DNA of 64,000 nt from Mycolicibacterium cosmeticum (GTDB lineage Bacteria > Actinomycetota > Actinomycetes > Mycobacteriales > Mycobacteriaceae), in NCBI RefSeq assembly GCF_000613185.1, contig NZ_CCBB010000003.1:124001-188000 (forward strand), written 5' to 3'. Positions within the stretch are counted from its first letter, which is position 1. The number at the start of each line of letters is the position of its first letter. Shown piece after piece: positions 1 to 64,000 of this stretch. The notes beneath the pieces are model-generated. The model was not told where the DNA came from and searched no databases. It saw only the letters and a program-made list of their open reading frames with translations. The position numbers and the translations under genes are program-made.

Positions 1-1718
1 CGGGCTTCACCGAGCTGACCCGCATCGCGCGGGAGCACTGTGACGGGTGGGTGGGCCTGGCCGCCGCGGGAGCCGGCACCGGCGACCAGGCCGGCCGGGT
101 CATCGAAACCATCTGGCGCACCGCCGCGACGCTGGGCGTCCTGCAGCGCAATATCGAGCTGAGCCCCGGCGCGCTGGGCTTCATCTATGACACCGGGTTG
201 TATCTGCAGTTCCGGGCGACCGACCGCGACGATATCCAGCTCGCGTATGCCGCCACCCTGGCCGATTCCGGTGACTTCGCCGCCGCGGACAGCCTGGTCG
301 CCGAGCTGGTCGAGCGCAGGCCGCACTGGCTGCAGGCGCGCTGGGTCCGGGTCGCGATCTTCCACCGCACCCGCCGGTGGGCCGACGTGGTGCGCCTGCT
401 CACCCCCGTCGTCAACGATCCCGCCCTCGACCAGCACTACGCGCACGCCGCCCGGGTGACCCTCGGTATCGCGCTGGCCAACCTCGGCATGTTCGCCCCG
501 GCGATCTCGCACCTGGAGGACCCGGACGGCCCGGTCGCGGTGGCCGCCGTCGACGGCGGCCTGGCCAAGGCGCTGTCGCTGCGCGCCCAGGGCGAGACCG
601 AGGAGGCGGCCGACGTGCTGGCCGCGTTGTACGCCGCCAATCCCGAACACGCGGGAATCGAAGAGGCGCTGCAGGATTCGTCATTCGGGTTGAACACCAC
701 CACCGCTGCCCGGATCGACGCGCGCACCGATCCGTGGGATCCGGGCACCGAGCCGGGTGAGGCCGATTTCGTCGACCCGGGAGCCAAGGAGCGCAAGGCG
801 CACCTGCTCACCGAGGCCGAGGCCGAACTGGCCGAGTTCATCGGCCTCGACGAGGTCAAATACCAGGTGGCCCGGCTGAAGAGTTCGGTCGCGATGTCGA
901 TCCGGCGCCAGGAGCGCGGCCTGGCCGTCGCCCAGCGCACCAACCACCTGGTGTTCGCCGGCCCACCCGGCACGGGTAAGACCACCATCGCCCGTGTCGT
1001 CGCCAAGATTTATTGCGGCCTGGGCCTTTTGAAGAAGGAGACGGTGCGCGAGGTGCACCGCGCCGACCTCATCGGTCAGCACATCGGCGAAACCGAAGCC
1101 AAGACCAACGCCATCATCGACAGCGCCCTGGACGGCGTGCTGTTCCTCGACGAGGCCTACGCGCTGGTGTCCACCGGCGCCAAGAACGACTTCGGTCTGG
1201 TGGCCATCGACACCCTGCTGGCCCGGATGGAGAACGACCGCGACCGGCTGGTGGTCATCGTGGCCGGCTACCGCGCCGACCTGGACCGCTTCCTGGACAC
1301 CAACGAGGGCCTGCGTTCCCGCTTCACCCGCAGCATCGACTTCCCGTCCTACAGCGCCCCGGAACTCGTCGAGATGGCGATGCGGATGGCCGAGAAGCGC
1401 GACAGCGTGTTCGAGACGGCGGCACACGACGAGATGGAGAAACTGTTCGCGCAGCTGGCGCAGGGAACGACCCCCGATGCCAACGGCGTGCCGCGGCGCA
1501 GCCTCGACATCGCCGGTAACGGCCGCTTCGTCCGAAACCTCGTGGAACGTTCCGAAGAGGAACGCGAATACCGATTGGACCACATGCCGCGATCGATCGG
1601 CGCCGCCGCGGATTCCGACGACTTCACCGACGACGAATTGATGACCATCACCGCCGATGACGTGAGCCGCTCGGCCGGCCCGCTGTTGCGCGGCCTCGGA
1701 CTGACGGTGCCCGAATGA
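1..1718 (+). CDS. eccA3: EccA3, ESX-3 AAA+ ATPase (5' end outside window)
   Basis: Cytosolic AAA+ ATPase of the ESX-3 type VII secretion system, thought to release EspG chaperones from PE/PPE substrates. The reading frame is open from base 3 with recognisable EccA residues before the first GTG at 51, so the true start lies upstream of the window. The N-terminal part is the TPR-like domain; the C-terminal AAA+ domain has Walker A GPPGTGKTT (bases 960-986) and Walker B VLFLDEAYA (about 1138-1164). About 570 residues are visible, against about 630 in the M. tuberculosis protein, from memory. Its stop overlaps the eccB3 start as ATGA. The regulatory region expected upstream (IdeR/Zur in known ESX-3 loci) is not in view. 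Confidence 0.97.
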   Translation, partial: GFTELTRIAREHCDGWVGLAAAGAGTGDQAGRVIETIWRTAATLGVLQRNIELSPGALGFIYDTGLYLQFRATDRDDIQLAYAATLADSGDFAAADSLVAELVERRPHWLQARWVRVAIFHRTRRWADVVRLLTPVVNDPALDQHYAHAARVTLGIALANLGMFAPAISHLEDPDGPVAVAAVDGGLAKALSLRAQGETEEAADVLAALYAANPEHAGIEEALQDSSFGLNTTTAARIDARTDPWDPGTEPGEADFVDPGAKERKAHLLTEAEAELAEFIGLDEVKYQVARLKSSVAMSIRRQERGLAVAQRTNHLVFAGPPGTGKTTIARVVAKIYCGLGLLKKETVREVHRADLIGQHIGETEAKTNAIIDSALDGVLFLDEAYALVSTGAKNDFGLVAIDTLLARMENDRDRLVVIVAGYRADLDRFLDTNEGLRSRFTRSIDFPSYSAPELVEMAMRMAEKRDSVFETAAHDEMEKLFAQLAQGTTPDANGVPRRSLDIAGNGRFVRNLVERSEEEREYRLDHMPRSIGAAADSDDFTDDELMTITADDVSRSAGPLLRGLGLTVPE

Positions 1719-3289
1719 GCCCACAGGACAACGACGACCGCCGCGAGTTCGCTTCGCGCACACCGGTGAACGAGAACCCGGACCAGATCCGCCATCGGCG
1801 CGGGTTCGTCACCCGGCACCAGGTGTCGGGCTGGCGGTTCATGATGCGCCGCATCGCCTCCGGGGTCGCCTTGCACGACACCCGGATGCTGGTGGATCCC
1901 TTGCGCAGCCAGAGCCGTGCGGTGCTCGTCGGTGCCCTGGTGTTGGTCACCGGGCTGGCCGGCTGTTTCGTGTTCTCGTTGATCCGGCCCGCCGGGGACG
2001 CCGGCGCGTCCACCATCCTGGCCGACCGGGACACCTCCGCGCTGTACGTACGCATCGGGGACGTGGTGCATCCCGCCCTCAACCTCACCTCGGCCCGGTT
2101 GATCGCCGGCCGGCCGGACAATCCGACACTGGTCAAGAGCAGCGAGATCGACCGGTTCGCCCGCGGCAACCTGATCGGGATCCCGGGTGCGCCGGAACGC
2201 ATGGTGCAGAACACCTCTCGGTCGGCGGACTGGACGGTGTGCGACGCGACCGCGTCGTCTCCCGTCGCCCCGGCGGGTGTCACCGTACTGGCCGGGCCTG
2301 CGGACCAGTCCGGTGAGCGGGCCGCCGCGCTGCCGCCCGGCCGTGTCGTCCTGGTGCAGAACGTGGGTGGCGTGCACGCCGGGACGTGGCTGTTGTGGAA
2401 CGGCAAGCGCAGCCCGATCGACCTGGGTAACCGGGCCATCACCGATGCGCTCGGCCTGGGCGCCGACATCCCCGCCCCGCGGGTCATCGCGCCCGGCCTG
2501 TTCAATGCCATTCCGGAATCGGCGCCGCTGGTGGCCCCCACGCTGCCCGGCGCCGGCGCCCCGCCCCGTTTCGCGTTGCCGGTGCCGGTCCCCGTCGGTG
2601 CCGTAGTGGCCGCCTACGAGGCGAACAACAGCATTCGCTACTACGCCGTGCAGGCCGATGGCGTGCAACAGATCTCGCCGGTGCTGGCGGCCATGTTGCG
2701 CAACACCGATTCGTACGGCCTGCAACAGCCGCCGCGGCTCGGTGCCGATGACGTGGCCCGGCTCCCGGTGGCGTCGGGTATCGACACCGCTGCCTACCCG
2801 GCCGAGGAGGTGACCCCGGCGGACGCCGCCGCCGATCCGGTGACCTGCGCACACTGGTCCAAGCCGGCCGGCGCCACCGAAAGCTCGCTGACCCTGCTGG
2901 CCGGGGCCGCCCTGCCGCTCCCGGACGGGCTGCGCACCGTCGACCTGGTGGGAGCCGGCTCCGGCGGCACCGCCGACCGGGTCGCCCTGCCGCCGGGTCG
3001 GGGCTACTTCGTCCAGTCGGTGGGCGCGGAAGCCGGTGCCCCACAATCAGGTTCGGTCTTCTGGGTGAGCGATACCGGCGTTCGGTACGGCATCGACACC
3101 GTCGGCGACACCAAGGCTGTCGAGGCGCTGGGCCTGACCCCGCCGCCGGTGCCCATCCCGTGGTCGGTGCTCACGCAGTTCGCGGCCGGGCCGACGCTGT
3201 CGCGCGCCGACGCGCTGGTCGCTCACGACGCCCTGCCCGCCGACCCCAAACCTGGCGTGGTCACCACCGCGCGCGAGGGAGAAAACTGA
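1715..3289 (+). CDS. eccB3: EccB3, ESX-3 core membrane component
   Basis: Core subunit of the ESX-3 membrane complex with a mostly periplasmic C-terminal region. The 524-residue protein has a basic N-terminus (about residues 1-65), one transmembrane helix (about 69-92, [20 protein letters not shown]), then a long repeat-bearing periplasmic domain. The ATG is embedded in the eccA3 stop (ATGA). The stop overlaps the eccC3 ATG by one base. Known EccB proteins form the periplasmic part of the hexameric complex with EccC, EccD and EccE. Length and gene order fit ESX-3. Confidence 0.97.
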
Positions 3290-6200
3290 TGAGCCGCTTG
3301 ATTTTCGAGGCCCGGCGGCGCCTGCCCGCGCCGGAGGTCCGTAAGGGCGCCATCACCATCGAGGCGCCGCCCACACTGCCGCGCCTGGTGCCACCGTCGC
3401 TGCTGCGCCGGGTGTTGCCGTACCTGATCGTCATCCTGATCGTGGGCATGATCGTGGCGCTGGTGGCCACGGGTATGCGGCTGATCTCCCCGACGACACT
3501 GTTCTTCCCGTTCGTGCTGCTGCTGGCCGCCACCGCGCTGTACCGGGGTTCGGACAACAAGTTGCGCACCGAGGAGATCGACGCCGAACGCGCCGACTAC
3601 CTGCGCTACCTTTCGGTGGTTCGGGACAACGTGCGGGCGCAGGCTCAGGCCCAGCGCGCGGCGCTGGACTGGTCACACCCGGATCCCGAACTGCTGGCGG
3701 CAATCCCGGGCACCCGCAGGCAGTGGGAGCGCGACCCGCACGACACCGACTTCCTGGTGCTGCGGGCCGGTCTGCACGATGCGCCGTTGTCGGTCGCGCT
3801 GCGCGTCAAGGACGCCGTCGACGAGGTCGACCTGGAACCGGTCTCGCACACCACGCTGCGCGGTCTGCTGGACGTGCACCGCACCGTGCGTGCCGTGCCT
3901 GCCGGGATCGAGGTGGCCAAGGTTTCCCGGATCACCGTGCTCGGTGATCGCGACGAGGTGCGGGGTGCGGTGCGGGCCTGGCTCGCGCAGGCGGTCACCT
4001 GGCACGACCCCGCGGTGCTCGGGGTGGCCCTGGCCACCCCCGACCTGGAGGCGCCGGACTGGTCGTGGCTCAAGTGGTTGCCGCACGCCGACATTCCCGG
4101 TGCCGCCGACGGCGTCGGACCGGCCCGCTATCTGGCGACCGGCACCGACGAATTGCGCGCGCTGCTGGCGCCGGTGCTCACCGACCGCGGCCCGTTCACC
4201 GGCGAAATCGCGGGCAAGCACCTGCTGATCGTGCTCGACGATCCGGAGATCGACCCCGACGAGATTCTCGACCGGACCGGGGCGGCCGGTGTCACGCTGG
4301 TGCATCGGAGCACCAAAGAGCCGCACCGCGAACAATATTCGGATCCGGAGCGGCCGATCCTCAAGGTCGCCGACGGCAGGATCGTCCGGTGGCAGAACGG
4401 GGGCTGGCAGCCCTACATCGACGCCGCCGACACGTTGTCGGCCGCCGCGGCCACCCACCTGGCACGCCGGTTGGCCCGCTGGGACTCCAATCCCGACCAG
4501 GCGCGCACCGCCGCCTCGGGTGCCTCGACGTTCACCACGCTGTTCGGCATCCCGGATGCCTCGGCGCTCGATGTCGCGAGCCTGTGGGCGCCGCGCAGCC
4601 GCGAGGACGAACTGCGGGTGCCCATCGGCGTGACGGCCACCGGTGAACCGTTGATCTTCGATCTCAAGGACGAGGCCGAGGGCGGCATGGGTCCGCACGG
4701 CCTGATGATCGGGATGACCGGATCGGGCAAATCGCAGACGTTGATGTCGATCCTGTTGTCGCTGTTGACCACCCACCCGGCCGACCGGCTCATCGTCATC
4801 TACGCCGACTTCAAGGGTGAGGCCGGGGCCGACATCTTCCGGCACTTCCCGCAGGTCGTCGCCGTCATCTCCAACATGGCCGAGAAGCGGTCGCTGGCCG
4901 ACCGGTTCGCCGACACCCTGCGCGGTGAGGTGGCCCGGCGGGAACAGCTGCTCAGGGACGCCGGCCGCGCGGTGCAGGGCAGCGCGTTCAACTCGGTGAC
5001 CGAATACGAGGCGGCCAGGGAATCGGGGGTGGCCGGTGCCGCTGATCTGCCCCCCATCCCGACATTGTTCGTGGTGGCCGACGAGTTCACCCTGATGCTG
5101 GCCGAGCATCCCGAGTACGCCGACCTGTTCGATTACGTGGCGCGCAAGGGCCGATCGTTCCGGATCCACATCCTGTTCGCATCGCAGACCCTGGACGTCG
5201 GCCGGATCAAGGACATCGACAAGAACACCTCCTACCGGATCGGCCTGAAGGTGGCCAGCCCGTCGATCAGCCGGCAGATCATCGGCGTGGAGGACGCCTT
5301 CCACATCGAGGCCGGGCGGGAGCACAAGGGCGAGGGCTTCCTGGTGCCCGCCCCCGGCGCGACGCCCATCAAGTTCCGCAGCACCTATGTCGACGGCATC
5401 TACGACCCGCCGCGCACCGCGCGTTCCGTGGTGGTGCAGTCGCTTCCGGAACCGCAGCTGTTCACCGCGGGCCGGGTGGAGCCGGCGGTGGAGACCGTGA
5501 TCCTGTCGAGTGAGCCGGACGAGGCACCGATCCCGCGCAAGCTGATCACCACCATCGGCGAGCAACTGGCGGCCTACGGTCCGAAGGCGCCGCAGCTGTG
5601 GCTGCCCCCGCTGGAGGAATCCATCCCGCTGGCCGAGCTGCTGGGCCGCGCAGCGACGGGAATCGACCCGATCGCCGAGCATCAGTTCCGCTGGCCGCTG
5701 GGCGAGATCGACAAGCCGTTCGAGATGCGCCGGGACACACTGGTCTTCGCGGCCGACTCGGCGGCGGGCAACGTCGTGGTGCACGGTGGGCCGAAGTCCG
5801 GTAAGTCGGGCGCGTTGCAGACGTTCATGCTGTCGGCGGCGGCCCTGCACGCCCCGGGCGAGGTCAGCTTCTACGTGCTGGACTACGGCGGCGGGCAGCT
5901 GGCGCCGATGGCCGACCTGGCCCACGTGGGTGCGGTTGCCTCACCGCTGGAGCCCGAGCGCATCCGCCGCACCTTCGCCGAACTGGAGCAGTTGCTGCGG
6001 GCCCGGCAGGAACGCGGCTCGGCGGCCGGTGCCGGCGGGTACGCCGACGGCCACGGCGAGGTCTTCCTGCTCATCGACAACCTGTACGCCTTCAGCCGCG
6101 ACAACGTCGACACCTTCAACACCCGTAACCCCTTGCTGGCCAAGGTGACCGAACTGGTCAACACCGGGTTGGCGTACGGCATCCACGTGGTGATCACCAC

Positions 6201-7263
6201 GCCGAACTGGCTCGAGGTGCCGCTGGCCATGCGTGACGGGCTGGGTCTGCGCCTGGAGCTCAAGCTGAATGATTCGCACGACAGCAATGTCCGGGTGGTC
6301 GGCGCGCTGCGCAGGCCTGCCGAGGCCGTGCCCGCCGACCAGCCGGGCCGTGGCCTGACCATGGCAGCCGAGCACTTCCTGTTCGCCGAGCCGGATCTGC
6401 GCCTGATTCCCGCGATCAACGCCAAGTACCCGGATCGGCGCGCCCCGGAGGTGCGGTTGCTGCCGACGCAGCTGTCCCCGGAGGTGTTGGGCCCGTTGTA
6501 CGTCGGTTCCGAGCAGGTGGTCATCGGCCAGCGCGAACAGGATCTGCGCCCGGTGGCGATCGACTTCGCCCGCAACCCGCTGATGATGGTGTTCGGGGAC
6601 ACCCGCTCGGGCAAGACCACCCTGCTGCGGCACCTGATCCGCACCATCCGGGAGGGCTCGACCGAAGATCAGGCCGCGTTCACCGTCGTGGACCGCCGCC
6701 TGCAACTGGTGGACGAGCCGCTGTTCCCCGACAACGAGTACACCGCCAACATCGACCGCATCACGCCCGCGATGCTCGGGCTGTCCGCGTTGATCGACAA
6801 ACGCCGGCCACCGGCCGGGTTGTCACCGCAGGAACTGCGCAACTGGACGTACACGGGGCACACCCACTACCTGATCATCGACGACGTCGACCAGATCCCG
6901 GACGGGCCCGCCGTCAGCGGACCGTACGTCGGGCAGCGGCCGTGGACACCGTTGCTGGGCTTGCTGTCGCAAGCCGGGGACCTGGGGCTGCGGGTCATCG
7001 TCACCGCGCGGGCCAGCGGGTCGGCGCACGCGGTGATGACCGCGCCGCTGCTGCGCAGGCTCAACGACCTGCAGGCGAACATCCTCATGCTCTCGGGCAG
7101 CGCGGCCGACGGCGGCAAATTGCGTGGCCACCGGTTCCACCGGCTGCCCCCCGGGCGTGCCGTGCTGCTGAGCGACAGTGCCGACGCCACCCACGTGCAG
7201 TTGGTGAATCCCTTCGCTGCAGAGCATGTTTCGGCCAGTACAAACGGAAAGGAATACAGCTGA
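3289..7263 (+). CDS. eccC3: EccC3, ESX-3 FtsK/SpoIIIE-type triple ATPase
   Basis: Motor ATPase of ESX-3, 1324 residues. The frame is open upstream to 3160, but the ATG at 3289 is preferred: it follows GAGGGAG with normal spacing, overlaps the eccB3 stop (TGATG), and gives the conserved [16 protein letters not shown] start. Two transmembrane helices lie at about residues 45-90. Three nucleotide-binding domains follow, with Walker A motifs GMTGSGKS (475-482), GGPKSGKS (833-840) and GDTRSGKT (1103-1110). In this family the first domain is essential and the later ones bind substrate signals. The stop overlaps the PE5 ATG. Confidence 0.97.
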
Positions 7264-7571
7264 TGACGCTGCGTGTCGTTCCCGAAGGTCTGACCGCGGC
7301 GGCCGCCGCGGTGGAGGCGCTCACCGCACGGCTGGCCGCGGCGCACGCCGCCGCCGCGCCGGTGGTGAACGCCGTACTGCCGCCGGCCGCCGACCCGGTG
7401 TCGCTGCAGACCGCTGCCGGTTTCAGCGCGGCGGGCACCGAGCACAACGCGGTCGCCGCGCTGGCCGTGGAGGAGCTGGGCCGGTCTGCCGCCGGGGTGG
7501 CCCAATCCGGCGCCAGTTACGCCGCCGGTGATGCGCTGGCCGCCTCGTCGTACCTGATCGCCCGCGGCTGA
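7263..7571 (+). CDS. PE5: PE family protein, PE5-like
   Basis: ESX-3 substrate that pairs with the adjacent PPE protein. The 102-residue protein consists of the PE helical hairpin only, starting [10 protein letters not shown] with the Pro-Glu pair at residues 7-8. A YxxxD secretion signal (YAAGD) is present near the C-terminus, as expected for the PE partner of a PE-PPE dimer. The ATG overlaps the eccC3 stop. The PPE gene begins 3 bases after the stop, indicating coupled expression. It has no PGRS or other C-terminal extension, the ancestral form found in ESX loci. Confidence 0.95.
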
Positions 7572-7574
7572 CCC

Positions 7575-9125
7575 ATGTTCACCCCCGTCTGGATGGCGCT
7601 GCCGCCCGAAGTGCACTCGGCACTGCTCAGCAGCGGTCCGGGACCCGGGCCGCTGCTGGCTGCCGCGGGGGCCTGGCAATCGCTCAGCGCCGAATACGCC
7701 TCCGCTGTCGCCGAACTGACCGCCACCCTGGGTACCGTCGGCGCCGGTTCGTGGGAAGGCCCGAGCGCGGAACAGTACATCGCCGCGCACCAGCCGTACC
7801 TGGCCTGGCTGGCCCAAGCGGGCGCCAACAGCGCGATCGCGGCCGCCCAGCACGAGACCGCGGCGGCCGCGTACAGCACCGCGCTGGCCACCATGCCGAC
7901 GCTCGCGGAACTGGCCGCCAATCACGTCATCCACGGAGTGCTGTTGGCCACCAACTTCTTCGGTATCAACACGATCCCGATCGCGGTGAACGAGGCCGAC
8001 TACGTCCGGATGTGGATCCAGGCGGCCACCGTGATGAGCACCTACCAAGCGGTGTCGGCGGCGACCGTCGCGGCCACACCCGCACTGCCGCCCGCGCCGA
8101 TGCTGGTGAAGCCCGGGGTCGGCGAGGCGGGCAACGCCACCGCGACGGCCACCCAATCGGTCGCGCAGGCACAGGCACTGGATTCCGGTACCGCGCTGGA
8201 CAGTTCGAACTCGATCCTGAGCTACCTGGAGTCCTACATCAAGTCGCTGCCGGGCGGCGACCTCATCTGGGACTTCCTGCAGAACCCGATCGGGACGACG
8301 CGGCAGATCATCATCGACTTCCTCACCAACCCGTCCGCGGCGCTGGTGCAGTGGGGACCGCTGCTGGCAGCGCTGTTGTACCAGGCCATCTTCCAGCCGG
8401 TCGGCTGGGGCACGTGGGGCGCGCTGCTCGTCGCCCCGTTCCTGCTCCCTGTGCTGGCCGGGGTCGGCCTCGGCATGCTGGGGCTGCTGGCGCTGCTGCC
8501 GGAACCGGAGGTACCCGCCGAGGCGGCGCCCGAGGCGCCGGCGCCGCAGCGGGCCGACCAGCCCAACGTGTGGCCGGTCGCCAGCGTCGCCCCGACCATC
8601 GGCACCCCGGCAGGCGCTCCGGCCGGGGCGCCGGCAGGTACGGCTCCCGCCGGCGCGCCCGCCGCCACCCCGGCCGCGGCCACCACCGTCGCCTACGCGG
8701 TGCGCGGTGGCGACCCCGGCGAGGGCTTCACCCCGGTGATCCGGGATCGCACCGCGGCCAAGGCGCCGGCCTCCGGATCGGCAGCCGCGGTGGGGTCGGC
8801 AGCGGCGCTGAGCGCCGCCGAACGCCGGAAACGGCGCCGCAAGAAGGCCGCCGAGATCCAGGATTTCGCGTATGCCGACGAGTACATGGACTACGACGAG
8901 AACGACGACCGCCCACCGGTGCCGCACGAGCAGGAGCCCGCGGTCACCGCGTCCACCCGCGGGGCGGGAACGATGGGCTTCACCGGCGCGGTGAGCGGTG
9001 ACGCCGAGGACACCACCGCCGCCGGCCTGACCGAACTGACCGGTGACCAATTCGGTGGTGGACCGGTCAATCCGATGTTGCCGGGTAACTGGCCATCCGA
9101 TGGACAAGGGGGACAACGCAACTGA
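7575..9125 (+). CDS. PPE4: PPE family protein, PPE4-like
   Basis: 516-residue PPE protein, the ESX-3 partner of the preceding PE5. The N-terminal PPE domain (about 1-180) contains LPPE at residues 10-13 and the WEGPSAEQY helix-turn segment. The middle is hydrophobic and helical. The C-terminal third is Ala/Pro-rich ([10 protein letters not shown] repeats), then basic ([11 protein letters not shown]), then acidic. EspG3, encoded downstream, is expected to bind the PPE domain. In M. tuberculosis and M. smegmatis the PE5-PPE4 pair is tied to siderophore-linked iron acquisition. A 52-base gap separates it from esxG. Confidence 0.95.
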
Positions 9126-9177
9126 ACGCAGCACCCAACGTGACCAGCACTGATCGACACATCGAGAAGGAAATCCC

Positions 9178-9471
9178 ATGAGCATGCTCGACGCCCACAT
9201 CCCGCAGATCGTCGCCTCGGAGAGCGCCTTCGGAGCCAAGGCCGCGCTGATGCGCAGCACCATCGCCCAGGCCGAGCAGGCCGCGACGGCCTCACAGGCC
9301 TTCCACATGGGCGAGGCCTCGGCCGCGTTCCAGGCCGCGCACGCCCGTTTCATCGAGGTGGCCGCCCGGGTCAACGCCCTGCTGGACATCGCCCAGGCCA
9401 ATCTCGGCGACGCGGCGGGCACCTACGTGGCGCAGGACGCCGCCGCCGCCAGCAGCTACACCTCCATCTGA
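9178..9471 (+). CDS. esxG: EsxG, ESX-3 WXG100-family substrate
   Basis: 97-residue helical hairpin secreted by ESX-3 as a heterodimer with EsxH. The start [12 protein letters not shown] and the C-terminal YVAQD (YxxxD signal) match EsxG closely. The turn lacks a canonical WXG, as is usual for EsxG. The start follows GAGAAGGAAAT with good spacing. esxH begins 20 bases after the stop. The known EsxG-EsxH dimer is required for iron and zinc homeostasis and, in pathogens, blocks phagosome maturation. Confidence 0.97.
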
Positions 9472-9491
9472 CCTTCCACCAGGAGAACACC

Positions 9492-9779
9492 ATGTCGCAG
9501 ATCATGTACAACTACCCGGCCATGCTGGGGCTCGCCGGTGAGATGGCCGGGTACGCGGGCGCTCTCAACGCGGTGGGCGCGGATATCGCCGCGGAGCAGG
9601 CCGCGCTGGGCAGCGCCTGGCAAGGTGACACCGGGATGACCTACCAGGCCTGGCAGGCCCAGTGGAACACCAGCATGAGCGAGCTGGTCCGGGCGTACCA
9701 GGCGATGGCCAGCACGCATGAGACCAACACCGTCGCGATGAACGCCCGCGACCAGGCCGAGGGCGCCAAATGGGGCTAG
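9492..9779 (+). CDS. esxH: EsxH, ESX-3 WXG100-family substrate
   Basis: 95-residue WXG100 protein (TB10.4 type) starting [18 protein letters not shown]. The WXG turn is WQG at residues 43-45. It is preceded by AGGAGAA 5-6 bases before the ATG, one of the best ribosome-binding sites in the operon, consistent with high-level substrate synthesis. The TAG stop is directly followed by the espG3 ATG. It forms a dimer with EsxG and is exported by ESX-3. Confidence 0.97.
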
Positions 9780-10664
9780 ATGGCTGCTAACGCGGTCGAG
9801 CTGACCGTCGAGCAGGCCTGGTACCTCGCCGAGTTGACCGGCTCCGGCTCGTTCCCGTGGGTGCTGGCGATCACGCCGCCCTACAGCGAGCCGTCCGCCG
9901 GTGCCGGCTTCGCGGCCGACCGCACCGCCGAACTGGTCGACCTGGGCGTGTTGTCCGGCAGTGGGAGCGTCAATCCCGCTGTCGCCCGGTGGATCCGGAT
10001 GACCTGCCGGGCCCGGCAGTGGCTGGAGCTGCGGGTGGTGAGCCCCGGCGGCGGGATGCTGCGGGGTGTGGTCGGCAGGCAGGAGGGGCACACCGTCGTC
10101 GCGCTGCGCAGCGGCGGACTGGTGACGTTCACCGAGGTGGACCTCGCCGACCCGGGCGATATGGTGCCGGTGGTCACGGCCGGCCTGCAACGCCGGCGGC
10201 CGGCCGACTTCGACGAGTTCACCATACCCATGCGGGCCGGCGCGCGCGCGGACGAAAAGCTGCGCGGCGGAGCCGATCTCACCGAAGTCGTGGCCCACCT
10301 GGGTATCCCGGCGTCGGCGCGGCCGGTGGTGGAGGCGGTGTTCACCGGACCGCGCAGCTACGTCGAGATCGTGGCCGGTGAGCACCGGGACGGCTACCGG
10401 GTGAGCACCGAGGTCGGGGTCAGCGTCATCGACTGCGCCGCGGGACGCATCCTGGTGCACCCGCACCGGGCGTTCGACGGGGAATGGGTGTCGACCTTCA
10501 CCCCGGGTGACCTGCCGGCGATCGCCGCCGCGGTGGACCGCTTGACCGCAAGCCTGCCGGACGGCTCGTGGTTCGCCGACGCGAGGAACGATCGACCTTC
10601 AGCCGCACCGCCCAACCGAGATTTCGAACAGAGAACGGAAAACCGATGCCCGACAACACTGTGA
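9780..10664 (+). CDS. espG3: EspG3, ESX-3 PE/PPE chaperone
   Basis: Cytosolic chaperone that binds the tip of the PPE domain of ESX-3 PE-PPE pairs. The 294-residue sequence starts MAANAVELTVEQAWYLAELTG and keeps the conserved EspG blocks (DLGVLSGSGSVNPAVARWIR; RSYVEIVAGEH). It begins at the base after the esxH stop. The last 19 bases overlap the start of eccD3, so its C-terminal tail (about 20 Arg/Asn/Pro-rich residues) is encoded over the eccD3 ribosome-binding region. Confidence 0.95.
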   Translation: MAANAVELTVEQAWYLAELTGSGSFPWVLAITPPYSEPSAGAGFAADRTAELVDLGVLSGSGSVNPAVARWIRMTCRARQWLELRVVSPGGGMLRGVVGRQEGHTVVALRSGGLVTFTEVDLADPGDMVPVVTAGLQRRRPADFDEFTIPMRAGARADEKLRGGADLTEVVAHLGIPASARPVVEAVFTGPRSYVEIVAGEHRDGYRVSTEVGVSVIDCAAGRILVHPHRAFDGEWVSTFTPGDLPAIAAAVDRLTASLPDGSWFADARNDRPSAAPPNRDFEQRTENRCPTTL

Positions 10665-12070
10665 TGCCGATCGTGCGGGTGGCCGTGCTGGCCGCCGGCG
10701 CCGACGAGGAGTCCGGTCGTGCCGCCGGGCGGCTCACCGAGCTGGCGCTGCCGGCCGAACTGCCGCTACGCGAGATCATCCCGGCCGTGCAGCGCACCGT
10801 GCTGCCCGCCGACGACGGTGCCGATCTCGACGGCACGCCGGCGAGGTTGAGCCTGGCCCCGATCGGCGGCGCACCGTTCAGTCTGGACGCCACGCTGGAC
10901 ACCGTCGGGGTGGTCGACGGCGATCTGCTGGCATTGCAGGAAATTCCGGCCGGCCCGGCCGCACCACGCATCATCGAGGACATCGCCGATGCCGCGGCCA
11001 TCTTCTCCACCGCCCGGGAACGCGCCTGGGGGGCCGGCCAGATCCAACGCGGCGCCGTCGCGGCGGTGATCGCCTTCCTGCTGCTGGCCACCGCTTTGGC
11101 GGCCACCTTCCGGGTCGGCACCGGCCATGCGGGCGGGTTGTTCACCCTGGCCGGAGTCGCCGTCGTGGCGGTGGTGGCGTCGCTGGTCGCCCGACCGCGG
11201 TCGGTGTCGCTGGGTACGGCGCTGGCGGTGACCGCACTGGTTCCGGTGGCCGCGGCATTCGCGCTGGCCGTCCCCGGTGACTTCGGTGCCGCACAACTGC
11301 TGCTCGCCGCGGCCGGCGTGACCGCCTGGTCGATCATCGGCATCGTCGTGTTCGAGCGCGCCATCGCGACCTTCACCACGACCGCGGTCACCGGATTCGG
11401 TGTGTTGCTGTTTGCCGCCCTGGCTTCGGTGTGGGAGCTGAACGACACCCGGATCGGTTGCGGCTTGCTCGTTTTCGCGCTCGTGGTCACGGTGCAGGCC
11501 GCCCAACTGTCGGCGCTGTGCGCGCGGCTGCCCGTCCCCGTCATCCCCGCACCGGGCGACCCGACCCCGTCGGCGCAACCGCTGCGGGTGCTGGAGGATC
11601 TGCCCCGCCGGGTGCGCGTCACCAACGCGCACCAAACCGGTTTCCTGGCCGCCGGCGTTCTGCTGTCGGCCACTGGTTCGGTGATCCTGGTCGCCGGACC
11701 CGTGGTGTCGCCGTGGGCGTGGGTTCTGGTGGTCGTCGCGGCGCTGGGCACGGCCTTGCGCGCCCGGGTGTGGGATTCGGCCGCCTGCAAGGCGTGGCTG
11801 CTGAGTCATTCGTTCCTGGTGACGTCCGCGCTGCTGATCGTCCTGCTGGTCACCGATCGCTACACCGCGGCCTGGTGGGCCTTGGGTGTGCTGACCGTGC
11901 TGGTCGCCGGCTGGGTGCTGGTCGCGTCGAATCCACGGATCGCCGCGCCGGACACCTACTCGCTGCCGGCGCGGCGCCTGCTGGGCTTCGTCGCGGCCGC
12001 GGTGGACGCCTCGGTGATCCCGCTGGCCGCCTACCTGCTCGGCCTGTTCGAATGGGTTCTGAATAGGTGA
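10646..12070 (+). CDS. eccD3: EccD3, ESX-3 polytopic membrane component
   Basis: Membrane channel component of ESX-3, 474 residues. The frame is open from 10568, but ATG 10646 is chosen because it follows a GAACGGAA-type site and gives MPDNTVMPIVRVAVL. The first 90 or so residues form the ubiquitin-like cytosolic domain. About eleven hydrophobic helices follow from residue 133 to the end. In the known ESX complexes two EccD copies line each protomer. The start overlaps espG3 by 19 bases; the stop overlaps the mycP3 GTG (GTGA). Confidence 0.96.
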   Translation: MPDNTVMPIVRVAVLAAGADEESGRAAGRLTELALPAELPLREIIPAVQRTVLPADDGADLDGTPARLSLAPIGGAPFSLDATLDTVGVVDGDLLALQEIPAGPAAPRIIEDIADAAAIFSTARERAWGAGQIQRGAVAAVIAFLLLATALAATFRVGTGHAGGLFTLAGVAVVAVVASLVARPRSVSLGTALAVTALVPVAAAFALAVPGDFGAAQLLLAAAGVTAWSIIGIVVFERAIATFTTTAVTGFGVLLFAALASVWELNDTRIGCGLLVFALVVTVQAAQLSALCARLPVPVIPAPGDPTPSAQPLRVLEDLPRRVRVTNAHQTGFLAAGVLLSATGSVILVAGPVVSPWAWVLVVVAALGTALRARVWDSAACKAWLLSHSFLVTSALLIVLLVTDRYTAAWWALGVLTVLVAGWVLVASNPRIAAPDTYSLPARRLLGFVAAAVDASVIPLAAYLLGLFEWVLNR

Positions 12071-13440
12071 CCGGATCCCGTTGTGGCTCAGCACTCCTCG
12101 GTGCCGTCGGTGCCGTGGTGCTGCTGAGCTGTCCCGCCGCGGGCGCCGTCACCCCGCCGGCGGTCGACGATCAGGTGGCTCCACCCACCGGTGCCGCGGG
12201 TCCGGTGCAGGCCATGGCGCTGCGCACCCCGTGCGTGACCACCGGCGTGCTGCCCGGCACCGACTCGGCGGCGGTGAACCCGAACCAGGTGGCGCTCGAC
12301 CTGCCCGGTGCCTGGCGGTACAGCCGCGGTGACGGGCAGACCGTCGCCGTCATCGACACCGGCGTCCGCCCTGGCCCGCGGCTGCCGAATGTCGAGCCCG
12401 GCGGTGACTTCGTCGAAGCGGGGGACGGGTTGTCCGACTGTGACGGGCATGGCACGCTGATCGCCGGGCTGATCGCCGGGCAGCCCGGCGCGGACGGGTT
12501 CTCCGGGGTGGCCCCTGGTGCCCGGCTGGTGTCGATCCGCCAGACCTCCGCGCACTACTCGCCCGCGCAGCAGGGTGCAGACCCGGTGCTCACCCGGGCC
12601 GGGATCGATATCGCGACGCTGGCCCGCGCGGTGGTGCGGGCGGCCGACCTGGGTGCGCGGGTGATCAACATCTCCGCGGTGACCTGCCTGCCCGCCGACA
12701 ACACCGTCGACCAGTCCGCGCTCGGCGCGGCGCTGCGGTACGCCGCGGTCGACAAGGACGCCGTGATCATCGCGGCGGCCGGTAACAGCAGTTCCACCAC
12801 CGCAGCCGGAACATCATGTGCGGCAAACCCACTCGCCGATCCGGCCCGGGCAGGCGATCCGCGCAACTGGGGTGGCGTCACATCGGTGTCCATCCCGTCC
12901 TGGTGGCAGCCCTATGTGCTGTCCGTCGGTGCGCTGACCCGCCAGGGTGAGCCCGCACCGTTCACCATGGCCGGACCGTGGGTCGGCATCGCCGCGCCGG
13001 GGCAGGACATCACGTCGCTGAGCAACAGCACCGACGGTGGACTGGCCAACGGGTTGCCCGATGCCAGAGGCGAACTGGCGCCCGCCAGCGGCACCAGTTA
13101 CGCCGCGGCGTACGTGTCAGGGGTGGCTGCGCTGGTGCGGGCCCGTTTCCCCGAACTGACCGCGGAGCAGGTGGTGCGGAGGCTGACGGTGACCGCGCAC
13201 GGTGCCGACCGCTCACCGTCGAATGTGGTGGGCGCGGGCAGTATCGACCCCGTAGCCGCCCTGACCTGGGATGTTCCCGGACCGGGCGGTCCCGCCGATA
13301 CGGCGAAAGCGGTTGCCGCACCGCCGGTCCCGGCGCCCGAAGACTCCACCCCACGGACCGTCGCATTCATCGGCACCGGGGTACTCGCGTTGGTGGTCCT
13401 GGTGGTCGCCGCTCTTCGACGGAAGGACTCAGCCGCATGA
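12067..13440 (+). CDS. mycP3: MycP3, ESX-3 mycosin subtilisin-like protease
   Basis: Membrane-anchored serine protease, 457 residues, that caps and stabilises the ESX complex. A signal peptide occupies about residues 1-27. The catalytic triad is visible as D97 (VIDTG), H128 (DGHGT) and S344 (GTSYAAA). A C-terminal transmembrane helix (about 430-450) is followed by RRKDSAA. The GTG start overlaps the eccD3 stop as GTGA, and its own stop overlaps eccE3 as ATGA. Cys residues near 56 and 124 fit the N-terminal extension disulfide of mycosins; the pairing is inferred. Confidence 0.96.
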   Translation: MTGSRCGSALLGAVGAVVLLSCPAAGAVTPPAVDDQVAPPTGAAGPVQAMALRTPCVTTGVLPGTDSAAVNPNQVALDLPGAWRYSRGDGQTVAVIDTGVRPGPRLPNVEPGGDFVEAGDGLSDCDGHGTLIAGLIAGQPGADGFSGVAPGARLVSIRQTSAHYSPAQQGADPVLTRAGIDIATLARAVVRAADLGARVINISAVTCLPADNTVDQSALGAALRYAAVDKDAVIIAAAGNSSSTTAAGTSCAANPLADPARAGDPRNWGGVTSVSIPSWWQPYVLSVGALTRQGEPAPFTMAGPWVGIAAPGQDITSLSNSTDGGLANGLPDARGELAPASGTSYAAAYVSGVAALVRARFPELTAEQVVRRLTVTAHGADRSPSNVVGAGSIDPVAALTWDVPGPGGPADTAKAVAAPPVPAPEDSTPRTVAFIGTGVLALVVLVVAALRRKDSAA

Positions 13441-14345
13441 CGGCCCGACTCGCCCTGGCGTTGCTGTTCATCATCCCGGCCGCGCTGGCCTATCCCTGGC
13501 CGACGGTCACCTCGCGATGGGTGCTCGGAGTGGCGATCACCGTGGTGATCCTTGTGTTTGCCTGGTGGCGAGGCGAATTCGTCACGACGCTGCTGGGCCG
13601 CCGGCTGGCGATCGTCGTGCGCAATGCCCGCAAGTCCCCGACCGGTGGGCAACCGGCCGATCGTGGCTCGGTGCTGCTGCGGATCGACGGCACCGGTGAC
13701 CTACCGGTGCCGCTGATCGCCGGGTACGTCGACCGGTACGGACTGCGCTGCGACAAGGTCCGGATCACCAGTCGGGACCAGGGCGGGCAGCGGCAGACCT
13801 GGGTGGGACTGACCCTGGCCGCCGAGGACAATCTGCCTGCACTGCAGGCACGTTCGGCGCACCTTCCGCTGCACGACACCGTCGACGTGATCGGCCGCCG
13901 GTTGGCCGGCCACCTCAGGGAACATGGTTGGACGGTCACCGCGGTCGAGGGTGGTCAGCCGGCACCGGTTCGCGGTGACGCGCGTGAATCGTGGCGTGCG
14001 CTGGCCGATGACGCCGGATTCGTTGCGGCCTACCGCATTCCGGTGCAGGCGCTGCCGGAGCTGCTGGACGCCGTATGGGCGAGCCCGGCGCAGGAGACCT
14101 GGACCGCCGTCGAGTTCGGCGTGCACAGTGTCGCGGCTGTCGTCGCCTTCCGTACCGCCGAGGCCCCCGGCGCCGCGGTACCGGTACCGGGGCTGGCCCG
14201 GCTGGGCGGGCGGCAACGGCCCGTGCTCGACGCGCTCGAACTGTCCGCCGCGCAACGGCTGGACGGTCACGGACCGGCCACCCCGGACCTGCCGACGTGG
14301 TTGTCCTGGCCGGTGGATGCCGCCGGTGTACCGGTCAGGACGTAG
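13437..14345 (+). CDS. eccE3: EccE3, ESX-3 membrane component
   Basis: Peripheral subunit of the ESX-3 membrane complex, 302 residues. Two hydrophobic helices near the N-terminus (about 3-20 and 26-44) precede a cytosolic domain. ATG 13437 lies in the mycP3 stop (ATGA). A longer in-frame opening to 12978 runs inside mycP3 and is rejected. It is shorter than the roughly 330-residue M. tuberculosis protein, mostly at the C-terminus. It is the last ESX-3 gene; a convergent amidohydrolase gene ends 12 bases away. Confidence 0.93.
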   Translation: MTARLALALLFIIPAALAYPWPTVTSRWVLGVAITVVILVFAWWRGEFVTTLLGRRLAIVVRNARKSPTGGQPADRGSVLLRIDGTGDLPVPLIAGYVDRYGLRCDKVRITSRDQGGQRQTWVGLTLAAEDNLPALQARSAHLPLHDTVDVIGRRLAGHLREHGWTVTAVEGGQPAPVRGDARESWRALADDAGFVAAYRIPVQALPELLDAVWASPAQETWTAVEFGVHSVAAVVAFRTAEAPGAAVPVPGLARLGGRQRPVLDALELSAAQRLDGHGPATPDLPTWLSWPVDAAGVPVRT

Positions 14346-14357
14346 CACGCACACGGG

Positions 14358-15239
14358 TCAGTTCAGCCCGAACAACGCCGCACCGTTGTGGTGGAACACC
14401 GCACGCAGCCAGGCGTCGTCGACGCCGGGCAACCGGGTCAGCGCCGTCATCGCATCCAGGTAGCCGTACGGAATGTTGGGGAAGTCGCTGCCCCACAGGA
14501 TGCGGTCACCGAGTGCGCGTAGCCGCGGGTATTCGGCGGCGGGAAACGGCATGGTCTCCTCGGCGAACCCGGTGAAGGCCATGGTGGTGTCCAGGGCCAC
14601 GTCGTAATCTTCGGCCAGGTCCAGGAATTCGGTGTACTCCGGCATGCCCATGTGCGCCACGATCAACCGCAACCGTGGGTGGCACCGCAGGACGGCGCGC
14701 ACCGGATCGGGTCCGGTGTGGTTGCCCGGCTGCGGCCCCGACCCACAGTGGATGACGATCGGGATACCGGCGTCGGCCAGCATGCCCCAGACGTCGTCGA
14801 GCAACGCGTCGGTGGGGTCGAACCCGCCGACCTGCACGTGCACCTTGAACACCCGGGTGCCCCCGGCGATGGCCGCTTTCACGTACTCGGCGGCGCCCGG
14901 TTCGGGATAGAAGGTGGCCGTCGACAGGCAGTCCGGGGTGTCGGCCGCGAACCGCGCGGCCCACTGGTTCAGCCACGCCGCCATGTCGGGCTTGTGCGGG
15001 TAGAGCAGGGAGGTGAAGGCGCGGACCCCGAACGCTCGCAGCGTGTCCAGCCGGGCCTGCTCGTCGCTGCGGTAGGTGATGGGCCAGGGCCGGCCCACCA
15101 GCGGGCCCGCCGCGTCGAAGTACTGCCAGACCTTGTCCATGACGTTCTTGGGCATGAAGTGGGTGTGCACGTCGACGATGCCGGGCAACCCGAGGGATTC
15201 CCAGATCCGACGCACCGAAGTCGGTTCGTCCATCGTCAC
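14358..15239 (-). CDS. Amidohydrolase family protein (TIM-barrel metal hydrolase)
   Basis: 293 residues of the amidohydrolase-2 (ACMSD-like) superfamily; cytosolic, substrate unknown. Metal-ligand motifs visible are VDVHTHF near residue 25, [16 protein letters not shown], a histidine in [10 protein letters not shown], and GSDFPN near the C-terminus. Starts: GTG 15239, or ATG 15233 two codons in. It converges on eccE3 and diverges from tam, with only 37 bases between starts. By position it corresponds to the gene following eccE3 in M. tuberculosis (Rv0293c), from memory. Hydrolase versus decarboxylase activity cannot be told from sequence. Confidence 0.85.
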
Positions 15240-15276
15240 CGAACATACTCACAGCCCGGGGAGGACAATCGCAGGC

Positions 15277-16041
15277 GTGTGGAATCCCGATGTGTACCTC
15301 GCGTTCGCCGATCACCGCGGACGCCCGTTCTTCGACCTGCTGTCGCGGGTGGCCGCCGACGCGCCACGCCGGGTGGCCGACCTGGGCTGTGGTCCCGGCA
15401 ACCTGACCGAGACGCTCGGCCGGCGCTGGCCGGGTGCGCAGATCGAGGCGTGGGACTCGTCGCCGGAGATGGTGGCGAAGGCGCGCGAGCGTGGCCTGGA
15501 CGCCGCGGTCGGCGACATCGAGGGCTGGACCCCGCGCCCCGATACCGACGTGGTGCTGTCCAACGCCGCGCTGCAGTGGGTGCCGGGGCATCGGGACATC
15601 GTGCTGCGGTGGACCCGGCAGCTGGCACCCGGTTCGTGGATCGCCTTCCAGGTGCCCGGCAACTTCGACGCGCCTTCGCACCGGGCGATCCGGGAGGTGG
15701 CGCGGCGCGAACCGTTCGCCGAGCCGCTGCGCGAGATGCCCTGGCGGGAGGCTGATGTCGTCGGTGACCCGGAGGATTACGCCGGGCTGCTCACCGACGC
15801 CGGTTGCACGGTGGACGCCTGGGAGACCACCTATATCCACGAACTCCGCGGCGAGACACCGGTGTTGGACTGGATCACCGGGACCGCGCTGACCCAGGTG
15901 AAGGCCAGGCTGTCCGAGGAGCTGTGGCAGCAGTACCGGCGGGCGATCATCCCGGTGCTCGCGCAGGCCTACCCGGTGCGTGCCGACGGCATCACGTTCT
16001 TCCCGTTCCGGCGGGTGTTCGTCGTCGCCCAAACGCGGTGA
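15277..16041 (+). CDS. tam: Trans-aconitate 2-methyltransferase, Tam
   Basis: SAM-dependent methyltransferase that in the known family methyl-esterifies trans-aconitate, an inhibitory by-product of the TCA cycle. The start is GTG 15277 ([17 protein letters not shown]), preceded by GGGGAGGA; the frame is open further upstream but antisense to the amidohydrolase gene. Length 254 residues. SAM-binding motif I is [12 protein letters not shown] near residues 27-38, and SNAALQWVP is the Tam-type motif. The sequence is very similar to the M. tuberculosis Rv0294 protein. It ends at a 15-bp hairpin shared with the convergent cysNC gene. Confidence 0.93.
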
Positions 16042-16044
16042 TTC

Positions 16045-16083
16045 GTGGAGCCGCACCCGGAATGGTTACGGGTGCGGCTCCAC
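16045..16083. terminator. Bidirectional hairpin between tam and cysNC
   Basis: Perfect 15-bp inverted repeat GTGGAGCCGCACCCG (16045-16059) / CGGGTGCGGCTCCAC (16069-16083) with a 9-base loop, three bases past the tam stop. The right arm also encodes the last residues VEPHP of CysNC, whose TAA lies in the loop. There is no U-tract, which is usual for mycobacterial hairpin terminators. Expected to end transcripts from both sides. Confidence 0.75.
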
Positions 16084-17961
16084 AAATCGCTTCTTGTCGA
16101 GCAGTTCGATGACCTGTCGGACCAAATGTTCGATATCGGCGCCGGTGGTGTCGACCACCAGGTCGGGGGCGTCGGGTGCCTCATAGGGCGCATCGATCCC
16201 GGTGAGGCCCTTGAGTTCCCCGGACTTGGCGCGTGCGTACAGGCCCTTCGGGTCGCGGCGCGCGCACTCCTGGACCGGGGTGGCGACGTGGATTTCGATG
16301 AACGGCAGCTTGGCGGCGTCGTTCAGGGATCGGGCGATCTCGCGATCCGAGCGCAGCGGCGACACCAGCGCGGCCAGCGCGACGACGCCGGCGTCGGCCA
16401 GCAGCCGGGTGAGATGGCCCACCCGCCTGATGTTCTCGGTGCGGTCGCCCGCCGAGAAGCCGAGATCGTCGGACAAGCCGTGCCGCAGATTGTCCCCGTC
16501 CAGCAGATAGGCCACCTGGCCGGACTCGACCAGTGCCCGCTCCACGGCCACGGCCAGCGTGGACTTGCCCGAGGCGGGCAACCCGGTGAACCAGATGGTG
16601 GCGCCGCGCTGCCCGGTCTTGCTCCAGCGGTACTCGCGGTCCAGGGACGACGGATGCCACTTGATGTCGGAGCGGTTGTGACCGCTGGGCTTGAGCTCGC
16701 GGGCCTCGACGATGATGCCGGCGCCCACGGTGTCGTTGGACACCTCGTCGATCAGGATGAAGGCGCCGCTGTCCCGGTTCTCGGCGTACGGGTCGGCCAC
16801 CACCACCGAGCTGGTGCGCAGTGTCACCGAACCGATATCGTTGAGCGCCAGTTCGACCGGGCCGTCGAGCTCGTCGAGCGTCTCGGGGTCCAGCTTGGTG
16901 TGCAGATCCTGCACGGTGGCCCGCACGGTGCGGGTGCCCTGCTTGAGCGCCAGCCGATCACCGGCGCGTAACGGGCTGTCCTGGAACCAGCACACCGTGG
17001 CGTCGATCTCGCGGGCCAGCACCGGCAGCGCGGCATGGTCGGCCGCGCTGACGAACACGTCGCCGCGCCCGACGTCGATATCGTCGGCCAGTTCGATCGA
17101 CACCGACAGCGGCGCCACGGCGGTGGTCCGGTCGTCGTCGAGGGTGTCGAGCACGGTGACGGTGGACCGGGTGCCCGCGGGCAGGCTCACCACCTCGTCG
17201 CCGACGCTCAGCGTGCCGGCCGACAGCCGGCCGGTGTAGCGGCGACGCTGTTCTGAGGTGGGGCGCGACACCCACTGCACCGGGAGCCGCAGATTGGCGG
17301 GCTCCGGGTGCGGTGCCGAGAGTTCGATGGCCTCAAGGTATTCCAGTAGCGTCGGGCCGGCGTACCACGGCGTGTTGGTGGAACGGTGCACGACGTTGTC
17401 GCCCAGCTTGGCCGCGATGGGGATCACGGTCAGCTCGGCACCGCCGAGCCGGTCGGCGACCAACTGCAGTTCGCGCTGCACCTCGGTGAACCGGCCCTCG
17501 TCGAAGTCGACCAGGTCGATCTTGTTGACGGTGGCCACAAAGTGCTTGATTCCCAACAACTTAGCGATCCTGGCGTGCCGGCGGGTTTGGCGCAGCACGC
17601 CCGCGCGGGCGTCCACCAGCAGGATGGCCACGTGCGCGTTGGAGGCGCCGGTGAACATGTTGCGGGTGTAGCGCTCGTGCCCCGGGGTGTCGGCCAGGAT
17701 GTAGCTGCGGGTCTCGGTGGAGAAGAACCGGTAGGCCACGTCGATGGTGATGCCCTGCTCGCGCTCGGCGCGCAGGCCGTCGGACAGGGCGGCCAGGTCG
17801 GCCACGCCCTCCTCGTCGGTGACCGCCTCCAGATGATCCAGCGGCAGGCTGTCGGTGTCGTGCAGCAGCCGGCCGATCAGGGTGCTCTTACCGTCGTCGA
17901 CCGAGCCGGCGGTGGTGATGCGGAGCAACTGCCGGGTCGTCGAGCCCGTCTGAGAACCCAT
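16066..17961 (-). CDS. cysNC: CysNC, sulfate adenylyltransferase large subunit fused to APS kinase
   Basis: Bifunctional enzyme, 631 residues: the CysN GTPase drives ATP sulfurylase (with CysD) to make APS, and the C-terminal APS kinase makes PAPS. CysN motifs: G1 GSVDDGKS (19-26), G3 DTPGH (91-95), G4 NKID (146-149), then EF-Tu-like barrels. The APS kinase P-loop is GLPASGKST (460-468), followed by DGDNLRHGL. The ATG overlaps the cysD stop (ATGA). PAPS is the sulfate donor for the Stf0 enzyme encoded two genes upstream. The final codons lie inside a terminator hairpin. Confidence 0.97.
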   Translation of the reverse strand: MGSQTGSTTRQLLRITTAGSVDDGKSTLIGRLLHDTDSLPLDHLEAVTDEEGVADLAALSDGLRAEREQGITIDVAYRFFSTETRSYILADTPGHERYTRNMFTGASNAHVAILLVDARAGVLRQTRRHARIAKLLGIKHFVATVNKIDLVDFDEGRFTEVQRELQLVADRLGGAELTVIPIAAKLGDNVVHRSTNTPWYAGPTLLEYLEAIELSAPHPEPANLRLPVQWVSRPTSEQRRRYTGRLSAGTLSVGDEVVSLPAGTRSTVTVLDTLDDDRTTAVAPLSVSIELADDIDVGRGDVFVSAADHAALPVLAREIDATVCWFQDSPLRAGDRLALKQGTRTVRATVQDLHTKLDPETLDELDGPVELALNDIGSVTLRTSSVVVADPYAENRDSGAFILIDEVSNDTVGAGIIVEARELKPSGHNRSDIKWHPSSLDREYRWSKTGQRGATIWFTGLPASGKSTLAVAVERALVESGQVAYLLDGDNLRHGLSDDLGFSAGDRTENIRRVGHLTRLLADAGVVALAALVSPLRSDREIARSLNDAAKLPFIEIHVATPVQECARRDPKGLYARAKSGELKGLTGIDAPYEAPDAPDLVVDTTGADIEHLVRQVIELLDKKRFVEPHP

Positions 17962-18872
17962 CAGAAGTAACCCTCTCGCTTGCGGTCTTCCATGGCCGCC
18001 ACGGATGTACGGTCATCGGCCCGGGTCTCGCCCCGTTCGGAGACGGTGGCCGCCGAGATCTCGGCGATCACCCCGTCGATGGTGGTGGCGGTGGACCGCA
18101 CCGCGCCGGTGATGGTGAGGTCGCCGACGGTGCGGTAGCGCACCCACTCGACGGCGGCCTTCTCGTCACCGGTCGGCTGCGTGTACTCCGACACCGCGAG
18201 CAGGATGCCGTCCCGCTCGAACACCTCGCGTTCGTGGGCGAAGTAGATCGACGGCAGCTCAAGGTTTTCCAGTTCGATGTAGCGCCAGATGTCGATCTCG
18301 GTCCAGTTCGAGAGGGGGAACACGCGGACCTGCTCACCCTTGCGGATGCGGCCGTTGTACAGCGACCACGGCTCGGGCCGTTGGGCCCGCGGGTCCCACT
18401 GGCCGAACTCGTCACGGAAGCTCAGGATGCGTTCCTTGGCACGGGCGCGTTCCTCGTCGCGCCGGGCTCCGCCGAACGCGGCGTCGAAACCGCCGGCCTC
18501 CAGCGCGTCGAGCAGGGTGCGGGTCTGTTGCCGGTTGCGGGAGGCGCCGGGGCCGGGATCGGCCACCCGGCCGCTGTCGATGGTCTCCTGCACCGAGCCG
18601 ACGAGCAGCTTGTGACCCTGGCCGGTGGTGCGCCGGTCCCGGAACTCGATGACCTCGGCGAAGTTGTGCCCGGTGTCGACGTGCAGCACCGGAAAGGGCA
18701 GCGGGAGAGGCCGGAAGGCCTTCTCCGCCAACCGGAGCAGCACGATGGAATCCTTGCCTGCGGAGAACAGCAGCACCGGGCGCTGCAGTTCGGCCACCAC
18801 CTCGCGGATGATGTGCACCGCTTCGGCCTCCAGCAGCCGTAGCTCGTCGACGTGGACGGTGTCGGTGGTCAT
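17961..18872 (-). CDS. cysD: CysD, sulfate adenylyltransferase small subunit
   Basis: PP-loop ATP pyrophosphatase-type subunit, 303 residues, that forms APS from ATP and sulfate together with CysN. The PP-loop SAGKDS is at residues 37-42. Conserved blocks [22 protein letters not shown] and [21 protein letters not shown] are present. The chosen ATG 18872 lies in the stf0 stop (ATGA); the open frame upstream is antisense-like shadow of stf0. The stop overlaps the cysNC start in the same way, so stf0-cysD-cysNC is a translationally coupled trio. Confidence 0.96.
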
Positions 18873-19678
18873 GTCGGCAGTCCTTCCCGGTGCGCATCCG
18901 CGCGGTAACGGTCGACCCATTCGTCGGATCGCTGATCGGCCTGGCGTTCCAGTACCGGCTGCGGCGCCAACCGCGGGTCCAGGCCCAGTTGCTCCAGCAC
19001 GGTGGCCACCACGGTGGTGAGGTTGCGCCACAGATACGGGTAGGAGACGTCGATCGGTTCCACGCCTTCCTCGGCGAACCAGTTGCGCCAGCCCTCTTCC
19101 TGGGCGCGCAGCAGTTTCACGACATGCGCGATGCCACCGGCGTGGTATTCGGCGCGGGCATCGCGCACCGGGTCGGGCCGCCCGCGCCACACCCGGGTCT
19201 GCACCGCCCGCCAGAACGACACCGCCTGGGACACCACGTCGGGCCGGTAGACGTGGATCAGTACCGGGTCGCTGCCCACCACATCGCGGATGGCGGCCAG
19301 CAGCCCGTCGCCGGAGCGGTTCGGTAGATCCTTGGCCCGGTCCAGCAGCAGCGGCGTCTGGTTCCACATCAGCTTGCCGCCCCACACCCCGTTCGGGGTG
19401 CGCCCGACGGTCTGGATGTAGTCGCGCCAGATCTCGGCGGGCGCCAGGTCGGGTTTGCCCTCGACCAGCGGGTCGAGCAGTCGCAGGATCGACTCGTCGG
19501 TGACATCGGCGAACCACTCCCGCGGCTGCGGCGACATGCTGGTGGTGGGCAGGTACTGGAAGAACTCCTGCGGCTCGCCGGCCACGCCCGTCGCGCGCAG
19601 CGATTCCACCAGCAGCGTGCTGCCGCTGCGCTGCGAGGCGAGGACCAGATACGCCGTGGGTGCCGTCGGTGAAGCCAT
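18869..19678 (-). CDS. stf0: Stf0-family trehalose 2-sulfotransferase
   Basis: Cytosolic PAPS-dependent sulfotransferase, 269 residues, closely matching M. tuberculosis Stf0 (Rv0295c), which sulfates trehalose at the 2-position as the first step to sulfolipids. The PAPS-binding motif SQRSGSTLL is at residues 15-23. GEPQEFF contains E38, the position of the proposed catalytic base (E36 in the M. tuberculosis protein). Other conserved blocks are [12 protein letters not shown] and [20 protein letters not shown]. No Shine-Dalgarno is seen; a TAGGCT hexamer 7 bases before the ATG suggests a leaderless transcript. It overlaps cysD by 4 bases. Confidence 0.95.
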
Positions 19679-19741
19679 GCGCGAGAGCCTAACGGGTGCG
19701 GTTATCTGCTGCTCAGAGGCATTTTTTACTCATGGTGAGCA

Positions 19742-21136
19742 TTAGTCTTGCCCGCTGCGTTCGCGGTCGACGCCGCGGTCGGCCGCGATGCCCGAGCGGC
19801 TGGTGGCGGGGCGGCCGTGGATGCTCAGATACGTCTGGGTGTAGCGCTCTGAGATGCGGGTACCGGCGAAGTCCGACGGGATGACGTCATTGGTCTTATG
19901 TCGCCAGTCGTCGAGTTTCAGGGCGAGCTCCCCGGCGAGCGCCTCGGCGGCGAGCACATCGTCACCGGAAGTGTTCTCGGTGAGCAGATTTCGGCTCTCG
20001 GCGGGATCGGCGGTGAGGTCGTAGAGTTCGCGCGCCGGCCGCGGTGTGGTGACCCGAGGCCCGACGGCCTGCCCGGGTGGGCTGTCGGCGATGTCCCACG
20101 GCAGATCCAGCAGCGGTCGCGGCGCGTAGTTCTCGATATAGCTGTACTCCTTCGTCCGGATCGCGCGGATCGGATCGAAGGAGTCGTGGAAGGTCTTGGT
20201 GGTGTAGACCTCGGTGCGGACCTCGTCCTGCGCCGCCCCGCGCAGATTGGCGGCATGCGAAAGGCCTTGCACCGCTTCGGGGATCGGCACCCCGAGTAGG
20301 TCGAGCAGGGTGGGGGTGAGGTCGACCCCGCTGAACAGGTCGTCATAGATCCGGGGGGCGATGTTCGCGTCCCGTGGCGGGCGCACGATCAGCGCGATGC
20401 CGGTGCCCGCGTCGTACAGCGTGGACTTGGCGCGCGGCAGCGCGGGCCCGTGGTCGGTGAGGAACACCACCCAGGTGGTGCGGTCCAGACCGGTCTCGGC
20501 GAGCGTGTCCAGCAGTTCGCCCACCGCGGCGTCGGCCACCGTGATGGACCCGTAGAAATCGGCGAGGTCCTGACGGATGTCGGGCGTGTCCGGCAGATAG
20601 CCCGGCACGGCCACCGCGTCGGGATCGGCCGGGTCGTAGCGTTCCGGCGGGTAGGGCCGGTGCGTCTCGAAGAAGCCGGTGGTGAGCAGGAACGGCGTGC
20701 CGGTCGGGTCGGCGGTCCGCCGGCGCAGCCAGTCCACCGCCCGCTCGACGACGTATTCGCAGTACGAGTTGGACACGTCGAACTCGTCGAAACCCAGCCG
20801 CGCGGGATACGACGTCTCGTGCTGCATCCCGAACAGGGCGGTGTGCCAACCGGATTCGGACAGCAGGGCAGGCAGGGTCTGCACGTCCGCGCGGTACTCC
20901 CAGCCGTGGTGGGCCAGGCCGAGCAGTCCGTTGCTCTGCGGATACCGGCCGGTGAACAGCGACCCGCGCGACGGCGAGCACAGCGGGGCGGTGGCATGCG
21001 CCCTGGTGAACAGGATGCCTTCGGCGGCCAATCGGTCCAGCCGCGGGCTGTCGACGTCGGTGTGCTGGTAGGCGCCGAGGTAGCGGCCCAGGTCGTGCCA
21101 GTGCACGAACAACACGTTGGCGCGGGGGCCGGTCAC
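19742..21136 (-). CDS. Sulfatase (formylglycine-dependent, arylsulfatase superfamily)
   Basis: Sulfate ester hydrolase, 464 residues. GTG 21136 (VTGPRANVLFVHWHDLGRYLG) is preferred over the longer open frame to 21301 because AAGGA lies 7 bases upstream and the remaining N-terminal residues look non-coding. The CSPSR signature (residues 53-57) carries the cysteine converted to formylglycine by a sulfatase-activating enzyme. A TDHG motif supplies metal ligands. There is no signal peptide, so the enzyme is probably cytosolic. It lies 63 bases upstream of stf0 in the same direction, the same neighbour as in M. tuberculosis (Rv0296c). The substrate is unknown; sulfated trehalose is a tempting guess only. 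Confidence 0.9.
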   Translation of the reverse strand: MTGPRANVLFVHWHDLGRYLGAYQHTDVDSPRLDRLAAEGILFTRAHATAPLCSPSRGSLFTGRYPQSNGLLGLAHHGWEYRADVQTLPALLSESGWHTALFGMQHETSYPARLGFDEFDVSNSYCEYVVERAVDWLRRRTADPTGTPFLLTTGFFETHRPYPPERYDPADPDAVAVPGYLPDTPDIRQDLADFYGSITVADAAVGELLDTLAETGLDRTTWVVFLTDHGPALPRAKSTLYDAGTGIALIVRPPRDANIAPRIYDDLFSGVDLTPTLLDLLGVPIPEAVQGLSHAANLRGAAQDEVRTEVYTTKTFHDSFDPIRAIRTKEYSYIENYAPRPLLDLPWDIADSPPGQAVGPRVTTPRPARELYDLTADPAESRNLLTENTSGDDVLAAEALAGELALKLDDWRHKTNDVIPSDFAGTRISERYTQTYLSIHGRPATSRSGIAADRGVDRERSGQD

Positions 21137-21209
21137 AGGAAGTCCTTCATCGGAGGTACAGGCAACATCGTGAACCGCGGTTCGGCAACCCTTTCGTTCA
21201 CCGAGATGA

Positions 21210-21935
21210 TCACTTCCAGGCGAACACCGGTTGTTCGAGATCGTCGACGCGGTCGGGTCTGCCCTCCAGGCCCAGCCAGCGCAGCTGTAACAGGACGGCA
21301 CCGGTCGGCGCGTGGATCAGGTCGTTGCCCAGCGGGATCTGCACCACCGGTCGCGGGCTTTCCGGGATGCTGATGTAGCGCGGTGAATCGTCGCGCAGCA
21401 GCTGGTGCAGGCCCACCCGGTAGGCGGCGACCACCTCGGCGGGTTGTGGCCGCAGTTCCAGCCGCCCGCCGCCCCACATCACCACGGGGGTGATGACGTA
21501 CCCGGAGCGGGTCGGATAGTCGTCGAGCAGCCCGAGCACCGACGAGCCGGGCAGCTCGACGCCGACTTCCTCATGGGTCTCGCGCAGCGCCGCGTCGACC
21601 GCTGTCTCGCCGGGGTCCAGGCGCCCGCCGGGCAGGGCCCATTGCGCCGCATGGGAATTGAGCCGTGCCGCGCGCCGGCACAGCAGGAAGGCCGCGCCGC
21701 CGGACACGTCGACCATGCGCCCGTCCAGACCGGCGTCGGGCATCGGCCGGCCCGCGATCCACTCGTCGACGGGGGCCGGATCCACCCGGTCCTCGCCGAG
21801 TTCGGAATCCACCAGCACGATCGCGACCGCGGCGTGCCGCTTGGTCGGGTCGGTGATATCCCGCCGGTCATGCCCGGCCAGGTTGGCCCTGATCCGCTCC
21901 CGCAGCTCCGCGTCGTAGCCGATCGTCGCCGTCAC
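21210..21935 (-). CDS. NUDIX hydrolase (CoA pyrophosphatase-like)
   Basis: 241-residue NUDIX protein. The complete 23-residue Nudix box spans residues 104-126, with G104, E110, R118-E119 and E122-E123. The context (ALPGG before the box, long flanking N- and C-terminal regions) resembles actinobacterial CoA-diphosphatase-like enzymes, but substrate assignment is inference. The GTG start overlaps the stop of the upstream GntR gene (GTGA), so the two are co-translated. The link with a CoA-transferase operon under the same regulator makes a CoA or acyl-CoA substrate plausible. Confidence 0.85.
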   Translation of the reverse strand: MTATIGYDAELRERIRANLAGHDRRDITDPTKRHAAVAIVLVDSELGEDRVDPAPVDEWIAGRPMPDAGLDGRMVDVSGGAAFLLCRRAARLNSHAAQWALPGGRLDPGETAVDAALRETHEEVGVELPGSSVLGLLDDYPTRSGYVITPVVMWGGGRLELRPQPAEVVAAYRVGLHQLLRDDSPRYISIPESPRPVVQIPLGNDLIHAPTGAVLLQLRWLGLEGRPDRVDDLEQPVFAWK

Positions 21936-22636
21936 GAGGTGCGGAGCAGCGCGACGTCGGACACCATCCGGATGTGTTCGGCCATCGCCCGGCCGGCACC
22001 GACGGGATCCTGCCGGCGCACGGCATCGGCGATCTTGCGATGCCCTTCCAGCGATGCGCGCGGGCGCTCGGACTGCGACAGCGACTCGATGCGTGTCTCG
22101 CGGACCAGTTCGGCGATCTCACCCATCAGCCGGGCCAGCAGCGGGGAGTGGGCGGCGGCGGTGATCGCGGCGTGGAAATGTTCGTCACCGGACACCCCGC
22201 GCTCACCGTCGGTGATCTCGGACTCCATGATCGCGAGCGCGTCGTCGATGGCGGCCATCTCTGCCTCGCTGCGGCGCGCCGCGGCCAGCTCGGCGAGTTT
22301 GACCTCCAGCGCCTCGCGCGCCTCGATGACCTCGGGGAGCCGGTCGGCGTGCTCACGCAGGGCGCGGACGGCCGCATCCTCGACCGGGCGACGGACCAGG
22401 ACGGCGCCGTCGCCGTGCCGCACCGACAGGATGCCCTGCACCTCCAGGGCGACCAGGGCCTGGCTCAGCGAGGCCCGGCTCACGCCGAGCTGAGCGGCCA
22501 GTTCCCGTTCCGGTGGCAACCGCTCGCCAGGCTGCATATCGCGGTCCGCCATGTGCTTGCACAGCTGTTCCACGATGACCTCGTAGAGCCTCGGTCGGGC
22601 TACCGGGCGAATTTGCTCAGCCACTGGGTCACTCAC
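21932..22636 (-). CDS. FadR-subfamily GntR transcriptional regulator
   Basis: DNA-binding regulator, 234 residues. GTG 22636 (SDPVAEQIRPVARPRLYEV) is chosen because GGAACGGAGT precedes it; the frame is open to 22969 but that part is antisense to the transporter. The winged helix lies at about residues 12-75, including LPPERELAAQLGVSRASLSQAL, and an FCD-type effector domain follows (about 85-225). It is divergent from the MatC-like carrier. Two related palindrome-like elements in front of the carrier and of the CoA-transferase operon are its likely operators. MatR of rhizobial malonate clusters is of this family. Confidence 0.9.
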   Translation of the reverse strand: MSDPVAEQIRPVARPRLYEVIVEQLCKHMADRDMQPGERLPPERELAAQLGVSRASLSQALVALEVQGILSVRHGDGAVLVRRPVEDAAVRALREHADRLPEVIEAREALEVKLAELAAARRSEAEMAAIDDALAIMESEITDGERGVSGDEHFHAAITAAAHSPLLARLMGEIAELVRETRIESLSQSERPRASLEGHRKIADAVRRQDPVGAGRAMAEHIRMVSDVALLRTS

Positions 22637-22697
22637 ACTCCGTTCCTTCGAGCCAAGGATAACTGCCGTGGCAGCATGATCTCGGGCACATCTGGGG

Positions 22698-22760
22698 TTG
22701 ACAGTGACCTGTTTCACTGTTTCACTGCCTAGTGACTTAGTGGCTAGGCCAATTAGCCAC
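22698..22760 (+). promoter_or_regulatory. Promoter and operator of the MatC-like gene
   Basis: A consensus -35 TTGACA at 22698-22703 is followed by an operator-like region. The inverted repeat GTGGCTA (22740-22746) / TAGCCAC (22754-22760) has a 7-base spacer. The segment 22729-22754, read on the minus strand, matches 24277-24302 at 20 of 26 positions. It sits between the divergent GntR and carrier genes, consistent with autoregulation and control of transport. Confidence 0.6.
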
Positions 22761-22778
22761 AGGGAGAGTGGAGTTCCG

Positions 22779-24152
22779 ATGCCTGTAGAAGTGATTCCGA
22801 TCCTGGCGTTGGTCGTCATGTTCGTCGCCGCCACGGTCCTGCCGGTCAACATGGGTGCGCTGGGCTTCGTGGCGGCGTTCTTCGTGGGGACGATGGCCGT
22901 GGGTATGGACGCCGACAAGATCATCGGCGGTTTTCCGAGCAGCCTGTTCCTCACCTTGGTGGGCATCACCTACCTGTTCGCGATAGCGCAGAACAACGGG
23001 ACGGTCGACCTCCTGGTGCGGGCGGCGGTACGACTCGTCCGCGGCCGGGTCGCGTTGATCCCGTGGGTGATGTTCGGCGTCACCGGCCTGCTGACGGCGA
23101 TCGGGGCGCTCGGTCCCGCGGCGGTGGCCATCGTGGCCCCGATCGCGCTGGGCTTCGCCGCGCGCTATCGGATCCGGCCGCTGTTGATGGGGATGATGGT
23201 GGTGCACGGCGCGCAGGCCGGCGGCTTCTCGCCGATCAGCATCTACGGCGTCACCGTCAACAACATCGCCGCCAACGCGGGGCTGCACAACAGCCCGCTG
23301 ACCCTGTTCCTGGGCAGCTTGTTCTTCAACGCCGCCATCGGCGTGCTGCTGTTCGTCTTCCTGGGCGGGCGCGAGCTGATCGGCCGCAGCGTGCACGACG
23401 ACGACGAGACGCGGCCCGAGGGGGATACCGGTGCGGTCGGCGGCGGCCGGACCCCGGCCACCGTGATGCGCGGCTTCGGCACCACGACCACCAAGGCCCG
23501 GTCCCAGGCCGTCACCGCGGAGAACGCCCCGCCGCTGGCGACGGCGGTCAAGGCGATCACCTTCGACCAGATCCTCACCCTGGTCGGCCTGGCCTCGCTG
23601 GCGGTGTTCGCGCTGATCCTCGACCTGGACGTCGGTTTCGTGTCCATGACCGTCGCCGTCGTCCTCGCGCTGGCCTCACCCAAGGCGCAGAAGGGCGCCA
23701 TCAACCAGATCAGCTGGTCGACGGTGCTGCTGATCGGTGGTGTGCTGACCTTCGTCGGCGTGCTGCAGGAGGCCGGCACGGTCGAATGGGTGGGCAACGG
23801 CGTCGCGGCGCTCGGCGCGCCGTTGCTGGTGGCCCTGCTGCTCTGCTACATCGGCGCCATCGTCTCGGCCTTCGCATCCTCGACGGCGATCCTCGGCGCC
23901 ACGATCCCGCTGGCGGTGCCGTTCCTGATGGCCGGCGAGGTCGGGGCGGTGGGCGTGATCGTCGCCCTGTCCATCGCGTCGACCATCGTCGACGTCAGCC
24001 CGTTCTCGACGAACGGCGCACTGGTGCTGGCGAACGCGCAGGGCATCGACCGGGACGCGTTCTACAAGCAGATCCTCAAGTACAGCGGGCTCGTCGTGGC
24101 GGTCGGGCCGTTCATCGCCTGGGCGGTGCTCGTCCTCCCCGGGTGGTTATGA
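22779..24152 (+). CDS. MatC-like dicarboxylate (malonate-type) carrier
   Basis: Integral membrane transporter of the ion transporter superfamily with a MatC-like N-terminus, 457 residues and about 10-12 hydrophobic segments. ATG 22779 (MPVEVIPILALVVMF) follows AGGGAGAG; the upstream open frame to 22698 contains the operator and is rejected. A hydrophilic cytosolic loop (about residues 205-260) splits the two halves. Rhizobial MatC imports malonate. The neighbouring CoA-transferase and carboxyltransferase fit uptake of malonate or another short dicarboxylate, but the substrate is inferred from family and context. A hairpin follows the stop, separating it from the next operon. Confidence 0.82.
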   Translation: MPVEVIPILALVVMFVAATVLPVNMGALGFVAAFFVGTMAVGMDADKIIGGFPSSLFLTLVGITYLFAIAQNNGTVDLLVRAAVRLVRGRVALIPWVMFGVTGLLTAIGALGPAAVAIVAPIALGFAARYRIRPLLMGMMVVHGAQAGGFSPISIYGVTVNNIAANAGLHNSPLTLFLGSLFFNAAIGVLLFVFLGGRELIGRSVHDDDETRPEGDTGAVGGGRTPATVMRGFGTTTTKARSQAVTAENAPPLATAVKAITFDQILTLVGLASLAVFALILDLDVGFVSMTVAVVLALASPKAQKGAINQISWSTVLLIGGVLTFVGVLQEAGTVEWVGNGVAALGAPLLVALLLCYIGAIVSAFASSTAILGATIPLAVPFLMAGEVGAVGVIVALSIASTIVDVSPFSTNGALVLANAQGIDRDAFYKQILKYSGLVVAVGPFIAWAVLVLPGWL

Positions 24153-24172
24153 CCGCATGACACCGGCCGGCG

Positions 24173-24202
24173 GCGGCGACCACACCAGCGTGGGGTCGCC
24201 GC
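24173..24202 (+). terminator. Hairpin after the MatC-like gene
   Basis: Inverted repeat GCGGCGACC (24173-24181) / GGTCGCCGC (24194-24202) with a 12-base loop, 20 bases past the carrier stop and 44 bases before the TTGACA of the next operon. No U-tract. Its position favours termination of the carrier transcript. Confidence 0.5.
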
Positions 24203-24245
24203 TTCCTGCTGCCCGGAAAATGGCGCTGAGCTGCACGGATGACTC

Positions 24246-24302
24246 TTGACAGCGGTGCGGACGCGATGCTGAAATGAATTGGCTAGGCCACTAGGTCACC
24301 AA
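24246..24302 (+). promoter_or_regulatory. Promoter and operator of the CoA-transferase operon
   Basis: TTGACA at 24246-24251, then a palindrome-like element at 24277-24302 (core TTGGCTAGGCCACTAGG) shared in inverted orientation with the element at 22729-22754. In both promoters the element begins about 25 bases downstream of the -35 hexamer, so a bound regulator would cover the start region. GGAG before the ATG at 24321 is the ribosome-binding site. Confidence 0.6.
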
Positions 24303-24320
24303 TCCATAGGAGTCGCGCTG

Positions 24321-25523
24321 ATGGCAAGCACACTGAATACGACGGGTCGCACCGGTCCGCTGAACGGGACCGTGGTGGTCGACCTCACCAGGGCGCTGGC
24401 GGGTCCGCACGCCGCGATGATGCTCGGCGATCTCGGTGCCGACGTCATCAAGGTCGAGAGCCCCAAAGGCGGCGACGACACGCGCGGCTGGGGCCCGCCG
24501 TTCGTCGAACCCGCCGGCGCCGAGCGCGAGTCGACCTACTTCCTGTGCGCCAACCGCAACAAGCGCTCCATCACCCTGGACCTGAAGACCGATGACGGCC
24601 GCCACGCGCTGGCGGAGATGGTCGCCAAGGCCGACGTGCTGATGGAGAACTTCCGCACCGGCGTCCTGGACCGGCTGGGCTTCTCACCCGAGCGCCTGGC
24701 CGAGCTCAACCCGCGCCTGGTGATCCTGTCGATCAGCGGGTTCGGTCACGACGGCCCGGAAGGCGGCCGAGCCGGCTACGACCAGATCGCCCAGGGCGAG
24801 GCCGGCCTGATGTCGTTCACCGGTTCGGGTCCCGACGACGTGCAGCGAGTGGGTGTCCCGATCGCGGATCTGCTGGCCGGCATGTACGGCGCGTTCGGGG
24901 TGCTGGCCGCGCTCCGGCAGCGCGACCGCACCGGGACGGGCACGGTGGTGCGCACCTCGCTGCTGGCCAGCGTCGTCGGTGTGCACGCGTTCCAGGGCAC
25001 CAAGTGGACGGTCGCCGGCGAGATCGGCGAGGCCCAGGGCAACCACCACCCGTCGATCTGCCCGTACGGCCTGTTCCCGACGGCCGACGGTGCGGTGCAG
25101 ATCTCGGTCGGCAGCGAAGGTCTGTGGCACCGGTTCTGCGCGGGGTTCGGCGTGGACCCCGACACCGAGGGCATGGCCACCAATCCGCAGCGGGTGGCCA
25201 ACCGGTCGGAGGTCATCGCCTTGGTCTCCAAGCTGTTCGCCGGGTACGACACCACCTCACTGCTGCGGTTGCTCGACGAAATCGGTGTTCCGGCAGGGAA
25301 AGTCCGCAATGTCCGGGAGGTTTACGAGTGGGAGCAGACCCGGTCGCAGGGACTCCTGGTCGACGTCGAGCACGCCACCCTGGGCCCGGTCACGCTGCCG
25401 GGGCCGCCGTTGCGTTTCTTCCGGCCGGACGGCACCGAGGTCACCGAGACCCGGCATCTGGCACCGCCGGTCCTCGGCGCGGACGAGGACCTGGTGCGCG
25501 CCTGGCTCAAGGAAGCGGTCTGA
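24321..25523 (+). CDS. Class III (CaiB/BaiF family) CoA-transferase
   Basis: 400-residue family III CoA-transferase that moves CoA between acyl groups without free acyl-phosphate. ATG 24321 is preferred over the in-frame start at 24279, which lies in the operator. Recognisable segments: VVVDLTRALAGPHAAMMLGDLGADVIKVE near the N-terminus (split here into known blocks), NRNKRSITLDLKTDDGR, GYDQIAQGEAGLMSFTG, and VGVPIADLLAGMYG, with the Asp at the catalytic position of the family. The stop overlaps the next ATG (TGATG). Context suggests it activates an imported dicarboxylate such as malonate to its CoA ester; the CoA donor is unknown. Confidence 0.88.
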   Translation: MASTLNTTGRTGPLNGTVVVDLTRALAGPHAAMMLGDLGADVIKVESPKGGDDTRGWGPPFVEPAGAERESTYFLCANRNKRSITLDLKTDDGRHALAEMVAKADVLMENFRTGVLDRLGFSPERLAELNPRLVILSISGFGHDGPEGGRAGYDQIAQGEAGLMSFTGSGPDDVQRVGVPIADLLAGMYGAFGVLAALRQRDRTGTGTVVRTSLLASVVGVHAFQGTKWTVAGEIGEAQGNHHPSICPYGLFPTADGAVQISVGSEGLWHRFCAGFGVDPDTEGMATNPQRVANRSEVIALVSKLFAGYDTTSLLRLLDEIGVPAGKVRNVREVYEWEQTRSQGLLVDVEHATLGPVTLPGPPLRFFRPDGTEVTETRHLAPPVLGADEDLVRAWLKEAV

Positions 25524-27043
25524 TGCGCCGGCTGTCCGCGCGTGAGGTGCTCGACATCGTCGCCGACGCCGACAGCTTCGAGTGCTGGGACGCGCCGATC
25601 CCCGAGTACGCCGTGGATGCCGGCTACGCCGAGGAACTCGCGGCGGCCAGGAGCAGGACGGGTCTCGACGAATCGGTCACCACGGGTGCGGTCACCATTC
25701 GCGGCCGCCGGGTCGTCGTCCTGGTGAGTGAGTTCGGGTTCCTGGCCGGCTCCATCGGCGTCGCGGCGGGGGAGCGGCTGGTCACCGCCATCCACCGCGC
25801 CACCGCCGAGGGGTTGCCGCTGCTGGCCCTGCCCACCTCCGGCGGTACCCGGATGCAGGAAGGCACGGTGGCCTTTCTGCAGATGGTCAGGATCACCGCC
25901 GCGATCACCGCGCACAAGGCGGCCCATCTGCCCTATCTGGTGTATCTGCGGCACCCCACCACCGGCGGTGTGTTCGCATCCTGGGGGTCACTGGGACATC
26001 TGACCGTCGCCGAGCCGGGCGCACTCGTCGGTTTCCTCGGACCGCGGGTCTACGAGGCGCTCTACGGCGACCGCTTCCCGGCCGGCGTGCAGACGTCGGA
26101 GAACCTGCAGGCGCACGGCCTGATCGATGCCATCCGCCCGCCCGAACAACTCGGCGAGATCGTCGACCGCGCCCTGCGCATCATGACCGACAGCCCGCGC
26201 AGTTGCCCGCACGCGGTGGACGGACCGGACTGGGAGGTCGACGACGTCCCCGCCTGGACCTCGGTGCTGGCCTCCCGCCGCCGCGATCGCCCGGGCGTGC
26301 GGGAACTGCTGTTCCACGCCGCCGCCGACGTGCTCCCGCTCAACGGCACCGGGCAGGGCGAAGCGGACCCCGGACTGATCCTGGCGCTGGTGCGCTTCGG
26401 TGACATGCCCTGCGTGCTGCTCGGGCAGGACCGCAGCGGTCAGACCCCGTTGACCCCGCTCGGTCCCGCGGCGCTGCGTGAAGCGCGACGCGGGATGCGC
26501 CTGGCCAACGACCTTCGGCTGCCGCTCGTCACCGTCATCGACACCGCCGGGGCCGCGCTGTCCAAGGACGCCGAGGAAGGCGGGTTGGCCGGGGAGATCG
26601 CTCGCTGCATCGCCGACATGGTCGATCTGGACACCCCGACGGTGTCCCTGCTGCTGGGCCAGGGCACCGGGGGCGGGGCGCTGGCACTGGTACCGGCCGA
26701 CCGGGTGCTCTCGGCTCAGCATGCGTGGCTGTCACCCCTGCCGCCCGAAGGTGCCAGCGCGATCGTGCACCGCGACGTGGAGCATGCCCCGCAGATGGCC
26801 GTGCGCCAGGGCATCCGCTCCCTGGATCTGTGCCGCGCCGGGATCGTCGACCTGATCATCCCCGAACTGCCCGATGCCGCCGACGAGCCGCGGCAGTTCT
26901 GCGAGCGCGTCGGCGCCGCGCTGCACCGCGCGCTGAGCGAACTGATCGCCCAGGACGCCGACATGCGGCGTATCGCGCGCGGCAAGCGCTTCAACCGGGT
27001 GGGACCCGTCCCGCCGGCCGGTGCGCCCCGGACCGGCCCGTGA
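25523..27043 (+). CDS. Fused AccD/AccA-like carboxyltransferase
   Basis: 506-residue protein with two crotonase-fold halves. The first (about 1-260) resembles bacterial AccD: GGTRMQEG near residue 107, LRHPTTGGVFASWGSLGHL, and AEPGALVGFLGPRVYE, but it lacks the Cys4 zinc finger of AccD. The second (about 270-480) resembles AccA: GQDRSGQTPLTPLG, LVTVIDTAGA, and GQGTGGGALAL near 380. No biotin carboxylase or biotin carrier gene is nearby, so a biotin-independent decarboxylase role, as for MdcD/E-type malonate decarboxylase subunits, is possible. The ATG overlaps the CoA-transferase stop and the stop overlaps the next GTG. Substrate unproven. Confidence 0.82.
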   Translation: MRRLSAREVLDIVADADSFECWDAPIPEYAVDAGYAEELAAARSRTGLDESVTTGAVTIRGRRVVVLVSEFGFLAGSIGVAAGERLVTAIHRATAEGLPLLALPTSGGTRMQEGTVAFLQMVRITAAITAHKAAHLPYLVYLRHPTTGGVFASWGSLGHLTVAEPGALVGFLGPRVYEALYGDRFPAGVQTSENLQAHGLIDAIRPPEQLGEIVDRALRIMTDSPRSCPHAVDGPDWEVDDVPAWTSVLASRRRDRPGVRELLFHAAADVLPLNGTGQGEADPGLILALVRFGDMPCVLLGQDRSGQTPLTPLGPAALREARRGMRLANDLRLPLVTVIDTAGAALSKDAEEGGLAGEIARCIADMVDLDTPTVSLLLGQGTGGGALALVPADRVLSAQHAWLSPLPPEGASAIVHRDVEHAPQMAVRQGIRSLDLCRAGIVDLIIPELPDAADEPRQFCERVGAALHRALSELIAQDADMRRIARGKRFNRVGPVPPAGAPRTGP

Positions 27044-27348
27044 CAATGCTGTCGTTCCTGGTGACGCTGGAGGCGCGGCATGGCCGGGAGGCCGACGTCG
27101 CGGCCGTTCTCCGGGAAGCCAACAAGCTGGTGGGTGCCGAACCGGGTGCCCATGTCTGGTTCGGATTCCATTACGGGGGAACGACGTTCGGGATCTTGGA
27201 TGCCTTCGAAACCGATTGCGAGCCGCACGCGCGGCTGCACAGCCGGGTCCGGACGGCGGTCGAGGCCCATGCCGAACTGTTCGCCACGCCGCCCGTCATC
27301 ACCATCGTGGACGGGCTGGACGCGCCGCTGCCGCGCGGTCCGGTCTAG
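27040..27348 (+). CDS. Small ABM-fold (antibiotic biosynthesis monooxygenase-like) protein
   Basis: About 102 residues from GTG 27040, overlapping the carboxyltransferase stop (GTGA), or 100 from ATG 27046. The pattern MLSFLVTLEARHGREADVAAVL and WFGFHYGGTTFGILDAF fits the dimeric alpha-beta barrel of ABM/YgiN-like proteins. No cofactor motif is expected in this family. Its place as last gene of the CoA-transferase operon suggests a role with that pathway, unknown. Its TAG and the TAG of the convergent gene share the four bases CTAG (27345-27348). Confidence 0.75.
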   Translation: MTMLSFLVTLEARHGREADVAAVLREANKLVGAEPGAHVWFGFHYGGTTFGILDAFETDCEPHARLHSRVRTAVEAHAELFATPPVITIVDGLDAPLPRGPV

Positions 27349-27827
27349 GGGTGGTACGGCACCCCGACGGCCCGGAACACCCACTCCGGCGGCACGTCAT
27401 AAGCCAGGTGCAGGGCGGGCAGCCGCGCCAGGACCTCGGCGGGCAGCGGCTCCTTGTAATGCAGCGACAACTGTCCGCTGCAGCGCGGGTCCACCCGGCC
27501 GACGTCGACCTCGATGTGCAGCCCGGATTCGGAGATGTCGGCGGCCACCATCCCGGATTGCGGTGCATCCCAACGCTGGTCGATCACCCGGCCGGCCAGC
27601 TTCGGTACCGAGGACAGGGTGCCCAGCACGCGCTGTGAGGTCAAGACCAGCGACCCGGTGTAGCTGCTGACGCTGCCAGCCGAGCGCAGCCCGGGGACCC
27701 GGCCGGCGAAGTGCCGGGTGACGGCCACGTATTCGGCCAGGTGGATGATGCCCTCGGCTTCCACCGCGGCACGCAGATCGTCGGGCAGCTTGCCGATGCC
27801 GAACAGCTTGCGCAGGAAGACGGCCAT
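27345..27827 (-). CDS. Conserved mycobacterial protein, Rv0307c-like
   Basis: 160 residues from ATG 27827 (MAVFLRKLFGIGKLPDDLRAAVE); the open frame continues nine codons upstream into a hairpin, so the shorter start is preferred. No signal peptide or membrane helix; beta-rich pattern with SYTGSLVLTSQRVLGTLSS in the middle, reminiscent of a PH-like domain (tentative). It resembles by length and neighbourhood the unknown M. tuberculosis protein Rv0307c. Function unknown. Confidence 0.75.
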   Translation of the reverse strand: MAVFLRKLFGIGKLPDDLRAAVEAEGIIHLAEYVAVTRHFAGRVPGLRSAGSVSSYTGSLVLTSQRVLGTLSSVPKLAGRVIDQRWDAPQSGMVAADISESGLHIEVDVGRVDPRCSGQLSLHYKEPLPAEVLARLPALHLAYDVPPEWVFRAVGVPYHP

Positions 27828-27846
27828 GGGCACACAGTACGACGAC

Positions 27847-27889
27847 TTGTGCACGTTCCGTAACGCTCGGCGTCACGGAACGTGCACAA
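27847..27889 (-). terminator. Long hairpin after the NCS1 permease gene
   Basis: Perfect 15-bp arms TTGTGCACGTTCCGT (27847-27861) and ACGGAACGTGCACAA (27875-27889). After one mismatch the stem continues as ACGC/GCGT around a 3-base loop, giving about 19 paired bases. It starts 12 bases past the permease stop (reading leftward) and lies just upstream of the Rv0307c-like gene. Terminator is the simplest reading; no U-tract. Confidence 0.65.
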
Positions 27890-27900
27890 ATCACCCGCGA

Positions 27901-29553
27901 TCAGGCGGGCAGCACGTGCTCCCCGGTCTTGTCGGTGCTCAGGCACAGCGAGCAGATGAACCCGTTGCCGGTCGCCGATGCGATCATGTCGGGCCGCTCG
28001 TAATCGTGATGGCAGACAAGGCATTTCAGGTGGTCGGCGGCGGGGTTGCCGTGTTCGTCGAACATCGGCAGGTCGATGCCGTCGTCGGTGCGGCGCAGGT
28101 AGTACTTGCCCTTGGTGGCGATCGCGATGATCGGCGGCAGCACCACCGCCAGGCCGATGGCGACCAGCGGCGAGTACGGCCGGATGGCCGCGCCCAGGCC
28201 ACCGAAGAAGGCGATGACCGACAGGCCCGCGGCGATCAGCATCGAACCGAAGCCGACCGGGTTGAACGCGTAGAGCATGCCGCGGCGGAACTCCGGCACC
28301 TTCGGCGACAACTTCAGCAGGTACTTGTTGAACACGATGTCCGAGGCGACCACCACCACCCAGGCCATACCGCAGTTGGCGTAGAAGCCCAGGATGGTGT
28401 TCAGGAAGTCGAACATGTTGGCTTCCATCAGGATCAGCGCGATCAGCAGGTTGACCCCGAGGAACACCAGCCGGCCCGGGTAGGTCTTGGTGACCCGGGT
28501 GAACGAGTTGGTCCAGGCCAGCGAGCCCGAGTAGGCGTTGGTCACGTTGATCTTGATCTGGCTGATGACCACCAGCACCACGGCCAGGGTCATCGCCAGC
28601 CAGCCCGGCAGGAAGTTCTGGTAGATCTCCAGGAACTGGTGCACCGGCTGGTTGGCGATGCCGGCGCTGTCGGCGACGTTGGCGATCAGGTACACCGCCA
28701 GGAACAGGCCGACGATCTGCTTGATGGCGCCGAAGATCACCCAGCCCGGGCCGGCCAGGAACATCCACGTCCACCAGCTGCGCTTGTTCTCCGGGGTCTT
28801 CGGCGGCATGAACCGCAGGTAGTCGTTCTGCTCGGCGATCTGGGCGATCAGCGACAGGCACACGCCGGCGGCCAGCAGGGTCGAGCCGATGTCGAAGCCC
28901 TGCACCCCGTTCTCGCCCTGATAGGCGAAGAACTGGCCGACCGATTCGGGATGGCTGATCACCAGGTAGATGAACGGTGCCACCATCAGGATCAACCACA
29001 GCGGCGTCGTCCACACCTGCAGGGTGGACAGCACTTTCATGCCGTAGATGACCAACGGGAAGATGATCAGCGTCGACACCGCGTAGCCGAGCCACAACGG
29101 GACGCCCAGCCCGAGCTTGAGGCCCTGGGCCATGATCGAGCCCTCGAGGGCGAAGAAGATGAAGGTGAACGTCGCGAAGATGACGTTGGTGACCACCGAG
29201 CCGTAGTAGCCGAATCCGCTGCCGCGGGTGACCAGGTCGAGGTCGATGTTGTAGCGCGCCGAGTAGTAGGCCACCGGGAAACCGGTCAGCATCACCACGA
29301 CGGCGAAGATGAGGATGCCCCACAGCGCGTTGGTGGTCCCGTAGGAGATGCCGATGTTCGCGCCGATCGCGAAGTCGGCCAGGTAGGCGATGCCACCGAG
29401 GGCCGAGATGCCGACCACCCTGGTGGACCACTTGCGGTAGCTGCGCGGGGCAAAACGCAGCGTGTAGTCCTCGAGGGTCTCTTTGGTGGCGGTGAGCCGG
29501 TCATCCGGGTCGACGGCGGCGTCGGCCGGCTCGTCCGTGAGCTCTTGTGTCAT
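27901..29553 (-). CDS. NCS1-family permease with C-terminal zinc-ribbon-like tail
   Basis: About 550 residues, around 12 membrane helices, of the nucleobase:cation symporter-1 (cytosine/purine permease) superfamily. Start ATG 29553 (MTQELTDEPADAAV) is preferred to an in-frame TTG at 29562. Core segments: GIAYLADFAIGANIGISYG and ITQIKINVTNAYSGSLAW-like helix 8 region. Unusually, the last 60 residues are hydrophilic and hold CLVC and CSLC pairs separated by 19 residues, a possible zinc knuckle facing the cytosol. Substrate cannot be named. Divergent from a PAP2 phosphatase gene; followed by a strong hairpin. Confidence 0.85.
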   Translation of the reverse strand: MTQELTDEPADAAVDPDDRLTATKETLEDYTLRFAPRSYRKWSTRVVGISALGGIAYLADFAIGANIGISYGTTNALWGILIFAVVVMLTGFPVAYYSARYNIDLDLVTRGSGFGYYGSVVTNVIFATFTFIFFALEGSIMAQGLKLGLGVPLWLGYAVSTLIIFPLVIYGMKVLSTLQVWTTPLWLILMVAPFIYLVISHPESVGQFFAYQGENGVQGFDIGSTLLAAGVCLSLIAQIAEQNDYLRFMPPKTPENKRSWWTWMFLAGPGWVIFGAIKQIVGLFLAVYLIANVADSAGIANQPVHQFLEIYQNFLPGWLAMTLAVVLVVISQIKINVTNAYSGSLAWTNSFTRVTKTYPGRLVFLGVNLLIALILMEANMFDFLNTILGFYANCGMAWVVVVASDIVFNKYLLKLSPKVPEFRRGMLYAFNPVGFGSMLIAAGLSVIAFFGGLGAAIRPYSPLVAIGLAVVLPPIIAIATKGKYYLRRTDDGIDLPMFDEHGNPAADHLKCLVCHHDYERPDMIASATGNGFICSLCLSTDKTGEHVLPA

Positions 29554-29644
29554 GGTCAGCAAACTTATGGGGGCTATGTTTCCGCCGTATCACCGTGGCG
29601 TTGCCCTCAGGCTGCGTCCAGCTGTGGGTGGTAGGACTGATCTG

Positions 29645-30325
29645 GTGACACGCATGACGCGGGGGGCGGCGGTGCCGGCGGCCGTCAGTGCCCTCGTGTT
29701 CGTCGTCCTCCTCGCCGCGGTGCTGACTCATGCCGCCTGGCTGGCAACGGTGGACGCGGCGATCCTGGATCCGCTGCACCGGTACGGTCTGCAGCATCGG
29801 GACTGGGTGCGGGGCTGGACGGTTTTCTGCGATGTGTTCCATCCCGGAGTGTTCCGCGTCGTGGCCGGAATCTGCATCGTCGTCGCCCTGCTGCGCCGGC
29901 GGTTCCGGGTGGCGCTCTTCCTGACGCTGTCGGTGGAGGCATCCGGTCTGCTGGTCGCCGCGCTGAAGATTGCGGTGCGCCGACCGCGCCCGTCCTTCGA
30001 TCTCGCCTACGAGCCGTCGTGGTCGTTCCCGTCCGGGCATGCGCTCGGGGTGATGGCCGGTGTGCTGGCTCTGACGATCGTGGCGTTGCAGCTTTTTCCG
30101 GGGACGTTGCGCCCCGGCCGGCGGACGGCGCTGGTGGCCGTCGGCGCGGTGATCGTCATCGGGATCGGGGTGGGGCGCGTGGTGCTCAACGTGCACAACC
30201 CCTCCGACGTGCTGGCCGGCTGGGCGCTGGGCTACCTGTGGGTGCTGGCGTGCCTGCCGGTGTTGAGCCGGGAGCCGGTCAGGCCAGCGGCCGAAACACC
30301 GGCAGCGCTCGGTAGCGCACCTTGA
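29645..30325 (+). CDS. PAP2-family membrane phosphatase
   Basis: 226 residues from GTG 29645 (ATG 29654 also possible), with five or six membrane helices. The three PAP2 phosphatase motifs are present: KX6RP (K108 to P116), PSGH (129-132) and, in the last loop, RVVLNVHNPSD with the catalytic His. The family dephosphorylates lipid phosphates such as phosphatidate or undecaprenyl diphosphate at the outer face of the membrane. The position next to the L,D-transpeptidase-like gene parallels M. tuberculosis Rv0308-Rv0309. Its 3' end overlaps the convergent PAP2-kinase gene by 47 bases. Confidence 0.87.
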   Translation: MTRMTRGAAVPAAVSALVFVVLLAAVLTHAAWLATVDAAILDPLHRYGLQHRDWVRGWTVFCDVFHPGVFRVVAGICIVVALLRRRFRVALFLTLSVEASGLLVAALKIAVRRPRPSFDLAYEPSWSFPSGHALGVMAGVLALTIVALQLFPGTLRPGRRTALVAVGAVIVIGIGVGRVVLNVHNPSDVLAGWALGYLWVLACLPVLSREPVRPAAETPAALGSAP

Positions 30326-31760
30326 ACGTGGCCTCCCGGCAGGAGTTCTCGACCTCCCCGTCGTGAGCAACCGGTGTCGGTCCGTCCACCGCGACGAAGC
30401 TGAACTCGGGCACCCGCAGCTCGTGATAGAGCGGGCTGCGCACCAGGCGGCCCAGTGCGAGGGACACCAGGATGCGGGTGCGACTGAACCGGCGCCCGGT
30501 CTCCAGGATGCGGACGTCGATCAGCCCGTCGTCCATCCGGCTGCGCCGGGACGGGGCGAAGCCCGACGGCGCGTACACCGCGTTCCCGAGGAAGAACAAC
30601 GACGTCTGCACGGTCTTGTTGTCGTAGGTGATCCGGACCGCGGCGTCGCTGCGCAGCGTGCGCCACAACGCGTACGCCCCGGCCAGCGGTTTGCCGATGC
30701 GGTGTTCGAGCTTCTCCCGGATCCGCACGAACGCCGGGTAGGCGCCGATGCTAGCGGTGTTGACGATGGTGTCGGCCTCGTTGAACTGGATCACGTCCAC
30801 ATGCGCCCCCTGCCCGGCGCGGATGGCCGCCACGGTGGCGGCCACGGTGTCACAGCCGATGTCCTTGGCGAAGTGGTTGAACGTCCCGCCCGGGAACACC
30901 GCCAGCGGCACCCCGGCGTCGACGGCGATCCCGGCGGCGCACGACACCGTGCCGTCCCCGCCGCCGACGGCCAGTACCTCGGCGCGGGCGGCGGCGCTGC
31001 GCAGCACCTCGGCGATGTCGTCGCCTTCGCCCACCTCGACGATCTCGGTGCGGGGCAGCGCCCTGTGCACTTCGTCGACGACGCGGGCCCCGGTGCCGCT
31101 GCCCGAGGCCGGGTTGATGACCAGCACGACGCCTTCGCCGTCGGGGCGCGGCGGGGTGTCCAGTCGCAGTAGTTCCGACGTCGGGGGCGGGGCCTCGACG
31201 ATGGGCGGGACGATGCGGGCCCCCAGCACCGCCACGGCGGCCCCGATGCCGAATCCGGCGAAGACGTCACCGGGGTAGTGGGCACCGGTGGCAACCCGGG
31301 ACAGGCCGACCAGACCGGCCAGCAGGGCCAGGCCCAGCCCCAGCGGCGGACTCTCCAGGCCGACGCCCACCGCGAAGGCGGCCGCACTGGCCGAATGCCC
31401 GGACGGCAGCGAGTTCGACGTGGGAGCCCGCCGCGACCTGCGGATCAGGGGAACCGGGGTGCGGTCCGGCCGGGGCCGCAGCCACAGCCGTTTGGCGCCC
31501 TGGTTGGTCACCAGGCTGGTGACGGCCAGCGTCACCAGGCCGCGCGCCGCCCCGCGCCGCATGGACGGGGTGCCCGCGGCCGACAGCGCCGCCCCGATGG
31601 CGATCCACAGTTTGGAATGGTCGGCCGCCGAGGTCAGCCGGGGCATGAGGAAGTCCAGCAGCGGGCTGGGCGATTCGGCGACCGCCTCGAAGATCTCGCG
31701 GTCCAGGGTGCCAAGGCCCCGACCGATCTGCTGGAGTCCGCGTGCCCGTCTTCCGATCAT
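30279..31760 (-). CDS. Bifunctional PAP2 phosphatase / diacylglycerol kinase-like protein
   Basis: 493 residues with two lipid-active domains. The N-terminal PAP2 domain has KX6RP (K90-P98), PSGH (119-122) and SRX5HX3D (S154, H161, D165). From about residue 208 comes a DAGK/sphingosine kinase-type catalytic domain, with NPASG (216-220) and GGGDGT (266-271), then the C-terminal lid domain. The pair suggests turnover between a lipid phosphate and its alcohol. Substrate not known. It overlaps the convergent free-standing PAP2 gene by 47 bases, so this short stretch encodes a PAP2 phosphatase on both strands. Confidence 0.9.
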   Translation of the reverse strand: MIGRRARGLQQIGRGLGTLDREIFEAVAESPSPLLDFLMPRLTSAADHSKLWIAIGAALSAAGTPSMRRGAARGLVTLAVTSLVTNQGAKRLWLRPRPDRTPVPLIRRSRRAPTSNSLPSGHSASAAAFAVGVGLESPPLGLGLALLAGLVGLSRVATGAHYPGDVFAGFGIGAAVAVLGARIVPPIVEAPPPTSELLRLDTPPRPDGEGVVLVINPASGSGTGARVVDEVHRALPRTEIVEVGEGDDIAEVLRSAAARAEVLAVGGGDGTVSCAAGIAVDAGVPLAVFPGGTFNHFAKDIGCDTVAATVAAIRAGQGAHVDVIQFNEADTIVNTASIGAYPAFVRIREKLEHRIGKPLAGAYALWRTLRSDAAVRITYDNKTVQTSLFFLGNAVYAPSGFAPSRRSRMDDGLIDVRILETGRRFSRTRILVSLALGRLVRSPLYHELRVPEFSFVAVDGPTPVAHDGEVENSCREATFKVRYRALPVFRPLA

Positions 31761-31847
31761 GGCTCCAACCTACGTGTGCGTTTCGTGTGCCTAACGTGTC
31801 CGAACCTTGACTTGACCCCGCTCGGTGCGGCTGCCGACGATGGTGTG

Positions 31848-32510
31848 ATGCGCCGACTGGTCACGCTGCTGTGCGCGCTGATCCTCATGTCCGGCGCGAC
31901 GGTGGGTTCGCCGGTGGCCCGTGCGGTGGAGACGCCGTGGTTCGCCGACGCCGTCGGCGGCGCCACCCAAGTGATTTCGGTTGTCGGCGTTGGTGGTTCG
32001 GCGGCGAAGATGGATGTCTGGCAGCGCACCACCGCCGGCTGGGAACCGATCGGCGTGGGTATTCCGGCGCATATCGGGGCCAACGGCATGGCACCGCAGA
32101 CCCACGACGGCGAAATGAAAACGCCGATGGGCATATTCACCCTCGACTTCGCGTTCGGCACCAAACCCAATCCCGGGACGGGGCTGCAGTACGTCCAGGT
32201 CGGGCCCGATCACTGGTGGGACGGCGACATGAAAAGCCCCACCTACAACACCATGCAGGTGTGCAAGAAGGCCCAGTGCCCGTTCGACACCGACCCCAGC
32301 AGCGGCACCGAGAACCTGCAGATCCCGCAGTACGCGCACGCGGTGGTGATGGGCGTCAACAAGGCCAGGGTGCCGGGCAACGGCGGCGCGTTCTTCCTGC
32401 ACACCACCGATGGCGGCGCGACGGCGGGCTGCGTCGCCATCGACGACGCCACCCTGGTCAAGATCATGCAGTGGCTGCGGCCGGGCGCCCTGATCGCGGT
32501 CGCGAAGTGA
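31848..32510 (+). CDS. Exported L,D-transpeptidase-like (YkuD-fold) protein
   Basis: 220 residues with a signal peptide (about 1-26, cleavage near ARA-VE). The catalytic region has H185 in FFLHTT and C195 in AGCVAID, the His and Cys of the YkuD cysteine transpeptidase fold, although the usual SHGC is replaced by TAGC. It resembles M. tuberculosis Rv0309. The open frame upstream to 31278 is antisense to the PAP2-kinase gene. ATG 31848 directly follows a GTG, so either may be used. The stop abuts the stop of the convergent SnoaL-like gene with no base between. Confidence 0.87.
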   Translation: MRRLVTLLCALILMSGATVGSPVARAVETPWFADAVGGATQVISVVGVGGSAAKMDVWQRTTAGWEPIGVGIPAHIGANGMAPQTHDGEMKTPMGIFTLDFAFGTKPNPGTGLQYVQVGPDHWWDGDMKSPTYNTMQVCKKAQCPFDTDPSSGTENLQIPQYAHAVVMGVNKARVPGNGGAFFLHTTDGGATAGCVAIDDATLVKIMQWLRPGALIAVAK

Positions 32511-32993
32511 TCAGATGTTCAGTGCCCGACCGGGTTTCAGATGAAAGTTCAGGTTTTCCAACGACATGGTGGCGTCGTATGTGCGGTCATACGACGTCGC
32601 GCTGATCCGCCAGCCGTCCGGGGTGCGACGGTAGCGGTCGTGGTAGAAAGCGGCGCCGATGAGCATGAAGTTGAAGTCGGGCGCGATGACGCGGTCTTGC
32701 AGGTACCAGGTGGCCGAGGCTTCGTCGGGGCCGTCGATGGTGATCTCCGGATGGTCCACCCGATGTTCGGTGATGATCGACGGGCCCAGTGACGTCCGCA
32801 TGAAATCCACCAGCGCGTCCCGGTCGGTGAAGTGCAGTTCGTTGCCCAGTGACGGGCCGTAGTCACCCTTGACGTCCTCGACCAGGGTGTCGGCGAAGTC
32901 GTCCCAGTGTTTGGTGTCCAGCGCCCGCAGGTAGCGGTACTTGACCTCTTTGATGGCCTCGATGTCGCGTGCGTTATCACTCACAGGCGACAT
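32511..32993 (-). CDS. SnoaL/NTF2-like protein, Rv0310c-like
   Basis: 160 residues of the SnoaL-4/NTF2 cone fold: VKYRYLRALDTKHWDDFADTL at the N-terminus and WRISATSYDRTYDATM near the end. Such proteins bind or isomerise small hydrophobic ligands; no substrate can be given. Starts are ATG 32993 or GTG 32981. Gene order (PAP2, transpeptidase-like, SnoaL, Hsp70-like) matches M. tuberculosis Rv0308-Rv0312 from memory, though the Rv0311 counterpart was not seen. Confidence 0.83.
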   Translation of the reverse strand: MSPVSDNARDIEAIKEVKYRYLRALDTKHWDDFADTLVEDVKGDYGPSLGNELHFTDRDALVDFMRTSLGPSIITEHRVDHPEITIDGPDEASATWYLQDRVIAPDFNFMLIGAAFYHDRYRRTPDGWRISATSYDRTYDATMSLENLNFHLKPGRALNI

Positions 32994-33052
32994 TGCAGCA
33001 CAAATGTCTCCTCACGCAGGCCGATCGGGCGCAGTTGGGCCACGCCCTCGAC

Positions 33053-33075
33053 TGACGGCAACGTCAAAAATGACG
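33053..33075. promoter_or_regulatory. Alternating TGACG/CGTCA half-sites
   Basis: TGACG (33053-33057), CGTCA (33062-33066) and TGACG (33071-33075) occur every 9 bases in alternating orientation; the first two form a perfect palindrome with a 4-base spacer. They lie in the 212-base divergent region between the SnoaL-like and Hsp70-like genes. Operator function is a guess. Confidence 0.35.
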
Positions 33076-33205
33076 AGTCGCCGCGGTGGGGTGGCGCAAA
33101 GCGGACACACAACGGATCCAAAAGTTCAGCGGCGGAACGCAGTTCGAATCGGTGCGGTGTGTCCGTTCGTGCCGGCGGCCCGTCGGCGGCTAAGGTGTGC
33201 TCAAT

Positions 33206-35080
33206 ATGAGCGACCCGTTGGGGTTGTCGATCGGGACGACCAATCTGGTCGCGACGAGTGTCGGCGGCCAGTCTGTCACGCGGCGCGCTGTGCTGACACT
33301 GCCCACGCACGGTGCGCCGGTCGTCGGCGTGCCCACCGGAGACGGCCTGGTGTTCGCCGGCTTCGTGGACCGGGTGGGTGATCCGGTGCCGCTGGTGGCG
33401 ACGGACGGATCGTCGTACTCCGCCGACGATCTGCTGGTCGAGGCGCTGGAGGCGATGGTCGGCGCGGCCGGCGCCGGGCCGGCCCCGCAGGCCGCCATCG
33501 CCGTCCCGGCGCACTGGACGGCCGCGACGGTGCGGACCCTGCGCGCGGCCATCCGCACCAATCCGGTGCTGGCGCCGAACGGGACTCCGCCCCGCCTGAT
33601 GTCCGACGCGGTCGCCGCGTTGACCTCGCTGCGCACCAATCCCGGTCTGAACGGTGGCGGCCCGGTGGTGCTGCTGGATTTCGGCGGTGGCGGTACGAGC
33701 ATCACGCTCGCCGACGCCGGGGCCGCGTTCGACCCGTTGGACGAGACGCTGCGGGTGACCGAGTTCTCCGGTGACCTGATCGACCAGGCAGTGCTGACCA
33801 AGGTGCTCGGCGGCTCAGCCGACACCCGTGCCGATGCCGATGCCACCGCCGCGGTGGAGCTGCTCGGAACGCTGCGTGAGGAATGCCGGCAGGCCAAGGA
33901 GCGGTTGTCGTCGGTCACCGCCACCGAAGTGCCCCTGGCGCTACCGGGCCGGCCGCCGGTGGTCCGCCTCACCAGGGCGGAATTGGAGGAACTGCTCGAC
34001 GAGCCGTTGGCCGACGTTCTGAGCGCCCTGGACAACCTGCTGCGGCGCAACAGGATCACCTTCGCGGACCTGTCCGCGGTGGCCGTCGTCGGCGGTGGTG
34101 CGAGCATTCCGCTGATCACCCAACGACTTTCCGAACACACCCGGCTCCCGGTGGTGAGCACCGCCCAGCCGGCGCTCGACGCGGCCACCGGCGCAGCACT
34201 TTTCGCCGCGTACGGCGCCGAATCCGACCTGCGTACCGGGCTGGCGCCCATCGCCCCGGACGCGCCGACCGGCCTGGCGCCCGCCGCGGCCGACGCACCG
34301 ACGGGTCTGGCGCCCAGCGTCGCCGACACCCAACAGGCGCCCGCCGCCGCGGGCGCGGTCGGTGCGCTGGCCTGGTCACAGGACGACGCCGCCGGCGCCG
34401 ACCCGGTCCCGTACACCGGGCCGGAGATTCCGTACGTCATGGACCACCGGGACGACCGGGACAACCCGTACAGCCTGGACACCAGCACACGTGCTGTGGC
34501 GCAGCATGTTCCGCGCACCTATGACGAACCGGCGCGAGCCTGGCAGCGACTGCCCATCCTGGTGTTCGCCGGAGCGGGGGTACTGACCCTGGTCGCGCTC
34601 GGCGGGGTGGCGGTCGCCCTGACCGGCAACTCGGAGCGCCCCAGCCCGGCACCGTCGACCGCACCGGCCACCCACGCGATCACCCCGCCACCGGCCGAGA
34701 CACCGCCCGCCGCGATCGCGCCGTCGTCGGTACAGGCCCCGCCACCGGTGGTGACCGTGACCACCGAACTGCCGCCCCCGCCGCCGACACAGACACCCGA
34801 ACCGGTGGTCACCGCGACGCACACCGTCACCGTCACCACCACCACGCAGCCCACCACCACGACCACGACGACAACCACGACCACGACGACCACCACCACG
34901 ACGCCGAGCACCACCACAACCACCCCGCCGACCACCACCACGACCGAGACCACCACGCCGGCGATGACCACCACCTACATCAAGGTGCCGTTGATCCCGG
35001 TGCCCATCCCGATCCAGGTGCCCAACCGCGGCGAGTCGACCTATCCGACCCCGGCGCCCTACCCGGGCTTCCCGCAATGA
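33206..35080 (+). CDS. Hsp70/actin-fold membrane protein with Pro/Thr-rich tail, Rv0312-like
   Basis: 624 residues from ATG 33206. Residues 1 to about 345 resemble the Hsp70 nucleotide-binding fold: LSIGTTNLVA (phosphate 1), VVLLDFGGGGTSIT (phosphate 2) and AVVGGGASIPLI (adenosine). No substrate-binding domain follows. Instead there is a repeat region (TGLAPxAxDAP, three copies), one membrane helix (about 449-473) and a Pro/Thr-rich exterior with a run of about 18 Thr. The C-terminal end has YIKVPLIPVPIPIQVPN. It matches M. tuberculosis Rv0312 in design. The topology places an ATP-binding fold inside and a mucin-like stalk outside; role unknown. Confidence 0.87.
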   Translation: MSDPLGLSIGTTNLVATSVGGQSVTRRAVLTLPTHGAPVVGVPTGDGLVFAGFVDRVGDPVPLVATDGSSYSADDLLVEALEAMVGAAGAGPAPQAAIAVPAHWTAATVRTLRAAIRTNPVLAPNGTPPRLMSDAVAALTSLRTNPGLNGGGPVVLLDFGGGGTSITLADAGAAFDPLDETLRVTEFSGDLIDQAVLTKVLGGSADTRADADATAAVELLGTLREECRQAKERLSSVTATEVPLALPGRPPVVRLTRAELEELLDEPLADVLSALDNLLRRNRITFADLSAVAVVGGGASIPLITQRLSEHTRLPVVSTAQPALDAATGAALFAAYGAESDLRTGLAPIAPDAPTGLAPAAADAPTGLAPSVADTQQAPAAAGAVGALAWSQDDAAGADPVPYTGPEIPYVMDHRDDRDNPYSLDTSTRAVAQHVPRTYDEPARAWQRLPILVFAGAGVLTLVALGGVAVALTGNSERPSPAPSTAPATHAITPPPAETPPAAIAPSSVQAPPPVVTVTTELPPPPPTQTPEPVVTATHTVTVTTTTQPTTTTTTTTTTTTTTTTTPSTTTTTPPTTTTTETTTPAMTTTYIKVPLIPVPIPIQVPNRGESTYPTPAPYPGFPQ

Positions 35081-35155
35081 CCCGGTAACGAGGACGGCAG
35101 CAACATCACAGCCAGGGTCCAGCCAGTCTGAGGTTGGCCGCAGCACGATCTGGGC

Positions 35156-35416
35156 ATGAACACACAACCGCCATCACGCTCTCGGCGCGCGATTCTGGGC
35201 GTCGTCGGTGCCGGCGCGCTGATCACCCTCGGCGCGCTCAGTGCCACGCACAGTGCCGGAGGCCCGGCAAGCATGCTGGCAGGATCGGGCGACGCCCCCG
35301 CCAACACCACCTACTCGTCGCCGGTCGTTCAGCCTGCCAACATGGGCGCGACCGCGACGTGGACGACTCCCTCGGCGGTGGAAGCCACCACCATGGCCGT
35401 CCCGAAGAAGGGCTGA
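35156..35416 (+). CDS. Small exported protein, unknown
   Basis: 86 residues: a basic start with RSRR, a hydrophobic stretch (about 13-30) like an uncleaved or Tat/Sec signal, then a Ser/Thr/Pro-rich segment ending TTMAVPKKG. Not recognised as a named family. It ends two bases before the ATG of the next small exported protein, so the two are likely co-expressed, and both follow the Hsp70-like gene in the same direction. Confidence 0.6.
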   Translation: MNTQPPSRSRRAILGVVGAGALITLGALSATHSAGGPASMLAGSGDAPANTTYSSPVVQPANMGATATWTTPSAVEATTMAVPKKG

Positions 35417-35418
35417 CC

Positions 35419-35838
35419 ATGAAACGCATTGCCCTCGGCGCCGGACTCGCCGCGGTGTCGGCCGGTGTCGTCGTGGTGATCAGCACCGGCAGCGCCGCCG
35501 CCGCGAATACCGATGTGACGGGCCAGAAGTACAGCGACGCATCGTCGACGCTGAGCGGGGCCGGCTACACGGTCATCGTGGGCACCACCTTCGGTGACGA
35601 GCAGCAGCGGGATGACTGCATCGTCGTCAACGCCCAGCCCCGCACCGCGCAGCCGCCCCCGAACAGCAGTGGATCGGCCACCAAGGAGATGGTGGTTTCG
35701 CTGAACTGTGATTCCGGTGCCGCCTCGAACAAGTCGGCGGGCTACTCGGCCGGCAGCCCGGAGGGCCGGGCCGCCAAGGCCGCCGCCGCATCGGCCGCCG
35801 CGCAGGCGTCGGCGCAGGCTGCGCCGTCGGGTGGCTGA
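35419..35838 (+). CDS. Exported protein with a PASTA-like segment
   Basis: 139 residues from ATG 35419, with a signal peptide (about 1-29, ending SAAAA). Residues 30-100 (VTGQKYSDASSTLSGAGYTVIVG) have the spacing of a PASTA-like beta-alpha-beta unit with two cysteines (near 69 and 96) that could pair. The tail is Ala/Ser-rich. The upstream open frame covers the preceding gene and is rejected. Resembles the position of M. tuberculosis Rv0313. Function unknown; ligand binding in the periplasm is only a guess. Confidence 0.7.
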   Translation: MKRIALGAGLAAVSAGVVVVISTGSAAAANTDVTGQKYSDASSTLSGAGYTVIVGTTFGDEQQRDDCIVVNAQPRTAQPPPNSSGSATKEMVVSLNCDSGAASNKSAGYSAGSPEGRAAKAAAASAAAQASAQAAPSGG

Positions 35839-35911
35839 CGCCACCGCGGCTGCTCTCCGGGGGTCGTCGGGCTGACCGTTTTTGTCGGACCCCTCTGCGA
35901 GAATGGGTGTC

Positions 35912-37121
35912 ATGTCCACCGCCGCAGCGTCTTTGGAGCCCAAAGAGCGGTTGGCGGTGCTGTTCGGTGAGATCGGTGAGTTGTGCGGGCAACGCAACGC
36001 CATCGACGGCCGACTGGTCGAGATCGTGGCCGAGATCGAGCGCGAGGATCTGGCCGGGATGACCGGTTGCCGCTCGATCGCGGCCCTGGTGGCCTGGAAA
36101 ACCGGGCAGGCACCGCGCAACGCGGAAACCATGACCGCCGTCGCGCACCGCCTCGACGACTTCCCCCACTGCGCCGACGGCCTACGCGAAGGCCGACTGT
36201 CGTTGGATCAGGTCGGGGTGATCGCCGAGCGCGCCGCCGACGGCTCCGACGCTCACTACGCCGAACTGGCGCTCTCAGCGACCGTCGAGCAGTTACGCAC
36301 CGCGATCAAACTGGCACCCCACCCGGACTCACCGCCCTAAGCCCGAACCCACGCCGCAGATCACCAAAACCGAGCACGGCGAGCACACCACCTACCGCAT
36401 CACCCTGCCCCGGCTGGAAGCCGTGAAGTTCGACGCCGCCCTGAAATCCCGCCACGACGGGCTGATCGCCGACCACCCCGGAGACCAGACACCGTTCCCC
36501 ACCCAGGTCGATGCGTTCATGAGCCTCGTCAAGGCCGGCTGGGACACCGACGTCGCCGCCCGCCCGCACGGCCAGCACACCACCGTCATCGTCCACGTCG
36601 ACGTCGATCAGCCCGCCGCCCTGCATCTCGGGCCCGTCTTGACCGATGAGCAGCGCCGGGAACTGCTCTGCGATGCCACCTGTGAGGTGTGGTTCCAGCG
36701 CGACGGCCGACCGATCGGGGCCGGGCGCTCCACCCGGACCATCAGCCGCCGGCTCCGCCGCGCCCTGGAGCACCGTGACCGCCACTGTGTCGTGCCCGGC
36801 TGCGCCAACAGTCGAGGATTGCACGCGCATCACCTCGTGCATTGGGAGGACGGCGGCCCTACCGAGCTGGACAACCTGGTCCTGCTCTGCCCACTGCATC
36901 ACCGCATGCATCACCGTGGCGAGATCACCATCACCGGCCCCGCGCATCGGCTCGTCGTCACCGACAATGACGGCGACCCACTGCACGGCGGGTCACTGGC
37001 CCACCCTCCCACCACGGCGCCACCGACCGTCGGCGCCTACAAGGGCCCGACCGGCGAACGCGCCCAATGGTGGTGGTACCAACCCTTCCAATCACCACCG
37101 ACAACGAATGGTGACAACTAG
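35912..37121 (+). pseudogene. Frameshifted DUF222/13E12-family HNH endonuclease
   Basis: Two reading frames together make one mycobacterial 13E12-repeat protein. The first (from ATG 35912, stop 36340) encodes the DUF222 region up to RTAIKLAPHPDSPP. The second, open from around 36315 to 37121, continues with RPKPEPTPQITKTEHGEHTT and ends in an HNH domain: CVVPGC, then HAHHLVHWEDGG and LCPLHHRMHH. The switch is near 36315-36340 and needs a one-base gain or loss. Family members are normally single frames of about 400-450 residues, so this is a decayed copy, a sequencing slip, or a frameshifted gene. REP13E12 elements are mobile in M. tuberculosis. Confidence 0.8.
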
Positions 37122-37199
37122 GTCGCCGACCGGCATCGATTGCCTGCCGGGCTGCTGTGACCCGTCGCGCCCGGCGGATCACGCACCTACGGTGAAAGC

Positions 37200-37979
37200 G
37201 TGTGCTGCGGAGGCGCTTTCAGTCAAGGATCGACGACGCGACGTGATGTGTTGCGCTATGCGGCGGCGGCGCCGGTCTTTCTTGTGCCCGCTGCGGTGCT
37301 GAGTGCCCCCGGCGCCCACGCCGCCTCCAGCGTGGCCGGCCGGATCGTCTTCCTCGATCCGGGTCACAACGGGGCGAACGACTCGTCGATCGTCCGGCAG
37401 GTCACCGACGGGCGAGGCGCCACCAAGGAATGCCAGACCACCGGCACCACCACCGACGCCGGTTATCCCGAGCACACTTTCAACTGGGACACGGTTTTAC
37501 GGATCAGGGCCGGTCTGAGCCAGCTCGGCGTGCGGACCGCGCTGTCCCGGGGTGATGACAATGCCCTCGGCCCGTGCGTGGATCAGCGTGCGGCCATGGC
37601 GAATTCGATACGTCCTGACGCGATCGTCAGTATTCACGCCGACGGCGGCCCGCGGCAGGGCCGCGGATTCCACGTGAACTACTCGGATCCGCCGCTGAAC
37701 GCGGCGCAGGCCGGCCCGGCGCGCCGGCTGGCGCAGGTGATGCGCGACGAACTGGTGGCCTGCGGCATGCAGCCATCCACCTACCGCGGCACCGACGGCC
37801 TGTACGGACGGTCCGATCTGGCGGGCCTGAACCTGGCGCAGTACCCCTCGATCCTCATCGAGATGGGCAACATGCGGAACCCCGACGACGCGGCCGCCCT
37901 CACCGATGCCGGCACCCGGGCCCGCCTCGCCGATGCCGTCACACGCGGTGTCGCAGGCTACCTCCAAACGCTCACCTAG
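37200..37979 (+). CDS. Exported zinc N-acetylmuramoyl-L-alanine amidase (Rv3717/Ami1-like)
   Basis: 259 residues from GTG 37200. A Tat-like signal is present (TTRRDVLRYAAAAP, cleavage near AHA). The amidase-3 domain has zinc ligands H56 (DPGHNG), E90 (YPEHTF) and H145 (SIHADG), and catalytic E220 (LIEMGN). Sequence blocks such as ALSRGDDNALGPCVDQRA closely follow M. tuberculosis Rv3717, which cleaves the lactyl-Ala bond of peptidoglycan and lacks a wall-binding domain. Here the gene stands between an HNH relic and a peptide ABC importer, which could import wall-derived peptides (inference). Confidence 0.92.
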   Translation: MCCGGAFSQGSTTRRDVLRYAAAAPVFLVPAAVLSAPGAHAASSVAGRIVFLDPGHNGANDSSIVRQVTDGRGATKECQTTGTTTDAGYPEHTFNWDTVLRIRAGLSQLGVRTALSRGDDNALGPCVDQRAAMANSIRPDAIVSIHADGGPRQGRGFHVNYSDPPLNAAQAGPARRLAQVMRDELVACGMQPSTYRGTDGLYGRSDLAGLNLAQYPSILIEMGNMRNPDDAAALTDAGTRARLADAVTRGVAGYLQTLT

Positions 37980-38164
37980 ATCGCGATTTGCCGGAATGGG
38001 CGCTCCACCAGGCTTTTCGGGCATCGGCCGGCAGGCGTCGACCGCGAACCTGGGAACTCGAGTTGACGGCGGCCGGTTTTCCTCAAAGATGGTCCACAGC
38101 CCGTTGAGGTGGCGTACAGCTTATGGACATCAAATCGACAGCTGGTGGACGAGGGGAAATGGCA

Positions 38165-39811
38165 ATGAGCAGGCTGCGCAGAGGCGCGACCACAGTATTC
38201 GCGGTCGCGCTGACGGCGTTCGGGGTGGCCGCGTGTGGAGGAGAGTCGTCGGACAGTGCCGGCGGTGGTGGTGGCGGTGACATCAACATCTCGATGACGT
38301 CGTTCCCGGACTACATCGATCCGCAGCTGTCCTACACCGTCGAGGGGTGGGAGGTGATGTACAACGTCTACACCCCGCTGCTGACCTACAAGCACCAGAA
38401 GGGTGAAGCCGGCACCCAGGTGGTGCCCGGCCTGGCCAAGGCCATGCCCGAGGTATCCCCGGACGGCAGGACCTACAAGCTCGCGCTGCGGCCCAACATG
38501 AAGTACTCCGACGGCACCCCGATCAAGGCATCGGACTTCACCTACGCGATCAAGCGGCTGTTCAAGGCGAACTCCGGCGGCTCGGTGTTCTACGAACCCA
38601 TCGTCGGCGCAACGGATTACGCCGAAGGCAAGGCCGACACCATCTCCGGTATCAAGACCGACGACGGCACCGGCGACATCACCATCACCCTCACCGAGCC
38701 CAACGGCACGTTCGAGAACGTGCTGGGGCTGCCGTTCGCGGCGCCCGTGCCGCCCACGACGCCGCTCGACAAGGACGCGACCAACAACCCGCCGCCGTCC
38801 AGCGGTCCGTTCGTGATCACCAAAGTCGAAGCACCGCAAACGCTCACCATGGAGCGCAACCCCAACTTCAAGACCGTGAAAGACGCCGGGGCCAGCGAGG
38901 TTGCCGACGGGCACGTCGACAAGATCACCGTCACCCAGAACAAGAGCAACTCCGCTCAGGTCACCGGTGTCGAACAGAACACCATCGATCTGATGGTCGA
39001 CCCGCCCGACGCCGACCGGCTGACCGAGGTGAAAACCAAGTACGGTGACCGATTCCGGCTGGAACAGTCCATCAACACCTACTACTTCTGGATGAACACC
39101 CAGAAGGCGCCGTTCAACGATCTGCGGGTGCGGCAGGCGGTCAACTACGCCGTCGACCCGGAGGCGCTGAACCGGGTGTTCGGCGGCCGCATGCATCCGA
39201 CGCAGCAGATCCTGCCGCCGGGAATGCCCGGCTACCAGGAATACAAGCTGTACCCGGGACCGGATATGAACAAGGCGAAACAGCTGATCGCCGAGGCGAA
39301 TCCGGCCGACAAGGACATCACGGTATGGACCGATGACGAGCCGGACCGCAAGCGCATCGGCGAGTACTACCACGACGTGCTCACCCAGCTCGGGTTCAAC
39401 GCGACGCTCAAGGTGATCGCCGGCGACGTCTACTTCACCACCATCGGCAACCAGTCCACCCCGGACCTGGACACCGGTTTCGGTGACTGGTTCCAGGACT
39501 TCCCGCACCCGGACGACTTCTTCCGCCCGCTGCTCAACGGTGCAAGCATCCTGCCCACCAACGGCAACAACTTCTCCAGGGCGAACATCCCGGCGCTGGA
39601 TGCCACCATGAACAAGCTTCGCACCGAGGAACTGACCGACGACGTGAAGAAGCAGTACGCCGACCTGGACCGTGCCTTCATGGAGCAGGCGGTGTGGGCG
39701 CCGTACGGTAACGAGGAGTTCAGCACCTTCGTCTCGGAGCGGATCGACTTCGACAAGGCGTATTACCATCCGCTGTTCAACGAGGACTACTCGGCGCTGG
39801 CGCTGAAGTAA
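38165..39811 (+). CDS. Peptide-type ABC importer, substrate-binding lipoprotein
   Basis: SBP-family-5 extracellular binding protein, 548 residues. ATG 38165 is preferred to 38159 or 38123 because GAGGGG lies 8 bases upstream. Lipobox VAAC with acylated C24, followed by a Gly-rich linker. Family blocks: YSDGTPIKASDFTYAIKR, YYFWMNTQKAPFNDLRVRQA. First gene of a five-gene importer set in order binding protein, permease, permease, ATPase, ATPase. A TTGACG at 38063-38068 may be part of its promoter. The ligand is a peptide or similar; not determinable. Confidence 0.92.
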   Translation: MSRLRRGATTVFAVALTAFGVAACGGESSDSAGGGGGGDINISMTSFPDYIDPQLSYTVEGWEVMYNVYTPLLTYKHQKGEAGTQVVPGLAKAMPEVSPDGRTYKLALRPNMKYSDGTPIKASDFTYAIKRLFKANSGGSVFYEPIVGATDYAEGKADTISGIKTDDGTGDITITLTEPNGTFENVLGLPFAAPVPPTTPLDKDATNNPPPSSGPFVITKVEAPQTLTMERNPNFKTVKDAGASEVADGHVDKITVTQNKSNSAQVTGVEQNTIDLMVDPPDADRLTEVKTKYGDRFRLEQSINTYYFWMNTQKAPFNDLRVRQAVNYAVDPEALNRVFGGRMHPTQQILPPGMPGYQEYKLYPGPDMNKAKQLIAEANPADKDITVWTDDEPDRKRIGEYYHDVLTQLGFNATLKVIAGDVYFTTIGNQSTPDLDTGFGDWFQDFPHPDDFFRPLLNGASILPTNGNNFSRANIPALDATMNKLRTEELTDDVKKQYADLDRAFMEQAVWAPYGNEEFSTFVSERIDFDKAYYHPLFNEDYSALALK

Positions 39812-39818
39812 TCCCACG

Positions 39819-40808
39819 GTGACCATCCAGATCTCGGAGTCCGCACGTACCCGTGGGCCCTGGTACCTCGGCTGGTTGCGGTTGCGCCGCAACAAGATCG
39901 CCCTCGCGTTCGGGGCGCTGTTCCTGCTCATCGTGTTGGCCTGCCTGGCGGCACCGGTGTGGGCCGAGCACGTGGCCCACACCGGCCCGAACGACAACCA
40001 CATCACCGACAAGGTGCTCATCGACGGGCACGAGGAGTACGTCGTCACGCCCGACGGCACGCCCCTGGGGCCGGGCCTGCACGGCCGATACCTGCTCGGT
40101 GCCGATCAGAACGGCCGCGACGTCATGGTGCGGCTGCTCTACGGCGGGCGTACCTCCATCTTCATCGGGGTGTTCGCCGCGCTGGTGACGACGGTGCTCG
40201 CGGTGATCACCGGCCTGCTGTGCGGTTACTACCGCGGCTGGATCGACGCCGTGTTGTCCCGGGCCATGGACGTGGTGTGGGCCTTTCCGGTGCTGCTGCT
40301 GGGCATTGCCCTGGGCACCGCACTGGCGTTGGGCGGGTTGAAGATCGGTGACCTGGTGGTCGCCGGCGACTCGTTGTGGATCCCGATCCTGATCATCGGG
40401 TTCGTGTACGTGCCCTATATGGCCCGGCCGATCCGCGGTGAGATCCTGGCCCTGCGTGAGAAGGAGTTCGTCGAGGCCGCCGTTGCCCAGGGCATGGGCT
40501 CGGTGCGGATCATGTTCACCGAGCTGCTGCCGAATGTGGTGTCGACCATCATCGTCTTCTTCACCCTGAACATCGCCAACAACATGCTGTTGGAGTCGTC
40601 GCTGTCGTTCCTGGGAGCGGGGGTGCGGCCGCCCAACGCGTCGTGGGGCACGATGATCGCCGACGGTTACCAAACCATCTACACCGCACCGCATCTGACG
40701 ATCGTGCCCGGCCTGATGATCGTGTTGACCGTGTTGTCGCTCAACGTGTTCGGTGACGGCCTGCGCGACGCACTGGATCCGCGGGCCAAGATCAGGCTGG
40801 AGCACTAG
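39819..40808 (+). CDS. Peptide-type ABC importer permease (DppC-like)
   Basis: 329 residues from GTG 39819, with an N-terminal OppC/DppC-type segment (RLRRNKIALAFGALFLLIVLA) and five to six helices. An extra periplasmic stretch after helix 1 contains LLGADQNGRDVMVRLLYGGRTS, typical of DppC proteins. The EAA loop for ATPase contact is EFVEAAVAQGMGSVRIMFTELLPN. It starts 7 bases after the binding-protein stop and precedes the DppB-like gene, reversing the usual B-C order. Confidence 0.92.
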   Translation: MTIQISESARTRGPWYLGWLRLRRNKIALAFGALFLLIVLACLAAPVWAEHVAHTGPNDNHITDKVLIDGHEEYVVTPDGTPLGPGLHGRYLLGADQNGRDVMVRLLYGGRTSIFIGVFAALVTTVLAVITGLLCGYYRGWIDAVLSRAMDVVWAFPVLLLGIALGTALALGGLKIGDLVVAGDSLWIPILIIGFVYVPYMARPIRGEILALREKEFVEAAVAQGMGSVRIMFTELLPNVVSTIIVFFTLNIANNMLLESSLSFLGAGVRPPNASWGTMIADGYQTIYTAPHLTIVPGLMIVLTVLSLNVFGDGLRDALDPRAKIRLEH

Positions 40809-40811
40809 GCC

Positions 40812-41774
40812 ATGGTTCGTTTCGTCGCCCGGCGGCTGGCCGGCATGGTCGCGGTGCTGTTCGCGATCTCGGTCGTCGTCTTCCTGATCTTCAACGTGAT
40901 TCCCAACTCCGACCCGGCGGCGCGGATCGCGGGCAAGAACTCCGACCCGGCGCTGATCGCCAGGGTGAGCGCCGATCTGGGACTGGACCAGCCGCTGCCG
41001 GTGCAGTACCTGACCATGATGCGCAAGATCCTGACCGGTCAGCTGACCTCCTACGCGAGTTCGCAGAACGTCACCGAGCAGATCTGGAAGGGGCTGCCCG
41101 CGACGTTCTCGCTGTGCATCGGCGCGGCGGTGCTGTGGATGACGCTGGCGATCCTGTTCGGCTATCTGTCGGCGGTGCACTCCGGCAAGTTCACCGACCG
41201 GATTCTGACCGTGCTGTCGCTGACCGGCGTGTCCATGCCGGTGTTCTGGCTGGCCGCAATTCTGTTGTACTACTTGAGCTTCAAGGCCCAACTGTTCCCG
41301 ACCAGTAGTTACGTCCCGTTGACCAAGGACCCGGTGCAATGGGCGTATCACCTGATCCTGCCCTGGATTACGCTGGCCGTGCTCTACGTCGGCTTCTACA
41401 GCCGGGTGTTGCGGTCGAACATGCTCGACGCGATGAACGAGGACTATGTCCGCACCGCGCGGGCCAAGGGCATCAGCGAACGTCAGGTGCGGATCCGGCA
41501 TGTGTTGCGTAACTCGATGATTCCGGTGGTGACGATGTTCGGGCTGGACTTCGGCGTGGTGGTCGGCGGTGGCGCGATCCTCACCGAGACGGTGTTCAAC
41601 CTCAACGGGGTCGGGTTGTACGCCGGGCAGGCCATCGGCAGCCTGGATCTGCCACCGCTGATGGGAGTGACGATTTTCGGGGCGTTCTTCATCGTGCTGT
41701 TCAACACCATCGTGGACATCCTCTACGCATTCCTCGACCCACGGATCCGGCTCGGAGAGGCGGCACCGGCATGA
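40812..41774 (+). CDS. Peptide-type ABC importer permease (DppB-like)
   Basis: 320 residues, six helices, beginning MVRFVARRLAGMVAVLFAIS as in DppB/OppB. The EAA loop is DYVRTARAKGISERQVRIRH. Three bases separate it from the previous stop, and its own stop overlaps the ATPase gene start (ATGATG cluster at 41771). It forms the inner-membrane pore together with the DppC-like subunit. Confidence 0.92.
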   Translation: MVRFVARRLAGMVAVLFAISVVVFLIFNVIPNSDPAARIAGKNSDPALIARVSADLGLDQPLPVQYLTMMRKILTGQLTSYASSQNVTEQIWKGLPATFSLCIGAAVLWMTLAILFGYLSAVHSGKFTDRILTVLSLTGVSMPVFWLAAILLYYLSFKAQLFPTSSYVPLTKDPVQWAYHLILPWITLAVLYVGFYSRVLRSNMLDAMNEDYVRTARAKGISERQVRIRHVLRNSMIPVVTMFGLDFGVVVGGGAILTETVFNLNGVGLYAGQAIGSLDLPPLMGVTIFGAFFIVLFNTIVDILYAFLDPRIRLGEAAPA

Positions 41775-42772
41775 TGCTGCAAGTGGACGGGCTGACCGTC
41801 GGTTTCAACACCGAAGGCGGGCTGGTGCACGCCGTCGACGGTGTCAGTTTCGGGCTGGACCGCGGCGAGATCCTGGCCATTGTCGGCGAATCCGGCTCCG
41901 GCAAGAGCGTCACCGCGCAGACCCTGCTCGGCCTGACCCGGGCCCCGAACGCCAAGATCGGCGGCTCGGTGCGCTTCGACGGGATCGAATTGAACACCCT
42001 CGACGACGACGGTTGGCGGGCGGTGCGCGGCGAACGTATCGCGATGATCTTCCAGGATCCGATGACATCGCTGAACCCGGTGTACCGCGTCGGCGATCAG
42101 CTGATCGAGATGATCCGGGCGCATCGCGACGTCTCCAAGAACGAGGCCCGGGACCGCGCCGTCGAACTGCTGCGCTCGGTGGGCATCCCGAATCCGGAAC
42201 GGCGCGTGCGGGATTACCCGCACGAGTTCTCCGGCGGTATGCGCCAGCGGGTGATGATCGCGATGGCATTGTCGTTGGATCCGGACGTGCTGATCGCCGA
42301 CGAGCCGACGACCGCGCTCGATGTCACGGTGCAGGCCCAGATCCTGCGGCTGCTGGCGCGGCTGAACGAGGAGCGCAGCCTCGCCGTCGTGCTGATCACC
42401 CATGACCTGGGCGTGGTTGCCGAAGTGGCCGACCGGGTGGCCGTCATGTATGCCGGGCAGATCGTCGAAGAGGCCACCCTGGACGAGTTGTTCTACGACC
42501 CACAGCATCCCTACACCTGGGGGCTGCTGGGCTCGCTGGCCCGGCTGGACCAGCCCAACCCGGAACGGCTGGCCCAGATCGCCGGGGCGCCACCGTCGTT
42601 GACCGATTTGCCGAGCGGCTGCCGGTTCGCCCCGCGCTGCCCGCATGTCTTCGACGCGTGCGCCGAACCGCCACCGCTGCACCGGGATCGGTGCTGGCTG
42701 TCCGCTGAGCAGAAGCGCACGCTGCGGGTCGTCGACGGCCGGATCGGATTACGGAAGCCGGTGACCACATGA
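41771..42772 (+). CDS. Peptide-type ABC importer ATPase (DppD-like)
   Basis: 333 residues. Walker A GESGSGKS (about 38-45), signature SGGMRQR, Walker [13 protein letters not shown] and the C-terminal oligopeptide-transporter domain with a Cys cluster ([14 protein letters not shown]) are all present. That cluster is known to bind an iron-sulfur centre in some DppD-type ATPases; here this is inference. Start ATG 41771 or 41774. The stop overlaps the next gene (ATGA). Confidence 0.93.
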
Positions 42773-43764
42773 GCGCGCTCCTCGAGGTCACCGACCTGGT
42801 GAAGCACTTCCCGATCAAATCGGGCGTGATCGTCGACCGGGAGATCGGCCGGGTGCGCGCCGTCGACGGCGTCAGCCTGAGCTTGTACGAGGGCGAAACC
42901 CTCGGGCTGGTCGGTGAATCCGGCTGCGGGAAGTCGACCCTGTGCCGGCTGATCATGCAGCTGACCGCGCCGACGTCGGGTTCGGTGCGGTTCGACGGGC
43001 AGGAGCTGGTCGGCCGGAGTCAACGCGACCTGCGCGGCATGCGGCGGCAGATCCAGATGATCTTCCAGGATCCGTACGCGTCGCTGAATCCCCGCAAACG
43101 GGTGGCGCAGATCATCGGTGCGCCGATGGAGCTTCACGGCCTGGCGTCGGGTCGCGACACCCGCACCCGGGTGCAGGAGCTGCTGGAGCGCGTGGGTTTG
43201 CGGCCCGAACACGCCGACCGCTTCCCGCACGAGTTCTCGGGCGGCCAGCGTCAGCGCATCGGCATCGCCAGGGCGCTGGCCCTGCGGCCCAAGCTGATCA
43301 TCGCCGACGAACCGGTCTCGGCCCTCGATGTGTCCGTCCAGGCCCAGATCGTCAACCTGCTCAAGGACCTGCAGGACGAGTTCGGGCTGTCCTATCTGTT
43401 CGTGGCGCACGACCTGGGCGTCGTCCGGCACGTCTCCAATCGGGTCGCGGTGATGTACCTGGGCAAGGTCGTCGAAAGCGCCCGCGCGGCCGAGCTGTAT
43501 CAGCACCCGCTGCATCCCTACGCCAATGCGCTGCTGTCGGCGGTGCCGGTGCCGGATCCGCGGCGCAACGCGACCCGTGAGCGGCTCGTGCTCGAGGGCG
43601 ACGTGCCCAGTCCCATCGACCCACCGTCGGGGTGCCGGTTCCACACCCGTTGCCCCTGGTCGACGGAGGTATGTCAGACCGACGAGCCGCAGCTGGTCGA
43701 CCACACCGGAGGCCGGGAGCCCGGGCACGTGGCGGCCTGTCATCACCCTCGCAACCTCGACTGA
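42769..43764 (+). CDS. Peptide-type ABC importer ATPase (DppF-like)
   Basis: 331 residues, second ATPase of the importer. Walker A GESGCGKS (about 47-54), Q-loop [15 protein letters not shown], signature SGGQRQRIG, Walker [13 protein letters not shown] and the C-terminal [14 protein letters not shown] cluster. ATG 42769 lies in the stop of the DppD-like gene. It heterodimerises with that ATPase. The operon ends here; a short inverted repeat follows at 43786-43808. Confidence 0.93.
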
Positions 43765-43785
43765 AGGCATCCGGCCTGCGGAAAT

Positions 43786-43808
43786 ACGCTCACTCTCAAC
43801 TTGAGCGT
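43786..43808 (+). terminator. Short inverted repeat after the peptide importer operon
   Basis: ACGCTCA (43786-43792) and TGAGCGT (43802-43808) pair across a 9-base loop, 22 bases past the last importer gene. A weak terminator candidate or operator for the next gene. Confidence 0.3.
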
Positions 43809-43856
43809 CAGCGACACGCCCGGTTATGATCACGAACTTGTAACAACAAGTGCACG

Positions 43857-44600
43857 GTGAGATATCGGAAGTTGCTGCGTATGCCTCGTCTCGGTCGTAA
43901 TGTGCTGTCGGTGAGCCGACACGCATTGGCCAAGAAGCGGCGTGCTGTTTCCCCCTCGGCTGCCGTGGCTGCGCTCGTCGTTCCCGCCGCCATCCTGGCC
44001 GCCACCGCCGGTGACGTGCATCCCCTGACGGCTCAACGGCCCGCCCCGCCCGTGCTGGGTGATGTCGTCACGGTCGCCGACAGCGCCCCGTACGGGCTGG
44101 AGATCGTGGCCGCCCCGGCCGCCTTCTCCTCGGCGCCCACCGTCGTACAGCCGGCAGCGAACTTTGCCGCCGCGCCGACCGGTGTGGCCTCACGGTGGCG
44201 GGTGGACACCCGGCCGCTGTTGCTGCCGGTCGGCCTGGCCCCCGAACGTGGCCTGCAGGTGCGCACCATCCTGACCTCACGCGCCGTCACCGCAACCTTC
44301 CCGGAGATCCACAGCATCGGCGGGGTGCGCCCCGACGCGCTGCGCTGGCATCCCGACGGCCTGGCATTGGACGTCATGATCCCGGACGCCGGCTCGGCGT
44401 CGGGCATCGCGCTCGGGAACGAGATCGTGTCCTACGTGCTGAAGAACGCGGTTCGGTTCGGCATCCAGGACGCCATCTGGCGCGGCGTCTACTACACCCC
44501 GGGCGGCGCGCAACGCGGCGGCTACGGCCACTACGACCACGTGCACATCACCACCACCGGCGGTGGTTATCCCACCGGCAACGAGGTGTACCCCCGCTGA
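43857..44600 (+). CDS. Exported protein with M15-like metallopeptidase motif
   Basis: 247 residues from GTG 43857. A basic start is followed by a membrane or signal helix (about 33-51), then an Ala/Pro-rich linker and a C-terminal domain. That domain has HPDGLALD (H-x6-D) and DHVHIT (H-x-H), the zinc-ligand spacing of LAS/M15 peptidases, and matches the ARB_07466-like domain seen in mycobacterial exported proteins such as Rv0320. The Glu of the usual ExxH is a Asp-type residue here, so activity is uncertain. Peptidoglycan peptide cleavage is the natural guess. Confidence 0.72.
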   Translation: MRYRKLLRMPRLGRNVLSVSRHALAKKRRAVSPSAAVAALVVPAAILAATAGDVHPLTAQRPAPPVLGDVVTVADSAPYGLEIVAAPAAFSSAPTVVQPAANFAAAPTGVASRWRVDTRPLLLPVGLAPERGLQVRTILTSRAVTATFPEIHSIGGVRPDALRWHPDGLALDVMIPDAGSASGIALGNEIVSYVLKNAVRFGIQDAIWRGVYYTPGGAQRGGYGHYDHVHITTTGGGYPTGNEVYPR

Positions 44601-44646
44601 TCGCGTTTGTGGCGCGCGAAAGCCGAACATCGCGCATCCTGATCGC

Positions 44647-46485
44647 GTGTCCGACGCTCGAGTCAATACATCCCGCCTGATCTGGCGCAGCCTCGGCATG
44701 CTGCGCGCGGTGCGCGGCCTCATCGTGATCTCCCTGTTGCTCGGCGTGATCGCCTCCGCGCTGCCGTACCTGTCGGCCGCGGCGTTCGGCCCGATGATGC
44801 AGGTGGTCGCCGACGCCGGAAACGGCGGAAATCTCAGCGACGTGTGGAATATGCGGGGCCCCATGGTGGCCCGCGAGGACGGGTTGCTGCACTCGGTGGC
44901 GGGATCGGTTCCGTTCGCGGTGCTGCTGGCCACCTGGGCGGTGTCACTGGTGCTGACCCAGTTCATGTACTTCGTCAACGGCTGGGTCGGGGCGAAGGTC
45001 GAGCAGATCCTGGTGGTGGACATCCGGCAGCGGGTGCACGACCATCTCCAGACACTGTCGATGGACTTCTTCGCCCGCTCGCGCACCGGTGAGCTGATCC
45101 AGCGGGTCACCACCGAATCGGCCGGGGTGCAACGACTGTTGACCGGATGTCTCATCCCGCCCCTCATCGACACCATCGTGCTGTTGGTCGCCGTGAGTTA
45201 TCTGATGATCCTGTGCTGGCAGATGACCATTGCCGCGCTGGTGCTCACACCGCTGGCGCTGTTCACGTTGCGCTTCGCGGGAGCGCATGTGCAGGCGGCG
45301 GTCCGCAAGGAGATGACCGCCGACCGGGCCATGTCCACCGAGTTGGAGCAGACGGTCAGCGGGATCTCCGAGATCCAGATGTTCAACGCCCAGTCGTTGC
45401 GCAGCAAGCGCTTTCACGAGGTGTCCGAGAACGCCGCGAAAGCCGGCGCCTCGTCGGTGGCGTGGATGCAGGCCACTGCCAACGGTTCTCAGATCTTCGT
45501 GGCGCTGAGCACCGTGGTGGTGTTGCTGGTGGGCATCGGGTTCAGCGCCAGCTTCGGTTTGACCTTCGCCGGGCTGCTGGTGTTCGCGGGCATGGTGCCG
45601 ACGATGTTCGGTGCGGCGCAACGGGTGATGGGCGCCTACACGACCTACAAATCCGTCGCGCCCAACGCCGCCTCGACCTACGAACTGCTCGACACGCGGC
45701 CCTCGGTCGTCGAGATGCCCGGCGCGGCCGAACTCGGTGCGGTACAGGGCAACCTGGTGTTCGAGGACGTCACGTTCGGCTATACGCCCCAGCATGCGGT
45801 GCTGGACGGCCTCACGTTCAGCGTCGCCGAAGGCGAGACCGTCGCCCTGGTCGGCGGCATCGGATCCGGCAAGTCCACGGTGTTCAACCTGCTGTTGCGG
45901 TTCCTGGACCCGCAGCGCGGGCGGATTCTGCTCGACGGGCACGACATCTCCGGCGTCACCGTCGCCTCGCTGCGCGAGCAGGTTTCCAAACTGGCCCAGT
46001 TCCCGTTCTTCACCAAGGACACCATCCGCGAGAACATCCGCCTGGCTCGGCCGGCGGCCACCGACGCTGAGATCGAGGCGGCCTGCGTCCAGGCGCACAT
46101 CCACTCGGTCATCACCGACCCGGTCAAGATGCACGACGGCTACGACACGGTGATCGACGTCCAGGTGCCCTCCGGCGGGCAGAAGCGGCTCATCGCACTG
46201 GCGCGTTGCCTGTTGCGCCGCCCGGAAGTGTTGCTCCTCGACGAGCCGACGGAGAACCTCGACGCCGATCAGCGGGCCCGGCTGACCGGGGTGATCCGCG
46301 GCTACGCGCGGGACCGCACGTGCATGGTGATCAGCCACGACATGGATTTCATCGCCGCCGTCGCCGATCGGATCCTGGTGCTGGAGGACGGCAGGATCGT
46401 GCAGTCGGGAGATCACCGCGCGCTCATGGCCGAGGGCGGTCTGTACAAACGCCTGTACGAAGCGCAGAACGCCGAGACCGGCTGA
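44647..46485 (+). CDS. ABC exporter, fused membrane and ATPase domains
   Basis: 612 residues from GTG 44647 (SDARVNTSRLIWRSLGML). The open frame upstream overlaps the preceding gene and is rejected. About six helices (20-330) form the exporter membrane domain, with ILVVDIRQRVHDHLQTLSMDFF as coupling region. The ATPase domain has Walker A GGIGSGKS (403-410) and Walker B VLLLDEPTENLD. The signature is PSGGQKR instead of LSGGQ, and the D-loop Glu-Asn is unusual. Likely works as a homodimer; exported substrate unknown. Confidence 0.88.
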   Translation: MSDARVNTSRLIWRSLGMLRAVRGLIVISLLLGVIASALPYLSAAAFGPMMQVVADAGNGGNLSDVWNMRGPMVAREDGLLHSVAGSVPFAVLLATWAVSLVLTQFMYFVNGWVGAKVEQILVVDIRQRVHDHLQTLSMDFFARSRTGELIQRVTTESAGVQRLLTGCLIPPLIDTIVLLVAVSYLMILCWQMTIAALVLTPLALFTLRFAGAHVQAAVRKEMTADRAMSTELEQTVSGISEIQMFNAQSLRSKRFHEVSENAAKAGASSVAWMQATANGSQIFVALSTVVVLLVGIGFSASFGLTFAGLLVFAGMVPTMFGAAQRVMGAYTTYKSVAPNAASTYELLDTRPSVVEMPGAAELGAVQGNLVFEDVTFGYTPQHAVLDGLTFSVAEGETVALVGGIGSGKSTVFNLLLRFLDPQRGRILLDGHDISGVTVASLREQVSKLAQFPFFTKDTIRENIRLARPAATDAEIEAACVQAHIHSVITDPVKMHDGYDTVIDVQVPSGGQKRLIALARCLLRRPEVLLLDEPTENLDADQRARLTGVIRGYARDRTCMVISHDMDFIAAVADRILVLEDGRIVQSGDHRALMAEGGLYKRLYEAQNAETG

Positions 46486-46560
46486 GGTGTTGCCGCACGT
46501 TAACGGCGCGCAAACACAGGCTGAATCACCATCGTCACTTGCATCGTCTAAGGTTCTGCT

Positions 46561-47454
46561 GTGCCTGAGATGGATCGTCGCAGCGTCATGATGATGATTG
46601 GTCTGGGTGCGGCCGCCGCCGTGCTGCCCACTCAGACGGCCCACGCGGAGCCGCTCCCAGGAGATCTGGGGCCTGGTCCGGTCCCCGGGCCGGCAGCGCC
46701 GGGTGCGCCCGCCCCGACCCCCGCCGCGGCCGAACCGGCTTTCCTGTGGCGCGACGAGTTCAACGGTCCCGCAGGCGCACCGCCCAACCCGGCGGACTGG
46801 TTCATCGTCCCGGCGCGCGAGACCATCCGGAACCCCGTCGAGTGGGACAAGCCCTACAACATGGGCCGCTACGTCACCGACCAGGAGCACGTGTTCCAGG
46901 ACGGCAAGGGCAATCTGGTCATCCGCGCCACCCGTGGGCCCGGTAACAACATCCAGGAGCGCTACGCCAGTGCCAAGATCATCGGCAACTGGCGCGGTGC
47001 CATCGGGACCACGTGGGAGGCCCGGGTCAAGCTCAACTGCCTCACCGACGGTGCCTGGCCCGCCTTCTGGCTGCTCAACGATGATCCGGTGCGCGGCGGC
47101 GAGGTGGACCTGGTCGAGTGGTACGGCAACCGGGACTGGCCGTCGGGCAGCACGGTGCACGCCCGGCTGGACGGCACCTCGTTCGCGACGGATCCGCACC
47201 CGATCGACAGTGCCTGGCACACCTGGCGGATGACGTGGCTGCCGACCGGCATGTACTTCTGGAAGGACTACGCGCCGGGTATGGAGCCGTATTTCACGGT
47301 TCCGGCCAACTCGCTGGAGGACTGGCCGTTCAACGATCCCGGCTACACGCTGGCCCCGGTGTTCAACATCGCCGTCGGCGGCTCGGGTGGGCGTGAGCCG
47401 GCGGGTGGCAACTACCCGGCCGAAATGCTGATCGACTGGATCCGCGTCTTCTGA
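46561..47454 (+). CDS. Exported GH16 glycosyl hydrolase (Rv0315-like)
   Basis: 297 residues from GTG 46561, or ATG 46570 (MDRRSVMMMIGLG), the latter giving a clean Tat signal ending THA-type near residue 29. A Pro/Ala-rich linker is followed by a concanavalin-like GH16 domain with the catalytic motif EVDLVE (E181 nucleophile, D183, E186 acid/base). It resembles M. tuberculosis Rv0315, described as a beta-1,3-glucanase-like antigen. Convergent with the LysR gene, four bases between stops. Confidence 0.9.
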   Translation: MPEMDRRSVMMMIGLGAAAAVLPTQTAHAEPLPGDLGPGPVPGPAAPGAPAPTPAAAEPAFLWRDEFNGPAGAPPNPADWFIVPARETIRNPVEWDKPYNMGRYVTDQEHVFQDGKGNLVIRATRGPGNNIQERYASAKIIGNWRGAIGTTWEARVKLNCLTDGAWPAFWLLNDDPVRGGEVDLVEWYGNRDWPSGSTVHARLDGTSFATDPHPIDSAWHTWRMTWLPTGMYFWKDYAPGMEPYFTVPANSLEDWPFNDPGYTLAPVFNIAVGGSGGREPAGGNYPAEMLIDWIRVF

Positions 47455-47458
47455 TCCG

Positions 47459-48310
47459 TCACCGGTGCATCCGGCGGGCGTTGGCGACGATCGCGTCGCG
47501 CAACGCCTGCTCGGGCTCGGACAGCGCGCTGCGCCGGCACACCAGCACGAACTCCAGTTCGCCCAATTCCGGCAGCCCGTCGTCGACGGGGTAGAGGCCT
47601 TGTGGCAGAAGGGTTTCGGCGTGCGGCACGACGCCGAGCCCGGCCAGCACCGCCGCCTGCAGGCCCAGTTGACTGTCGCTGACACAGGCGATGCGCCAGC
47701 TGCGGTGTTCGCGTTCCAGCGCCCGCAACGCCATGTGCCGGGTCAGGCTGGGCGGGGGATAGGTCACCACCGGCACCGGGTCACCGACGCCGGCCAAACC
47801 GGCTCGGCCGGCCCACACCAACCGGTCCTGCCACAGCAATTCGCCGTGCTGCTCGCCCGGTAACCGCTTGGCCACCATCATGTCCAGCTCGCCGGCGGCC
47901 ATCCGCACCTTGAGGTTCTCGCTGAGCCCGACGACGAGTTCCAGGTCGACGGCCGGATAGGAGCGCTGGAACTCGACGAGCACATCCGGCAGGTCCAGGG
48001 TGACCAGGTCGTCGGAGGCGCCCAGCCGGATGAAACCGGTCAGGCGGGACTCCGAGAAATACCGGTCGGCCTGCGCCTGGGCGTCCAGGATGTTGCGTGC
48101 GAAGCCCACCATGGCGGCACCGTCGGCGGTGAGGGCCAGATTGCGGGTGTCCCGGCGGAACAGTTCGCGGCCCACCGCCTGTTCCAGGCGGGCGATGTGC
48201 CCGCTGACGGTGGACTGCCGCAAGCCGAGCACCCGCCCGGCCGCGGTGAAACCACCCGCCCGCTCGACGGCCAGGAAGGTGCGCAACTGCTCGGGATCCA
48301 ACATATTCAT
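47459..48310 (-). CDS. LysR-family transcriptional regulator
   Basis: About 283 residues from ATG 48310; ATG 48304 (MLDPEQLRTFLAV) is an equally good start. Helix-turn-helix at about residues 7-62 (GFTAAGRVLGLRQSTVSGHIARLEQ), followed by the periplasmic-binding-like effector domain. Divergent from a BASS-type transporter gene with only about 70 bases between, where two T-N11-A boxes lie. It most likely controls that transporter. Confidence 0.9.
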   Translation of the reverse strand: MNMLDPEQLRTFLAVERAGGFTAAGRVLGLRQSTVSGHIARLEQAVGRELFRRDTRNLALTADGAAMVGFARNILDAQAQADRYFSESRLTGFIRLGASDDLVTLDLPDVLVEFQRSYPAVDLELVVGLSENLKVRMAAGELDMMVAKRLPGEQHGELLWQDRLVWAGRAGLAGVGDPVPVVTYPPPSLTRHMALRALEREHRSWRIACVSDSQLGLQAAVLAGLGVVPHAETLLPQGLYPVDDGLPELGELEFVLVCRRSALSEPEQALRDAIVANARRMHR

Positions 48311-48354
48311 CACGCTACGTGATCAGAGATATCCAGCGCATCGCCTTTCGCAAT
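48309..48354. promoter_or_regulatory. Two LysR-type T-N11-A boxes
   Basis: ATCACGCTACGTGAT (48309-48323) is a perfect 6-bp palindrome with a 3-base spacer and fits T-N11-A; it overlaps the LysR start codons. ATCGCCTTTCGCAAT (48340-48354) is a second, imperfect T-N11-A box 31 bases away, closer to the transporter gene. The arrangement fits one regulatory and one activation site. Confidence 0.5.
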
Positions 48355-48381
48355 GAGTCGAGTGGCTCCTACCGTGGAGCG

Positions 48382-49386
48382 GTGACCTTGCTGGCCAAAC
48401 TCCGGATCGACGGCTTCCTCCTCGGATTGTTCGCTGCCATGGCGATCGGGCTGCTGCTGCCCGCCGGCGGGGCGGCCGCCGATGTACTGGACTGGGCCAC
48501 CAAGATCGCCATCGCCGTGCTGTTCCTGCTCTACGGCACCCGACTGGAACCGCGCGAGGCGCTGCACGGGTTGCGGCACTGGCGGCTGCACACCACGGTC
48601 CTCGCCTGCACCTATGTGCTGTTCCCGGTGCTGGGCTTGGCGCTCAAGCTGCTGGTGCCCTCGGTGCTGACCGACGACCTCTACACCGGCGTGCTGTATC
48701 TGTGCCTGCTGCCGTCCACCGTGCAGTCCTCCATCGCATTCACCTCGATCGCGCGCGGCAATGTGGCGGCGGCCGTGGTGAGTGCCTCGGCGTCGAACAT
48801 GCTGGGCATCTTCGTCACCCCGGTGCTGGTGACGCTGCTGATGCAGACCACGGGTGCCGCCACCGTCTCGCCGCGGCAGATCCTGGAGATCGTCGTCCAG
48901 CTGCTGCTGCCGTTCATCGTCGGACAGTTGTTGCGGCCCAAGCTGCATCGGGTGCTGGCGCACACCACGCTGACCAAGGTGGTCGACCGCGGCTCGGTGT
49001 ACCTGGTGGTGTACGCGGCGTTCAGCGCCGGCATGACCGAGCACATCTGGGCCGGCATGACCGCAGTGCACCTGCTGGCGGTGGTGGGGGTGTGCGCGCT
49101 GTTGCTGGCGGTGGTGCTCGGCGTGACGGCGGGGCTGGCCCGGCTGCTGCGGTTCAACCGGGCCGACCGCATCGTGGTGATCTTCTGCGGGTCCAAGAAG
49201 AGCCTGGCCACCGGGCTGCCGATGGCGACGGTGCTTTTCGCCGGTCATCCGGTGGGGCTGATCGTGTTGCCGCTGATGATCTTTCACCAGATCCAGCTCA
49301 TCACCTGCGCGACGCTGGCCGGGCGCTGGGGGCGGGCCGCCGAGGCGGCGGACGCCCGGCAGGCCGTCGCTCAGGGTTGCGCGTAG
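48382..49386 (+). CDS. BASS-type (SLC10/YfeH-like) transporter
   Basis: About 334 residues from GTG 48382 (VTLLAKLRIDGFLLGLFAAM); the open frame upstream to 48319 runs through the LysR boxes. Nine or ten helices of the bile acid:sodium symporter superfamily, SBF-like-7 type, with LPSTVQSSIAFTSIARGN and FCGSKKSLATGLPMA in the two unwound helix regions that bind sodium. Substrate unknown; organic anions are usual. Under likely control of the divergent LysR regulator. Confidence 0.87.
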   Translation: MTLLAKLRIDGFLLGLFAAMAIGLLLPAGGAAADVLDWATKIAIAVLFLLYGTRLEPREALHGLRHWRLHTTVLACTYVLFPVLGLALKLLVPSVLTDDLYTGVLYLCLLPSTVQSSIAFTSIARGNVAAAVVSASASNMLGIFVTPVLVTLLMQTTGAATVSPRQILEIVVQLLLPFIVGQLLRPKLHRVLAHTTLTKVVDRGSVYLVVYAAFSAGMTEHIWAGMTAVHLLAVVGVCALLLAVVLGVTAGLARLLRFNRADRIVVIFCGSKKSLATGLPMATVLFAGHPVGLIVLPLMIFHQIQLITCATLAGRWGRAAEAADARQAVAQGCA

Positions 49387-49414
49387 ACCGTACCGGTCTG
49401 CGGGGACGGCCCAC

Positions 49415-50701
49415 TCACGCGCCGGACACCTCGGTGAACTCGATGTGCAACTCGGTCAGCCCGCGCAGCAGGAACGTCGGCTCGTAGGCATAGTTACGGT
49501 GCCCCGGCGCACCGTGTTTGGCCTCGCTGATCCGGATGTCGCGCATCCGGTCCAGCAGCCGGTTGATGGTGACCCGGCCCTCGACGCGGGCCAGGGGAGC
49601 GCCGGCGCAGGTGTGGATGCCGCGGCCGAACGTGATGTGTTCACGCACGTTCTTGCGGTCGATGCGGAATTCGTCGGGGTCCTCGAATTTGCGCGGATCC
49701 CGGTTCGCGGCGCCCAGGCACAGCATGATCACGGTGCCGGCCTTGATCGGCACCCCGCCCAGGGTGGTGGACTTGCGTGCCAGCCGGAAGTCCACCTTCG
49801 TCGGGCTCTCCAGGCGCAGCGCTTCCTCGATGAACGACGGGATCAGCTCACGGTCGGCTCGCAGCCGCTCCTGTAGTTCGGGCTGATCGCCGAGCACCCG
49901 CACGGCCGAGCTGAGCAGCTTGGTCACCGTCTCTTGCCCGGCGGCGAACAGGAACGTCGCCGGGCGGACCACCTCCAGCAGCGGCGGGACGGAACCGTCG
50001 GGATAGGTGGCCGTCGCCAGGCCGGTCAGCACATCCTCGCGCGGGTTCTCCCGGCGATCGGCGATATACGTGCTGAACAGATCGTCGAGGTATTGCAGCG
50101 GATTCGATCCCACCGGCTCGTGGTCCAGGGCGCCCACCCGCGAACCCGGGGCGTTGCCGGCGCCGAGGTTGCGCCGGATCTCGGGACGATCCGCCTCGGG
50201 GACGCCCAGCAGGTCGGCGATGGCCAGGGTGGCGAACGGCTTGCCGTACTCGCCGAGGAATTCGCACTGGCCGTTCGCGATGAACTCGTCGAACTGCCGG
50301 TCGGCCAGGGTCCAGATGTAGTCCTCGTTCTCCTGCAGCCGGCGCGGTGTCAGCAGCCGGCCGAGCAGGGAGCGTGCCTTCTCGTGCTCCGGGGGGTCCA
50401 TCACCACCATGTGCTCGAAGATCGGGAATTCGTGCCGGTGCGCCTCGATCAGCTCGCTGATGTCGTCGCCTTCCGGCGTGAACGGCAGCGGCGGGAACGG
50501 ACCCCCGATGGCATTGACGGCGGAAAACGCATCGACGTCCTTGAAGGCCGCCTGGACTTCCTGGTATCCGGTCACCGCGACCACACCGTAGTGCGGCTCG
50601 CGCACCACCGGGCCGAGGTTACGCAGGTGGTCCCAGTACGCGTACGGGTCCTGGGCGATCTCGGCGTTGGTGAAGTAGTCGACGTCGGCGAGGTCGGTCA
50701 T
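49415..50701 (-). CDS. Cytochrome P450
   Basis: 428 residues from ATG 50701 (MTDLADVDYFTNAEIAQDPYAYW), preceded by GGAAGG. A very long open frame to 51880 includes the ferredoxin and antisense of TetR and is not coding there. I-helix AGQET (about 248-252), ExxR as EEALR, and heme loop FGRGIHTCAGAP with heme-ligand C365. Class I bacterial P450, soluble. The ferredoxin gene 17 bases upstream is its probable electron donor. Substrate unknown; TetR and a mycofactocin-type SDR next door suggest oxidation of an alcohol or lipid. Confidence 0.94.
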   Translation of the reverse strand: MTDLADVDYFTNAEIAQDPYAYWDHLRNLGPVVREPHYGVVAVTGYQEVQAAFKDVDAFSAVNAIGGPFPPLPFTPEGDDISELIEAHRHEFPIFEHMVVMDPPEHEKARSLLGRLLTPRRLQENEDYIWTLADRQFDEFIANGQCEFLGEYGKPFATLAIADLLGVPEADRPEIRRNLGAGNAPGSRVGALDHEPVGSNPLQYLDDLFSTYIADRRENPREDVLTGLATATYPDGSVPPLLEVVRPATFLFAAGQETVTKLLSSAVRVLGDQPELQERLRADRELIPSFIEEALRLESPTKVDFRLARKSTTLGGVPIKAGTVIMLCLGAANRDPRKFEDPDEFRIDRKNVREHITFGRGIHTCAGAPLARVEGRVTINRLLDRMRDIRISEAKHGAPGHRNYAYEPTFLLRGLTELHIEFTEVSGA

Positions 50702-50718
50702 GGTGCGGGCCTTCCGGG

Positions 50719-50931
50719 CTAGATCCAGCTGATGGCTTGACGGGGACATGCTGCGATGGCGGCTTCCACACTGTCCCAATGTGATCGACCGATCTCGGGG
50801 GTGCAGGTGGCGATGTCGTCGCCGAGATCGAAGACCTGGGGGGCCAGTTCGATACAGAGTGCGTGCGCTTCGCACAGTTTCGGGTCGACCCGGAGCCGGC
50901 GGCTCGTGGTCGGCGTGGACTGGGGTTGCAC
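50719..50931 (-). CDS. Small ferredoxin of the P450-associated type
   Basis: 70 residues from GTG 50931, with AAGGAGGT 7-8 bases upstream, the best Shine-Dalgarno in the window. Cluster ligands are C20, C26 and C62 (CP), and H23 stands at the position of the usual second cysteine (C-x2-H-x2-C-xn-CP). This type binds a 3Fe-4S cluster in known mycobacterial P450 redox partners. It passes electrons to the P450 encoded just downstream. Confidence 0.93.
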   Translation of the reverse strand: MQPQSTPTTSRRLRVDPKLCEAHALCIELAPQVFDLGDDIATCTPEIGRSHWDSVEAAIAACPRQAISWI

Positions 50932-50976
50932 GGTCGTACCTCCTTGCCGCCGCGGCCCCGGGGGGTGCGGCGGAAA

Positions 50977-50995
50977 CTGATCGACTGACCAAAAT
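50977..50995. promoter_or_regulatory. CTGATCGA element upstream of ferredoxin/TetR
   Basis: CTGATCGACTGACCAAAAT lies in the 130-base divergent region between the ferredoxin and TetR genes. The same CTGATCGA...GACnAAAAT pattern recurs before the SDR gene (51759-51776). A shared TetR operator is the likely reading. Confidence 0.45.
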
Positions 50996-51061
50996 GTTAG
51001 ACTGCCGTATGCCTACCACGCGGCGTGATCGCCGGTCAAGCATTCGCGGGCCGGTTCGGTG

Positions 51062-51661
51062 ATGGCATCGGCACCCAGATCGAAGGCCGATGACGGCGGG
51101 GCTCGGCAGCGCCTGATCGAGGCGACCGTGCAGATCATGCACGACGAGGGCTACGCGGCCGCCACGTCGCGACGGGTCGCGGCCAAGGCCGGCGTCAAGC
51201 AGGCGCTGGTCTACTACTACTTTCCGACGATGGACGACCTGTTCATCGAGGTGCTGCGGGCCGGTGCGGAGGTGGCGCTGGAACAGATGCGCGCCGTGCT
51301 GCTCGACGACGATCCGCTGCGCGCGCTGTGGCGCATCAACAGTGACCCCCGACAGACCGTGCTGAGCACCGAGTTCATGGCTTTGGCCAACCACCGCAAG
51401 GCCATTGGCGCCGAGCTCAAGGCCTACTCGGAGCGGGTCCGCGATATCGAGACCGCGGCCGTCACCCTGGTGCTGCGGGCCAACGGGGTGGATCTCAACG
51501 ACTACCCACCGGTGGTGATCTCGATGATCGTCGCGCAGATCGCCCGCAGTGTCGGTAACGAGAACGCGGTGGGCGTGACCCAGGGCCACGACGAGTTGCG
51601 CGCGTTCATCGACCGACAGATCGACCTGCTGTCCAGGCCGTCGGAAGTCGTGCGCGACTGA
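51062..51661 (+). CDS. TetR-family transcriptional regulator
   Basis: 199 residues from ATG 51062 (GTG 51059 also possible). The N-terminal helix-turn-helix (about 14-60) has TSRRVAAKAGVKQALVYYYFPTMDDLF. The C-terminal ligand domain is unclassified. Located between the divergent P450-ferredoxin pair and the same-strand SDR gene; the CTGATCGA elements in front of both suggest it represses all three. A GC-rich hairpin follows its stop. Confidence 0.9.
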   Translation: MASAPRSKADDGGARQRLIEATVQIMHDEGYAAATSRRVAAKAGVKQALVYYYFPTMDDLFIEVLRAGAEVALEQMRAVLLDDDPLRALWRINSDPRQTVLSTEFMALANHRKAIGAELKAYSERVRDIETAAVTLVLRANGVDLNDYPPVVISMIVAQIARSVGNENAVGVTQGHDELRAFIDRQIDLLSRPSEVVRD

Positions 51662-51668
51662 ACGGCGC

Positions 51669-51684
51669 GCCGGCCTCGGCCGGC
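51669..51684 (+). terminator. GC-rich hairpin after TetR
   Basis: GCCGGCC (51669-51675) and GGCCGGC (51678-51684) with a 2-base loop, 8 bases after the TetR stop. The tight loop and lack of U-tract make it only a candidate. Confidence 0.35.
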
Positions 51685-51727
51685 CGCGGTGCTCGGGCTG
51701 CGTGCGGTCCCGGTCGAAGCTTTTTGG

Positions 51728-51784
51728 TTGACAGTGCGTCGCCTCCGTGTCATGGTTCCTGATCGATCGACAAAATCTGATCGA
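51728..51784 (+). promoter_or_regulatory. Promoter and repeated element before the SDR gene
   Basis: TTGACA (51728-51733) is a consensus -35. CTGATCGA occurs twice, at 51759-51766 and 51777-51784, flanking GACAAAAT. One copy with the same neighbour GACnAAAAT is in the TetR/ferredoxin region (50977-50995). Confidence 0.5.
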
Positions 51785-51842
51785 CGGATCGGACCGCCCC
51801 CCTCTGTGGCGGCCGCAAGAACCCGAACAGTGAGGTGACCCC

Positions 51843-52682
51843 ATGGCGGGACGGGTAGAGGGCAAGGTCGCATTCATCACCGGCGCGGCGCGTGGGCAAG
51901 GGCGCAGTCACGCGGTGCGACTCGCCGAAGAGGGCGCCGACATCATCGCGGTCGACATCTGCGGTCCGGTGAGCAGCAATCCACAGATCGAACCGGCCAC
52001 CCGCGACGACCTCGCCCAGACGGCCGATCTGGTCAAGCAACTGAACCGGCGCATCGTCACGGCGGAGGTGGACGTGCGTGACTACGACGCCGTGAAGGCC
52101 GCGGTGGACAGCGGAGTGGAGCAGCTGGGCCGGCTCGACATCATCTGCGCCAATGCCGGTATCGGCAATGGCGGACAGACCCTGGACCAGACCAGTGAAG
52201 CGGACTGGACGGACATGATCGACGTCAACCTGTCCGGCGTCTGGAAGACGGTGAAAGCCGCCGTGCCGCATCTCATCTCGCAGGGGCAAGGCGGATCGAT
52301 CATCCTGACCAGTTCGGTGGGCGGCCTGAAGGCGTACCCGCACACCGGGCACTACATCGCCGCCAAACACGGTGTGGTCGGGCTGATGCGGACCTTCGCC
52401 GTCGAACTCGGCCAGCACTCGATCCGGGTGAACTCGGTGCACCCGACCAACGTGAACACCCCGCTGTTCATGAACGAGGGCACCATGAAGCTGTTCCGTC
52501 CCGATCTGGAGAACCCGGGCCCCGATGACCTCAAGGTGGCCGCACAGTTCATGCACGTGTTGCCCGTCGGCTGGGTCGAGCCGGTGGACATCAGCAACGC
52601 CGTCCTGTTCCTGGCCTCCGACGAATCGCGTTATGTGACCGGTCTTCCCGTGACCGTCGACGCCGGAAGCATGCTCAAGTAA
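51843..52682 (+). CDS. Mycofactocin-type short-chain dehydrogenase
   Basis: 279 residues. Cofactor motif TGAARGQG (13-20), NAG (104-106), catalytic S157/S158, Y171 and K175 (YIAAK). The insertion after the third strand (VDICGPVSSNPQIEPATRDDL) is the mark of the mycofactocin-coupled SDR subfamily, in which NAD is held tightly and electrons go to the peptide-derived cofactor mycofactocin. The TetR/P450/ferredoxin neighbours suggest successive oxidation of one substrate. GAGGTGACC precedes the ATG. Confidence 0.92.
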   Translation: MAGRVEGKVAFITGAARGQGRSHAVRLAEEGADIIAVDICGPVSSNPQIEPATRDDLAQTADLVKQLNRRIVTAEVDVRDYDAVKAAVDSGVEQLGRLDIICANAGIGNGGQTLDQTSEADWTDMIDVNLSGVWKTVKAAVPHLISQGQGGSIILTSSVGGLKAYPHTGHYIAAKHGVVGLMRTFAVELGQHSIRVNSVHPTNVNTPLFMNEGTMKLFRPDLENPGPDDLKVAAQFMHVLPVGWVEPVDISNAVLFLASDESRYVTGLPVTVDAGSMLK

Positions 52683-52750
52683 CCCCTTCCCCCTCCAACT
52701 GAATAACCAACTGAATAGGAATCAACCCAACGGCAACGGAGCCAAAGCCC

Positions 52751-55441
52751 ATGGCCAGTACCAGTTCTCGTGTCAACCCCCTGTTTGCTGCAGATCCGCC
52801 TGACGTGCCTGCCCTCCGAACATGTCAGCGCGCCGCGAAGATCGGCGGTTATGGCGGCCTGGCGGTGGCGGCCTGGCTGGTCACCGCGGTAGCGACCGGC
52901 CACGGGGTGGCCGTCGCGGACACCACCGGCGGATCGACGGATTCGAGCGGGTCGACCGCGTCGAGTTCCTCGACGTCGTCCGGCGACACCTCGGGTGCCG
53001 CGTCGTCGTCCGGGAGCACGGGTACGTCCGGGGCGGCGGTCAGCACCGGAACGACCGGTGGCACCGAGGTGTCCGGTGGCACCGGCGCGACGGGCAGCAC
53101 GGGAACCACCGGAACGACATCGGGAACCACCTCGGGATCAACCTCGTCGAGCACCGAGGTGGGCTCCGGCGTGATCGTCAGCAGCAGCGGCGGGGCTCAT
53201 ACCAGCGGCTCGTCGACGACTCCGAAAGACGACACGTCCGACAACCACACCGACGAGACGCCGAGCTCCACCACATCGAGCACGACCACCAAGTCTTCGT
53301 CCAAATCGACGCATACCGAGACGACCACCGCCGTCGCGAAGACCTCGGCACAGGCCACGGTGAGCACCGCCGCCGCCGTCAGCACAAACGTCACCACCAA
53401 GACCGCCGCCGTGGCCGCGGCAGCGGTGGCGCCGGCGACCCAGGCGGTGCAGGTCGCCCCGGCTGCGGCCACGCCGGCCACTGCGGCGGTGCCGGCCGCC
53501 GTGACGGCTCAGGTCGTCTCGCCGGCAACGGGTTTGGTCGGCTTCCTCAACAATGTGGTGACCAACCTGCTGAATCCGTTCCTCAAGCCGGTGCCCAACA
53601 CTCCCGACCCGTTCACCCCAGCGGTGTGGGCGGTACTGGCCTGGGTGCGTCGCAACGTCTTCAATCAGGCCCCCACCATCGCCTACAACCCCACCACCAC
53701 GGTGCAGACCGGTCAGACGGTGACCGGCAACATCGGCGCCACGGACGCCGAGGGTGACGCTCTGACCTACAAGGTGACCCAGGGGCCGAAGTACGGCACC
53801 CTGTCGATCGATCAGGCCACCGGAAACTTCACCTACACACCGAACGACATCAATTACACCGAGGTGCAGACCGATTCGTTCTCGGTGTCGGTGACCGACG
53901 GCAAGTTCAACCTGCTGGGCCTGTTCAGCCCGCACAGCGCCAAGGTGGGTATCGACGTGTCGGTGCTCAACCCCGAAGTCCAGCGGGTGATTCTCGACCT
54001 GCCCGACACCATCGCCAGCCCGGCCAACCCGCGCTACTCGGCCGACGGTAAGTCCATCTTCTTCGCCGGCCAGCCGACCGCCGGGGGCCGCTCGGAGATC
54101 TACCAGATCAACACCGACGGCACGGGCCTGCAATGTGTCACCTGCGGTGTCACCGTCAGCGAGACCGGCAACCTGGCCAAACCCGTTCCCGTCGAGGATG
54201 GTTCGGGGCGGGTGCTGGTGCTGGTGAACGTCGCCGGGCAGTCGCCGCGGTACTCCATGCTGGAAACCGGGGTGAACGGGCCGCAGCTGCTGTCCATCAC
54301 CACACAAGCCGGCGGCGGCACGATCCTCGACCGACAACGCGAGATGCGGATCTCACCGGACGGCACCCATGCGCTGTACACCAGAATCGTGCTGGGTCCC
54401 AACGGCCTTCTGCAGGCGCTGCCGATCGTCGGGACGCTGACCCGCACGGACACCGGTTACACGGTGACCAATGAGCGGGTGGTGTACCCCACCGGTGAAG
54501 GCAAGCAGTGGACACCGGACGGCAAGGGCGTGGTGATCCTCGGCGGCCAGTTCGACGCCGGCAACGTCGACGATATCGAGGTCGACCTGGCCACCGGCAA
54601 GGTCACCAGGGTGACGGCCAACCTCGATTACGACGAGGACATGGACTACTCACCCAACATGCAGTGGATCGCCATCGGCAGCACCCGCGGGTTGAACGCG
54701 CTGACGCCGATGACGCAGATCATCCGGCAGAACTTCCTGCCGGTCTACGTCGGCGCGCCGGTGTACGACGCGTACGCACTTCCGATCAACGTCTCCAATC
54801 AGGAGTGGATTGTCGCCGTCGGCGACGAGTTGAACCGGGAGAACGGTGTTCCGCTGTTCGATACCGGTGACGGCTACACCGCGCGCAGCATGCCCAGTTG
54901 GAATCCCACCGGCGACGCCGTTACGTTCTGGGAGTCCAGCGTCACCGATCCGACGGTGTCCCGACTGGTCATCGCGAACCTGAAGTACACCACCAGTGTC
55001 GGTCCGGTGGCGGCCGATCGGTCGACCCCGAGCTCGGATTCGTGGGCGCCGGCCCTCGGCAGCTACGTCGCCGCCACCACGCCACTGCCGGCCACCGGGA
55101 CCTATGCCGGGGTGAACGGTGGTACGGCGGTGGTCACCGAGACGGTGGACCCCAACGATGCCACGCGCACCATCCGCACCGTCACGTATACCGATTACGT
55201 GAACGAACTGGGGATGATCCTCAACGGCACCGAATCTGCCGACTACAACGCCAGCCAGACGACGGTGCACTACCTGGCCGATATCACCGTCACCGGAGCC
55301 CACACCGGGTATCTGACGGCCGACGCGAACATCAACGCGTTCCAGCAGTCGTTGACCGGCACCATCACCTCCAGTGTCGACGGTGATGTGCAGTCGTTGC
55401 CGGATCCGGATGCGGCACATCAGGCGCAGCAGGACGCCTAG
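52751..55441 (+). CDS. Large exported protein with Ig/cadherin-like and TolB-type beta-propeller regions
   Basis: 896 residues. A hydrophobic signal or anchor spans about 34-56. Residues 57-215 are low-complexity Ser/Thr/Gly, then an Ala/Val-rich segment. At about 305-410 a VCBS/cadherin-like domain (NIGATDAEGDALTYKVTQGP, FTYTPNDINYTE) appears. From about 420 to 770 PD40/TolB-type repeats occur (RYSADGKSIFF, QINTDGTGLQC, MRISPDGTHALY). A beta-rich C-terminal domain ends the protein. Such multidomain surface proteins are common in environmental mycobacteria. Function unknown; cell-surface binding is an inference. Confidence 0.82.
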   Translation: MASTSSRVNPLFAADPPDVPALRTCQRAAKIGGYGGLAVAAWLVTAVATGHGVAVADTTGGSTDSSGSTASSSSTSSGDTSGAASSSGSTGTSGAAVSTGTTGGTEVSGGTGATGSTGTTGTTSGTTSGSTSSSTEVGSGVIVSSSGGAHTSGSSTTPKDDTSDNHTDETPSSTTSSTTTKSSSKSTHTETTTAVAKTSAQATVSTAAAVSTNVTTKTAAVAAAAVAPATQAVQVAPAAATPATAAVPAAVTAQVVSPATGLVGFLNNVVTNLLNPFLKPVPNTPDPFTPAVWAVLAWVRRNVFNQAPTIAYNPTTTVQTGQTVTGNIGATDAEGDALTYKVTQGPKYGTLSIDQATGNFTYTPNDINYTEVQTDSFSVSVTDGKFNLLGLFSPHSAKVGIDVSVLNPEVQRVILDLPDTIASPANPRYSADGKSIFFAGQPTAGGRSEIYQINTDGTGLQCVTCGVTVSETGNLAKPVPVEDGSGRVLVLVNVAGQSPRYSMLETGVNGPQLLSITTQAGGGTILDRQREMRISPDGTHALYTRIVLGPNGLLQALPIVGTLTRTDTGYTVTNERVVYPTGEGKQWTPDGKGVVILGGQFDAGNVDDIEVDLATGKVTRVTANLDYDEDMDYSPNMQWIAIGSTRGLNALTPMTQIIRQNFLPVYVGAPVYDAYALPINVSNQEWIVAVGDELNRENGVPLFDTGDGYTARSMPSWNPTGDAVTFWESSVTDPTVSRLVIANLKYTTSVGPVAADRSTPSSDSWAPALGSYVAATTPLPATGTYAGVNGGTAVVTETVDPNDATRTIRTVTYTDYVNELGMILNGTESADYNASQTTVHYLADITVTGAHTGYLTADANINAFQQSLTGTITSSVDGDVQSLPDPDAAHQAQQDA

Positions 55442-55504
55442 CGGTACAACGTGATCTGCCGGCGGTCGCGGACCGCCGGCAGAGCACGTGTCGTGGAAGG
55501 ACAT

Positions 55505-56002
55505 ATGCGCAAGATCGCGGTGGCCGCGCTATCGGTGCTGTGGTGTGGACTGTCGATGATGCCGCAGGCCCACGCCGAGTTCGGCTTCGAGCTCAACGGC
55601 ACCTATCGGGTGGTGTCCAACGGTGAGTGGGCCAAGACCAACGAGGTCTATATGGACGAGAAGGTCGTCATTTCGACCTGGACGTTGCGCTCGTCGTGTG
55701 CCGACTCGCAAACGTGCACCGGCACGGTGAGCAGTGACCAGGGCTGGACCGCGCCCCTGGTCTACCGGGGAAGTCGCTGGATCGTGGACCGCGATATCCC
55801 CGACTGGGAGCCATGCCCGGACGGCAGTCTCGCGCCGGGACGGCAGCGTTTCCAATTCTTCGGTACCGATGCCAACGGTCAGCTCGACCAGAGCAACGTG
55901 ACGACCCTGCAAGGTTACGAACGCACCGTCGGTGTCAGCGGTGCATGCGGTATCAACAAGCCGTTGGTGATCCAGATGCCGATCACGTTGCACAAGATGT
56001 GA
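55505..56002 (+). CDS. Exported protein of unknown function
   Basis: 165 residues from ATG 55505, which has AAGGA 4-5 bases upstream. Signal peptide about 1-24 (PQAHA-EF). The mature part is beta-rich, with four or more cysteines (near 62, 68, 104, 147) likely in disulfides, and starts FGFELNGTYRVVSNGEWAKTN. Such small secreted proteins are frequent in mycobacteria (Rv1815/Rv2253-like in style), but no specific family is recognised. Convergent with the XRE-cupin gene. Confidence 0.75.
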   Translation: MRKIAVAALSVLWCGLSMMPQAHAEFGFELNGTYRVVSNGEWAKTNEVYMDEKVVISTWTLRSSCADSQTCTGTVSSDQGWTAPLVYRGSRWIVDRDIPDWEPCPDGSLAPGRQRFQFFGTDANGQLDQSNVTTLQGYERTVGVSGACGINKPLVIQMPITLHKM

Positions 56003-56014
56003 ACCGACGTCGTC

Positions 56015-56545
56015 TCAGCGCCGCGCCGCCCGAGGCTCGTCGTAGGCCACCACGATCACCACGGCCGGCTGATCGCCGAGCTGACGCAACTTGTGCGGCA
56101 CCGAGGCGTCGATGTACGCACAGTCACCTTGGGCCAGTGTGACGATGTCGCCGTGGTAGCTGAGTTCGGCCTGCCCAGCGTGGACGAACAGGAACTCCTG
56201 GCCGGGATGGCTGGGATGTGGATGACCGGCGAACTGACGCCCGGGCCGCACCACGAACGGTGACATGGCCTTGCCGAGCATGGCTGCCGCGACGGGATGG
56301 TGCCGGTCGGCACTGCCGGTCACCGCCCGTTCGACGGTGATCGAGGATGCCGCTGCATCGTCGGAGAACAGCTGTGCCACATCGACATCGAGTGCGCGCG
56401 CAATCTTCAGTGCGGCCGCGATGGACGGTGTGCTCTGGCCCCGCTCGACCTTGGACAGATAGCTCTTGGTGAGGCCGGTCGCGGCCGCGAGGTCATCCAG
56501 TGTCATGCCGTGTTGCGTCCGTACGGCACGCAGGAGGGCCACCAT
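56015..56545 (-). CDS. XRE-family regulator with cupin domain
   Basis: 176 residues from ATG 56545. Helix-turn-helix at about 4-60 (MTLDDLAAATGLTKSYLSKVERG) and a C-terminal cupin barrel (about 100-170; GHPHPSHPGQEFLFVHAGQAEL with His/Glu metal-site residues). The frame continues upstream antisense to the aldolase gene and is not used. Divergent from the class II aldolase and DapA-like genes. A 23-bp palindrome between them contains its probable operator. Confidence 0.9.
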   Translation of the reverse strand: MVALLRAVRTQHGMTLDDLAAATGLTKSYLSKVERGQSTPSIAAALKIARALDVDVAQLFSDDAAASSITVERAVTGSADRHHPVAAAMLGKAMSPFVVRPGRQFAGHPHPSHPGQEFLFVHAGQAELSYHGDIVTLAQGDCAYIDASVPHKLRQLGDQPAVVIVVAYDEPRAARR

Positions 56546-56568
56546 GCGGTGCAGTCTACGCCATTGAC

Positions 56569-56607
56569 GATATGACACAAAGTGTCCTATCGTTTCCTCT
56601 GTGTCAT
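56569..56607. promoter_or_regulatory. Operator-like palindrome between XRE-cupin and aldolase genes
   Basis: GATATGACAC (56569-56578) and GTGTCCTATC (56582-56591) are inverted arms matching at 9 of 10 positions across AAA. A further half-site GTGTCAT follows at 56601-56607. The position, just before both divergent genes, fits binding by the XRE regulator. Confidence 0.55.
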
Positions 56608-56629
56608 TCCGATGGAGAGGAGACGGGCT

Positions 56630-57415
56630 TTGGCTTCCACCTTGCAGGACTCGAAGGACGATCTGATGCGCCGAGCTCACGATGAGCTCAGCCGCGATGT
56701 CGCCGATTCCACACTGACCGCGCGGGAAAAGCTCGCGCTGACCTGCCGGGCGTTGTTCGACGCGGGGCACGACTCGGGGCTCGCCGGGCAGATCACCGCG
56801 CGGGCCGACGAGCCGGGCACCTACTACACGCAGCGCCTCGGCCTCGGATTCGACGAGATCACCGCGGGCAATCTGCTGTTGGTCGACGAAGACCTCAACG
56901 TGCTGGACGGTAAGGGAATCGCCAATCCGGCCAACAGGTTCCACACCTGGATCTACCGGGCCCGGCCGGATGTGAACTGCATCGTGCACACGCACCCGTT
57001 CCACGTGGCCGCGCTGTCCATGCTTGAGGTTCCGCTGGTGGTGTCCCAGATGGACATCGCGCCGCTTTACGACGATTGCGCGTTCCTGCCCGACTGGCCG
57101 GGGGTTCCGGTGGGCAACGAGGAAGGCGAGATCATCTCTGCAGCACTGGGGGACAAGAAGGCGATCCTGCTCGCTCATCACGGCCACGTCGTTGCCGGTG
57201 CCAGCATCGAGGAAGCCTGCTCACTCGGCATGCTCATCGAGCGGGCGGCCAAGCTCCAGCTGACCGCGATGGCGGCAGGCGCCATCGCTCCACTGCCGGA
57301 GCGGCTGGCGCGGGAAGCGCACGACTGGACGCTCACCCCGAAACGCAGCCAGGCCAACTTCGCCTACTACGCGCGCAGAGCTCTGGCGAAACACCCTGAT
57401 GCCCTGGACAATTGA
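56630..57415 (+). CDS. Class II aldolase/adducin-family protein
   Basis: About 261 residues from TTG 56630, preceded by GGAGAGGAG at 7 bases; ATG 56612 is in frame but has no such site. Zinc-binding HTHPFH (near residue 123) and HHGHVV later supply the metal site of class II aldolases. EKLALTCRALFDAGHDSGLAGQITAR is the family N-terminal block. The enzymes act on sugar phosphates or as hydroxy-acid/ketone decarboxylase-like proteins; here the missing sugar-phosphate context leaves the substrate open. A DapA-like lyase starts 10 bases after the stop, suggesting a two-step pathway. Confidence 0.85.
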   Translation: MASTLQDSKDDLMRRAHDELSRDVADSTLTAREKLALTCRALFDAGHDSGLAGQITARADEPGTYYTQRLGLGFDEITAGNLLLVDEDLNVLDGKGIANPANRFHTWIYRARPDVNCIVHTHPFHVAALSMLEVPLVVSQMDIAPLYDDCAFLPDWPGVPVGNEEGEIISAALGDKKAILLAHHGHVVAGASIEEACSLGMLIERAAKLQLTAMAAGAIAPLPERLAREAHDWTLTPKRSQANFAYYARRALAKHPDALDN

Positions 57416-57425
57416 GAGGAAAACT

Positions 57426-58310
57426 ATGACAACACCAGCCCTGCACGGAATCATCGCCTACCCCGTCACGCCGTTCACCGCAGACGGCGCCGGCATCGAC
57501 ACCGATAAGCTCGCGGCACTCGTCGACCGGCTGGTCGAGGCTGGGGTGCATGCCATCGCGCCGCTCGGCAGCACCGGCGAATCGGCATACCTGACCGAAC
57601 CAGAGTTCGACGCCGTCGTCGAGGGCACGGTCGCCGCCGTCGCCAAGCGTGTGCCCGTCGTCGTCGGCGCCTCGGATCTCACCACTGCCAACACGGTGCG
57701 TCGGGCCCGGTACGCCCAACGGGCCGGTGCGGACGCGCTGATGATCCTGCCGGTGTCGTATTGGAAGCTCACCGACCGTGAGATCGTGGCCCATTACGCG
57801 GCGGTCGCGGCCGCCGTCGACCTGCCGATCATGGCGTACAACAACCCGGCCACCAGCGGCATCGACATGACGCCGGAACTACTGGTGCGAATGTTCACCG
57901 AGATCGACAACGTCACCATGGTCAAGGAATCCACCGGTGATCTCACCCGGATGCTGCGGCTTGCCGAACTGACCGGTGGTGCGCTGCCGTTCTACAACGG
58001 CAGCAATCCGCTTGTGCTGCAGGCCCTGACGGCCGGGGCGGCCGGGTGGTGCACCGCGGCGCCCAACCTGCGACCGCAACCCTGCCTGGACCTCTACGGG
58101 GCGGTCCGCGCCGGCGACACTGCGGCGGCCCAGTCGATCTATGACGAGCTGGCCCCGCTGTTGCACTTCATCGTCGACGGCGGCCTGCCCACCACGGTGA
58201 AGGCCGGGCTGGACCTGCTCGGCCGCGGTGTCGGTGATCCCCGACCGCCGCTGCTGCCGCTGGATCCGGCCCGGTGCTCCGACCTGCGGACGCTACTGGC
58301 CGCCGGCTAG
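57426..58310 (+). CDS. DapA-family (DHDPS/NAL) lyase
   Basis: 294-residue TIM-barrel class I aldolase. GSTGE (48-52), the YNNP tyrosine Y138 and Schiff-base lysine K167 (VKESTG) are all present. GAGAGGA precedes ATG 57426. It need not be lysine-pathway DHDPS; members also act on N-acetylneuraminate, 2-keto-3-deoxy sugars, or 4-hydroxy-2-oxo acids. Pairing with a class II aldolase under an XRE-cupin regulator argues for a catabolic role. Confidence 0.9.
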   Translation: MTTPALHGIIAYPVTPFTADGAGIDTDKLAALVDRLVEAGVHAIAPLGSTGESAYLTEPEFDAVVEGTVAAVAKRVPVVVGASDLTTANTVRRARYAQRAGADALMILPVSYWKLTDREIVAHYAAVAAAVDLPIMAYNNPATSGIDMTPELLVRMFTEIDNVTMVKESTGDLTRMLRLAELTGGALPFYNGSNPLVLQALTAGAAGWCTAAPNLRPQPCLDLYGAVRAGDTAAAQSIYDELAPLLHFIVDGGLPTTVKAGLDLLGRGVGDPRPPLLPLDPARCSDLRTLLAAG

Positions 58311-58313
58311 GTA

Positions 58314-58547
58314 TCAGCCCAGCGGCGGAAGCGCACCCCAGGCACCGTAGGGTCCGTTCATCACGCCGCCGGTGCCGGACTCCGGAACGGAGAAGCCGCC
58401 GATGCCCTGCGGGCCCAGGCATCGCGACGTCGACACCGCAACGGTGCACGGGTCGTTCCCGGCCGCGAGTGCGGTGGGGGCGCCGGACAGCCCCAGGGCG
58501 ATACCGGCTGCGGCGAGAACGGGGACGGCAAATCGCTTGAACGACAT
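58314..58547 (-). CDS. Small exported protein, unknown
   Basis: 77 residues with a signal peptide (1 to about 28, ALA-AG), then a Gly/Pro-rich mature part with a short C-x8-C (near 34 and 43). AGAGAGG-type purines precede the ATG. Convergent with the DapA-like gene. Common style of mycobacterial secreted small protein; no family named. Confidence 0.7.
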   Translation of the reverse strand: MSFKRFAVPVLAAAGIALGLSGAPTALAAGNDPCTVAVSTSRCLGPQGIGGFSVPESGTGGVMNGPYGAWGALPPLG

Positions 58548-58749
58548 GAGAAACCTCTCTTTCGGGACAGCCGCACCGTGCGCAGCTGTTGGGGAAGGTG
58601 TCGCGGCCGTGGGTCGTGCGCCGCGCCTGACTCCTGTCTACCCGCCGTTCGTATCGCCGCAAAGTATGTGAAATGCACTCATAGACAACACATATTCGAT
58701 TCGTGGTGGGTGTGACGCGCGCCTCGCGAAAGATATGAGGTTCACATGT

Positions 58750-58787
58750 TTGTGGTCCAGCGGTCTTCGGTGACCGCTGGACCACAA
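58750..58787 (-). terminator. Strong hairpin after the 100-residue exported protein gene
   Basis: Perfect 16-bp arms TTGTGGTCCAGCGGTC (58750-58765) and GACCGCTGGACCACAA (58772-58787) with loop TTCGGT. It lies 14 bases past the stop of the leftward gene at 58802-59104 and in the longest gene-free gap of the region (58548-58801), which otherwise shows nothing clear. Confidence 0.75.
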
Positions 58788-58801
58788 GCGTTCGGGAGTG
58801 T

Positions 58802-59104
58802 TCAGAACGGCAGGTCGACCTCGCCGTTGGAGGTGATGCCCTCGTCGTGGTTGCGGTTGACGTAGCCGGTGGTGACGGGCGGTTGGGGATCGGTGCCGTA
58901 CGGGATGAGCGGGTCGGTGCCGGCCTTCGCGTCGCCCAGCGGCGCTCCGGTGTCGGCCGAGATGGGGGTGTTCTTCTGCCACGACGCGGTGGAAGTGGGG
59001 CCGGCGGCGACCGCGATGGTTTCGCCGGCGGGTGCCAGGGCGACGAAACCGGCGGCCAGGCCGACGGCCAGCAGGGGGGCTGCGAATGCGATCCGGGTCT
59101 TCAT
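58802..59104 (-). CDS. Small exported protein, unknown
   Basis: 100 residues from ATG 59104, preceded by AGGAGA. Signal peptide about 1-34 (LAVGLAAGFVALAPAGETIAVA). The mature part is short and polar (SWQKNTPISADTGAPLGDAK, ending NGEVDLPF), without cysteine. Function unknown. A very stable hairpin follows its stop. Confidence 0.7.
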   Translation of the reverse strand: MKTRIAFAAPLLAVGLAAGFVALAPAGETIAVAAGPTSTASWQKNTPISADTGAPLGDAKAGTDPLIPYGTDPQPPVTTGYVNRNHDEGITSNGEVDLPF

Positions 59105-59228
59105 GGTGGTCTCCTGTTCCTTTCGGGTACTTCGATCAAACGCCGGCTTGCTGGAGGAATCGCCACGGCTAGCTGGCAACTTGCACTTCCGGCTAGCCGG
59201 TAGTCCGAGGGGTCTTGGCGGACCGGAG

Positions 59229-59246
59229 GGTAAGTGGTAACTTACC
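59229..59246. promoter_or_regulatory. ArsR operator-like palindrome
   Basis: GGTAAGT (59229-59235) and ACTTACC (59240-59246) are perfect arms around a 4-base spacer, ending 4 bases before the ArsR GTG. A repressor bound here would block initiation of the ArsR-SRPBCC transcript. Confidence 0.55.
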
Positions 59247-59250
59247 GTTA

Positions 59251-59562
59251 GTGACGACTTACGGAGTGGCCGATCCCTGGTCAGCCCTCGCCGACGGCAC
59301 CCGCCGGACGATCTTCAAGCGCCTGGCCGACGGGCCGATGGCGGTGGGGGAGATCGCCGAGGGGTTACCGGTGAGCCGGCCGGCCGTCTCGCAGCATCTC
59401 AAGGTGTTGCGGTGCGCCGGCCTGGTCGCCGACCGCCGGGTGGGGACGCGGCGCCTGTACCACGTCGATCCGCGCGGTGTGAATGCGCTGCGCGCCGAGC
59501 TGAATGTGTTCTGGGACAAGGCGATGGCCGCGTTCAAGGCGATAGCCGACGAAGGGGAGTGA
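59251..59562 (+). CDS. ArsR-family winged-helix regulator
   Basis: 103 residues from GTG 59251 (TTYGVADPWSALADGTRR). The helix-turn-helix has MAVGEIAEGLPVSRPAVSQHLKVL. No CxC metal site is visible, so it is of the non-metal-sensing subgroup often paired with SRPBCC (AHSA1) genes, as here, two bases downstream. A palindrome overlaps the start region and suggests autoregulation. Confidence 0.9.
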   Translation: MTTYGVADPWSALADGTRRTIFKRLADGPMAVGEIAEGLPVSRPAVSQHLKVLRCAGLVADRRVGTRRLYHVDPRGVNALRAELNVFWDKAMAAFKAIADEGE

Positions 59563-59564
59563 TC

Positions 59565-60041
59565 ATGACAGTGGAACCGATCCGCAAGAGCGTGGTGGTC
59601 AAGGCGCCGCTGGAACGGGCGTTCGCCTTGTTCGTCGGCAAGTTCGACGCCATCAAACCGAGGGAGCACAACCTATTGGCGGTGCCCATCGCCGAGACCG
59701 TTTTCGAGCCGCGCGTGGGTGGACACATCTACGACGTCGGTGTGGACGGCAGCAGGTGTCTGTGGGCGCGGGTACTCGAGTACCAGCCGCCCCATCGGGT
59801 GGTGTTCTCCTGGGATATCGGACCGACCTGGCAGGTGGAGTCCGACCCGGCGAAGACCAGCGAGGTGGAGGTGCGCTTCACCGCCGAACCGGACGGGCGC
59901 ACCCGGGTGGAGTTGGAGCACCGCCACCTCGAACGGCACGGTGACGGTTGGCACTCGGTGGCCGACGGGGTCGGCGGCGAGGCCGGCTGGCCGTTGTACC
60001 TGCAGCGCTACGGTGAGGTGGTGGCGGCCGCGGAGTCGTGA
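59565..60041 (+). CDS. SRPBCC (AHSA1-like) protein
   Basis: 158 residues from ATG 59565, two bases past the ArsR stop with AAGGGGAG upstream. START/Bet v1-like fold: IRKSVVVKAPLERAFALFV, FEPRVGGHIYDVG, and a C-terminal helix GWPLYLQRYGEVV. Ligand unknown. ArsR-SRPBCC pairs are widespread. Its 3' end overlaps that of the convergent APC permease by 34 bases. Confidence 0.87.
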   Translation: MTVEPIRKSVVVKAPLERAFALFVGKFDAIKPREHNLLAVPIAETVFEPRVGGHIYDVGVDGSRCLWARVLEYQPPHRVVFSWDIGPTWQVESDPAKTSEVEVRFTAEPDGRTRVELEHRHLERHGDGWHSVADGVGGEAGWPLYLQRYGEVVAAAES

Positions 60042-61462
60042 CCGCCCGATGCCGACAGTGACCGCGACGGCCGCCACGCCAGGAAGCCGATGACCAACCC
60101 GGCGAACGGGATCGCGGCCAGGATGGTGCTCAGCGTCGGGCTGCCCCCGGTCACCAGGGTGAAGTTCGACAGCACCAGCCACAGGCTGCCGAGCAGGCCG
60201 AGAACGGCCAGGCCGGGCGCGATCCGCGTCGACCACAGCCCGTGCGTGCGGTCGCGGTTGCGCAGGAAGAACACCAGCACGGCGATGGACGTGGTGAGCA
60301 TCAGCAGCACCATGCCGACGGTGGCGACACCGGCCATCGACCCGAACACCCCGACCAGCGGATCGATGCCGAGCACCGCCAGTACGGCGACAATGATTGC
60401 GGCCGTGCCGGTTTGCACCACCGAGGAGAACGACGGCGAGTGGTGGCTGCCGTGCACCTGGGCCAGCCGCGCGGGCAGCAGCCCCTTGCCGGCCAGCACG
60501 AACTGGTAGCGCGCGATCACGTTGTGGAAGGACAGCACACAGGCGAAGAGGCTGGTCAGCAGCAGCACGTTGACGACGTCGCGGCCGACGGTGCCCAGCA
60601 TATCGCCGGTGGTATCCAGCAGCATGTTGCCCTCACCGGCGAGGGTGCGCTGCGCCACGCCGGTCACCTGGTCCGGGCCGAGGGCAACGACGAAGGACCA
60701 CACCGTGATTGCGTAGAAGGCGCCGATGATGATGACGGCGGCGTAGGTGGCCCGCGGGATGGTGCGCTCCGGATCGCGCGCCTCGTCCCGGAACACCGCG
60801 GTCGCCTCGAATCCGATGAATCCGGTCAGGGCGAAAAGGATTGCGATGCCGATGGTGCCGTTTGTGAACGTGGCCGGGTCGAAGGAGGTGAACGTGATTC
60901 CGGCCGGGCTGGGCTTGGCCACCATCACGATGTCGAGCAGCACGACGATGCCGATCTCGCACGCCAGCGCCACCCCGAGGACTTTGGCGCTCAGTTCGAT
61001 GTGCCGGTAACCGAGTACCGCGACGATGGCCAGCACGGCGAAAGAGTAGACCGGCCAAGGGATCGACGGGCCGTGGTAGTGGGCTACCGTGTCGGAGATG
61101 GCCCAGCCGATGTAGCCGTAGATGCCGATCTGGATGGCGGTGTAGGCGATCAGCGCGACGACGGCGATGCCCTTGCCCATCCGTTCGCCGAGGCCGACGG
61201 TCACGTAGGAGAAGAAGGCGCCCGCCTCGGGGACGTGCGGCGTCATGGTCACGAACCCGACGCTGAACAGCAGCAGCACCAGCGCGGCGATCACGAAGCC
61301 CATGGGTGCGCCTGCGCCGTTGCCCAGTCCCATGGCCAACGGCATGTTGCCGCCGATCACCGTCAGCGGTGCCGCCGCCGCGACCACCATGAAGACGATC
61401 CCGACGGGCCCCAGGTGCCCGGTCAGGCGTCGCCGCTCGGCCGTGCTGGGTGTGGTGGTCAT
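60008..61462 (-). CDS. APC-superfamily amino acid permease
   Basis: 484 residues with about 12 helices, starting LGPVGIVFMVVAAAAPLTVIGG. The GFIGFEATAVFRDEARDPERTIPRA block near residue 215 is typical of amino acid/polyamine permeases. ATG 61462 overlaps the stop of the P1 peptidase gene (ATGA), so uptake and peptide cleavage are co-translated. Substrate likely an amino acid or product of the peptidase. Confidence 0.88.
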   Translation of the reverse strand: MTTTPSTAERRRLTGHLGPVGIVFMVVAAAAPLTVIGGNMPLAMGLGNGAGAPMGFVIAALVLLLFSVGFVTMTPHVPEAGAFFSYVTVGLGERMGKGIAVVALIAYTAIQIGIYGYIGWAISDTVAHYHGPSIPWPVYSFAVLAIVAVLGYRHIELSAKVLGVALACEIGIVVLLDIVMVAKPSPAGITFTSFDPATFTNGTIGIAILFALTGFIGFEATAVFRDEARDPERTIPRATYAAVIIIGAFYAITVWSFVVALGPDQVTGVAQRTLAGEGNMLLDTTGDMLGTVGRDVVNVLLLTSLFACVLSFHNVIARYQFVLAGKGLLPARLAQVHGSHHSPSFSSVVQTGTAAIIVAVLAVLGIDPLVGVFGSMAGVATVGMVLLMLTTSIAVLVFFLRNRDRTHGLWSTRIAPGLAVLGLLGSLWLVLSNFTLVTGGSPTLSTILAAIPFAGLVIGFLAWRPSRSLSASGGHDSAAATTSP

Positions 61463-62583
61463 GAGGCCTCCTGGGGTCGAGAGGTGTTGGGAGACAGTAC
61501 TTGACGTAGCAGGTCGTGGTCGATGGCGTGGGCGGTGAAACCGTTGCGTCCGGTGACGGTGGTGGCCGCGACCATGGCGTTGACGATGGCCTCCTCGGTG
61601 GCCTCGATCGTCAGGTCGAACAAACGGGTCATCAGCTGCGGCGCGACCATCCGCAGCGGGATCTCCGGGCGCGGGGTGGCAGCGTCCTCATCCCATGCGT
61701 ACGGCGGGATGCCGCGGTTGCCGGTGGCGAAGGCCAGCATCAGGTCACCGCTGTACTGTTCGCCGGTGCCGCCGAGGCGGCCGACGGCCAGTGTCGCGCG
61801 CTGGGCCAACCGGGTGCATTGATGGGGGAGCAGGGGGGCGTCGGTGGCGACGATGACGATGATCGACCCGGAGCCCGGCTCGTACTGGCGCGGCAGGTCC
61901 GGCAGCGGTACCTCGTTCGGTCCGATCAGCTCGCCGACCGGCACCCCATTGATCCGAAGTCGTTCGCGCCGACCGTGATTGGCCTGCACCAGCACACCGA
62001 CGGTGTATGTGCCGGCGGCCGTCTCGGTGGTGCGCGACGCGGTGCCGATGCCCCCTTTGAATCCGTGACAGATCATGCCGGTGCCGCCCCCGACGGTGCC
62101 CTCGGCCGGGGCGTCGGTGGAGGCGTTCTCCAGGGCGGAGCGGGCGTGTTCGGGCCGGACGTGGAAGCCGTTGATGTCGTTGAGCAATCCGTCATAGGTC
62201 TCGCCGACGACGGGCAGTGACCAGTACAGGCCCTCGCCGCGAGCGCGGACCTGGGCGGCCACCAACTCGTCGCGCACCACGCCGACGCTGTGCGTGTTGG
62301 TCAGACCGATGGCGGTGGTGAGCTCGCCGGACTCACGGATCCATTCGAGACCGGTGAGCTCGCCGCTGCCGTTGAGCCGGTGCGCCCCGGCGAACACCGG
62401 CTCGGTCCAGATGTCGTCGTGCGGGACGATCATGGTGACGCCGGTGTTGATGCCCTCGCCCTGCAGCGTGGTGTGCCCGACCCGCACGCCGGCGACGTCG
62501 GTGATGGCGTTGAGGGGGCCGGTGGGGTGTTCCCCGATGACGACACCGAGATCTCTGGCACGCATTGGTTCCGCTCGCTTCAT
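61459..62583 (-). CDS. P1-family (DmpA/BapA-type) aminopeptidase
   Basis: 374 residues from ATG 62583 (ATG 62565 also possible). N-terminal-nucleophile hydrolase made as a precursor that self-cleaves. The cleavage site is expected before S240 in GSGSIIVIVATDAPLLPHQ. Earlier blocks GGGTGMICHGFKGGIGTASR and TYTVGVLVQANHG match DmpA. Known members release D-amino acids or cleave beta-peptides. Cytosolic, no signal peptide. Coupled with the APC permease and divergent from a TetR regulator. Confidence 0.92.
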   Translation of the reverse strand: MKRAEPMRARDLGVVIGEHPTGPLNAITDVAGVRVGHTTLQGEGINTGVTMIVPHDDIWTEPVFAGAHRLNGSGELTGLEWIRESGELTTAIGLTNTHSVGVVRDELVAAQVRARGEGLYWSLPVVGETYDGLLNDINGFHVRPEHARSALENASTDAPAEGTVGGGTGMICHGFKGGIGTASRTTETAAGTYTVGVLVQANHGRRERLRINGVPVGELIGPNEVPLPDLPRQYEPGSGSIIVIVATDAPLLPHQCTRLAQRATLAVGRLGGTGEQYSGDLMLAFATGNRGIPPYAWDEDAATPRPEIPLRMVAPQLMTRLFDLTIEATEEAIVNAMVAATTVTGRNGFTAHAIDHDLLRQVLSPNTSRPQEAS

Positions 62584-62585
62584 CA

Positions 62586-62616
62586 ATAGTTTTTTTCCTG
62601 ATTGGAAAAGAACTAT
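62586..62616. promoter_or_regulatory. 31-bp palindrome between P1 peptidase and TetR
   Basis: ATAGTTTTTTTCC (62586-62598) and GGAAAAGAACTAT (62604-62616) pair at 12 of 13 positions around TGATT. AT-rich in a GC-rich region, immediately upstream of the peptidase start. Very likely the operator of the divergent TetR gene. Confidence 0.65.
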
Positions 62617-62662
62617 GCGCCTGTGTGCGGCGTCACGCAACAGAACGGGCAAGATTGGTGTC

Positions 62663-63274
62663 ATGGCACGGCCGAACAAGCAGGTGGAACGGCGTCACGA
62701 CATCATGGACGCAGCGATCACGCTCATCGAGCGCCACGACCTGGCCACCCTCAAGCTGTCCGATGTCGCCGACGAGCTCGGGCTGACCACCAATGCGGTG
62801 CGCTACTACTTCAAGGACATGACGCAGCTGCTCTCGGAGCTGGCGCTGCGCTCCGACGTCCGGTTCTACGACGAGCGCCTGGAGCTGCAGCGCTCATCGG
62901 GTGATGTGTGCGAGCAGCTGATGCTGACCATGGCCGCCGGCTTGCCCACCGGGCCCGAGGACGCCGAGTGGCGCGCGATCTGGCGGGCGGTGCTCTCGGC
63001 CGGCTTCGAACTGGACCAACGTCGCGATGTGCAGGGCATCTATCACCGGCAGGTGGGGCTGTACGCCGACCTGTTGACCGCCGGCGCGCAGCAGGGCGTG
63101 TTCGTCCTGCGGCATCCGGCGCGCGATATCGCCATGACGATCATGGGGATGGAGGACTACTTCGGCTACCGCATCGTCGCGCGGGACCCGGACTTCAGCC
63201 GGACGACCGCGCTGCGGTTGATGCGGCAGTACGCGGAGCTGGCGGTCGGGGTGGCGTTGCCGGAGATCGACTGA
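62663..63274 (+). CDS. TetR-family transcriptional regulator
   Basis: 203 residues from ATG 62663; the open frame upstream runs antisense to the peptidase gene. Helix-turn-helix about 12-55 with LSDVADELGLTTNAVRYYFKDM. Divergent from the P1 peptidase-APC permease pair with a strong palindrome between. Expected repressor of peptide or amino-acid use; inducer unknown. Confidence 0.9.
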   Translation: MARPNKQVERRHDIMDAAITLIERHDLATLKLSDVADELGLTTNAVRYYFKDMTQLLSELALRSDVRFYDERLELQRSSGDVCEQLMLTMAAGLPTGPEDAEWRAIWRAVLSAGFELDQRRDVQGIYHRQVGLYADLLTAGAQQGVFVLRHPARDIAMTIMGMEDYFGYRIVARDPDFSRTTALRLMRQYAELAVGVALPEID

Positions 63275-63330
63275 CGGCGATGACTTCTGCGTCCCACGCC
63301 GGTCGATACCGGTGTGGAAAGGAGAATTCC

Positions 63331-63726
63331 GTGAGCGCGGAAGCCGACGTTCGAGACGTGATCACCCGGTGGGTCGACGGCATCAAGGCCTGTGACGTGG
63401 AGACCGTCGTCGCGGCGCACTCCGATGACTTCGTGCAGTTCGACGTGCCGCCACCGTATGACGGTGTCCGAGGGGTGCCGGCGTACCGCGACACCTGGCC
63501 GCCGTTCTTCGAATTCCTCCGTGGCGGAGCAGTTTTCGAGATCGTCGAACTGAACATCGTGGCCGGTGCGGACGTCGCCTTCGCCTACGGGCTGGCGAAG
63601 TGCGGGCGTGCCGAGGATTTCGCGAAGAACCCGGACATCCGGCTGCGGATGACGGTGGGGCTGCGCAAGGTCGACGGCGAATGGCTGATCGTGCACGAGC
63701 ACCATTCGTTTCCGATGACGGGGTAG
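63331..63726 (+). CDS. SnoaL/NTF2-like protein
   Basis: 131 residues from GTG 63331 with GGAAAGGAGAA upstream, a strong site. NTF2-type fold: VRDVITRWVDGIKACDVETVVAAHSDDFVQFD and LRMTVGLRKVDGEWLIVHEHHS. The DUF4440/SnoaL-3 style leaves function open. It follows TetR in the same direction after 56 bases. Confidence 0.85.
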   Translation: MSAEADVRDVITRWVDGIKACDVETVVAAHSDDFVQFDVPPPYDGVRGVPAYRDTWPPFFEFLRGGAVFEIVELNIVAGADVAFAYGLAKCGRAEDFAKNPDIRLRMTVGLRKVDGEWLIVHEHHSFPMTG

Positions 63727-63773
63727 GTCAGTCGGGGCGGTGCGGTGTCACCCCGCGTCGGTACGGTGGGCCG

Positions 63774-64000
63774 GTGTTTGACGATCACCGTGAACCCGAT
63801 GACGAACTGGCCGACCTGATCGCCGAGGAGGAGGACGACGAGCAGACGGCCAACGGGTCGATGCTCTCGATCCGCAACGCGGACGGTGAGGAGGTGGTGA
63901 GCATCTTCGCCACCGGTGACGAGTGGAACGTGCACCTGCAGCCCGGCGGCTCGATCCGCAACGCCTTCCTGGGCAGCCGCGCCGAGTCGCCGGTGTGGGT
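63774..64000 (+). CDS. Unrecognised protein, 3' end outside window
   Basis: Open from GTG 63774 to the window edge, 75 codons visible. The start is very acidic (DDHREPDDELADLIAEEEDD), then SMLSIRNADGEEVVSIFATGDEWNV and GGSIRNAFLGSRAESPVW. No family recognised, no signal peptide. The codon pattern fits the neighbours. Real gene status is supported by the clean third-position GC bias but cannot be completed here. Confidence 0.6.
   Translation, partial: MFDDHREPDDELADLIAEEEDDEQTANGSMLSIRNADGEEVVSIFATGDEWNVHLQPGGSIRNAFLGSRAESPVW

What the first reader, a model, noticed from the sequence alone, without database searches (positions are those of the whole stretch)
22698..27348. Possible undescribed dicarboxylate (malonate-like) catabolic system
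A MatC-like carrier and a FadR-type GntR regulator, the pair known from rhizobial malonate use, sit here with a class III CoA-transferase and a fused AccD/AccA-like carboxyltransferase instead of MatA (malonyl-CoA decarboxylase) and MatB (malonyl-CoA synthetase). The last three genes overlap by 1-4 bases. The fused enzyme has no zinc finger, and no biotin carrier or biotin carboxylase is near, so it may decarboxylate a malonyl-type CoA ester without biotin. An ABM-fold protein and a NUDIX (possibly CoA-pyrophosphatase) gene complete the set.
Basis: partly seen in the sequence, partly recalled or inferred. Interest (0 to 1): 0.75.

Follow-up and report, generated by a model that had tools for sequence, protein, structure and literature searches.

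The report
Actinobacterial CoA-based malonate catabolism module
A small gene set that probably imports and breaks down malonate recurs in many actinobacteria, often beside genes that release malonate from pyrimidine bases, and it suggests a job for a related mycobacterial enzyme whose function has been unclear.

Summary
The window (a Mycolicibacterium near M. canariasense) carries a divergent FCD-type GntR gene, matC, a class III CoA-transferase (CoAT) and a fused AccD-AccA carboxyltransferase (CT). CoAT lies directly before CT in 59 of 80 related loci, MatC before CoAT in 33 of 80. NUDIX and the 'ABM' ORF recur in 1 of 80, so they are not conserved parts. A palindrome, TGGCTAGGCCA, sits before both matC and CoAT and is conserved there in relatives (28 of 30 sites in 157 loci).

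New evidence on substrate: CoAT(-CT) sits in barbiturase/carbamate-kinase clusters; CoAT occurs in 60 of 63 genomes with a true barbiturase against 16 of 233 without; barbiturate breakdown is reported to give malonic acid. Eleven of those 16 have MatC at the module instead. Best reading: CoAT makes malonyl-CoA, CT decarboxylates it to acetyl-CoA, perhaps without biotin. CT is a paralogue of AccD3, an orphan mycobacterial enzyme. Substrate, direction and biotin independence are inferred. Against: this genome also has a canonical mdc operon, and of 20 CoAT genomes without a close CT that were re-searched, 9 show no CT at E<=1e-12.

The parts
21932..22636 (-). GntR/FCD (FadR-subfamily) regulator, 234 aa, GTG start at 22636; divergent to matC; likely local regulator
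   Evidence: Pfam GntR and FCD (scanned from 22540 down); start set by similarity to relatives; a GntR of the same cluster is divergent to MatC in 16 of 80 related loci
22741..22751 (+). operator-like palindrome TGGCTAGGCCA, 38 bases before matC
   Evidence: 2 matches in the window, 0.04 expected; conserved at this position in relatives
22779..24152 (+). MatC-like dicarboxylate carrier, 457 aa
   Evidence: PF07158 207 bits, PF03600 96 bits; in 33 of 80 related loci
24280..24290 (+). second copy of the palindrome, 41 bases before CoAT
   Evidence: in the longer form WTTGGCTAGKCCA the only match in the genome; conserved before CoAT in relatives
24321..25523 (+). class III CoA-transferase (CoAT), 400 aa; proposed malonate CoA-transferase
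   Evidence: PF02515 382 bits; best NCBIfam model succinate-glutarate CoA-transferase 326 bits, cut-off 750; Asp183 at least 98% conserved in 94 sequences, the window's included
25523..27043 (+). fused AccD-AccA carboxyltransferase (CT), AccD3-like, 506 aa; proposed malonyl-CoA decarboxylase
27040..27348 (+).
   Evidence: no Pfam family at E<=1; found in 1 of 80 related loci
21210..21935 (-). NUDIX hydrolase; shares 4 bases with the GntR gene but is not a conserved part
   Evidence: PF00293 58 bits; CoA pyrophosphatase model 66 bits, cut-off 134; found in 1 of 80 related loci

Best explanation
The locus is a CoA-based malonate catabolic module. MatC imports malonate. CoAT moves CoA from acetyl-CoA (or succinyl-CoA) to malonate, giving malonyl-CoA. 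CT decarboxylates malonyl-CoA to acetyl-CoA, which can prime the next round, so the pair would work like malonate decarboxylase Mdc but with free CoA in place of the acyl-carrier protein. The GntR protein probably represses matC and CoAT-CT through the two TGGCTAGGCCA sites. In other actinobacteria the same CoAT-CT pair would dispose of malonate released from pyrimidines by the barbiturase pathway. Shown: gene families, conserved order, shared palindrome, co-occurrence and linkage with barbiturase. Inferred: the substrate, CoA donor, direction, lack of biotin, and repression.
For: Conserved order MatC-CoAT-CT; CoAT and CT adjacent (<300 bp) in 44 of 296 class genomes. CoAT in 60 of 63 true-barbiturase genomes against 16 of 233 others, odds 271, p about 1e-43 without correction for relatedness; by genus 27 of 28 against 10 of 77, p about 1e-15. 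Of 63 true-barbiturase loci fetched, 34 hold CoAT (>=55% identity), 16 CT, 13 both; of 6 cyanuric-hydrolase-like loci none. L172 has GntR-MatC-CoAT-CT-carbamate kinase-barbiturase in one run. The ring-opening enzyme beside CoAT-CT in L020 matches PDB 'Barbiturase' 5hwe at 681 bits, the next (cyanuric) at 314. Barbiturase plus ureidomalonase give malonic acid and urea (PMC3758960, passage). Of 16 CoAT genomes without true barbiturase, 11 have MatC by CoAT/CT; 22 of 51 MatC_N genes lie within 6 kb of CT. Palindrome: 28 of 30 sites in 157 loci lie before GntR/matC or CoAT. Precedent for the chemistry: MdcD-MdcE, a biotin-independent relative, decarboxylates malonyl-CoA in vitro (PMC5534430, passages). 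AccD3 bound no partner used in a pull-down (PMC4347857, passages).
Against: The same genome has an mdc operon, so this module is not its only malonate route. Of 21 CoAT genomes without a CT match at E<=1e-130, 20 were re-searched: 9 have none at E<=1e-12; of the other 11, one has CT split over two contigs beside CoAT, one a 50% match, seven 36-38% and two 23-24%. By my alignment the Ser of MdcE's glycine motif, which I take to be the Ser142 that matters in MdcE (PMC5534430), is an invariant Gly in this family (G383). By fold CT matches biotin-dependent enzymes well. L172, which joins both contexts, lacks the palindrome. No experiment on a member of this module was found in the papers searched.
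Confidence: 0.6

Rival explanations
1. CT is a biotin-dependent carboxyltransferase or transcarboxylase that passes the carboxyl group of malonyl-CoA to a biotin carrier encoded elsewhere in the genome, rather than releasing it directly. (The rivals overlap; the odds are not meant to add to one.)
For: Its fold and both halves match biotin-dependent AccD/AccA and PCC/12S enzymes; the glycine motifs of both halves are largely kept.
Against: The AccD3 homologue bound none of the partners used in a pull-down (PMC4347857, passages). The PGxxPG loop of one own-genome carboxyltransferase (L086) reads xGxALS in this family, but another (L083) lacks it too, so this is weak. No biotin subunit among the ten neighbour proteins scanned.
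Confidence: 0.2
2. The substrate is not malonate but a relative: methylmalonate or another short dicarboxylate, or, in barbiturase clusters, ureidomalonate or malonamate carried as CoA esters.
For: CoAT's best-scoring named models act on other small dicarboxylates; the genome already has mdc for malonate; amidase and hydantoinase-like genes in barbiturase clusters leave the order of steps open.
Against: Malonic acid is the reported end product of the barbiturase pathway (PMC3758960, passage), and malonate is the compound that most simply fits both the MatC and the barbiturase contexts.
Confidence: 0.18
3. Only CoAT is catabolic; CT is an anabolic or regulatory enzyme (for instance an acetyl-CoA carboxylase subunit) that travels with it.
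For: Some CoAT genomes have no CT: 9 of 20 re-searched show none at E<=1e-12. CT occurs without CoAT in 39 of 94 CT genomes, many of them mycobacteria with only the core copy.
Against: Three MatC genes lie beside CT with no CoAT there, which ties CT to the carrier. Deletion of accD3 in M. smegmatis, alone or with accD6, left fatty and mycolic acid synthesis undisturbed (PMC5311964, passages).
Confidence: 0.1

Closest known systems
Biotin-independent malonate decarboxylase (MdcABCDEGH)
   Same: Same logic: a transferase puts malonate on a thiol in exchange for acetyl, and an AccD/AccA-like enzyme decarboxylates it (PMC5534430, passages)
   Different: Free CoA instead of the MdcC acyl-carrier protein; class III CoA-transferase instead of MdcA; no MdcB, MdcG or MdcH among the neighbours scanned; CT far below the Mdc model cut-offs
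Rhizobial mat system (MatA, MatB, MatC, MatR; description recalled)
   Same: MatC-type carrier and FCD-GntR regulator; malonyl-CoA as proposed intermediate
   Different: CoA-transferase instead of the MatB synthetase, AccD/AccA-like enzyme instead of MatA
AccD3 carboxyltransferase of mycobacteria
   Same: Fused AccD-AccA chain; the window genome's other copy is 62% identical
   Different: The eight core copies in the tree form one separate clade (100/99) and have neither CoAT nor MatC beside them; their function is not established
Oxidative pyrimidine pathway (barbiturase, ureidomalonase)
   Same: Its end product malonic acid would be the substrate of CoAT-CT; the genes are linked in many actinobacteria
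   Different: No CoA-transferase or carboxyltransferase step appears in the passages that I read

Membership tests
Biotin-independent malonate decarboxylase (Mdc) | Decarboxylase subunits pass the Mdc beta and gamma models | tested here: not met
   TIGR03133 41 bits (cut-off 278), TIGR03134 26 bits (cut-off 237); the real MdcDE of this genome passes both, 332 and 274 bits
Biotin-independent malonate decarboxylase (Mdc) | Acyl-carrier protein and its loading genes in the operon | tested here: not met
   None among the neighbours scanned; the set lies elsewhere in the genome
Rhizobial mat system | MatC carrier and FCD-GntR regulator | tested here: met
Rhizobial mat system | MatA and MatB enzymes in the locus | tested here: not met
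   No MCD or AMP-binding match among the ten proteins scanned; the genome-wide MCD search found none, but no control rang
AccD3-type fused carboxyltransferase | AccD and AccA halves in one chain of about 500 aa without zinc ribbon | tested here: met
AccD3-type fused carboxyltransferase | Belongs to the core mycobacterial AccD3 clade (core: the copies without CoAT; taken to include Rv0904c, not tested) | tested here: not met
   Core copies form a separate clade, 100/99; CT is a paralogue
Biotin-dependent acyl-CoA carboxylase | Biotin carboxylase/carrier partner | tested here: inconclusive
   None among the neighbours scanned; partners can be remote; binding not testable here
Class III CoA-transferase | CoA_transf_3 domain with catalytic Asp | tested here: met
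   PF02515 382 bits; Asp183 at least 98% conserved in 94 sequences; its catalytic role is recalled from formyl-CoA transferase
Class III CoA-transferase | Member of a named subfamily (glutarate, mesaconate, oxalate) | tested here: not met
   326 bits against 750, 241 against 700, 222 against 522
Malonyl-CoA decarboxylase activity | Releases CO2 from malonyl-CoA without biotin | not testable with these tools
   Needs an enzyme assay

The most novel reading that the evidence does not exclude
Actinobacteria have a free-CoA malonate cycle (class III malonate CoA-transferase plus a fused, biotin-independent AccD-AccA malonyl-CoA decarboxylase) that is the missing last stage of oxidative pyrimidine breakdown; the orphan AccD3 of mycobacteria is a paralogue that also decarboxylates malonyl-CoA, and so would act as a brake on the pool that feeds lipid synthesis rather than as a carboxylase.
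Probability: 0.28. Interest if true: 0.8.

Novelty: new variant of a known kind. Interest (0 to 1): 0.6.

Why it matters
It would name a malonate-using step that follows the barbiturase pathway in actinobacteria, give a carboxyltransferase-fold enzyme a likely catabolic role, and make the function of AccD3, which the authors of PMC5311964 say awaits further study (passage), approachable through a close paralogue with informative neighbours. It would also show the malonate cycle running on free CoA instead of a dedicated carrier protein.

Tried and rejected
NUDIX and the 102-aa ORF as parts of the system: rejected, 1 of 80 loci. MatA absence genome-wide: searched twice, but no control genome rang, so no claim is made. 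A Gln said to mark barbiturases (PMC4051656, passages): I could not place that column in my alignment, so barbiturase identity rests on the PDB match of one protein and the split of the others by identity to it. Active-site comparison: four of the six own-genome carboxyltransferase rows (L081, L082, L084, L085) look like wrong-frame translations and were not used. The GntR column came from a mis-framed query and was dropped; GntR counts are. The rows shown of the structure searches hold no malonate decarboxylase; that is not evidence of absence. Papers: the ten searches cover open-licence PubMed Central only; no title or passage that I saw described this module or its link with barbiturase. 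I saw passages of six papers (PMC4347857, PMC5311964, PMC5534430, PMC6557486, PMC4051656, PMC3758960) and the abstract of PMC11326118, none in full.
Full report
What is there. The window lies in a 6.46-Mb genome of 5 contigs (G000, contig C3); the nearest named relative of its CT is Mycolicibacterium canariasense at 97%. From 21932 to 27348 it encodes a GntR/FCD regulator on the minus strand, and on the plus strand a MatC-type carrier, a class III CoA-transferase (CoAT), a fused AccD-AccA carboxyltransferase (CT) and a 102-aa ORF. CoAT and CT share one base; CT and the ORF share four if the ORF starts at GTG.

Is it a unit? A scan of one genome per species for relatives of CT kept the best 80 loci, the cap, of 575 that matched. 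CoAT lies directly before CT in 59 of 80, MatC directly before CoAT in 33 of 80, and a GntR of the same cluster is divergent to MatC in 16 of 80. NUDIX and the 102-aa ORF recur in 1 of 80. In a separate sample of 296 genomes of the class, CoAT and CT are neighbours (<300 bp) in 44 genomes, on the same strand in 44 of 45 pairs, and 22 of 51 MatC_N genes lie within 6 kb of a CT, 19 of them with CoAT as well; 29 lie near neither.

Regulation. The palindrome TGGCTAGGCCA lies 38 bases before matC and 41 before CoAT; two matches in 64 kb against 0.04 expected. In 157 loci (2.84 Mb, both strands) the relaxed form TGGC[TC]AG[GT]CCA occurs 30 times: 28 times directly before GntR/matC or CoAT (one of these, in L007, has no gene call there but lies 66 bases before the CoAT match) and twice inside genes. 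Many loci with the module, L172 among them, lack it. The longer form WTTGGCTAGKCCA occurs once in the whole genome, before CoAT; the shorter form was not searched genome-wide. This is the signature expected of a local regulator with matC and CoAT-CT as targets. That the GntR protein binds it is inferred.

Substrate. In some loci without MatC another context appeared: carbamate kinase and an AtzD/TrzD-family ring-opening amidohydrolase beside CoAT-CT (L014, L020, L034, L051, L061). The L020 protein matches solved 'Barbiturase' at 681 bits and cyanuric acid hydrolases at 314 or less, although it also passes NCBIfam's cyanuric acid amidohydrolase cut-off (476 bits against 360). I searched 296 class genomes for the family: 68 have it. 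I fetched stretches around it (L120-L188, 69 loci). At 60% identity to the L020 protein the loci split into 63 barbiturase loci and 6 others. Of the 63, 55 have carbamate kinase, 34 CoAT (>=55% identity), 16 CT, 13 both, 32 hydantoinase/caprolactamase-like genes, 1 MatC; of the 6, none has any at these cut-offs, one (L166) having a CoA-transferase at 38%. Some stretches are cut by contig ends, so these are minimum counts. L172 joins both contexts: GntR, MatC, CoAT, CT, carbamate kinase, barbiturase. Genome-wide, CoAT (E<=1e-110) occurs in 60 of 63 genomes with a true barbiturase and 16 of 233 without; one of the 3 misses, G125, has a partial CoAT beside its barbiturase (L169). By genus it is 27 of 28 against 10 of 77. 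CT is less tightly tied (44 of 63 against 50 of 233), partly because core copies of mycobacteria are counted. Of the 16 CoAT genomes without a true barbiturase, 11 have MatC at the module. Since barbiturase and ureidomalonase give malonic acid and urea (PMC3758960, passage), the common denominator of the two contexts is malonate: made inside the cell from pyrimidines, or imported by MatC.

Link with AccD3. The genome holds a second copy 62% identical to CT (G000:C1:2000853-2002346), and 90 of 98 genomes of the genus have at least one match at E<=1e-60. Eight core copies (without CoAT; seven from related genera and the genome's own) form one clade (100/99) in a tree of 60 sequences drawn with a midpoint root, so which form came first is open. 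That these core copies are AccD3 (Rv0904c) itself is recalled, not tested by sequence. In a published pull-down AccD3 bound none of the partners used, and the authors doubted that it is a carboxylase subunit (PMC4347857, passages); its deletion in M. smegmatis left fatty acid and mycolic acid synthesis undisturbed (PMC5311964, passages). A decarboxylase role would fit both, but only by analogy. PMC5311964 also reports an extra accD3-like gene, MSMEG_2169; I did not check whether it is of this type.

Results against the reading. The same genome carries an mdc operon (L195): MdcA, the acyl-carrier protein, a fused MdcD-MdcE and MdcG pass an NCBIfam cut-off, an MdcB-like synthase passes one of its models, and MdcH is just below (267 against 298 bits). 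So malonate already has a route. Of the 21 CoAT genomes without a CT match at E<=1e-130, I re-searched 20: 9 have no CT at E<=1e-12; of the other 11, one has CT split over two contigs, the first piece right after CoAT, one has a 50% match over most of the chain, seven have 36-38% matches over most of the chain, and two have 23-24% matches only. Where CT is missing malonyl-CoA must be used otherwise, for instance for lipid synthesis, or be decarboxylated by something else. The MatC context is also not exclusive: 29 of 51 MatC_N genes have neither CoAT nor CT nearby.

Verdict. The genes are a real, conserved module; a malonate role is the best-supported reading; biotin-free decarboxylation is plausible but unshown. 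It is a new variant of a known kind: the Mdc logic on free CoA, built from other families.

Noticed in passing
L195:4604-10608 (G000:C2, about 685-691 kb): The window's genome also carries an mdc malonate decarboxylase operon with a fused MdcD-MdcE.
   Followed up: yes
L020:12866-16670: Homologues of AllFGH (oxamic transcarbamylase) lie beside barbiturase and carbamate kinase; they may phosphorolyse the ureido acid made by barbiturase into carbamoyl phosphate and malonamate, as AllFGH do with oxalurate (PMC11326118, abstract).
   Followed up: partly
L125, L126, L127, L130, L143 and other barbiturase loci (32 of 63): Hydantoinase/oxoprolinase-like CapA-CapB homologues sit beside carbamate kinase and barbiturase; they could be the ureidomalonate-cleaving enzyme.
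   Followed up: no
L143:5297-6031 and 11 other loci: A carbonic anhydrase gene (Pro_CA) recurs beside CoAT in barbiturase clusters: 12 loci, 11 of them without CT in the stretch.
   Followed up: partly
L160:1-3070: A molybdenum-hydroxylase domain, a CoxG-like protein and an amidase precede a barbiturase cluster with CoAT and CT; possible uracil-to-barbiturate oxidase and malonamate amidase.
   Followed up: no
L201:8133-15111: A mycobacterial CoAT-CT operon with the same palindrome but without MatC is followed by a regulator-like ORF, an amidase of the same cluster as in some barbiturase loci and a sodium symporter, which suggests an amide of malonate as food.
   Followed up: no
window 18869-21301: A trehalose 2-sulfotransferase (NCBIfam, over cut-off) lies next to a sulfatase and a CysD-like gene (name recalled).
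   Followed up: no
window 27901-29562: A 553-aa cytosine/purine permease-like protein (weak Pfam match) lies downstream; a pyrimidine link is possible, but it recurs in only 1 of 80 loci, L011.
   Followed up: no
L007:7799-10518: CoAT and CT match at 84 and 80% but only a CoAT piece was called as a gene there, so the pair may be broken in this second Rhodococcoides fascians locus.
   Followed up: no
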